33,252 nt of DNA from assembly GCA_015063895.1 (NCBI GenBank), contig SVTG01000003.1:1-33252 (forward strand), given 5' to 3'. Under the pieces are notes generated by a model. That model saw only the letters and a list, made by a program, of their open reading frames with translations, made no database searches and was not told where the DNA came from. The DNA is from Oscillospiraceae bacterium (GTDB taxonomy: Bacteria; Bacillota; Clostridia; Oscillospirales; CAG-272). Position 1 is the first letter of the stretch; every line of letters starts with the position of its first letter. This document shows, one piece after another, positions 1 through 33,252 of this stretch. The translations under genes and the position numbers were made by a program.

Positions 1-2
1 AC

Positions 3-104
3 ATCGAGCAAAGCGAGATATTTCACAATGTGCAATAGCACATTATTTCACGTTTTGCGAAAGCAAAACATTTCACTACATGCGTTTGTGACCACAAATG
101 CAGT
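3..104. repeat. Array of short hairpins separated by ATTTCAC
   Basis: Three or four short inverted repeats follow one another, with the heptamer ATTTCAC between them (20-26, 45-51, 70-76). The clearest stems are AATGTGC/GCACATT around an AATA loop (27-44) and GTTTTGC/GCAAAAC around a GAAA loop (52-69). An imperfect stem lies at 3-19 and a longer one with a G-T wobble at about 81-102. Stem sequences differ while their pairing and the heptamer are kept, so this is a structured element and not a simple direct repeat. A further ATTTCAC is at 174-180. The array may extend left of the window. Function unknown; no ORF overlaps it convincingly. Confidence 0.7.
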
Positions 105-114
105 GCTTGTCAAG

Positions 115-153
115 AAAAAAGGACGAGAAATTGCTAAAATTTCTCGTCCTTTT
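115..153. terminator. Bidirectional rho-independent terminator
   Basis: Perfect stem of AAAGGACGAGAAATT paired with AATTTCTCGTCCTTT around a 5-nt loop, with an A run on the left and a T run on the right, so it can end transcription in both directions. It is the first symmetrical terminator downstream of the GH3 gene on the minus strand. Confidence 0.85.
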
Positions 154-193
154 CCTGTCGGTAGGTATATTTAATTTCACACTGCTCTACCGC

Positions 194-219
194 AAGCACC
201 GCGTATGCGGTGCTTTTTT
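194..219 (+). terminator. Rho-independent terminator (plus strand)
   Basis: AAGCACCGC pairs with GCGGTGCTT around a GTAT loop, followed by a T run on the plus strand. There is no A run on the other side, so it suits a plus-strand transcript entering from left of the window. That gene is not in view. Confidence 0.65.
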
Positions 220-249
220 GTTGTTTTTTACGACACGTGTGCCGATTTT

Positions 250-2415
250 TTACTTTTCAAGATAAACCGTCGTGCTCATAAGGCGTTCACTGTCGGGACC
301 GACAAAGATCTCAAATTCGCCGCGCTCCGAGGCGAAGGTGCCGTCTGCCGTATGGAAGCGCAGGTCCTCCTCCGTCAGGGTAAAGATCACGGCCGCACTC
401 TCGCCGGGGGCGAGCTCGATCTTGGCAAAATCCTTCAGCTCCAGCACAGGACGTGCAACGCTTGCAAATTTATCGCGGATATACAGCTGCACGATCTCCT
501 TGCCCTCGTATGCGCCCTCGTTTTTCACGGTAACGGCCACCTCAAGGGGCGCGTCGGGCGTGATCTTATCATCGCTCACCGTAAAGTTATCGTAGGTATA
601 CGTATTATAGGAAAGACCGTAGCCGAAGGGATAAAGGGGTGCCACGGGCATATCAAGATAGCGCGAGCAATAGCCGCTTTGCGTCACGACCTTGGGATCC
701 TTTACGGGACGCCCCGTGTGCATACGGCTGTAATAGATCGGGCATTGACCCACGGCACGGGGGAAGGTCATCGACAGCTTGCCCGAGGGGTTGGCCTTGC
801 CAAACAGCAAGCGTGCCACGGCATTACCGCCCTCGGTGCCCGGCTGCCATACGTAAAGCATAGCAGGTACGATCTCGGCGAGGTCGGTAAGGACCAGAGG
901 TCTGCCGCCGAAGATCACGGCCGCCGTATTCTTATTATGCTTGATCACGGCACGCGCCAGTGCCATTTGTGCCGGGGAAAGATTCAACGTAGCACGGCTG
1001 TTGCCCTCGCCCGTATGCTCCTGATATTCACCAAGGCAAAGCACTACAGCATCCGCCTCCGAGGCGAGCTCGATCGCCTCGTCAAGATCGGGCACCGCGG
1101 TTTCATCAACCGCCCAGCTGCAGCCCTTCACGGTGGCAACCTCGGCATCGGGCAGCAACGCGCGCACACCCGAAAGGACCGTCACGCAATCCTCATCGCG
1201 CCCCGCGCAGGACCAGAAGCCCTTGATCCCCTTTTCCTTGGCAAACGGGCCGATCACGGCAACCTTTTTCGCCTTTTGACTAAAGGGCAGCACGCCCTCG
1301 TTTTTGAGCAGCACCGAGGCTTCCTCGGCGGCACGGCGGACAAGCGCTCTGTGCGCGGGGCAAAGGTGCAGCTCGGCCTCCTCCTGCTCGCTGGCGGCAC
1401 GGTAAGGATTTTCAAAGAGCCCCAAACGGTTCTTAAGATCAAGCACCCGCAGCACTGCGCGGTCGATCTGTGCCATAGTCAGCTTACCCTCAGCGAGCAG
1501 CTCCTGTGCGTACAGATAGGTCGTAGCCGACATCATTTCCACGTCACATCCTGCGTTAATGGCCAGCTCCGCTGCGTGCTTTTCATTTTCAGCCACACCG
1601 TGTCTGATCATTTCACGGTATGCGTTATAATCACTGATCACAATACCGTCAAACGCCCACTCACCGCGCAGGATCCGATCAAGGAGCAGGCGGTTGCACG
1701 TAGACGGCACGCCACCCACGGTATTAAACGAGGGCATGATCATCTCAACACCCGCGTCAATGCAGGCGCGATAGCCCGGCAAATAGGTTTCGCGCAGCGT
1801 GTGCTCCGACAGCTCTACCGCGTTGTAATCGCGCCCCGCCTCGGGTGCGCCGTATGCGGCAAAATGCTTGACACACGCGGCAATATCATACTTACCCTGC
1901 AGATGATTGCCCTGGTAGCCGCGCACAAAGGCAGCGCCAAGGCGACCGTTCAGATGAGGATCCTCACCCGTTGACTCCATCACACGTCCCCAGCGCGCGT
2001 CGCGCACCAGGTCAAGCATGGGAGAAAAGGTCACGTGCACACCGCTGACAGCTGCTTCCTTTCCCGCCATACGGGCACATTCCTCAACCAGCTCCTCATC
2101 AAAGGTGCAGCCCATACCAAGAGGAATGGGATAGATCGTACGGTAACCATGGATCACGTCCTGCATAAAGAGCAGCGGGATCTTATGGGGCTGCGCAGCC
2201 ATCGCGATATCCTGGATCTCCTTCATATCCTTGGCACCGATGAAGTTGAGTGTGGAGCCGCTGTAAAGCGCATCGCTCTCCTCAATACCAAGACGGGAGG
2301 TAGGGCCCGTGATATCAGCCGTATTATCGTGCTTAAAGAAAATGGCGTTGAGCTGGGTCAGCTGACCCAGCTTTTCCTGTAACGTCATTTCGGATAATAG
2401 CTTTTGAATGTCCAT
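250..2415 (-). CDS. bglX: Glycoside hydrolase family 3 beta-glucosidase
   Basis: 721-residue GH3 enzyme, predicted to release terminal beta-linked sugars, most likely glucose, from oligosaccharides. It has the full GH3 layout: TIM barrel with DARWGRVMESTGEDP near residues 139-153 and KHFAAYG at 183-189, the nucleophile Asp262 in GIVISDYNA, then the alpha/beta sandwich and a C-terminal fibronectin-III-like domain. There is no signal peptide, so it should act in the cytoplasm on imported oligosaccharides. The start has an AAAGGAG site 8 nt upstream. It begins only 29 nt after the P-type ATPase stop with no terminator between, so it may be the last gene of that operon. The family is certain; substrate specificity is not, since GH3 also includes xylosidases and related enzymes. 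The gene symbol is by similarity only. Confidence 0.93.
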   Translation of the reverse strand: MDIQKLLSEMTLQEKLGQLTQLNAIFFKHDNTADITGPTSRLGIEESDALYSGSTLNFIGAKDMKEIQDIAMAAQPHKIPLLFMQDVIHGYRTIYPIPLGMGCTFDEELVEECARMAGKEAAVSGVHVTFSPMLDLVRDARWGRVMESTGEDPHLNGRLGAAFVRGYQGNHLQGKYDIAACVKHFAAYGAPEAGRDYNAVELSEHTLRETYLPGYRACIDAGVEMIMPSFNTVGGVPSTCNRLLLDRILRGEWAFDGIVISDYNAYREMIRHGVAENEKHAAELAINAGCDVEMMSATTYLYAQELLAEGKLTMAQIDRAVLRVLDLKNRLGLFENPYRAASEQEEAELHLCPAHRALVRRAAEEASVLLKNEGVLPFSQKAKKVAVIGPFAKEKGIKGFWSCAGRDEDCVTVLSGVRALLPDAEVATVKGCSWAVDETAVPDLDEAIELASEADAVVLCLGEYQEHTGEGNSRATLNLSPAQMALARAVIKHNKNTAAVIFGGRPLVLTDLAEIVPAMLYVWQPGTEGGNAVARLLFGKANPSGKLSMTFPRAVGQCPIYYSRMHTGRPVKDPKVVTQSGYCSRYLDMPVAPLYPFGYGLSYNTYTYDNFTVSDDKITPDAPLEVAVTVKNEGAYEGKEIVQLYIRDKFASVARPVLELKDFAKIELAPGESAAVIFTLTEEDLRFHTADGTFASERGEFEIFVGPDSERLMSTTVYLEK

Positions 2416-2444
2416 AGCTTACTCCTTTACTATACGGTACACCC

Positions 2445-4355
2445 TCATTTTTTGCGCAGAATGCGCGAGCTGTTGAGCAGCACGGCAAAGGCGCCGAAGT
2501 TGTGCAGCACCGTGCCCGCCAATGCGCTGATCACGCCAAAGGCAGAAAGCGTCATCATCACTGCTGTGATGCCAATAGACAAAACGAGATTCTGATAAAT
2601 GACACGTCTGGTCTCACACGCAAGCGACACCACAAACGGTATGTTCATCAAATTATTGTTCATCAGCGCAATATCGGCCGAATCGATGGCAAGATCGGAA
2701 CCCATCGCACCCATGGCGATGCCGACGTCGGCCTCGCGCAGGATCAGGGCATCGTTGATGCCGTCACCTATAGCGAGAACGTTATGTGCCTCACCCGACA
2801 CGGTCTGCAAATGCGCCAGCTTATCCTCGGGCAGGAGCCGTGCGTGCACCTCGTCAAGCCCTACGGCCTCACCGATCGCAAGGGCGGGCTCCTCACGGTC
2901 ACCCGTCAGCATCACGGTGCGCTCGGCACCGAGCGCGCGCAGCTGCGCCACACAAGCGGCAGCATTTTCACGCACCGTATCGTTAAAGCAAAGCGCACCC
3001 AGCAGCACGCCGTCACGCGACACGTAGCTGACGCTCCCCGCCGCACTTTCGGGAAAATTCTCGGGGATCGCGATACCAAGACCGCAAAGCCACTCACAGC
3101 GGCCAAAGCGGAACACCGTCTTCCCGTCGTCAGCGACACCCTCAACACCGCCGCCCGAGATCTCACGAATATCGGACATCGGGGCATATTCCTCGTGCTC
3201 GGTAGCAGCGCTGACCGCACGCGACACAGGGTGATTGGAGCCGACTGCCAGAGCGGCGGCACCCAAAAGCAGCTCACGCTCCCCTATCTCGCCAAAGGGC
3301 AGGACCTCGTCAAGCGACAGCTCGCCGCAGGTCACCGTACCGGTCTTATCGAAGACCACGGTATCGATCTCGGTCAGCTCCTCAATAAATTTGGAGTTTT
3401 TGATCAGAATACCGCGTTTGGTGGAGACCGAGAGGGCAGCGATCATCGGTGCCGAGCTCACCAGCATCTGTCCGCAGGGGCATGACACCACAAGAATGGC
3501 GATCGCTTTGGCAATATCGGCGCTGATCAGCGCCACGGCACCGGCAACTGCCAGCACAAAGGGGATATAATAGCCAAGAAAACGGTCAGTGAGGCGCGAT
3601 TCGGGCACCGAGATACCCTCGGACTCCTCAAGGACCTTCAGGATCTTAGAAAAAGAGGTGTCCACATGCTCGCGTGCCACGCGTACCACAATGCGGCCCG
3701 TGAGGTTCACGGTGCCCGCATATACGGTATCGCCCACAGCGGCTCTGGCGGGCTGGGGCTCACCGGTCAAGGACTTTTGGTCAATATCGGTCTCACCCAA
3801 CAGCACCACACCGTCAATCGGGATACCCGCACCGGGCTTGATCACGATCTCCTGCCCCACGTGCAGATCCTTGACGTCCACCTCTCGCTCGGTGCCGTTT
3901 TCAAGCAGGATCGCCGTTGTTTGCTGCATCTTTTTTAAGCCCTCGATCACGTCGCGACCGCCCATGATGCTGCGCTCCTCCAAAAGGTGCACAACGTTTA
4001 AGATCAGGGGGATCAAAAGGGCAAGGATCAGTTCACGGTTAAAGACGCACGCGATCACGGCAATGCCCACGAGAATTTCCATGGCATTGGTCAGATTTTT
4101 TGTAAAAATACCCTTCAGCCCCGCCACCAGCACGGGCACGCCCTCAATGAGCACACCGATAAAATATAAGAGCTGCGGAACGATCGCATGCTGCCCCTTT
4201 AAAACGTAGGTGTAAAAAAGTCCGCAGGCAAGGCACGTAAGGGTGATCACACCGCAAATAATATCACGCGTCAGCTTCTTACGGCCAAGATCGGTGAGAT
4301 TATCGCGCGAAAGTGCCTCGAGGCTGTTACGGCCCATATTATCAATATTTTCCAT
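2445..4355 (-). CDS. P-type (P1B-like) cation-transporting ATPase with atypical CPCG motif
   Basis: 636-residue membrane ATPase. Visible motifs are the actuator TGE (197-199), the phosphorylation site DKTGT starting at Asp336, HP at 375-376 as in heavy-metal pumps, MLTGD, and hinge GDGIND (530-535). The transmembrane ion motif is SCPCG at about 291-295, where metal pumps usually have CPCA; the hinge continues ALIL where DAPAL is usual; the last helix has HNFG...NSSRIL. There is no N-terminal heavy-metal-associated (CxxC) domain. I chose the ATG at 4355, not the longer frame from 4397, because GGGAGG lies just upstream and the longer version overlaps the previous gene. It follows three SPFH genes at 13-nt spacing. 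The transported ion cannot be stated. Confidence 0.9.
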   Translation of the reverse strand: MENIDNMGRNSLEALSRDNLTDLGRKKLTRDIICGVITLTCLACGLFYTYVLKGQHAIVPQLLYFIGVLIEGVPVLVAGLKGIFTKNLTNAMEILVGIAVIACVFNRELILALLIPLILNVVHLLEERSIMGGRDVIEGLKKMQQTTAILLENGTEREVDVKDLHVGQEIVIKPGAGIPIDGVVLLGETDIDQKSLTGEPQPARAAVGDTVYAGTVNLTGRIVVRVAREHVDTSFSKILKVLEESEGISVPESRLTDRFLGYYIPFVLAVAGAVALISADIAKAIAILVVSCPCGQMLVSSAPMIAALSVSTKRGILIKNSKFIEELTEIDTVVFDKTGTVTCGELSLDEVLPFGEIGERELLLGAAALAVGSNHPVSRAVSAATEHEEYAPMSDIREISGGGVEGVADDGKTVFRFGRCEWLCGLGIAIPENFPESAAGSVSYVSRDGVLLGALCFNDTVRENAAACVAQLRALGAERTVMLTGDREEPALAIGEAVGLDEVHARLLPEDKLAHLQTVSGEAHNVLAIGDGINDALILREADVGIAMGAMGSDLAIDSADIALMNNNLMNIPFVVSLACETRRVIYQNLVLSIGITAVMMTLSAFGVISALAGTVLHNFGAFAVLLNSSRILRKK

Positions 4356-4368
4356 AAAGGCCTCCCCG

Positions 4369-5313
4369 TCAAGGACTGATGACAATCTTGTTGTCACCGT
4401 TTTGCACCACGTATACCTTTTTCAGGCGCTCCATAAAGCTGATCGCACGCGCAGAATAGATTCTCGTCTTCACCACGTCGGGATTGGCTTCGTACTCCTC
4501 CTTCACGCCCCAGAACTCGGCCATATCGGAGTTGGCAGCTGCCACCTTCAGGGCTTTGTCCGCATTGGCTGCGGCGATCAGGGAGGTCGCGTTCGATTGT
4601 GCGGCGGGAATCAGATTCTGGCTGTACTGTCTGGCGCGCTCGACGATCGTGGTTGCCTGCACGGTAGCGGAGTTGACGGTTTCGTAGACCTCGCGCACCT
4701 CCTCGGGCATAGCCACGTTTGTCAGCTCCACGGCCGTAAGAGTAATGCCGGCACCGATCGCCTGCAGCTTGGCATCGGCGCGTGTGAGCACCGCCGTGCC
4801 GTAAGCATCCTTACCGTCGGTCAGCAGCTTATCCACGTCAAACGAGGCCGCCTCCGACAGCATCGCGCCGCTGACAGCACAGTTGATCATAGAAGTGATA
4901 TCCTGTACGTATAAAGCATAGGCCACAGGGTCGGAGATCACGTATTTGACCGAAGCCGATACCACAGCCACATTCTGGTCACCCGTGATCACGTATCCGC
5001 CGCCCGAGGTGGGTACGGCGCCGTTGGGATCGGTATAGTGTGTGGTGATGCTCTGCTCCATCACACTGCCCGTCGGCACCATCACGACCTCGTCAATAAT
5101 ATAGGGGAAGGCAAACATAAGCCCCGGCTCATGCACCTGCTCCTCATAGCTATCCCCTACCAGTCGCCCGAAGCGCAGCACCACGGCAACGTTGCCGCTT
5201 TCTACCACGCGCAGGCCCGAGAAGAAGATGCCGACAACCACAAGCCCTACCAAAAGCAAAAAGTATTTGGTCACGGTTTCAAGAACGTCGGCAAACAAGG
5301 TTTTTTGTTTCAT
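4369..5313 (-). CDS. SPFH/band-7 membrane protein, HflK-like
   Basis: 314-residue protein with an N-terminal membrane anchor (about residues 13-33) followed by an SPFH domain beginning VVESGNVAVVLRFG and the EPGL...FPYII turn typical of HflK/stomatin proteins. An alanine-rich helical region follows (about 215-270), then an HflK-like tail. In known systems HflK and HflC form a large membrane cage that modulates the FtsH protease; no ftsH is present here. The ATG at 5313 is chosen because AAGGAG lies 7 nt upstream; the longer frame would overlap the preceding gene. Spacing is 10 nt from the HflC-like gene and 13 nt to the ATPase, so cotranscription is nearly certain. A glycine-rich insert near residues 105-113 is unusual. 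Confidence 0.85.
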   Translation of the reverse strand: MKQKTLFADVLETVTKYFLLLVGLVVVGIFFSGLRVVESGNVAVVLRFGRLVGDSYEEQVHEPGLMFAFPYIIDEVVMVPTGSVMEQSITTHYTDPNGAVPTSGGGYVITGDQNVAVVSASVKYVISDPVAYALYVQDITSMINCAVSGAMLSEAASFDVDKLLTDGKDAYGTAVLTRADAKLQAIGAGITLTAVELTNVAMPEEVREVYETVNSATVQATTIVERARQYSQNLIPAAQSNATSLIAAANADKALKVAAANSDMAEFWGVKEEYEANPDVVKTRIYSARAISFMERLKKVYVVQNGDNKIVISP

Positions 5314-5323
5314 AGCGTTCTCC

Positions 5324-6436
5324 TTATGGCATCGTAATACCGTTTTGCGTAGCGGCATCATCGATCAAGGCCGCCACGGCGTTGATCAGCGCCTCGCGAT
5401 CGGTTGCGTCAAGCTTAGTGAGAATATACGTGAGGTCGTTGATCACCGTCTTATCGCCCTCGTATTCCATGTACTTAGAGTACTCGGTGAGGATATTGAA
5501 GGGATACTCATTCGCCTTTACCACCAGGATCGTCGAGCTGTTGACCGACGACACGACGGTATCGAGGTTCTTGAGGAACTTGTAAAGCTCGATATTGGCA
5601 GCCTGTGCATCGGCATAGATCTTAGCCACAGCCGTTTCGGTCTCAGCCTTGATCTTAGCCGCCTCGGTCGTACCCTGCCCCACGATCTCGGCCGCCTCGG
5701 TATCGGCATCGGTCGTGATCTTGTTGGCCTCCTTCTCGGCATTGGCAAGGATAATGTCGATATCCTTTTCACGGTCGGCACGCATCTGCTCAAACACGGC
5801 CTCCAGATTATTATCGGGCAAGGACAGACGCAAAATGCTCACGTCAACGATCTCAATACCATAATTCGCCAGACAGTTCTCGCGCACACGGGTAAAAATC
5901 TCGTTCTGGATCTCGTCGATCTTGATCTTTTCCTTTTCAAGCGATACCAGAGACGTCAGCTCGTATCCGCCAAGCGTTGAGTTGGTGGCACTGGAGATCT
6001 GCGCCTTGATATACGAATCGGTGGCGCCCTGCGCACCTACGCTGTTATGATAGAGAACGGGGTCGGCGATCTGCCACACCACGTAGGATTGCAAAATGAT
6101 ATTGCGCTTGTCCTTAGTGGTAGTCTCCAGCTTATTGGATTCCAGCGTAACCAAGCGGTTATCGTAGGAAACAACGCTTTCAAAGGGCCAGGGGAGCTTG
6201 AAATAAAGCCCCGCCTCCGTGGTCTGCTCGCGCACCGCGCCAAAGCGCAGCACCACAGCACAGCTACCCTCGCGCACCTGGTAAGTAAAGCCGAACCAGA
6301 AAAGCACCACAAGCACCACGGCGGCCGTCAGATATTTGGCAATGCGGCCAAACCACACGCCCTTTTCCTTCGCCTTATCAGGCGTCTTTGCCGCCTCAAG
6401 CGACTTGCTTTTTTGATCTTTTATCTTTTTACTCAT
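5324..6436 (-). CDS. SPFH/band-7 membrane protein, HflC-like
   Basis: 370-residue protein with a charged Lys-rich N-terminus, one membrane segment (about 30-48) and an SPFH domain. HflC-type signatures include VREGSCAVVLRFGAV, GLYFKLPWPF, the YDNRLVTLE stretch, and VVDVSILRLSLP-like text (here IVDVSILRLSLP) before a long Ala/Glu/Lys-rich coiled coil (about 215-275). The tail ANEYPFNILTEY resembles the HflC C-terminus. ATG at 6436 has GAGGTG 6 nt upstream; an in-frame GTG at 6445 is possible but poorly placed. It lies 10 nt after the large SPFH gene and 10 nt before the HflK-like gene. It is likely to hetero-oligomerise with its neighbours, an inference from HflKC. Confidence 0.87.
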   Translation of the reverse strand: MSKKIKDQKSKSLEAAKTPDKAKEKGVWFGRIAKYLTAAVVLVVLFWFGFTYQVREGSCAVVLRFGAVREQTTEAGLYFKLPWPFESVVSYDNRLVTLESNKLETTTKDKRNIILQSYVVWQIADPVLYHNSVGAQGATDSYIKAQISSATNSTLGGYELTSLVSLEKEKIKIDEIQNEIFTRVRENCLANYGIEIVDVSILRLSLPDNNLEAVFEQMRADREKDIDIILANAEKEANKITTDADTEAAEIVGQGTTEAAKIKAETETAVAKIYADAQAANIELYKFLKNLDTVVSSVNSSTILVVKANEYPFNILTEYSKYMEYEGDKTVINDLTYILTKLDATDREALINAVAALIDDAATQNGITMP

Positions 6437-6446
6437 TGTATTCACC

Positions 6447-8237
6447 TCAATCGTACTGATTCGTCACAGAACCAATGTTGCCGATATAAATATTCTCCTG
6501 GTTGATGCCGTCACCGACGATCACCAGCTTGGCGCCCGAATAAGCCTCGGTGATCGCCTGCATGTATTTGTAGTAACGGTATTCGTCGGAGTAGGCGTTA
6601 TCTGCCTCCACGCTCGCCATAAACTCCGCCACAGAGGCTCTGGCCGCAGCGATGCTTTCGTGCTTGGTGATATTGGCCACCGCCAGCTCACTGTCGTAAT
6701 CGATCCACGCCCACGCCAGGCGCTCACCTGCATACGCCTCGGCATCCAGGATCAGCTGCCCTGCCTCGATCTCGGCGCTGATCATCGCCTGATACGCATC
6801 GGCGATCTCCACAGGCGGATGAATGCTTTCCAGCACCACGTTTACCACCTCAAGGCCCGTTTGGTACCGTGTCAGCACCTCGGTCAGTTCTGCGGCAAAG
6901 TCTGTGGCAAAGGCCACGCGGTCGGTCGCCAGCATCGCATCAAGATCACTGGTGATCGTGCGTGCGGTAATAATTTCGTAAGAAGCCGCACTCATCAGGA
7001 GCTCGGGCGAGCTGCAATTCGTCAGATACGCGCGCAGATCCTTGATGCGGTACATCACACGGAGGTTGACCGACACCAATTCGTTGCCGCCGCCAAGAAG
7101 CAAGCGATATTCCTCGCCGCCGTGCGCCTCGGTCCAGATATTGTCGGCATCACCCTCGGCAATGTAGCCCACCGTCATTTTATTGACTGTGCCCGTATCA
7201 TAGACCTCTACGGTGTCAAAGGGCCACGGAAGCGTCAGATGCAATCCGGGGGCAAGCGTTTCCTCGCGCAGCTCACCAAAGCGGTAGTGCGCACCCTCCT
7301 GGTGCGACTCGATCATCACGACTCCCGTCACGCCCCACAAAAGGAGCACCGACATCAGCACCGCGTAAGGAATGGCTTTTTTGATCATCTGTATGCTCCA
7401 GAGCGAGCGCATACTGATGCCTGTATTCTTTTCAAGATACGTCACGATCCCAAGATCGCCGCCCTCCACACCGGGGGCAGGTGCCGAGACCTCGGGGGCC
7501 ACCTGAAGCTCGCGGCGCACCAGCACTACGAAAAGCGAAATAAAGGTAAACACGGTCTGATAGGCAAACAGTACGCCGAGCAAAACGGTCAACCACCTTG
7601 AAAAATCGTAGATGCCAAGCAGCGCCAGCATCACGGTCACCGCCGTCAGCAAAACGCCCAGGCGTGCCAGTGCAAAGGCACTTTGCATATTGCGCAGCAG
7701 CGCCGCGCCGTACCTTACCTCAACGTCGGGCTCGCCCTCCCCCGCTTCCGGCATACGGTGCTTACACCACTTGCCAAACACGATAAAGAGCACGAAAAGC
7801 GCCGCCAGTAAGACAACGGTGAAATAATCAAGTCTGCCCTTATAGGAAATATTTTTCAGCGTCAGCCAGAAAAACACGTTACAGCCAAGCGTCAGTGCTA
7901 CGATACCGCAGGCAAGCAGCGCTGCACGGTGATGGCGGATCGCGCCAAAAAGACGGGCTATCTGTTTTTTACAAAAGGCCATGGCGCGCGCACGGCGCGT
8001 GGTCGCCTCGGACGAGGCGCCCGAAGCCGCCGTCTGCTTTTCACGCGGCAGGGGCACCAGCAGCAGCAAATTGATCGCCGCGGGCAATACAAAAATCAAA
8101 GCAAGCAGAAGCAAGGACGCGTAATAGGTCTGATAGCGTAACACCACCAGCAGTGCGGCCGCCGCCAGCAAGCAAAGCAGCGACGCGAGTACCACGAACC
8201 TTGCCCCCGACGTGCGCGAACGGGGTTTTTCACTCAT
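6447..8237 (-). CDS. Large SPFH-domain protein with multi-helix N-terminal membrane region
   Basis: 596-residue protein. The first 290 or so residues hold about six hydrophobic segments in pairs (starting ARFVVLASLLCLLAAAALLV) with a short charged linker. One further membrane helix (about 285-305) leads into an SPFH domain with YRFGELREETLAPGLHLTLPWPFDTVEVYD and HflK-like MYRIKDLRAYL. The usual long coiled coil is short. Ordinary HflK has only one membrane helix, so the polytopic N-terminus is an unusual addition. ATG at 8237 is selected by TGGAGG 6 nt upstream. It is the promoter-proximal gene of the SPFH/ATPase operon. The SPFH part is confident; the role of the membrane extension is unknown. 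Confidence 0.83.
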   Translation of the reverse strand: MSEKPRSRTSGARFVVLASLLCLLAAAALLVVLRYQTYYASLLLLALIFVLPAAINLLLLVPLPREKQTAASGASSEATTRRARAMAFCKKQIARLFGAIRHHRAALLACGIVALTLGCNVFFWLTLKNISYKGRLDYFTVVLLAALFVLFIVFGKWCKHRMPEAGEGEPDVEVRYGAALLRNMQSAFALARLGVLLTAVTVMLALLGIYDFSRWLTVLLGVLFAYQTVFTFISLFVVLVRRELQVAPEVSAPAPGVEGGDLGIVTYLEKNTGISMRSLWSIQMIKKAIPYAVLMSVLLLWGVTGVVMIESHQEGAHYRFGELREETLAPGLHLTLPWPFDTVEVYDTGTVNKMTVGYIAEGDADNIWTEAHGGEEYRLLLGGGNELVSVNLRVMYRIKDLRAYLTNCSSPELLMSAASYEIITARTITSDLDAMLATDRVAFATDFAAELTEVLTRYQTGLEVVNVVLESIHPPVEIADAYQAMISAEIEAGQLILDAEAYAGERLAWAWIDYDSELAVANITKHESIAAARASVAEFMASVEADNAYSDEYRYYKYMQAITEAYSGAKLVIVGDGINQENIYIGNIGSVTNQYD

Positions 8238-8251
8238 AGGTATACCTCCAT

Positions 8252-8267
8252 ACACAAGCGCTTGTGT
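8252..8267. promoter_or_regulatory. Perfect 16-bp palindrome, candidate LacI-family operator
   Basis: ACACAAGCGCTTGTGT is a perfect palindrome with the AAGCGCTT core that LacI/GalR-type regulators and CcpA cre sites share. It lies in the leader of the SPFH operon, between the promoter and the ribosome binding site, where a bound repressor would act as a roadblock. It could instead form an RNA hairpin near the ribosome binding site. Confidence 0.55.
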
Positions 8268-8327
8268 CAAATCAACAAAGACGAAATCAAAAAAACGGGA
8301 CTATTTGACATTAAAATGTATAGTTTT

Positions 8328-8356
8328 ATTATAATATTTGCATAGGATTTTGTCAA
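8328..8356 (-). promoter_or_regulatory. Consensus sigma-A promoter for the SPFH/ATPase operon
   Basis: On the minus strand TTGACA (8351-8356) and TATAAT (8328-8333) are separated by exactly 17 bp. Both hexamers match consensus perfectly. Transcription would begin near 8321 and give a leader of about 80 nt. Confidence 0.88.
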
Positions 8357-8390
8357 GATTGCCACAGCAAGTTCGCACTGCCTTTATTTA

Positions 8391-8432
8391 ACAAAAAACG
8401 CCGTATGGTTTTGTGCAACAAAACCATACGGC
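8391..8432 (-). terminator. Rho-independent terminator after the PfkB kinase gene
   Basis: GCCGTATGGTTTTGT pairs with its complement across 8400-8432, and a T-rich run follows on the minus strand (8391-8398). It closes the SdpI-azlC-azlD-pfkB transcript 16 nt after the last stop. Confidence 0.87.
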
Positions 8433-8447
8433 AGCAGTATTCCGACA

Positions 8448-9347
8448 TCACATAAATTCTCTGATTAAGCGCCCGATCTCCTCACCCGTAGCAAGCCCGC
8501 TTTTCCGGGCGGTGGCGCCACCCGCGGCAACACCGAGGCGCAACGCGTGTTGATAGCCCTTTGCAACGCCGCACAGGAACCCGGCCACCATGGAATCTCC
8601 CGCACCCACGGTATTAACGGGAGGGCCGCCAACGGCACGCTCACGGTGCAGACGTCCGTGCTCATCCAGCAGCAGCGCCCCATCGCGACCCATGGAAACC
8701 AACACGTTTTTCGCCCCCGCCTGCTGCAGCTCGGCAGCCGCCTCGGCGATCTCGCCGTCATTGGAGAGGGGTCTGCCCATGATATCACAAAGCTCCTGCA
8801 AATTGGGCTTGATCAAAAAGGGCCGATACGGTAAGGCGCGCAACAGCAATTCGCGCTCGGCATCTACCACCGCACGCACACCGCGCGGGGCGACACGACG
8901 CAGCATTTCCTCATAAATACTCTTGGGTACCGAGGGCGGCACGCTACCTGCCAGCACCAGTGTATCCGTGGCACGCAACGCATCAAGCTGCTTCATCAGC
9001 GCCGCCAGCGCTTCGGGCGGCACGTCGGGGCCTGCGGCATTGATCTCACTCTCCTGCGAGCCCTTGATCTTCACGTTGATACGCGTTTGCCCTTTGGGCA
9101 AACAGATCATTTCCTGCCCGATATTGGCTTCAGCGAGGGAAGCAAGCAGCGCCTTACCCGTAAAGCCCGCGACGAACCCCAGCGCCACCGTCGGCTCACC
9201 GAGCGCCGTCAGCACCGCCGATACGTTAATACCCTTACCGCCGAAAAACAGCTCCTCACCGCACGTGCGGTTGGTCTTACCGGGCACAAAATGCGATAGA
9301 TATACCGTATAATCAAGCGCGGGATTTAAAGTAACCGTATAAATCAT
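8448..9347 (-). CDS. fruK: PfkB-family kinase, probable 1-phosphofructokinase
   Basis: 299-residue ribokinase-fold kinase. It begins MIYTVTLNPALDYTVYL, the N-terminus typical of the 1-phosphofructokinase/tagatose-6-phosphate kinase subgroup, and has GGKGINVS (about 36-43) and the C-terminal NTVGAGDSMVAGF, which holds the catalytic Asp and the anion hole. Expected reaction: ATP-dependent phosphorylation of fructose 1-phosphate to the 1,6-bisphosphate, or of tagatose 6-phosphate; the two cannot be separated here. No fructose PTS or regulator is adjacent; instead it lies 23 nt after azlD, an unusual place. The ribosome binding site is weak. The symbol is tentative. Confidence 0.88.
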   Translation of the reverse strand: MIYTVTLNPALDYTVYLSHFVPGKTNRTCGEELFFGGKGINVSAVLTALGEPTVALGFVAGFTGKALLASLAEANIGQEMICLPKGQTRINVKIKGSQESEINAAGPDVPPEALAALMKQLDALRATDTLVLAGSVPPSVPKSIYEEMLRRVAPRGVRAVVDAERELLLRALPYRPFLIKPNLQELCDIMGRPLSNDGEIAEAAAELQQAGAKNVLVSMGRDGALLLDEHGRLHRERAVGGPPVNTVGAGDSMVAGFLCGVAKGYQHALRLGVAAGGATARKSGLATGEEIGRLIREFM

Positions 9348-9370
9348 ATTTAAAGCTCACTTTCGGAAAT

Positions 9371-9697
9371 TTAAAATACAAGCTGCAGCAGCAACATATA
9401 CGTGACAGTGCCGCCGAGAATACTCACCAGCGTATTGCGCCACAGCACGTGCAGCAGCACCACCGCGACACAGGCGATCAGCTGCGGCAGACCGTAGGGA
9501 TAGGAAAGGGGCGCGAGATCACGCAGGCAATACACCACAAGCATACCCATTGCAGCGGGCGGCAATACACGCCCAAGATAAGCCACAAAGGGGGGCACGG
9601 TGCGTTTTTTGCCAAAGATCCAAAAGGGCAAAAAGCGCAAAAGCACCGTTACCAGTGAGATCACCGCGATCATCGCGATCACGTAAAGCTTATCCAC
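9371..9697 (-). CDS. azlD: AzlD-type branched-chain amino acid transporter subunit
   Basis: 108-residue protein with about four hydrophobic helices and the AzlD hallmarks VTVLLRFLPFWIFGK and PPFVAYLGRVLPPAAMGMLVVYCL. With AzlC it forms an exporter of branched-chain amino acids in known cases (AzlCD, BrnFE). The start is GTG at 9697, well served by GGGAGGTGG upstream, and it overlaps the azlC stop by 8 nt, so the two subunits are translationally coupled. Confidence 0.92.
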   Translation of the reverse strand: MDKLYVIAMIAVISLVTVLLRFLPFWIFGKKRTVPPFVAYLGRVLPPAAMGMLVVYCLRDLAPLSYPYGLPQLIACVAVVLLHVLWRNTLVSILGGTVTYMLLLQLVF

Positions 9698-10415
9698 GGC
9701 GCTCCACCTCCCTTTTACCTGAAAGCCAAAGCAAAAGCAGGATCAGCGCCATGGCAAGAAGCAAAAAATCATCACGCCCCAGTAAAAGCAACGCCAGCAC
9801 CGAGCAAAGCACGCCGATCACGGCAGGCGCATGCTTTTTAGCAGAAAGCCATTGCTCGGTAAAGATCGTTAAAAATAACGCCGTCAGCGCGAAGTCGATC
9901 CCCTCGGTCGAGAAGGGCAACACAGCACCGATCGCGGCGCCGATGACGCTCCCCGAGATCCAATAGGCATAATTGAGCAAGGACACGAAAAAGCAATACC
10001 GTGTAGGCTCCTCCTGTGCCTCCACACGCTCTCGATGCGACACGAGCGAGTAGGTCTCATCGGTCAGCGTAAAGATCAAAAACGGCTTGTGTCGCACACG
10101 CTGATAGGGCTCTACCATAGAAATGCCGTAAAACAGGTGTCTGGCATTCACCATCAGCGTTGCCAGCGCCGCCGCCAGCAGCGAGGCGCCCCCTCTGATC
10201 ATATCGATCGCCACGTACTGCATGGAGCCCGCATACACAAAAATGCTCATCGCGGCTGCATACAGCACCCCATAGCCGTGCGAGCGAAAAATAACGCCGA
10301 AGCCAAGCCCCAGCACCAAATATCCCGTTAATACGGGAACGGTATCTAAAAACGCGGCCTTCAGACCGCGAAAGGCGGGGACGCTACCCCGCCTTTTTTT
10401 CGCTTTATTTTCCAT
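9690..10415 (-). CDS. azlC: AzlC-type branched-chain amino acid permease subunit
   Basis: 241-residue membrane protein of the AzlC/BrnF family: about seven helices, with FRGLKAAFLDTVPVLTGYLVLGLGFG at the N-terminus, the SMQYVAID region, NARHLFYG and LTDETYSL, all typical of the family. It partners AzlD. ATG at 10415 is chosen because GGAGCAAG lies directly upstream and the 11-nt overlap with the previous stop fits a coupled operon; the longer frame to 10490 would run through the upstream gene. Confidence 0.93.
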   Translation of the reverse strand: MENKAKKRRGSVPAFRGLKAAFLDTVPVLTGYLVLGLGFGVIFRSHGYGVLYAAAMSIFVYAGSMQYVAIDMIRGGASLLAAALATLMVNARHLFYGISMVEPYQRVRHKPFLIFTLTDETYSLVSHRERVEAQEEPTRYCFFVSLLNYAYWISGSVIGAAIGAVLPFSTEGIDFALTALFLTIFTEQWLSAKKHAPAVIGVLCSVLALLLLGRDDFLLLAMALILLLLWLSGKREVERRG

Positions 10416-11061
10416 CTTGCTCCGCTTGCTCCTTCGCGTAGCGATAGCTTGCCACAACGCCGACGATCCCCCACAGCACCGGCACACCAAGGGTCAGCGC
10501 CATCGCAACAAGCCCGTGGCACAGACAACTGACAAGCAGCATCACGCCACCGGCAGCCACACCCGTAACACCTGCAAAGCGCTGGCTTTTTTTCCACACC
10601 ACGTCTGAGGAAAGGCTCCATTTTGTGCGCAGACCGAGGAAACGGTTGCGCGGCACCTCGCCAAGAAGCAGCCCGATCAGTGAGAGGGCCACGCCCAAAA
10701 CAGCCGCCGTCACGCGCCACACGTCGGGCAGAACTATGGCGGTATTACCGAAAAGCAGAGCTCTTAACGCAAAAGATACAAACAGCGCAAGCAGGATCGC
10801 CTGCATCACGATGCAGGTCTTCAAGAGTGAGCGTTTTTCGCCGTGTATGCTTTTTTTGCCGATCACCCAGAGAAAGCAAGCCGCCAGAAGTGTCATAAAG
10901 GCAGGCAGGATCAGCTGCTCGTATTTACTGCCAAAGCGATCGACCTCCCCCGCCGCATTATAATGCGCGGGAACCGTATCGGGCAGCAGCATCAGCATCA
11001 CCGCGGTAAACGTCCAGGTTACGATAAGTAATATGATCACAGTCAAAAAGCCCTTTTTCAT
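10405..11061 (-). CDS. SdpI-family / DUF1648 membrane protein
   Basis: 218-residue protein with about six membrane helices. The first extracytoplasmic loop has LPDTVPAHYNAAGEVDRFGSK, the DUF1648 signature, and the second half has GLRTKWSLSSDVVWKKSQRFAG, typical of SdpI-family proteins. In Bacillus SdpI gives immunity to the SdpC toxin, but most homologues have no assigned job and no toxin genes are seen here. ATG at 11061 has GGAGGT 5 nt upstream; a GTG one codon earlier is less well placed. It is the first gene of the azlCD-pfkB transcript. Confidence 0.85.
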   Translation of the reverse strand: MKKGFLTVIILLIVTWTFTAVMLMLLPDTVPAHYNAAGEVDRFGSKYEQLILPAFMTLLAACFLWVIGKKSIHGEKRSLLKTCIVMQAILLALFVSFALRALLFGNTAIVLPDVWRVTAAVLGVALSLIGLLLGEVPRNRFLGLRTKWSLSSDVVWKKSQRFAGVTGVAAGGVMLLVSCLCHGLVAMALTLGVPVLWGIVGVVASYRYAKEQAEQDGK

Positions 11062-11087
11062 CACGCACCTCCATAAATTTCACTTTC

Positions 11088-11116
11088 AGTATATCACGTT
11101 TTTTTCACGCCGTCAA
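11088..11116 (-). promoter_or_regulatory. Sigma-A promoter for the SdpI-azlC-azlD-pfkB operon
   Basis: TTGACG (11111-11116), a 17-bp spacer and TATACT (11088-11093) on the minus strand, 27 nt from the start codon. It faces away from the plus-strand promoter at 11130. Confidence 0.8.
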
Positions 11117-11129
11117 GTACGCCGTTTTA

Positions 11130-11158
11130 TTGACAAGGCGCCCGCTTGATGCTATAAT
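11130..11158 (+). promoter_or_regulatory. Consensus sigma-A promoter for the HAD phosphatase
   Basis: TTGACA (11130-11135), 17-bp spacer, TATAAT (11153-11158); start codon 30 nt downstream with AAGGAG between. Confidence 0.88.
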
Positions 11159-11188
11159 AAAACAGTCTATTACAGCAAGGAGCGTATT

Positions 11189-12010
11189 ATGAGCAGCTAC
11201 AAGATCATTTCCACCGACCTTGACGGTACACTGTTTGACGAGCACGGCAGGATCAGCCCCGAGAACGAGGCCGCCATCAGGGAGCTTTGCGCACGCGGCG
11301 TGCTGGTGGTACCCAATTCGGGCAGGTGCCTGAGTGAAATGCCCGCTATCATCACAGACCACCCACTGTTTCGCTATCTCATTCAGTCCGACGGTGCCGT
11401 GGTATACGACAAAAAAACGAACCGGCGCCTCACGCGCTGTCTGCCCAAAGCGGTGTCGGATGCCGTATTTGAGATACTGAAGGATTACCGCGTATCGGTC
11501 AGCGTGCGCCAGGACGGCTTTTGCTACGTGCGCGACACCGCACACAATGACACCGATTACACAGCCAACGGTGTTTCGCGTGGCTGGCAAGAGCATTTTT
11601 ATAAGACTGCCACGCCCATTGATTTCTCTCTTTTTGACGCCCCCGATACGGCGATTGAAATGTTTTGCGTCTTCTTTGCCGATATGGCGGAGCGCGAAGC
11701 GTGTATGGCACGCCTCCTGGCCCTCGGCACAGTGCAGGTCGCCTCTACGGACAAAAACAACATTGAGGTGTTTTCGGTTGACGCCGGCAAGGGCAAGGCA
11801 CTGCTTGCCCTTGCGGAATCGCTCGGTATTGATAAGAAGGACACCATCGGTGTCGGTGACAGCACCAATGACAGCGATATGATCCTGCGCGCAGGCACGG
11901 GACTTGTTATGGAAAACGCCTGCCCCGAGCTCAAGGCGCTGGGCGGCACCGTGATCTGCCATCACCGCGACCACGCGATGCGTTACATTTTAGAGCATTA
12001 TATCAAATAG
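11189..12010 (+). CDS. Cof-type HAD-superfamily phosphatase
   Basis: 273-residue cytoplasmic hydrolase of the Cof/HAD-IIB type. Motif I is STDLDGTLFD with the nucleophile Asp10 and acid/base Asp12; motif II lies in VPNSGR; motif IV is GVGDSTNDSDM with Asp224 and Asp228 for magnesium. A C2 cap domain fills the middle. Family members dephosphorylate sugar phosphates, flavin or pyridoxal precursors, and the substrate cannot be chosen from sequence. It is a single-gene unit with its own promoter, and an AAGGAG site fixes the start. No terminator is evident before the riboswitch promoter at 12014. Confidence 0.92.
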   Translation: MSSYKIISTDLDGTLFDEHGRISPENEAAIRELCARGVLVVPNSGRCLSEMPAIITDHPLFRYLIQSDGAVVYDKKTNRRLTRCLPKAVSDAVFEILKDYRVSVSVRQDGFCYVRDTAHNDTDYTANGVSRGWQEHFYKTATPIDFSLFDAPDTAIEMFCVFFADMAEREACMARLLALGTVQVASTDKNNIEVFSVDAGKGKALLALAESLGIDKKDTIGVGDSTNDSDMILRAGTGLVMENACPELKALGGTVICHHRDHAMRYILEHYIK

Positions 12011-12013
12011 GTA

Positions 12014-12042
12014 TTGACACACGCATGTTCGCGTGCTACAAT
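12014..12042 (+). promoter_or_regulatory. Sigma-A promoter for the B12-riboswitch transcript
   Basis: TTGACA (12014-12019), 17-bp spacer, TACAAT (12037-12042), beginning 4 nt after the HAD stop codon. The spacer contains a small inverted repeat, CACGC/GCGTG, at 12020-12035. Confidence 0.82.
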
Positions 12043-12064
12043 AGCAAATACAATAAAATGAAAC

Positions 12065-12225
12065 ACAATTCGGTGCGAGATGCCTTCCGTGGCAATCATC
12101 GCACAACCGCGCGTGCCCCGGTGGGCAGGTGCGGGGATGAGGAAAGCACGGTGCAAATCCGTCACAACAGCCATTGCCGTTACGTGGTCGCAGGGCCCCC
12201 AGTCGGAATGCTCATCGTCTTGTGC
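12065..12225 (+). promoter_or_regulatory. Cobalamin (B12) riboswitch
   Basis: The leader holds the conserved core of the cobalamin riboswitch in the right order: GGAAAGCACGGTGCAAATCC (12141-12160), ACAGCC followed by GTTACGTGG, and a B12-box-like CCAGTCGGAATGC (12199-12211). An upstream GGTGCG...CGCAC helix (12072-12103) fits the peripheral stem. Possible terminator hairpins follow, so control is probably by premature termination when corrinoid is bound. The downstream genes, a DUF4430 lipoprotein and an ECF S component, make sense as corrinoid uptake genes. Confidence 0.86.
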
Positions 12226-12253
12226 CGCAACGCATTCCCGGGCAAAGGGGGAG

Positions 12254-12288
12254 GGCCGCGCCGCAAAGCCGCACAGGGCGGCCTTTTT
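12254..12288 (+). promoter_or_regulatory. First hairpin of the riboswitch expression platform
   Basis: GGCCGC (12254-12259) pairs with GCGGCC (12278-12283), followed by five T residues. This may be a terminator or one arm of an alternative structure with the riboswitch 3' end. Confidence 0.5.
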
Positions 12289-12290
12289 GC

Positions 12291-12341
12291 GCACCCCCCA
12301 CAGGGCTCCTTCCCGTGGGGGGTGCTTTGCTTTCGTTTTTT
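12291..12341 (+). terminator. Strong GC-rich terminator in the riboswitch leader
   Basis: GCACCCCCCAC and GGG pair with CCC and GTGGGGGGTGC around a 6-nt loop with a single bulged A, followed by a T-rich run (12326-12341). It stands 31 nt before the lipoprotein start and is the likely ligand-dependent terminator. Confidence 0.75.
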
Positions 12342-12371
12342 GTAAATAAAAACGAAAAGAGGAACGAAAAA

Positions 12372-12809
12372 ATGAAACAAAAAACTCTCGCGCGCATACT
12401 GTGCGCACTGCTTGCCTGCCTGCTGACAGCATTGATGCTTGTGGCCTGTGCCGACGTTGACAAAACAGGCGACTGGGAGACCGCTACCTACACGAGAAAC
12501 GAGACCCTTGGCAAGGGTGCCAAGACCATCACCGTCAAGGTCGTGGCCGACGGACAGGAGCTGACCTTTACCGTCAAGACCGACAAGGAAAATTTAGAGG
12601 AAGCGCTCCTCGAGCACAAGCTGATCGACGGTGACGAGGGCGCCTTCGGCCTTTATATCAAAAAGGTCAACGGGATCGTAGCCGACTACGACGCGGACAA
12701 GACCTACTGGGCCATCACCAAAAACGGTGAGGCGACCTCCTCCGCCAAGGACACCCTCATCGCCGACGGTGAATGCTACGAGCTCACCAAGACCAAAAGC
12801 GAATGGTAA
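12372..12809 (+). CDS. DUF4430 (transcobalamin-C-like) lipoprotein, putative corrinoid-binding protein
   Basis: 145-residue secreted protein. It has a lipoprotein signal peptide ending LMLVAC with Cys26 as the lipidation site, then a compact domain with TITVKVVADGQELTFTV, GLYIKKVNGIVADYD, a central YWAI and a DGECYELT ending, matching DUF4430, a family related to the C-terminal domain of eukaryotic transcobalamin. With the B12 riboswitch upstream and an ECF S component overlapping its 3' end, a role in capturing cobalamin or another corrinoid at the cell surface is the best reading, but it is inferred. The true start is the ATG at 12372, with AGAGGAAC upstream and the signal peptide beginning there; longer in-frame starts lie inside the riboswitch. 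Confidence 0.88.
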   Translation: MKQKTLARILCALLACLLTALMLVACADVDKTGDWETATYTRNETLGKGAKTITVKVVADGQELTFTVKTDKENLEEALLEHKLIDGDEGAFGLYIKKVNGIVADYDADKTYWAITKNGEATSSAKDTLIADGECYELTKTKSEW

Positions 12810-13369
12810 ACCGACAGCATAGCGACGGTATTTCGTCCGCGGCGCCGCAAAAACGCCAAAAAAGAGCCTTGACGATACGAGAAATGGCGATTTTTGCGAT
12901 GCTGGGTGCCATGATGTATTGCTTGAAGCTGGTGCTCGAATGGGCGCCGAACCTTCACCTCACCGCCCTGTTCATCATCGCCATGACCGTGGTTTGGCGC
13001 GCAAAAGCACTGATTCCCGTTTATATTTTCGTGATGCTCTCAGGGCTCTTTGGCGGCATTTCGGTATGGTGGGTGCCCTATCTTTATATATGGGCGATCC
13101 TGTGGGGGATCATCATGCTGCTGCCGCGCCGTATGCCCAAAAAGCTTGCCGCCGTCGTTTACGTCGTGATCGGCACGCTGCACGGTCTGATGTTCGGTGC
13201 CCTTTGCGCACCCTCGCAGGCCCTTTTCTGGGGGCTTAATTTTGAAGGCACGCTCGCGTGGATCGCACAAGGCCTGTATTTCGATATCCTGCACGCCGCA
13301 GGCAATTTTGCCGCCTGCACCCTCGCGTTACCGCTGATCACACTTTTTAAGCGGCTGCGCAAGCAATAA
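12803..13369 (+). CDS. ECF transporter S component, probable cobalamin uptake
   Basis: 188-residue membrane protein with about six helices and a short basic N-terminal tail (REMAIFAMLGAMMYCLKLVLE), the shape of substrate-binding S components of energy-coupling-factor transporters. No EcfA/EcfT genes are adjacent, so it would use a shared ECF module encoded elsewhere (group II arrangement). The ATG at 12803 overlaps the lipoprotein stop by 7 nt (ATGGTAA), which implies translational coupling; an earlier ATG at 12773 lies well inside the upstream gene. Riboswitch control and the DUF4430 partner point to a corrinoid substrate, like the CbrT family, but S-component specificity is hard to read from sequence. 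Confidence 0.85.
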   Translation: MVNRQHSDGISSAAPQKRQKRALTIREMAIFAMLGAMMYCLKLVLEWAPNLHLTALFIIAMTVVWRAKALIPVYIFVMLSGLFGGISVWWVPYLYIWAILWGIIMLLPRRMPKKLAAVVYVVIGTLHGLMFGALCAPSQALFWGLNFEGTLAWIAQGLYFDILHAAGNFAACTLALPLITLFKRLRKQ

Positions 13370-13436
13370 AAGCTCCGCGTGACGCTTTACCAAAGCCGCC
13401 GGCTTCATACCCGCAAGACACCAACGCAGTCGCAAC

Positions 13437-13454
13437 GGCGGCGCCCACGCCGCC
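13437..13454. repeat. GC-rich hairpin in the 13370-13487 spacer
   Basis: GGCGGCG pairs with CGCCGCC around CCCA. It has no T run, so it is not a terminator by itself. A second small palindrome, AAGCCGCCGGCTT, lies at 13394-13406. No gene is visible in this 118-bp spacer. Confidence 0.4.
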
Positions 13455-13487
13455 GGCGACGAAAGCAAGCTTTAACACGCCCATAAC

Positions 13488-13520
13488 AAAAGGACCAAGG
13501 CCGCAGGCCTTGGTCCTTTT
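13488..13520. terminator. Bidirectional terminator between the ECF gene and the LRR gene
   Basis: Perfect 15-bp stem AAAAGGACCAAGGCC/GGCCTTGGTCCTTTT with a GCA loop. It serves both convergent genes. Confidence 0.9.
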
Positions 13521-13526
13521 GTTTGT

Positions 13527-16500
13527 TTAAATCAATCGTCTTTTGCGGAATATAAACCACCACAATGCAAATCCACCGCCAACCGCAGTGACTCCACCGC
13601 CCGCCGATGCTATTGCCGCAATTTCGATATTATCGAGTTGCGGGATTTCTTCAGTTTCTTTCTGACCGCACACACAACTCCTTTCTTTTATGCCGGCCTC
13701 TTTTGTAGTGGCCTCCTTAACAACAGCCCACTCACCGTACTGGTGAGCGTCAGATTTCTCAAGAGACTGTAATATTTCTGCTCCGCAATCCACACACGTG
13801 TAGGTTTTCACACCCTCGGCGGTATGCGTCGCAGGGGTTGTGATCTCACCGTAGTTCCAAGCGTGGGCAACGTGCTCCACCTCACCGCAGGCGCAGCTGC
13901 GCTTATGATGTGTTGCACTATCCTTTTGCCATTCACCAAAGCTATGCGCAGGCGTCTTATCCACAGCCTCAGTCCTCGTTTCGCCGCAATCCACACACGT
14001 GTAGGTTTTCACACCCTCGGCGGTATGCGTTGCAGGAGTTGTGATCTCACCGCTGTTCCAAGCGTGGGCAACGCGCTCCACCTCACCGCAGGCGCAGTCA
14101 CGCTTATGATGTGTTGCACTATCCTTCTGCCACCCACCAAAGCTATGTACAGGCGTCTTATCCACAGCCTCAGTCCTCGTTTCGCCGCAATCCACACACG
14201 TGTAGGTTTTCACACCCTCGGCGGTATGCGTCGCAGGAGTTGTGATCTCGCCGCTGTTCCAAGCGTGGGCAACACGCTCCACCTCACCGCAGGCGCAGTC
14301 ACGCTTATGATGTGTTGCACTATCCTTCTGCCACCCACCAAAGCTATGTACAGGCGTCTTATCCACAGCCTCAGTCCTCGTTTCGCCGCAGTCTACACAG
14401 GTGTAGGTCCTAACACCTTCCGTGGTATGTGTTGCAGGAGTTGTGATCTCACCCACTCCCCAAATATGTGCTTTCATTTGCAGAATATATCCGCAATCAA
14501 CACACACCTTTTTATGATGCATTTCAGAGCTTACAAGCCACTCACTACTTGCGTGATCTGCATATACCACATGCCCGCATACACATTCCTTTTTATGCAC
14601 CATAGTGGGATCTTGTTCAAACACCGACCATTCGCCGTGTATATGCTCGGCATACACAATATCACCGCATTCGCAAGTCTTTTGATGCTGTTCCTCGGAA
14701 TATATCTCCCAAACGCCATAATTATGCTCGGGGATTCTTTCCACGACCTCGGTCTTAGTTTTCGTGCAATCTACACACGTGTAGGTTTTCACGCCCTCAA
14801 CGATATGCGTAGCAGGCGTTGTGATCTCGCCGTCATTCCAGGAATGCGCGCCAACCTCGCTCGCGCCACAAGCGCATTCGCGCTTATGTTGCATATCATT
14901 TTTCGAGTTCCACGTACTCCAATTATGCGCCTCATATTTCACCGCTCCACACTCGCAACGCTGTACGTGCTGTGCCTCATCATACTGCTGTGGCGCTTCG
15001 TACACGTGCCCGGAGTACATCTCGTGTCCGCACAGGCACACCTTCTTATGCTGCGTTTCCGTATAAGGCTCCCACTCACCGTAACTGTGCAGCTCATATA
15101 TCACAGCGCCGCATTCACACGAGGCCGCATGATGAGATGCGGAGTGTATTTCCCATTCGCCAAAAAGATGATCGGAATAGATCACACACCCCTCGTCACA
15201 GGATTGCTGATACAAAATATCTCCGTGCTTTTCCCAGGCGCCCTCGTGCTCATGCACGGAATACACATCATAAGAAACGCCTTGATAAGTCACCGCGTCC
15301 ACAAAAGGATAGGCCTCGCGCAACATTTGCGGCACCTCCAAGTCCTGTGCCACACAAATGGTATTAGTTTGACCTAAAAATGAAACACTTACCCTTTCCT
15401 GCTCCGCGGCCTGCAGCATTGCAGCTGACTGTACATACACAGTATTTAAGCTTGTACAACCGATAAAAGCGCCATAGCCCAAGTCACTTAATTGGGCGGG
15501 AAATATTATCACACGCAGATTAACACAATCATAAAACGCGCCATAGGCAATATATGATAAAATACTATCGGGCGCAAAACCAACCTTCCACAATGAAGTA
15601 CAACCATAAAAAGCGTCTTCTTGTATTCGTTGCACTTGCCGAGGAAATGATAAAACCTGCAAGGACTCACACAAGGCAAATCCTCTTGCCATAATCCGCA
15701 TAGGCTGCTCGCCACTCTCAAAGCTGATACTTTCAAGACCTATACAAGCCTCAAATGCACGAAATGATATCTCATTCACAGTTGCAGGAATTGCAATATT
15801 TGTTAATTCCTCACAACCGTAAAAAGCATAGGCCCCGATCCTTATTACACTTCCATTGCTTGGAATAATGCTGTTTTCACAACCAAGCAGCAAGGTTTTT
15901 TCCGCGATATCCACAAGACAATTCGCATCACCTTGATACACCGTATTGCCCGCACTAACGTTTATCTGCTCAACGCGGCTGCAGCCACGAAAAGCAGTAG
16001 GATGAATCTCGACCACGGAAGCAGGTATACTCACCTGTAAAAGCCCTGCACAATTATAAAAAGCATATTCTCCTATTGCCGTTACACCTGCGGGGATAAT
16101 ACTGTTTTGGCACCCGAGCAGCAATGTTCCACTATTGGTTATCAAGCAGTTATCAATAGACCGATAAACGGGGTTGTGCGCATTGACGGTTATGCTCGAC
16201 AAGGATCGGCACCCCCACCAAGCAGAAGCATCAATTTGCACCGCATTCAAGGAAAGTGCAATTTCTTGTAAAGCAACGCAACCGTGAAAGGCGTAGCCCT
16301 CCAAGCATACCAAGCCATACGGCACAGCAAAATCAGAAAGCGCGACGCATCCCCAAAAGGCAGCATACCCAATAAAATCAACGCCACTCGGCAAAACAAT
16401 ATCCGACAACATTACGCAATCGGAAAAGGCATATGCTTCAATGGTACGCAATGCACTTTGTGACTCGAAAACGACCCGCACAAGCTGCGCACATTCAGAA

Positions 16501-17348
16501 AAAGCATACGTGTCAATCCGTTGCACACTTGCAGGAATAATGATCTCCGTCAACTCAGAACAACCATAAAAGGCTTTAGCGCCAATTGACTTTACGCTAC
16601 CGTTTGTTGGAATAATTGCATTTTTACTTCCCCAAACAAGCGTACCGCTTTCCTTTTCGATCAAGCACGTGCCGTTTCCGCCATACAGCGCCTCGTCCAA
16701 TTCCCAATAATAGCCTCGCACCGATACGCTGATCAAATTGCTGCAATTAAAAAAAGAAGACACGTTAATATGGCGAATAGTAAGAGGCAAGGATATGGAA
16801 ATAAGCGCTTCACAATCAGCAAAAGCATAATTCGCTATGCCAACCGTATTCTCTGACAGTACAATACTTTGTACGTCTTTACTGCAACCAATTGCCCAGC
16901 CATTTACATAATCAACATCGCTAGAAGTCCATATCAAGCCATCACAGCCCAAAAATGCATCTCTGCCGATGTAAGTAACCGTTTCGGGAATTTCAATGGC
17001 GGTCAAATTTTTAAAGCCTTGAAAGGCACCGTCGGCAATAAAGGTAACGCCACTTTGAAGAACGACCGTTTTTACACAAAATTTGTCTACTGAGTTTCTC
17101 CACGATTTATATGAAATAGCACGCATACCACAATCATTGAAAATCACCAGCTCACCATCGTCACTCAGAGACCAATGCATCAATTTCTGGGGAACTGCGG
17201 GCCGCTCCTCCCCTTCCTCTTCTTCAACGCTTTCATCAGGCGGCATAGGCGGCTCATCTGCCACATCAGACTCAAGTGCCATCACGGGAATACTTAAAAT
17301 CACACACATTGCTGCGACTAATGCAATCAATAATAAAACCCGTTTCAT
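13527..17348 (-). CDS. BspA-type leucine-rich-repeat surface protein with Cys-rich C-terminal repeats
   Basis: 1,273-residue exported protein. A signal peptide (MKRVLLLIALVAAMCVILS) is followed by an acidic Pro/Glu-rich stretch, then a long BspA-like (LRR_5) region of about 23-residue units with AFxGCxxL...IPxxVxxIGxxAF patterns to about residue 680. After this come modules pairing CxCG or CVDCG with HxxG..W, including near-identical 67-residue copies. The end is one hydrophobic helix followed by FRKRRLI. No LPxTG sorting motif is visible, so a membrane anchor is likely. Related proteins act in adhesion; no function is proven here. ATG at 17348 has GGAGGTG 7 nt upstream, in preference to 17384. 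Its DNA looks more AT-rich than its neighbours, which may indicate transfer. It has its own consensus promoter and terminator. Confidence 0.9.
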   Translation of the reverse strand: MKRVLLLIALVAAMCVILSIPVMALESDVADEPPMPPDESVEEEEGEERPAVPQKLMHWSLSDDGELVIFNDCGMRAISYKSWRNSVDKFCVKTVVLQSGVTFIADGAFQGFKNLTAIEIPETVTYIGRDAFLGCDGLIWTSSDVDYVNGWAIGCSKDVQSIVLSENTVGIANYAFADCEALISISLPLTIRHINVSSFFNCSNLISVSVRGYYWELDEALYGGNGTCLIEKESGTLVWGSKNAIIPTNGSVKSIGAKAFYGCSELTEIIIPASVQRIDTYAFSECAQLVRVVFESQSALRTIEAYAFSDCVMLSDIVLPSGVDFIGYAAFWGCVALSDFAVPYGLVCLEGYAFHGCVALQEIALSLNAVQIDASAWWGCRSLSSITVNAHNPVYRSIDNCLITNSGTLLLGCQNSIIPAGVTAIGEYAFYNCAGLLQVSIPASVVEIHPTAFRGCSRVEQINVSAGNTVYQGDANCLVDIAEKTLLLGCENSIIPSNGSVIRIGAYAFYGCEELTNIAIPATVNEISFRAFEACIGLESISFESGEQPMRIMARGFALCESLQVLSFPRQVQRIQEDAFYGCTSLWKVGFAPDSILSYIAYGAFYDCVNLRVIIFPAQLSDLGYGAFIGCTSLNTVYVQSAAMLQAAEQERVSVSFLGQTNTICVAQDLEVPQMLREAYPFVDAVTYQGVSYDVYSVHEHEGAWEKHGDILYQQSCDEGCVIYSDHLFGEWEIHSASHHAASCECGAVIYELHSYGEWEPYTETQHKKVCLCGHEMYSGHVYEAPQQYDEAQHVQRCECGAVKYEAHNWSTWNSKNDMQHKRECACGASEVGAHSWNDGEITTPATHIVEGVKTYTCVDCTKTKTEVVERIPEHNYGVWEIYSEEQHQKTCECGDIVYAEHIHGEWSVFEQDPTMVHKKECVCGHVVYADHASSEWLVSSEMHHKKVCVDCGYILQMKAHIWGVGEITTPATHTTEGVRTYTCVDCGETRTEAVDKTPVHSFGGWQKDSATHHKRDCACGEVERVAHAWNSGEITTPATHTAEGVKTYTCVDCGETRTEAVDKTPVHSFGGWQKDSATHHKRDCACGEVERVAHAWNSGEITTPATHTAEGVKTYTCVDCGETRTEAVDKTPAHSFGEWQKDSATHHKRSCACGEVEHVAHAWNYGEITTPATHTAEGVKTYTCVDCGAEILQSLEKSDAHQYGEWAVVKEATTKEAGIKERSCVCGQKETEEIPQLDNIEIAAIASAGGGVTAVGGGFALWWFIFRKRRLI
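13790..14465 (-). repeat. 201-bp in-frame tandem repeats inside the LRR protein gene
   Basis: The same segment recurs with exact 201-bp spacing: equivalent bases fall at 13801, 14002, 14203 and, more diverged, 14404. The copies starting near 14002 and 14203 differ by only a few bases, mostly silent. Each encodes 67 residues with a CACGE module and a TYTCVDCGE module. The period keeps the reading frame, so copy number can change without breaking the gene. Confidence 0.9.
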
Positions 17349-17400
17349 ATATTTCACCTCCGCAAACCGAAATAACGCTTTCACTATGTTATTTGATGCA

Positions 17401-17429
17401 ATTATATCGTATTATATACGGTATGTCAA
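17401..17429 (-). promoter_or_regulatory. Consensus sigma-A promoter for the LRR protein gene
   Basis: TTGACA (17424-17429), 17-bp spacer and TATAAT (17401-17406) on the minus strand, 53 nt from the start codon. Confidence 0.87.
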
Positions 17430-17471
17430 GCGTTTTTAAGTATTTAATGTTGTAATAAGAGGTGATGTATA

Positions 17472-17489
17472 ATATACAATATTGTATAT
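17472..17489. promoter_or_regulatory. 18-bp perfect palindrome upstream of the XRE regulator, candidate operator
   Basis: ATATACAATATTGTATAT reads identically on both strands and overlaps a TATAAT (17468-17473) that may be the -10 box of the regulator. Its place directly upstream of a small HTH gene is typical of an autoregulatory operator. No good -35 box is seen 16-18 bp upstream of the TATAAT. Confidence 0.55.
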
Positions 17490-17520
17490 ACCCCCTTTTT
17501 GAAAGGAGTGAACGTAATAC

Positions 17521-17832
17521 TTGCGCGCAGAAAACTTTGCCCTTCGTTTAGCACGATTGCGCACGCAAAAAGGCGTATCCGCACGTGATATGAGCCTGTC
17601 TATCGGTCAAAATGCCAGTTATATCAACACCATTGAAAGCGGCAAGGCTCTCCCCTCTCTGACCGTATTTTTTTACATCTGCGAATATCTCGGCGTCACC
17701 CCCCGCGATTTTTTTGACGAAGACATCAAAAACCCGGAGGGCTTGAACAGCCTCATACAAGATTTGTCGCAGCTGGATGATAGCCAACTTCAAAGCCTTT
17801 CGGTTATAGTAAAAGGACTTATAAAAAAGTAA
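17521..17832 (+). CDS. XRE-family helix-turn-helix regulator with TTG start
   Basis: 103-residue protein with an XRE/Cro-type HTH over about residues 5-62: FALRLARLRTQKGVSARDMS, then SIGQNASYINTIESGKALPS as the helix-turn-helix, then FFYICEYLGVTPRDFF. A short Leu/Ser-rich helical tail follows. The start is TTG, with GAAAGGAG about 12 nt upstream; an in-frame stop just before it (17515-17517) rules out a longer form, and the next ATG would remove the first HTH helix. It may regulate itself and perhaps the divergent LRR gene whose promoter is less than 50 bp from the palindrome; this is inference. No toxin partner is adjacent. Confidence 0.87.
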   Translation: MRAENFALRLARLRTQKGVSARDMSLSIGQNASYINTIESGKALPSLTVFFYICEYLGVTPRDFFDEDIKNPEGLNSLIQDLSQLDDSQLQSLSVIVKGLIKK

Positions 17833-17836
17833 TAAC

Positions 17837-17869
17837 AAAAAGGCCGAGGTCTGTGACCTCGGCCTTTTT
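17837..17869. terminator. Bidirectional terminator between the XRE and SGNH genes
   Basis: AAAAAGGCCGAGGTC pairs perfectly with GACCTCGGCCTTTTT around a TGT loop, between two convergent genes. Confidence 0.9.
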
Positions 17870-17886
17870 GTATTTATAGCGATCAA

Positions 17887-18546
17887 TTAAAAATTCTTCA
17901 GCTCATCCTTTAAGATCTCGCGCCAGAAATCGGCGTAAATATCGTAGCCCTGCTGGTTATAGTGCACGCCGTCCTCCACGAAAATATCCGTGCGGCGCAA
18001 GGGCTTGTAATTAAACCTATCCACGTAAACGCAGCGCGGCGTGCTCGCAGCGAACTCCTGCAGCCAGCCGTTATACTCCTCAACAGAGGGGATGCCGCCT
18101 GTCTCGATCGTTTTCGGGCCTACACCGGAGCCCTCCAAATAAATGCGCAGATCGGGGAAATCGGTCAAAGCATACGCCAGCACGCGCTGTGCGAGCTCCC
18201 AGTTTTCCTCCTTCGTGTAGCCCATAGCCTTACCGTTGCCGAACGACGGGCTGTAAACCAGCACGGCGGGCTTCAAGGGGCGCACCATACGGTCGTAATA
18301 ATACAGCTGATGCTCCGCGCAGCTTGAGCCAAAGCCGCGATTGATGCAGCAGGGCTTGCCGCTGGCACCCACGATCACCTCGTGCAGAGGGGTATGATCC
18401 CAGCGCGCGCTCCAGCGCGTGAAATTCGAGGGGCCGTAAAAGACGATCTGACCGGTTTTTGCCTCCTCAGCCTCACACCGACGCACGGCCTCCTCCATTG
18501 AACTCTTCCAGATATCAATGTACTGTAATCCAACACGAACGGGCAT
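17887..18546 (-). CDS. SGNH/GDSL-type hydrolase with GPS in place of GDS
   Basis: 219-residue protein with an SGNH-hydrolase layout: block I IVFYGPSNFTRW with the candidate nucleophile Ser40, block II NRGFGSS (70-75), block III region YSPSFGNGKAMG (Asn104), and block V EDGVHYNQQGYDIYA with Asp192 and His195. The family cleaves esters, often acetyl groups on sugars. The Asp before the catalytic Ser is replaced by Pro, which occurs in some branches. No signal peptide, so it is probably cytoplasmic. AAAGGAG lies 8 nt before the start. It follows proB by 48 nt on the same strand with no terminator and may be cotranscribed. The substrate is unknown. Confidence 0.8.
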   Translation of the reverse strand: MPVRVGLQYIDIWKSSMEEAVRRCEAEEAKTGQIVFYGPSNFTRWSARWDHTPLHEVIVGASGKPCCINRGFGSSCAEHQLYYYDRMVRPLKPAVLVYSPSFGNGKAMGYTKEENWELAQRVLAYALTDFPDLRIYLEGSGVGPKTIETGGIPSVEEYNGWLQEFAASTPRCVYVDRFNYKPLRRTDIFVEDGVHYNQQGYDIYADFWREILKDELKNF

Positions 18547-18594
18547 AGCATTTTCTCCTTTGACCCATATACGGTATTAAAATTTCATGCTTAC

Positions 18595-19383
18595 TTACTG
18601 CTTTTGCGCCGCAAAATACGTGCCGATCTCCTTGCCGTCAAAGAGGTCGTAAAGCACGTGCGGATCCTCACCGTTTAGAATAAACATCGGGATCCCCGCT
18701 TCCGTCACAGTCCTTGCCGCCTCCAGCTTGGTGGCCATGCCGCCAGTGCCGCGCGCGGTGCCCGCGCCCCCTGCCATTGCCAGCACGTCCTCGTCGATCT
18801 TTTCAACACGGGCAATGCGCCTTGCCGCAGGATTTTTGCGCGGATCGCTGTCGTAAAGTCCTCCTACGTCAGAAAGATTGATCAGGAGATCGGCGTGACA
18901 GACCAACGCAACGTAAGCCGAAAGCGTATCATTACCGCCGAAATTCAGCTCGGTCGTGGAGATACAGTCATTCTCGTTCACGATCGGCACACAGCCCATT
19001 TCAAGCAGCGTTTCAAAGGTATCCTCTGCCGCCGCACGGCGCACGGGGTTATCGATCACATCCTTGGTCAGCAGCATTTGCGCCACGGTGTGCCCGTAAT
19101 CCGAGAAAAAGCGCGAATAGATCTTCATCAGCTCGCTTTGCCCGACTGCGGCCATTGCCTGCTTTTCCTTGGTGCAAGTAGGACGGTGCGTGCCAAGGCG
19201 CGCCACACCCGCGCTGACCGCACCCGAGGAGACCAGCACGATCTCCTTGCCGGCATTTTTGAAATCAGAGAGTATTTTTACCAGTGCTTCAATGCGGCGC
19301 AGATTGAGATGCCCCTCCTCGTGCGTCAAGGTGGAGGTGCCGATCTTTACAACGAAGCGTCGCACGTTTTGTAACGTTGACAT
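18595..19383 (-). CDS. proB: Glutamate 5-kinase (short form, no PUA domain)
   Basis: 262-residue amino-acid kinase catalysing ATP-dependent phosphorylation of glutamate, the first step of proline synthesis. It has the N-terminal VVKIGTSTL, LVSSGAVSAG (about 51-60), PIVNENDCIS, FGGNDTLSA, DVGGLYDSDP and the C-terminal GTGGMATKLEAA, all hallmarks of glutamate 5-kinase. The E. coli enzyme has an extra C-terminal PUA domain of about 100 residues; this one ends after the kinase domain, as in many Firmicutes. The usual partner proA is not adjacent. The ribosome binding site AAAGGA is about 12 nt upstream. Confidence 0.95.
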   Translation of the reverse strand: MSTLQNVRRFVVKIGTSTLTHEEGHLNLRRIEALVKILSDFKNAGKEIVLVSSGAVSAGVARLGTHRPTCTKEKQAMAAVGQSELMKIYSRFFSDYGHTVAQMLLTKDVIDNPVRRAAAEDTFETLLEMGCVPIVNENDCISTTELNFGGNDTLSAYVALVCHADLLINLSDVGGLYDSDPRKNPAARRIARVEKIDEDVLAMAGGAGTARGTGGMATKLEAARTVTEAGIPMFILNGEDPHVLYDLFDGKEIGTYFAAQKQ

Positions 19384-19409
19384 ATTTTTGAAATTCCTTT
19401 AAAAAGTAT

Positions 19410-19438
19410 TTGAAAAATTACAAGATTTGTATTATAAT
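19410..19438 (+). promoter_or_regulatory. Sigma-A promoter for the zapA-U32-SGNH operon
   Basis: TTGAAA (19410-19415), 17-bp spacer, TATAAT (19433-19438). It lies back to back with the proB promoter, so the two polymerases probably compete. Confidence 0.75.
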
Positions 19439-19441
19439 AGA

Positions 19442-19470
19442 ATTATACTCTAAAAATTCCCTTTTCGCAA
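19442..19470 (-). promoter_or_regulatory. Probable promoter for proB
   Basis: On the minus strand TTGCGA (19465-19470), 17-bp spacer, TATAAT (19442-19447). A second TATAAT-like box is nearby, so the exact start site is uncertain. Confidence 0.6.
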
Positions 19471-19496
19471 GGGCATTTTGAAAAAAGGAGGCTCTT

Positions 19497-20234
19497 ATGC
19501 GACAAAAATTTTCCATCACCGTAGCCGACGTAACCATGAACATTATCTGCGACGAAACGGGCGAGACCGTTGACGCCGCCGTATCCGAGCTTGACACACA
19601 AATCAAAACCCTGACCTCTACGGCAGGTCACGCCTGCACAAAGACCGAAGCGGCGTTGCTTTGTGCCCTTGATTACAGCACGCGCTGCATGCATTTAAAG
19701 GAGCGTGTGCAGGAGCTGGAGAACTACGTAAGCGAGGCCGATCCCACGGGTGACACGTACGAGGCAAGTCTGCTGCGTGGCGAAAACGAAAATCTGCGCG
19801 CACAGCTGGCTGTCAGCCGCGGCGAATACGATGCGCTCCTGCAGGATAATGCCACGCTGTTCCAGTTAAACGCCAAGCTGGTGCGCCAGAACGGTGAGGC
19901 CAATGCCCGTGCCGACCGCATGCACGACCAGGTGCTTTCCATTCTCACCGAGGTGCGCGAGCTGCGCGAAAAGCTGACCGCTATGTGTGTGGAGACCCGT
20001 GCCCCCTCGGCATCTTACTCCGCGTATGAGGAGGAGCCCGCCATTGAAGTGACCCCTGCCGAGCAGCAGGTCACGCGCAAATACGAGCAAATGGATCTTG
20101 ACGAGATCCTGAATACCGCCCCCAAGGGTGGCCGCCCCACGCCCCCTACCGCCCCGCTGCTGGATGCCACGGGTGATGAGGATACGCCGCCAAGCATCTC
20201 CGACGTGCTTGATTTTAATACGGGCGCACAATGA
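19497..20234 (+). CDS. zapA: ZapA-like cell division protein with long coiled-coil extension
   Basis: 245-residue protein. Residues 1-95 match ZapA, the FtsZ-ring-associated protein: an N-terminal beta strand (KFSITVADVTMNIIC), then the DETGETVDAAVSELDTQIK helix and a CALDYS helix. Unlike ordinary ZapA of about 90-110 residues, the coiled coil continues to about residue 170 and is followed by a low-complexity acidic/Pro-rich tail. AAGGAGG sits just before the ATG. It shares an ATGA overlap with the U32 peptidase gene; this zapA-U32 pairing is common in Firmicutes. A division role is inferred from the N-terminal domain only. Confidence 0.85.
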   Translation: MRQKFSITVADVTMNIICDETGETVDAAVSELDTQIKTLTSTAGHACTKTEAALLCALDYSTRCMHLKERVQELENYVSEADPTGDTYEASLLRGENENLRAQLAVSRGEYDALLQDNATLFQLNAKLVRQNGEANARADRMHDQVLSILTEVRELREKLTAMCVETRAPSASYSAYEEEPAIEVTPAEQQVTRKYEQMDLDEILNTAPKGGRPTPPTAPLLDATGDEDTPPSISDVLDFNTGAQ

Positions 20235-22228
20235 TGAAAAAGCCCTTGCCCGAGCTACTGGCTCCCGCAGGTACCCCCAAGGCGCTGGCTGCCGCGATCG
20301 AAGGGGGGGCCGATGCGGTTTATTTCGGCGGTCCTGCCTTCAATGCGCGTATGCGCGCGCAAAACTTTACAGGTGATACGATGCGCGAAAGCATCGCGCT
20401 TTGCCACGCCTTCGGCGTGCGCGCCTACGTCACCCTGAACACCCTTGTCACCGACCGCGAGCTCCCTGCCTTCGTGGCCGCGGCACGCGAAGCAGTTGAG
20501 GCCGGGGCAGACGCGCTGATCGTTGCCGATCTTGGCGGCGCCGCCGCCATACACCGCGCAATGCCAAGCGTAGAATTGCACGCCTCCACGCAAGCCTCGG
20601 GACACGCAAGCGCGGCCGCACACGAATTAAAGGCGCTCGGCTTTTCCCGCATGGTGCTGGCACGCGAGGCGAGCGCCGACAACGTGCGTGAATTTGTAAA
20701 GAATTGCGGCATGGAGACCGAGGTGTTTGTGCACGGTGCGCTTTGCGTATCGCACTCGGGGCAATGTCTGTTTTCCTCGCTGGTCGGCGGACGCAGCGGC
20801 AACCGCGGCGAGTGCGCACAGCCCTGCCGCCTGCCCGACAGGAGCGGTGGCTATCCGCTTTCCTTGAAGGATCTGTCGCTGGCGCGTCACGTACCCCAAC
20901 TTATTGATATGGGCGTCCATTCCCTGAAGATCGAGGGGCGCCTGAAATCCCCCGAATACGTGCGCGACGTCGTGCGCATCTGGCGGCGCCTATTAGATGA
21001 GCGCCGTGCCGCCACCGATGCTGAAATGAAGGAGCTTGCCGCCATCTTCTCGCGCGACGGCTTCACCGACGGTTATTTTACCGAAAGGATCGGCAAAAAT
21101 ATGCTGGGCGTGCGGCGCGAATCCGATAAAGAGGAGAGCCGCGCAGCCACCCCCTTCACGGCACTCACACGCCGCGTGCCGCTTCGTATGCACTTTATCA
21201 TGCACGAGGGCACCCCCGCGGTACTGACGGTAACAGCAAACGGACAAAGCGTTACCGTTACGGGTGAGGTGCCCGTCGCCGCACACACCGCCCCGATGGG
21301 GGAATCTGACGTCAAAGAAAAGCTGGGACGCCTTGGCGGCACCCCTTATGAGCTGACCGCCTTTACCGCCGATATCGGGGAGGGGGTGCTTCTGCCCGTA
21401 TCACGGCTGAACGCCCTGCGCCGCGCGGCCTTGGCGGCGCTTTCAGAAGCAAAAAGCCCACACACGTATGAAAATATCAGCTATACGCTCCCAAAACTAA
21501 GAGGGACGCGCATCAAGCGCCCCACGGCAAGATTTCAGCATGCAGCGCAGATCCCCGACGAGGCGCGCGCGTGGTTTGAGCATATCTATTTGCCGCTCGC
21601 GGACTATGAGCCTATCGCCGACGGGGTCATATTGCCTGCCGTTATTTTTGACAGTGAGCGCGACGGCATACGCAAAGCACTGACCGAGGCCGCCAAAAGG
21701 GGCGCAAAGCACGCGCTGGTCGGCAATATCGGCCATCTTTCCCTTGCGTCGGAGGCGGGGCTGATACCGCACGGCGATTTCCGCCTCAACGTCACCAACA
21801 GCGAGACTCTGGCCTTCTTGCTTGAAAAGGGCCTTACGGACGTACTGCTTTCCCCCGAGCTGACGCTGCCCCAGCTGCGCGATATCGGTGGCCCCACCGA
21901 TGCCATTATCTATGGCCGCATTCCGCTGATGACGCTTGAAAAGTGCGTGGGACGCGAGCTCGGCGGCTGTGACGCCTGCCACGCAGGCACGCTCACACTC
22001 ACCGACAGACGCGGCGAGAAATTTCCCGTTTTGCGCGAAGCACCGCACCGCAGCATCATTGTCAACAGCCGCCCGACGGGTATGAGCGACAAGCACCGGG
22101 AGCTGCTGGGCGCAGGGCTTGTCGGCGGACACTTCATTTTTACCACAGAAACAAAAAAAGCGGTCCTTGATGTCATGACCGCCTACCGTGAGGGGCGGCC
22201 CCTCAGCGGCCCCGTCAGAAGAATTTAG
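20231..22228 (+). CDS. U32-family peptidase / RNA hydroxylation factor with DUF3656-like C-terminus
   Basis: 665-residue long-form U32 protein. The N-terminal half is a TIM-barrel U32 domain with LPELLAPAGTPKALAAAIEGGADAVYFGG, HASTQASGHA and the four conserved cysteines Cys172, Cys179, Cys195 and Cys199 in CVSHSGQC...GECAQPC, followed by SLKDLSL and SLKIEGRLKSPEYV. The C-terminal half holds a DUF3656-like domain and a second conserved region. Members are annotated as collagenase-like peptidases, but characterised E. coli relatives (TrhP, RlhA) are needed for hydroxylation of RNA bases; the cysteine set fits that group. Starts are ATG-ATG at 20231/20234; the first gives the 4-nt overlap with zapA. 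Confidence 0.92.
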   Translation: MMKKPLPELLAPAGTPKALAAAIEGGADAVYFGGPAFNARMRAQNFTGDTMRESIALCHAFGVRAYVTLNTLVTDRELPAFVAAAREAVEAGADALIVADLGGAAAIHRAMPSVELHASTQASGHASAAAHELKALGFSRMVLAREASADNVREFVKNCGMETEVFVHGALCVSHSGQCLFSSLVGGRSGNRGECAQPCRLPDRSGGYPLSLKDLSLARHVPQLIDMGVHSLKIEGRLKSPEYVRDVVRIWRRLLDERRAATDAEMKELAAIFSRDGFTDGYFTERIGKNMLGVRRESDKEESRAATPFTALTRRVPLRMHFIMHEGTPAVLTVTANGQSVTVTGEVPVAAHTAPMGESDVKEKLGRLGGTPYELTAFTADIGEGVLLPVSRLNALRRAALAALSEAKSPHTYENISYTLPKLRGTRIKRPTARFQHAAQIPDEARAWFEHIYLPLADYEPIADGVILPAVIFDSERDGIRKALTEAAKRGAKHALVGNIGHLSLASEAGLIPHGDFRLNVTNSETLAFLLEKGLTDVLLSPELTLPQLRDIGGPTDAIIYGRIPLMTLEKCVGRELGGCDACHAGTLTLTDRRGEKFPVLREAPHRSIIVNSRPTGMSDKHRELLGAGLVGGHFIFTTETKKAVLDVMTAYREGRPLSGPVRRI

Positions 22229-22246
22229 CAAGCAAGGAGGATCATC

Positions 22247-22891
22247 ATGCAGGATATCTTACAGGGCAAGACCCTTGTCGCTATGGGTGACTCATTAATT
22301 TACGGCAACAAGCTCGGCAACGAAGCCACCTGGCCCAATCTGCTCGGCAAAAAATGTGGCATGACGGTATACAATTTCGGCAAAAACGGCAACCCCATTG
22401 CCAAGCAGGAGCGCGAGCCGCAGCAGATCCCGATGTGCGTGCGCTATGTCGATCTGCCCGATCACGCCGACTACGTCGTGGTGCTGGGCGGTGCAAACGA
22501 CCGCCGTCTGCGCGTGCCGATCGGCGCCAACGACAGCGACGATCTCTACACCTTCAAGGGTGCACTCAACGCCCTGATCGCGGGCTTGACAAAAAAATAC
22601 CCCAAGGCGAAGCTCCTGTTTATGACCAACTATAACCGCTACCCCGAGATCAATGAGCTGGGGCTTTCGGATATCGATTACGTCGTTGCCATGCAGGAGA
22701 TCTGCCGCAAATGGGCCATTCCCTGCTTTGATAACTACCACGAAAGCGGCATTTCGTTCCAAAACCCCTCTCAGCTTGCCTGGATGGACGAGGCGCTTAC
22801 CCTGGGGCTCGACGGCCCGAACCGTCATTTCTCCAAGGAGGCCTACGAATGGCTGCTCCCCAAATACGAGGCGCTGCTGCGCGGACTTTGA
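22247..22891 (+). CDS. SGNH/GDSL-type hydrolase
   Basis: 214-residue hydrolase with clear SGNH blocks: block I LVAMGDSLIYG with nucleophile Ser16, block II around Gly45-Asn47 in NFGKNG, block III VVLGGANDRR with Gly82 and Asn84, and a C-terminal LDGPNRHFSKEAY. Here Asp189 and His194 are separated by four residues, not by the usual two. No signal peptide, so cytoplasmic. Expected to remove ester-linked groups from carbohydrates or lipids, exact substrate unknown. It follows the U32 gene by 18 nt with GCAAGGAGG before the ATG and ends at a strong terminator, so it is the last gene of this operon. Its sequence is clearly different from the SGNH protein at 17887. Confidence 0.85.
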   Translation: MQDILQGKTLVAMGDSLIYGNKLGNEATWPNLLGKKCGMTVYNFGKNGNPIAKQEREPQQIPMCVRYVDLPDHADYVVVLGGANDRRLRVPIGANDSDDLYTFKGALNALIAGLTKKYPKAKLLFMTNYNRYPEINELGLSDIDYVVAMQEICRKWAIPCFDNYHESGISFQNPSQLAWMDEALTLGLDGPNRHFSKEAYEWLLPKYEALLRGL

Positions 22892-22892
22892 T

Positions 22893-22926
22893 AAAAAAAC
22901 GCCCCTCCGTGGAGGGGCGTTTTTTT
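22893..22926. terminator. Bidirectional terminator between the SGNH gene and gatB
   Basis: AACGCCCCTCC pairs with GGAGGGGCGTT around a GT loop, with A and T runs on either side, between convergent genes. Confidence 0.92.
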
Positions 22927-22934
22927 ATACCGTT

Positions 22935-24368
22935 TTAGTATTTTTTCAATTCTTCCTCAAGCAAACGATTGATGATCACGGGATTGCCCTTGCCCTGCGT
23001 CTTGCCCATCACCACGCCGACGATCGACTTGGCAGCAGCAGGCTTACCGCGCTTCACGTCAGCCACGGCCTTGGGGTTGGCAGCCACGGCTTCAGCCACC
23101 AGCTTGCCAAGCAGCGCCTCGTCATTGATCTGTGCAAGGCCCCTTTCCTCTACCAATGCCTTCGGGGAGGCGTCGGTCTCAAAAAGCTCCTTGATCAGCT
23201 TTTTCGCCGTGGAGCTGTTGATCACGTCATCACCCACCAGCGTTGCCAGCTCGCCGAGATGCACGGCCGATACGGGACAGGTAAAGCTTTCGCTCTCAAT
23301 CAGGCGCATAAACTCCGAGATCAGCAGGTTGGCCGCAAGCTTGGGGTGCTTGGTGGTGGCGGCAGCAGCCTCAAAATAGTCGGCCATTGCCTTATCCGAG
23401 GTCAGCACCTCACCGTCATAAGCGGTAAGACCGTACTTCTCCATATACGCCTTTTTACGTGCGTCGGGCAGCTCGGGAATTTCAGCACCAAGCGCCTTGA
23501 TCGCCGCATCGCTGAGCTCAATGGGCGGCAGATCGGGATCGGGGAAATAACGGTAATCGTTGGCATTTTCCTTTGAGCGCATCGTGTAGGTCTTACCCGT
23601 GGCAGGATCAAAGCGGCGCGTTTCCTGCACGATCTCCTCGCCCGCCTCAATGGCATCTACCTGACGCTTATACTCGTATTCGATGGCCTTTACGATAAAC
23701 TGGAAGGAGTTGAGGTTCTTCATCTCGGTACGCGTACCGAACTTCGTCTGGCCTACCTTACGCACCGACAGGTTCACGTCGCAGCGAAGCGACCCCTCCT
23801 GCATCTTACAGTCGGAAACGCCCGTATAAAGGATAATGGCGCGCAGCTTCTGAAGATAAGCCTTAGCCTCCTCAGCAGAGCGGATATCGGGCTCGGACAC
23901 GATCTCAATGAGTGGCACACCGCAACGGTTACAGTCGATCATCGTGCCGTGCTTATCGTCATGCACCAGCTTGCCTGCGTCCTCTTCAATGTGGATACGG
24001 GTAATGCCGATGCGCTTCGCACCCTCCTCGGTCTCTACGTCAAGCCAGCCGTGCTCGCAAAGCGGCAGATCGTACTGCGAGATCTGGTAAGCCTTAGGCA
24101 GGTCGGGATAGAAATAATTTTTTCTATCCTCCTTAGAATAATTGGCAATTTTACAGTTGGTGGCAAGGCCTGCCTTCACGGCGTATTCTACCACCTTTTT
24201 GTTAAGGACGGGCAACGTGCCAGGATAACCCATGCAAACGGGGCAGCACTGCGTATTGGGCTCAGCACCAAAGGTCGTGGGGCAGGAGCAAAAGATCTTG
24301 GTCTTGGTCTTCAGCTCAACGTGGACCTCAAGACCGATCACCATTTCATAACCCTTATAAAGCGCCAT
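22935..24368 (-). CDS. gatB: Aspartyl/glutamyl-tRNA amidotransferase subunit B
   Basis: 477-residue subunit that binds mischarged Asp-tRNA(Asn) or Glu-tRNA(Gln) and activates it with ATP for amidation. It shows GYEMVIGLEVHVELKTKTKI, CSCPTTFGAEPNTQCCPVCMGYPGTLP, YFYPDLPKAYQISQY and the C-terminal YqeY-type tail domain ending VMGKTQGKGNP. Paired cysteines in the N-terminal part are the zinc-site type seen in GatB. The start overlaps the gatA stop (TAATG), and GGAGGTG lies just upstream within gatA. Full length. The last gene of the T-box-controlled operon. Confidence 0.97.
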   Translation of the reverse strand: MALYKGYEMVIGLEVHVELKTKTKIFCSCPTTFGAEPNTQCCPVCMGYPGTLPVLNKKVVEYAVKAGLATNCKIANYSKEDRKNYFYPDLPKAYQISQYDLPLCEHGWLDVETEEGAKRIGITRIHIEEDAGKLVHDDKHGTMIDCNRCGVPLIEIVSEPDIRSAEEAKAYLQKLRAIILYTGVSDCKMQEGSLRCDVNLSVRKVGQTKFGTRTEMKNLNSFQFIVKAIEYEYKRQVDAIEAGEEIVQETRRFDPATGKTYTMRSKENANDYRYFPDPDLPPIELSDAAIKALGAEIPELPDARKKAYMEKYGLTAYDGEVLTSDKAMADYFEAAAATTKHPKLAANLLISEFMRLIESESFTCPVSAVHLGELATLVGDDVINSSTAKKLIKELFETDASPKALVEERGLAQINDEALLGKLVAEAVAANPKAVADVKRGKPAAAKSIVGVVMGKTQGKGNPVIINRLLEEELKKY

Positions 24369-25816
24369 TATCTTGCACCTCCCATATCGTCCTCAAGCGC
24401 TGCACCCACACGGTACAGCAGCGCCTCGCTGAAGGGCTTGCCCATCAGCTGCAGTCCTACGGGCATACCGCCCTCACCCACACCGCAGGGCAGCGCGAGT
24501 GCGGGGATCCCCGCTACGTTCACGGGCACGCTGTATGCGTCACCCATATACATTTCAAGCGGATTTTGGCTCTTTTCGCCAAGCTTGTAAGCAACCGTCG
24601 GTGCCACGGGCGACAAAATAACGTCACACTTTTCAAGCACGCGGTCATAATCGGCACGCACCAGTGCACGCACCTGCAGCGCCTTTTTGTAATAAGCATC
24701 GTAATAGCCCGAGGAAAGTGCGAAGGTGCCCAGCATAATGCGGCGCTTGACCTCAGCGCCAAATCCTTCGGAGCGGCTCTTCTTATAAAGCTCACCGATA
24801 TCCTCAAACTCGGCGGTGCGGTAACCGTAGCGTACGCCGTCAAAGCGCGCGAGATTGGAGGAGGTCTCGGCACTCGAGATCACGTAATAAGCGGCAAGCG
24901 CGTGGTCGATCGCGGGCATGGAGACCTCAACGATCTTCGCACCCAGTTTCTCATAGCGCGCAGCAGCGGCAAGCACGGCTTCCCTCACGTCGGGGGAAAT
25001 ACCCTCCCCAAAAAACTCCTTCGGCACACCGATCACAAGACCCTTGACGCCCTTGCCTATCTCGGCACCGAAATCGCCGTAAACGCGCTCGACTGAGGTC
25101 GCATCGCGCTTGTCGTGCCCTGCGATGACATTCAGCACCAAAGCATTATCGCGCACGGTGTGCGTCAAGGGGCCGATCTGATCAAGCGAGGAGGCAAACG
25201 CCACAAGACCGTAGCGCGACACCGTGCCGTAGGTCGGCTTCATACCGACCACGCCGCAAAATGCCGCAGGCTGACGGATCGATCCGCCCGTATCGGAGCC
25301 AAGCGTATACGCCGCCTCAAAGGCAGCCACAGCCGCAGCCGAGCCACCCGAGCTGCCACCCGGCACACGCGTGAGATCAAGGGGGTTGTGCGTGACCTTA
25401 ACGGCCGAGTTCTCGGTGGTGGAGCCCATTGCAAACTCGTCCATATTCAGCTTGCCGAGCATGACAAACCCGGCCTTCTTCAAGCGCTCTACCACGTGCG
25501 CGTCATAGGGCGGCACGTAGTCGGCCAGCATACGCGAGGCACAGGTGGTGGCCACGCCCTTGGTGCAGATATTGTCCTTGACACCCATAGGGATACCCGC
25601 CAAGGGTGAAAGCGTTTCGCCTGCCGCGCGCTGCTTATCGACGGCGATCGCCATATCCAGCGCAAGACGTGCATCGGTCGACACGTAAGCACCCACACGG
25701 GGCTCGTTTTTCTCAATAGAGGCAACGTATGCCTTGGTAAGCTCGGCGGCACTGACCTTTCTCGCGGCAAGCGCAGCACCAAGCTCGGATAAATTCATTT
25801 TCAACAAATCACTCAT
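24368..25816 (-). CDS. gatA: Aspartyl/glutamyl-tRNA amidotransferase subunit A
   Basis: 482-residue amidase-signature subunit that frees ammonia from glutamine. It has the Lys in GIPMGVKDNIC (Lys80) and the Ser-cisSer region GGSSGGSAAAVAA with TLGSDTGGSIRQPAAFCG, giving the Ser-Ser-Lys triad. Ammonia passes to GatB through a tunnel in the GatCAB complex. It begins 3 nt after the aspS-gatC stop, with the ribosome binding site GGAGGG lying in the last codons of that gene, so expression is coupled. No separate gatC lies nearby because GatC is fused to the upstream synthetase. Confidence 0.97.
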   Translation of the reverse strand: MSDLLKMNLSELGAALAARKVSAAELTKAYVASIEKNEPRVGAYVSTDARLALDMAIAVDKQRAAGETLSPLAGIPMGVKDNICTKGVATTCASRMLADYVPPYDAHVVERLKKAGFVMLGKLNMDEFAMGSTTENSAVKVTHNPLDLTRVPGGSSGGSAAAVAAFEAAYTLGSDTGGSIRQPAAFCGVVGMKPTYGTVSRYGLVAFASSLDQIGPLTHTVRDNALVLNVIAGHDKRDATSVERVYGDFGAEIGKGVKGLVIGVPKEFFGEGISPDVREAVLAAAARYEKLGAKIVEVSMPAIDHALAAYYVISSAETSSNLARFDGVRYGYRTAEFEDIGELYKKSRSEGFGAEVKRRIMLGTFALSSGYYDAYYKKALQVRALVRADYDRVLEKCDVILSPVAPTVAYKLGEKSQNPLEMYMGDAYSVPVNVAGIPALALPCGVGEGGMPVGLQLMGKPFSEALLYRVGAALEDDMGGAR

Positions 25817-25819
25817 AGC

Positions 25820-27910
25820 TTAACCCTCCACAACACGGGGCACGGTCACGTAGCCCTCTGCTTTGGTTTTGGCATTGGCAAGCAGCTCGTCACGCGTGCA
25901 GGTACACACGGGCTCGTCCTCGCGCAATACGTTTTTGAGCGGCACCACGTAGGTGGCCTCACCCACACCCTCGGTATCAACGGCCGAGAGCTGATCGGCA
26001 AAGCCGATGATGGCAGCCATATCTGCTGCAACGCGTGCCTTTTCCTCACCCGACAGCGACAAGCGTGCAAGATCTGCAATGCGCTCAACGTCCACGGTAG
26101 GAGCAGCCTTTTTACCGGCCGACTTACCGCCCTCGCTGCCGCCCTCCAACGCCTTGCCAAGACCCAGGATCTCAAGCTGCGCGGGATCGACGTGCGTAGG
26201 TGCATCGGTCATAGGGCAGGAGGCATCCTTGATCTTGGGAAACGCGATGACCTCGCGCAGGCTGTCAGCCCCGACCATAAGCATAACGAAGCGATCAAGA
26301 CCGAAGGCAAAGCCCGCGTGGGGGGGCGTACCGTAACGGAAGGCACCGACCATAAAGCCAAAGCGATCCTCGATCTCCTCCTTTGAGAAGCCAAGCGCCT
26401 CAAACATGACGTTTTGCACGTCACGGTTGTGAATACGAACAGAGCCCGAGCCCAGCTCCACACCGTTGAGGACCACGTCGTAGGCCTGTGCGCGCACGCG
26501 TGCCTTGTCGGTCAGCAGATACTGCACGTCCTCGGGATAAGGCATGGTGAAGGGGTGGTGCGTGGCGACAAAGCGCTCCTCCTCCTCGGAGTATTCAAAC
26601 TGCGGGAAGTCGGTCACGAACAGGAACTTATACTCGTCCTTGTGGCGCAGCCCCAGCATATCCGCCACGGTAAGACGCAGGGCACCCAGCACCTTGCGCA
26701 CCGTATTCAGCTTATCTGCCGAGAACAGGATAAAATCACCGGGCTTGGCGCCAAGACGGTCAAGCAAAGCCTGAAAGCCCTCGTCGCTGAAGTATTTCGG
26801 GAGAATGGAATTGACCGTGCCGTCGGCACGAAGCAGGATCCACGCCATACCCTTCGCACCAAAGGTGATGGCGGTTTCGGTCAGATTTTCAATATCGGTA
26901 CGGGCAAATTTTTCACCGGCGCCCGGCACGCAGATCGCGCGCACCACGCCGCCCTGCTTTGTCACCGAATTGAATACCGAAAACGTTGAAGCGGCGGCAA
27001 GGTCGGTCACGTCAACGATCGGCAATTCGAAGCGCAGGTCAGGCTTGTCGGAGCCGTATTTATCCATAGCCTCGTGCCAGGTGATGCGCTGAAAGGGCTC
27101 CTTGATATCAACGCCCTTCACGTGCAGGAACAGGTCCTTGAACATGCCCTCCAGATGCTGCAAAACGTCCTCCTGCTCCACAAAGGACATTTCCATATCC
27201 ACCTGTGTAAATTCGGGCTGACGGTCGGCACGCAGATCCTCGTCACGGAAGCATCGCGCCACCTGATAATAACGGTCAATACCGCCCACCATCAGGAGCT
27301 GCTTATAGATCTGCGGAGACTGCGGCAACGCATAAAAGCTGCCGGGATGCACACGAGAGGGCACAAGATAGTCACGGGCACCCTCGGGTGTTGATTTGCA
27401 GAGCATGGGAGTCTCCACACACAAAAAGCCCTGTTTGGTGAGATACTCCTCAACCGTGCGCTGGATAAAGGCACGGGTCTTTAAGTTATGGTACATGGAG
27501 GGACGGCGCAGATCGATATAGCGGTATTTCAGGCGCAGATCCTCACGCGTATTCTGATTATCCTCGGGCGAGAAGGGCAGCTGATCACACTGCGAAAGCA
27601 GCTCAACCTCGTCAGCCATCAGCTCAACGGTACCCGTGGCGATACGGGGATTGACCGTCTCGGCCGCACGCAGACGGATATTGCCCCACACCGAGATCAC
27701 CGACTGATTTTTTAAGCTCTCGGCCACGGCAAAGCCATCAGCCGACAGGTTTGCGGCATCAAACACCACCTGCACCACGCCCTCGCGGTCGCGCAGGTCG
27801 ATGAAGATAACACCACCCATATCACGCTTGTTAAGAACCCAGCCCGCCACCTGCTGTCTGGTGCCGATATGTGCCTCACGCACAAGGCCGCAATAGATCG
27901 TTCTTTTCAT
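25820..27910 (-). CDS. aspS: Aspartyl-tRNA synthetase fused to amidotransferase subunit GatC
   Basis: 696-residue fusion. Residues 1 to about 585 are a complete bacterial-type AspRS: OB-fold anticodon domain (GWVLNKRDMGGVIFIDLRDREG), class II motif 2 (CFRDEDLRADRQPEFTQ), the GAD insertion domain (about 300-420) and motif 3 (GFAFGLDRFVMLM). A Gly/Ser/Lys linker (about 588-605) leads to a complete GatC of about 91 residues (VDVERIADLARLSLSGEEK ... REDE ... AEGYVTVPRVVE). The protein should charge tRNA(Asp), probably also mischarge tRNA(Asn), and join GatA and GatB. Position 31, usually His in nondiscriminating and Leu in discriminating enzymes as I recall it, is Met here, so discrimination cannot be read. 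AAGGAG is 8 nt before the start. Led by a T-box. Confidence 0.95.
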   Translation of the reverse strand: MKRTIYCGLVREAHIGTRQQVAGWVLNKRDMGGVIFIDLRDREGVVQVVFDAANLSADGFAVAESLKNQSVISVWGNIRLRAAETVNPRIATGTVELMADEVELLSQCDQLPFSPEDNQNTREDLRLKYRYIDLRRPSMYHNLKTRAFIQRTVEEYLTKQGFLCVETPMLCKSTPEGARDYLVPSRVHPGSFYALPQSPQIYKQLLMVGGIDRYYQVARCFRDEDLRADRQPEFTQVDMEMSFVEQEDVLQHLEGMFKDLFLHVKGVDIKEPFQRITWHEAMDKYGSDKPDLRFELPIVDVTDLAAASTFSVFNSVTKQGGVVRAICVPGAGEKFARTDIENLTETAITFGAKGMAWILLRADGTVNSILPKYFSDEGFQALLDRLGAKPGDFILFSADKLNTVRKVLGALRLTVADMLGLRHKDEYKFLFVTDFPQFEYSEEEERFVATHHPFTMPYPEDVQYLLTDKARVRAQAYDVVLNGVELGSGSVRIHNRDVQNVMFEALGFSKEEIEDRFGFMVGAFRYGTPPHAGFAFGLDRFVMLMVGADSLREVIAFPKIKDASCPMTDAPTHVDPAQLEILGLGKALEGGSEGGKSAGKKAAPTVDVERIADLARLSLSGEEKARVAADMAAIIGFADQLSAVDTEGVGEATYVVPLKNVLREDEPVCTCTRDELLANAKTKAEGYVTVPRVVEG

Positions 27911-27939
27911 ATCCTTACTCCTTTTCGGGAAAATTTACT

Positions 27940-27983
27940 AAAAAAATAACGCCCCTGAAAGTGTCAAAAACACCTTCGGGACG
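27940..27983 (-). terminator. T-box-controlled intrinsic terminator
   Basis: On the minus strand CGTCCCGAAGGTGT pairs with ACACTTTCAGGGGCG with one bulged A and G-T wobbles, followed by TTATTTTTTT. It lies 30 nt before the aspS start. Confidence 0.85.
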
Positions 27984-28215
27984 AAAGACAAGCTTCCGCG
28001 GTACCACCCGCATTCGAGAAAACTCCTCACGGACACTTTTGAAAATGTCCATCGGCTGTAACGTGCCGCCACGCCCAAGTCTACTGCCGCGGCCGTGCCG
28101 CAGGTTCGGTCAGGTGCTCCGAAATGTTCTTTCATCGCGCACCCATACCGTTTCTCAGCACCAACGGCTCTCTGTGATAGCTCTCGCGACTACTTTTTTC
28201 CATCATAGCATTTAT
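27940..28215 (-). promoter_or_regulatory. T-box riboswitch leader of the aspS-gatC/gatA/gatB operon
   Basis: The minus-strand leader contains the T-box sequence GGGTGGTACCGCGG (27995-28008), the Stem I AGAGAG bulge motif, and a distal loop CCGTT-GGTGCTGAGA-AACGG (28150-28169). It ends in a terminator that the T-box region can replace with an antiterminator. Uncharged tRNA binding should allow readthrough. The candidate specifier is AAC (Asn) at 28126-28128, by comparison with the common pattern in which the specifier is followed by A, pyrimidines and CGGAG. A GAC (Asp) lies about 17 nt further on, so the choice needs a fold. Confidence 0.88.
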
Positions 28216-28228
28216 ATTATGTACGGAT

Positions 28229-28257
28229 ATTTTAGCACTATTCCCCTTTCCTGTCAA
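28229..28257 (-). promoter_or_regulatory. Sigma-A promoter for the T-box operon
   Basis: TTGACA (28252-28257), 17-bp spacer, TAAAAT (28229-28234) on the minus strand, just upstream of the T-box leader. Confidence 0.83.
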
Positions 28258-28308
28258 GTATTCTGCCGATATTTTTTATAAAGAATATTATTTTCCGCGT
28301 CACCACCC

Positions 28309-28337
28309 TTGCCAAAAGCACGCTGCGATGCTATAAT
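28309..28337 (+). promoter_or_regulatory. Sigma-A promoter for the polysaccharide gene cluster
   Basis: TTGCCA (28309-28314), 17-bp spacer, TATAAT (28332-28337), 38 nt before the first glycosyltransferase. Divergent from the T-box promoter. Confidence 0.75.
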
Positions 28338-28374
28338 ATAATATGCGAAAATATCCAAAGGGGGAGGTTGTGGC

Positions 28375-29622
28375 ATGTCAAAGCGTCTGTTATTCGTCAC
28401 CACACGTCTGCCCTGGCCCACGAACAGCGGCCGTCGCACGTCGCTGTATCACTATTGCCGCGGCCTTCACGAGCAATACGGCTACGAGGTGTCGCTCTTT
28501 GCCTTCCCCGAATGGGATCAGGAACGAAGCGACAGGGACAAGCCCCCGTTTGTGGCACGCGTGCACCTCGCCGCCCCGATCGGACGCTTGACCAAGCTTT
28601 GGGGACTTTTGCGTGCATGGTTCTCCGGCAAGCCGTATCAGACGGCGCTTTATGAAAGCCGCAAAAATCACCGTTTACTGCAACGGGTCATTGCCGCAGA
28701 AAAGCCCGACGTTGTGCTTTTCGATATGCTCCGCCTTGCCCCCTACATGAAAGTGGCAAAAGGACACGCGAGATGCGTGCTTGATCTTGACGACCTGTTA
28801 TCGGTGCGTTACAAACGCCAGCTGCGCACCCCCAATACAAGCACAGGGATCGCCGGGCATTACGCAGGTGAAATGTCCCCCCTTGCCGAGCGGCTTTTGT
28901 GCCACGGCAGGATTGGAAAAATGATCTTAAAAAGCGAGCAAAAGCGCGTGGCACGTGCCGAGCTGCGCTTTGCACGGGAGGCCGAAGGCGTGGTGCTTGT
29001 ATCCGCCGCTGAGGCCGCGCACCTGAACCGCGCCCTTGGCAGACCTGTGGCCGTTACCGTACCGACGGGTGTGGATACTACGGCCTTTACTCCCGACAAC
29101 GGGGCAAAAAAGCAGAACACGTTCGGCTTTGTCGGCAACCTCTATGCCGCCGCCAACGCGGCCTCGCTCACCTATATCGCGAACGAGATCTTACCCCTGC
29201 TTTCGGTGCCCTTTACCTTTGAGGTGGCAGGCCCCTGCCCCGACGAGGTGCGCACTCGCCTTGAAGGAACACAAGGACTGCGCTTTCTGGGCGAGGTCAA
29301 GGACCTCGCCATCGTCACGGCCGCATGGCAATTTACGCTGTGCCCCATCGCCTTCGGTACGGGTCTGAAGACCAAGGTGCTGGAGGCCATGGCCGCAGGT
29401 CTGCCCGTACTGACAAATGCCGTAGGAGCCGAAGGGATCGGTGCCAACAACGGCAGCGAAATTTTTGTGCTTGAGGGTGCCGATGATCTGGCCGCTGCCG
29501 CCGAAATGCTGCTGAACAGCCCTGCACTCTGTCGGGAGGTCGGTACAGCCGCCCGTCATTTCGTTTGTACTCACTATGATTGGAGCGTCGTGTTCAAAGC
29601 CTTCGGGCAACTCGACTTATAA
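28375..29622 (+). CDS. Glycosyltransferase, GT4-like
   Basis: 415-residue cytoplasmic transferase with a GT-B layout. The N-terminal domain has the sugar-transferase opening RLLFVTTRLPWPTNSGRRTS (about residues 3-22) and the DVVLFDMLRL strand; the linker region has TVPTGVD; the C-terminal donor-binding domain has GFVGNLYAAANAASL, LCPIAFGTGLKTKVLEAMAAGLPVLTN with the E-x7-like acidic/glycine motif, and NAVGAEGI. It should add a sugar to a lipid-linked or oligosaccharide acceptor; sugar and linkage are unknown. GGGAGG is 9 nt before the ATG. It is the first of at least three genes on this strand, 8 nt before the next, so an operon for a surface polysaccharide is likely. Confidence 0.88.
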   Translation: MSKRLLFVTTRLPWPTNSGRRTSLYHYCRGLHEQYGYEVSLFAFPEWDQERSDRDKPPFVARVHLAAPIGRLTKLWGLLRAWFSGKPYQTALYESRKNHRLLQRVIAAEKPDVVLFDMLRLAPYMKVAKGHARCVLDLDDLLSVRYKRQLRTPNTSTGIAGHYAGEMSPLAERLLCHGRIGKMILKSEQKRVARAELRFAREAEGVVLVSAAEAAHLNRALGRPVAVTVPTGVDTTAFTPDNGAKKQNTFGFVGNLYAAANAASLTYIANEILPLLSVPFTFEVAGPCPDEVRTRLEGTQGLRFLGEVKDLAIVTAAWQFTLCPIAFGTGLKTKVLEAMAAGLPVLTNAVGAEGIGANNGSEIFVLEGADDLAAAAEMLLNSPALCREVGTAARHFVCTHYDWSVVFKAFGQLDL

Positions 29623-29630
29623 GGATTTTT

Positions 29631-30719
29631 ATGAAGATTTTACTGGATGACGGCTTGCAATTATCGGTCGGCACAGGCATTGGCGGCTATGCGAAGGCAC
29701 TGGGCGAAGCGCTGGCAGCACAGCCTGACGTCACGCTCAAGCGTGAGGATTTTGCCCCCGTGGGCAAGCGCCTACGCACACGCCTTACGTATCTCAAATA
29801 TCTCAACAGTGATGCCTACCGTCGGGCCCTTCGCGACCTTGACGTGGTGCATTATGCCAACTACGCCATGCCGAAAAGCCTGCCGCCGCACGTGGTAAGT
29901 GCCGTAACGGTGCACGATCTTGCAGCCTTTTCACACAAAAAGACACTACCCCTCCTTTACGGCATCTACAACCGCTTTATGATAAAGCGTGCCGTGGGGC
30001 GCGCCGATATCATTTTCACCGTATCCGAGAGCGCCAGGCAAGAAATCGCGGCACGCTTCCCTCGGGCCGCGGCGCGCACCGTGGCCGTCTATCCAGGTCA
30101 CCACACGGGAGCCGTGTGCGCCACCCCCCACACCGACTACGAGAACACCGCCCTGACGGGGCTTGAAAAGCGCAAATTTTTCCTGTTTCTCGGGACCCTT
30201 GAAAAGCGCAAAAACCTCACCGACCTGATCAGCGCTTATTTTGATCTGATCAGAACCGACCCTGAAGCTGACGGCTTTTCGCTGGTCTTGGCCGGCAAGC
30301 AGGGCTTTGGATATAAACAAATCAAAAAAGCGCTGCGCGCCGCCCCCAAGGGGGCCGACGTCCGTATGCCCGGTTACGTCAGCGCCGCTGACCGCCAAAA
30401 GCTTTACGCCGAGGCCGCCGCTTTTGTATTTCCCTCCCTGCTGGAGGGCTTTGGCTCTCCCCAGACCGAGGCAATGGCAGCAGGACTCCCCTTGATCGTA
30501 TCGGATATTCCCACCAACCGTGAAATATCGGATACGTACGGCCATTTTTATTCCCTTGGCGACGTATCGGCGCTCACCGCCCTGCTCTCTCGCGCCGCGC
30601 GCGGCAAGCTCTTGGCCGACAGGAGCGTGGCTGCGCAAAAGCTGGCGCACCTGACGTGGGAGCAGGCTGCAAAAAAGGTGCTGGCCGCCTATCAAAGTGC
30701 CAAAAAGCAAAAAAATTAA
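29631..30719 (+). CDS. Glycosyltransferase family 4 protein
   Basis: 362-residue GT-B transferase. It begins MKILLDDGLQLSVGTGIGGY with the Gly-rich acceptor loop, has AVTVHDLAAFSHK and DIIFTVSESARQE in the N-terminal half, KFFLFLGTLEKRKNLTDLI at the start of the donor domain, and the clear E-x7-E motif FPSLLEGFGSPQTEAMAAG, where the two Glu contact the nucleotide sugar. Related to mannosyl- and rhamnosyltransferases such as WbpY/WbaZ, but specificity cannot be assigned. The start follows the previous stop by 8 nt; AAGGA is the ribosome binding site. The longer in-frame start at 29580 lies inside the upstream gene and is rejected. Confidence 0.9.
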   Translation: MKILLDDGLQLSVGTGIGGYAKALGEALAAQPDVTLKREDFAPVGKRLRTRLTYLKYLNSDAYRRALRDLDVVHYANYAMPKSLPPHVVSAVTVHDLAAFSHKKTLPLLYGIYNRFMIKRAVGRADIIFTVSESARQEIAARFPRAAARTVAVYPGHHTGAVCATPHTDYENTALTGLEKRKFFLFLGTLEKRKNLTDLISAYFDLIRTDPEADGFSLVLAGKQGFGYKQIKKALRAAPKGADVRMPGYVSAADRQKLYAEAAAFVFPSLLEGFGSPQTEAMAAGLPLIVSDIPTNREISDTYGHFYSLGDVSALTALLSRAARGKLLADRSVAAQKLAHLTWEQAAKKVLAAYQSAKKQKN

Positions 30720-30740
30720 CGCGAAAGAGAGGTGTGCACC

Positions 30741-33252
30741 GTGACGGCACAGCAACCCATCCACCCTGTAAAAACGGCTCCGCTATGGCTTTCTGCCCTG
30801 CGCCGTTTCTGGCTATCGCCCCTGTTTTCCTCTATTCTTTTACTGCTTTGCACCGCAACCACGGCCCTGTCGCAATGGCTTGACTTTTTATCCTCGCCCG
30901 AAACCCCCGCAAAGGAGGGCATGGCAGGAACCGTGGTGCTCATCGGCGCGCTTGTCATGCTGGCGATGCTCATTACCATTCTCGTCACCTCCGACGACAC
31001 GCTGGCTACCACAACGCCTTTTTTACTGCTGACGGTGCTGGTCTCCTCCTGCTATGACGGCTATGCACTCTTTGCGCCTCTTGCGCCCCTTGCCCTGCCC
31101 GCTGCCGCCGCACTGATCTTTCATTTTGTCTACTACCGCGTCACGTGGCGCATCGGCGCCTCGTTTGCGCCGCTGGTCGCCGTTTCGGTGGCGGTCACGC
31201 TTGGCGGTGTCGGATGCCTGAGTGCCGCGGAATATTTTTCGCCCGCCGCCCTTTATTACGTCGCGGGCCTTGGCTTCGGCATGGTGCTTGTTTACCTTTT
31301 GTTAAAATCAGCCCTCGCACGCAAACGCGATTACGATGTTACCGCCTTCTTACTGCGTGCGCTTTACCTTGTCGGCCTGTATGCGGCGCTCTTCACGCTG
31401 ATCTTTTACGCCGTGCGCGCCTCGTGGCTCGTGCACGACCTAAGGACCCTCGGGCACCCACTCCTGTTCAGCATCGATAATCGCAACGTCTATGCGACCT
31501 TCCTGCTGCTCGGTCTGCCTGCCCCCTTTTATTACGCCGCCGGGGGAAAGGGGCTGCATCTGGCGCCCGCACTGCTTTTTTACGTGGCACTCCTCCTGAC
31601 GGGCTCGCGCGGCGGCATGCTGGCAGGCACCGCGCTGTTGGTGCTCTGCTTTATCTATCTTTTGCGCCGTGACAAGCAGCACCGCCGTCGCCATCTGATC
31701 CTGCTGGCCGTTGTGGTGCTTTCTGCCCTCGCTGCAGGCGGCGTTTTACTGAAATTCTACGCCGAGCGCTTTGCCGACGGCTTTATCGTCGGGGACGAGC
31801 CGCGCGTGCTTTTATTAAAGCGCGCCGTTCGTGACTTCCTCTACCACCCGATCTTCGGTGTGGGGCTTGGCTATACGGGCAATGCCGATATTTACACTCC
31901 CAAGACCTTTGCGATGAACTGGTACCACATGATGATACCGCAGATCGTGTCGGGTCTTGGCATCGTGGGTGTGTCGGCATACACCTTTTTGTTCTGGCGC
32001 CGTGTGCGCCTGATCAAGGAAAACGGCACTGCGCCCCTGCGCGCGCTGGCCCTTTCCTATATCGGGCTTTTTCTGATGACGCAGGTAAATCCCGGGGAGT
32101 TCTGCCCCATTCCCTTTACCCTCATTGCCGTGCTGATCTTCACGGTGCTTGAAAACAGCACCGAGGCGCGCCAAGAGGAAGCTGCGCGAAGGGGCGAGCG
32201 CGCCTTTACCGCTCTGCTGGCAAACGCGCTTTTTAAAAAACCGCTGCCCCCTCTCGCGCAAAGCGACCTTGACACCGCACTCACCTTAGCCGACGATCAC
32301 ACCGTATTCGGCGTTGTCAGCGAGGGACTTGGGTCCCTGCCCGAGGGTGCGCTCACCAAGGAGCAGACCCTTGACCTACAGGACAAGACCGTCACGCTCC
32401 TGCGCCATAACGAAGCACTTAGCACCGCACGTGCCTCACTTTGTGCCCTGATACAGCAAAAAGGCATCGCCGCCGTTATTTTAAAGGGTGACAGCGTCGC
32501 GCGGCTGTACCCCACCCCCGATCTGCGCGTGTCGGGCGATATTGATTGCCTGCTTGACGAGGAACACGTGGAAAGCATCGCGTGGGCCCTGGAAGAAAAA
32601 GGGTATTGCCGCACAGCCGCCGCAGATAAGCATCACGTGACTCTGATCCGCGGCAGCATCAAAATCGAGCTGCACCGCCGTGTATCGGGGTTGCCTGACG
32701 GCCCTGTCGGTGATACACTGCACACCCTGCTGGCCGATACGCTGCAAACCGCTACGGTGGCCGAAATAAACGGCATTTCCTTTCCCGTAGCCGATGATTT
32801 TCATCAAGCCATTATCCTGCTTTTGCATATGCAGCAGCATATGCGCGAGGGCGGACTCGGCTTACGCCAGGTCTCGGACTGGGCACTGTTTATGGCAAAC
32901 GGGCTGAGCGAGCCAACAGCGCCGCGCCTGCTTGGGGCCCTGCGCACAGTCGGGCTTTACCGCTTTGCCGCAGCCGTGACGCTCGCCTGCTGCCGCCACC
33001 TGGGTCTGCCCGATGAGAAAAATCCCTTTACCGAAAAGGACGAAGCGCTGGCCGATTCCCTTTTTGCCGACTTTATGGCAAGCGGAAACTTCGGTCGCGC
33101 CAATGCGGATTTTGCAGGCAGCGGTATCGTGACGCTTCATCGCACAAGCGGCAAAAGCGCGCTCTCCACTGCCCTTGGAAACATCTGCGAAAAATGCAAG
33201 GTCGCCTGGCCGTGCTGCGCGCGCCACCCCGTTTTACTCAGTATATTTGTAC
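30741..33252 (+). CDS. O-antigen polymerase/ligase-like membrane protein fused to NTP_transf_5 nucleotidyltransferase (3' truncated by window)
   Basis: Open reading frame of 837 codons with no stop, running off the right edge. It starts at GTG 30741, preceded by AGAGAGGTG. Residues about 20-465 form a polytopic membrane domain of the Wzy/WaaL type, with DNRNVYATF (246-254), the loop TGSRGGML (Ser289-Gly292) and HPIFGVGLGY (from His369), typical of O-antigen ligases and polymerases. After a short charged linker, residues about 487 onward are a cytoplasmic domain like the uncharacterised nucleotidyltransferase family NTP_transf_5: LKGDSVARLYP (581-591), GDIDCLL with Asp600 and Asp602, IELH with Glu643 and LLLHMQQHM. 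I checked the reading frame across the junction and found no stop. The enzyme partner of a surface-polysaccharide operon. Confidence 0.85.
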   Translation, partial: MTAQQPIHPVKTAPLWLSALRRFWLSPLFSSILLLLCTATTALSQWLDFLSSPETPAKEGMAGTVVLIGALVMLAMLITILVTSDDTLATTTPFLLLTVLVSSCYDGYALFAPLAPLALPAAAALIFHFVYYRVTWRIGASFAPLVAVSVAVTLGGVGCLSAAEYFSPAALYYVAGLGFGMVLVYLLLKSALARKRDYDVTAFLLRALYLVGLYAALFTLIFYAVRASWLVHDLRTLGHPLLFSIDNRNVYATFLLLGLPAPFYYAAGGKGLHLAPALLFYVALLLTGSRGGMLAGTALLVLCFIYLLRRDKQHRRRHLILLAVVVLSALAAGGVLLKFYAERFADGFIVGDEPRVLLLKRAVRDFLYHPIFGVGLGYTGNADIYTPKTFAMNWYHMMIPQIVSGLGIVGVSAYTFLFWRRVRLIKENGTAPLRALALSYIGLFLMTQVNPGEFCPIPFTLIAVLIFTVLENSTEARQEEAARRGERAFTALLANALFKKPLPPLAQSDLDTALTLADDHTVFGVVSEGLGSLPEGALTKEQTLDLQDKTVTLLRHNEALSTARASLCALIQQKGIAAVILKGDSVARLYPTPDLRVSGDIDCLLDEEHVESIAWALEEKGYCRTAAADKHHVTLIRGSIKIELHRRVSGLPDGPVGDTLHTLLADTLQTATVAEINGISFPVADDFHQAIILLLHMQQHMREGGLGLRQVSDWALFMANGLSEPTAPRLLGALRTVGLYRFAAAVTLACCRHLGLPDEKNPFTEKDEALADSLFADFMASGNFGRANADFAGSGIVTLHRTSGKSALSTALGNICEKCKVAWPCCARHPVLLSIFV

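Follow-up and report, generated by a model that had tools for sequence, protein, structure and literature searches.

Bacteria that load tRNA(Asn) indirectly have to keep Asp-tRNA(Asn) off the ribosome, and it is difficult to test how far they need a physical complex for this. To our knowledge, every bacterium studied so far uses separate proteins for aspartate loading and for amidation. A stretch of 33,252 nucleotides from an Oscillospiraceae bacterium of the gut (contig SVTG01000003.1 of assembly GCA_015063895.1; the whole stretch is called the window here) raises the question of whether the two steps can be tied together in one polypeptide, and what such a tie would be good for. In the original prediction, made from the letters of the window, the reading frame at 25820..27910 on the minus strand had been read as an aspartyl-tRNA synthetase (AspRS) that continues through a linker into GatC.

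The stretch in question is a single unbroken ORF of 696 aa, and the claimed fusion has been borne out by profile searches, in which a complete bacterial AspRS, a linker of about 26 residues and a complete GatC follow one another. The AspRS part, of the bacterial type with GAD domain (26159..27910, minus strand; residues 1-584), is covered by TIGR00459 over residues 1-582 at 736 bits, gives separate matches to the class II core, the GAD insertion and the OB-fold (PF00152, PF02938 and PF01336), and matches AspRS chains in the PDB including 4wj3_M. The GatC part (25820..26080, minus strand, stop codon included; about residues 611-696) is matched by PF02686 at 65.5 bits, by the GatC chains 2df4_C and 4wj3_C, and by TIGR00135 over residues 607-695 at 83.8 bits against a cut-off of 47.1, which corresponds to model positions 5-93 of 93. 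Between them lies a linker rich in Gly, Ser, Lys and Ala (26081..26158, minus strand; about residues 585-610) with low AlphaFold confidence and without predicted secondary structure. In the AlphaFold monomer, which is of moderate confidence as a whole (pLDDT 70.9, from an alignment of 13 sequences), residues 556-604 fall below pLDDT 50 and residues 582-607 carry no secondary structure.

Both gatA and gatB, which had been claimed to follow the fusion directly, lie there on the same strand, and each scores above a family cut-off: gatA, encoding the amidase subunit (24368..25816, minus strand), reaches 620 bits with TIGR00132 against a cut-off of 481 and matches 2df4_A and 4wj3_A, and gatB (22935..24368, minus strand), which overlaps gatA by one base, contains PF02934 and PF02637 and scores over the cut-offs of NF004012 (666 bits) and TIGR00133 (582 bits). 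The absence of a stand-alone gatC from the operon has been confirmed as well, and according to the profile searches GatA, GatB and GatC are all encoded at the locus. The operon is headed by a T-box riboswitch leader (27974..28215, minus strand; RF00230, 106 bits against a gathering threshold of 93), whose specifier codon at 28126..28128 (minus strand) reads AAC, for Asn, in the context GAAC; it was taken from the column of the RF00230 alignment in which T-boxes carry their specifier. A hairpin followed by a T run (27940..27980, minus strand), read by eye, is the likely T-box terminator; the terminator search returned a shorter overlapping site, with one found against 0.6 +/- 0.7 in shuffles and thus not above chance. 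Just upstream of the T-box, the promoter search has given a promoter-like TTGACA-17-TAAAAT with an extended -10 element (28229..28257, minus strand), one of three found on both strands of the region against 0.7 +/- 0.9 in shuffles. Elsewhere in the window, three SPFH/Band_7 proteins stand in tandem beside a P-type ATPase-like protein (2445-8270, minus strand), and 13527-17384 (minus strand) encodes a likely surface protein of 1285 aa, in which six stretches of BspA-type leucine-rich repeats are matched.

What the operon is needed for depends on the other synthetases of the genome, which comprises 1.86 Mb in 36 contigs and is 93.2% complete, so that absences from it are not absolute. A second gatC, for which the original prediction had proposed to look, is not found: PF02686 matches the genome once at E <= 1, in the fused copy. 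The proposed look for asnS or glnS has come out divided, asnS not being found and glnS being found, with a GlnRS at 656 bits. The AsnRS model TIGR00457 gives nothing over its cut-off, and its weak matches below the cut-off are the fused AspRS, the second AspRS and a protein on contig C7, which we take to be probably LysRS. Because GlnRS is present, GatCAB is not needed for Gln-tRNA in this genome, and its use for that purpose here has been rejected; besides the fused operon, no other route to Asn-tRNA has been found in the 93%-complete assembly. The second AspRS is a free enzyme of 598 aa. A full-length AsnB-like protein is encoded too, and the fused pathway is therefore probably not the only source of asparagine. 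A tRNA(Asn) gene is absent from the 39 tRNAs of the assembly and from the matches of a pattern search, the latter absence being uninformative because a like pattern matched only 14 of 45 genomes.

The survey of AspRS-GatC fusions that had been suggested along with the prediction has found the arrangement conserved across many assemblies, with a full-length ORF in 21 genomes, the window's included, and in six further named ones. GatC occurs in 42 of the 196 sampled genomes of the window's family. Fourteen of these 42 carry a fusion of the clade to which the window protein belongs, called clade A (13 full-length, and that of G194 cut by contig ends), and one, G014, carries a fusion of a separate and distant AspRS lineage, clade B. 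An unfused clade-B synthetase gene, aspS2, is found in 12 of the 42, in 11 of them directly before gatC (that of G098 is cut by the contig start, and that of G050 sits on a different contig), and in the remaining 15 gatC occurs with no aspS2 of either clade. A free AspRS accompanies the fused one in 13 of the 14 family genomes with a clade-A fusion, and G076 (95% complete) shows the fused AspRS only, with no match to a free one. In a class-wide sample of 391 genomes, 264 of them with GatC, at least eight full-length fusions besides that of the window genome have been found among the matches listed (G257 and G378 in family f35; G389, G270, G572, G345 and G536 in f56; G502 in f20), and those of G224 and G410 are truncated where their contigs start. 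A scan of named genomes with six short peptides of the window protein has given 20 loci, ten of them fusions in MAGs of Clostridia or Oscillospiraceae; the record titles of seven of the ten point to samples from sheep, goat, roe deer or rabbit ('Lapin'), and four coincide with G037, G140, G183 and G572, which leaves the six additional assemblies counted above. An error of assembly or sequencing joining two genes, which the original prediction had named as its undoing, is ruled out, as the same kind of ORF recurs in many independent assemblies of several families; nothing has been found in support of such an artefact, and we give it a vanishingly small chance.

A tree built from 73 AspRSs unites the 24 clade-A fusions in a single group (100/100), apart from the 35 free AspRSs (100/99). 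The fusion of G014 groups with the ten unfused clade-B enzymes (100/100), either inside or beside them. Because G014 groups with unfused enzymes and apart from clade A, the fusion has, most simply, arisen at least twice, and the unfused clade-B genes are already arranged as aspS2-gatC. Clade A is found in four families, and its members from the window's family have been found not to be monophyletic (p-AU 0.009, from 21 rows with two long rows in play and with two fusions of unknown family left out). Transfer between families would fit this result, and it is not proven by it.

The regulation of the operon is conserved in a similar way. With RF00230, T-boxes are detected at 11 of the 16 gat loci in a first set and at 3 of the 12 in a second (the sets share three negative loci), and at none of the five loci with a free aspS or asnS. 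The specifier AAC is present in all 14 leaders read, from fused and unfused operons alike (the window's, ten of the 11 matches of one set and three of the other; three of the 14 belong to unfused clade-B operons). The preceding base gives an overlapping GAA, as GAAC, in ten of the 14, including the window's, and the other four keep AAC only. A simple T-box motif precedes the operon at 15 of 22 clade-A loci and at 9 of 11 clade-B loci, and it precedes neither of two free aspS genes; the seven clade-A loci without it include all five f56 loci tested. In G037 (L071:1777-2496), the T-box and the fusion gene are separated by an insert of about 600 bases, which contains palindromic repeats and a short ORF, MYPYNKKLVGNARALRKQ..., that is presumably DUF559-like; the insert is identical in L125, similar in L124 and partial in L129. 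A different insert with palindrome-like repeats, seen by eye, occupies the same place in L075 (G164).

Regarding the tRNA that the fused AspRS would serve, two signs have been read. His31 of the P. aeruginosa AspRS is implicated in the recognition of tRNA(Asn). At this position (P. aeruginosa numbering), Leu has been observed in 35 of 35 free AspRSs, as in E. coli AspRS and T. thermophilus AspRS1, His in 11 of 11 clade-B enzymes (partial G098 and G050 excluded), and Met in 24 of 24 clade-A fusions, the window's included, which thus does not carry the His of the P. aeruginosa ND-AspRS. Judged by alignment, the clade-A AspRS differs here from the discriminating references, by a residue that is absent from the references. 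The second sign is the tRNA itself, since the U1-A72 pair of tRNA(Asn) is recognised by the bacterial GatCAB (PMC4206432; PMC9976931). tRNA(Asn) has been sought in 45 genomes, 14 of which gave a match, and 17 of 19 loci yielded a tRNA(Asn) call from ARAGORN. U1-A72 is present in nine of nine clade-A genomes with such a call, all from f35, f56 and f20 and none from the window's family, and also in the clade-B genome G071 of the window's family. Among three genomes with AsnRS only, two have G1-C72 and one has U1-A72.

Scored as present at E <= 1e-60 in the 196 family genomes, AsnRS is missing in 20 of the 27 with aspS2 and gat genes and in 13 of the 169 others (Fisher p 2.9e-13, indicative only as the genomes are related), and it is present in all 15 other gat genomes of the family. 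The window's genus is represented by five sampled genomes: AsnRS is missing from the four that carry the fusion, and the fifth, G097, encodes AsnRS and a single AspRS but lacks GatC. Presence of the operon does not always mean loss of AsnRS, because AsnRS persists in 5 of the 14 family genomes with a clade-A fusion (G008, G076, G164, G056 and G063), so that it need not be replaced; it is also kept in 2 of the 12 unfused clade-B genomes. One of the five, G056, has a fused AspRS (L081:1100-3316) from which a conserved stretch corresponding to window residues 442-459 is missing, and this enzyme may therefore be inactive, as far as its sequence tells. Neither GatC nor AsnRS is found at the thresholds used in 13 of the 196 family genomes (G036, G075, G079, G086, G099, G106, G115, G134, G158, G168, G187, G192 and G195), which likely reflects incompleteness.

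GlnRS is present in all 14 clade-A genomes of the family. The three fused genomes of f35 have no GlnRS match and, among the matches listed, a free GatC in addition to the fused one. In G257 this second gatC starts a gatCAB of its own without aspS, and the f35 pattern fits a division of labour in which the fused set serves Asn and the free set Gln. Such a division is opposed by f56, where G270 and G536 have one GatC among the matches listed and no GlnRS match, so that the fused GatCAB may serve Gln too, or the assemblies may be incomplete. Other combinations of synthetase and gat genes have been encountered in the survey. The sole AspRS match of G042 (L107:2666-7735), a genome with AsnRS and GlnRS, is of the free (Leu31) type and stands directly before gatC, gatA and gatB. 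G047, G033 and G103 (L108-L110) have a free gatC, no TIGR00459 AspRS match at E <= 1e-50, and just downstream of gatB an AsnRS- or archaeal-AspRS-like ORF at 27-28% identity, possibly a third kind of synthetase-gat operon. In the clade-B operons (L085-L095), the GatA beside the unfused aspS2 is unusually short (367-460 aa, 29-34% identity to the window GatA), and most of these matches begin only at about residue 75-80 of the window GatA.

Taken as a whole, we consider it probable, with good confidence, that the operon encodes a dedicated tRNA-dependent route to asparagine, which takes the place of the missing AsnRS and whose first enzyme is tied covalently to the amidotransferase. The assignment to this pathway is strong, and a channelling of Asp-tRNA(Asn) through the fusion, which we infer, is plausible. 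According to a published account, GatC stabilises GatCAB and the ND-AspRS complex is considered to limit errors from Asp-tRNA(Asn); mycobacteria need tRNA(Asn) for this complex to form, and H. pylori has a protein, Hp0100, that permits assembly independent of tRNA (PMC8406222). With AspRS and GatC covalently joined, assembly would need neither tRNA(Asn) nor an Hp0100-like protein. In such a pathway, uncharged tRNA(Asn) would turn the operon on through the T-box, the free AspRS encoded elsewhere in the genome would charge tRNA(Asp), and the fused AspRS would load Asp onto tRNA(Asn). Since GatCAB is stabilised by its GatC subunit, GatA and GatB would be recruited by the fused protein, giving about (AspRS-GatC)2(GatA)2(GatB)2 around an AspRS dimer, a transamidosome that might assemble without tRNA or adaptor and amidate Asp-tRNA(Asn) at once.

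The main rival of this reading is that the fusion serves co-expression only, the stop codon between aspS2 and gatC having been lost with 1:1 synthesis as the result, and that the complex assembles through tRNA(Asn) as elsewhere, with no channelling. We regard this as quite possible, though on balance improbable. Since aspS2 lies directly before gatC in 11 of 12 unfused clade-B genomes and G014, a member of that lineage, is fused, stop loss is the simplest origin of a fusion, and a linker of variable sequence agrees with a join of this kind: in the 17 of 24 fusion genes that could be parsed by pattern (16 of clade A and G014, the other seven having escaped the pattern), linker length is 24-30 residues and the sequence is not conserved. 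Yet the fusion has been kept across a clade in four families and has arisen at least two times, and an in-frame ATG, which could restore a free GatC, is absent from all 17 parsed linkers; both observations speak against mere co-expression, and neither proves a function. An internal start yielding free GatC has accordingly been rejected as a candidate, with the note that some of these linkers have GTG or TTG and that a Met is present in the printed tail of four of the seven unparsed ones (G257, G378, G270 and RGIG4242). The same linkers bear on whether the polypeptide is cleaved there post-translationally into separate mature enzymes, for which their Lys-richness in most members and the predicted lack of structure in the window protein would be suitable; by eye, however, no conserved cleavage site is seen among the printed linkers, and we think cleavage very unlikely.

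Two further readings concern specificity. The fused AspRS might charge tRNA(Asp) only, with GatCAB serving Glu-tRNA(Gln), as position 31 is not the His of the P. aeruginosa ND-AspRS and many bacteria form Gln-tRNA by GatCAB (PMC4206432). Against this, the window genome has GlnRS and no AsnRS that could be found, it encodes a free AspRS with Leu31, and the T-box of the operon reads Asn, so that we give this reading hardly any weight. At the other end stands a wider claim, namely that clade A is an AspRS specific for tRNA(Asn), and more than one of relaxed specificity, whose GatC tail makes an obligate, tRNA-independent transamidosome that works as a single device for Asn-tRNA synthesis, and that AsnRS is displaced as the T-box-aspS-gatC-gatA-gatB cassette passes from one family of gut Clostridia to another. 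Such an enzyme would be for Asp what GluRS2, specific for tRNA(Gln), is for Glu. The odds of this claim are lowered by G076, which shows no free AspRS: were that lack genuine, its fused enzyme would have to charge tRNA(Asp) too. We hold the wider claim to be rather unlikely.

Among the known systems close to this one is the Asn-transamidosome of P. aeruginosa (PDB 4wj3, with ND-AspRS, GatCAB and tRNA-Asn), which shares with the window, known from sequence, a GAD-type AspRS, homologues of GatA and GatC and the two-step pathway. There, AspRS and GatC are separate chains, whereas in the window a second AspRS is placed in the gat operon and fused to GatC; in P. aeruginosa, one ND-AspRS serves both tRNAs. 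As to regulation, Clostridium acetobutylicum reportedly has T-box-controlled tRNA-dependent amidation with extra AspRSs and an extra GatCAB (Saad 2012), and a two-codon T-box is reported for it (Saad 2013). T-box control of the Asn route is thus shared, and GAAC in the window could be read as GAA or AAC; in our set only AAC is conserved (14/14, with GAAC in 10/14), and no fusion is mentioned in the available part of that literature. Joining of GatC to a neighbour through stop-codon loss has a parallel in a Mycobacterium smegmatis mutant with fused GatC-GatA, which was selected in the laboratory, showed raised mistranslation and had the C-terminus of GatC joined to GatA, whereas in the window the N-terminus of GatC is joined to AspRS (PMC7541841). 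A synthetase and GatC in one chain, like the window's, are found in chain C of PDB 3al0, the Gln-transamidosome of Thermotoga maritima, as GatC-linker-GluRS2, in the opposite order with GatC first and with a GluRS, for Gln. This chain is reportedly a construct engineered for crystallography, and by analogy it suggests that a transamidosome can accommodate a covalent tie. The same two domains in the same order as in the window define NCBIfam NF009460/PRK12820 (bifunctional AspRS/GatC), with which the window protein reaches 627 bits and seven further fusions reach 457-655, all falling well short of the cut-off of 1379, so that by this test the present fusions are not members. No published AspRS-GatC fusion has been found in the open literature covered, which takes in few subscription journals, as judged from listings and from passages of some of the articles. 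The natural covalent complex, the unfused operons of the same family and the congener with AsnRS provide matched sets for the effect of tethering on speed and fidelity, and the fusion points to an AspRS clade that differs from both reference states at a site linked to specificity. A covalent tie between a synthetase and GatC is therefore not wholly new, as NF009460 is named and the 3al0 chain exists; the fusion is best seen as the known two-step asparagine pathway in a covalent form.
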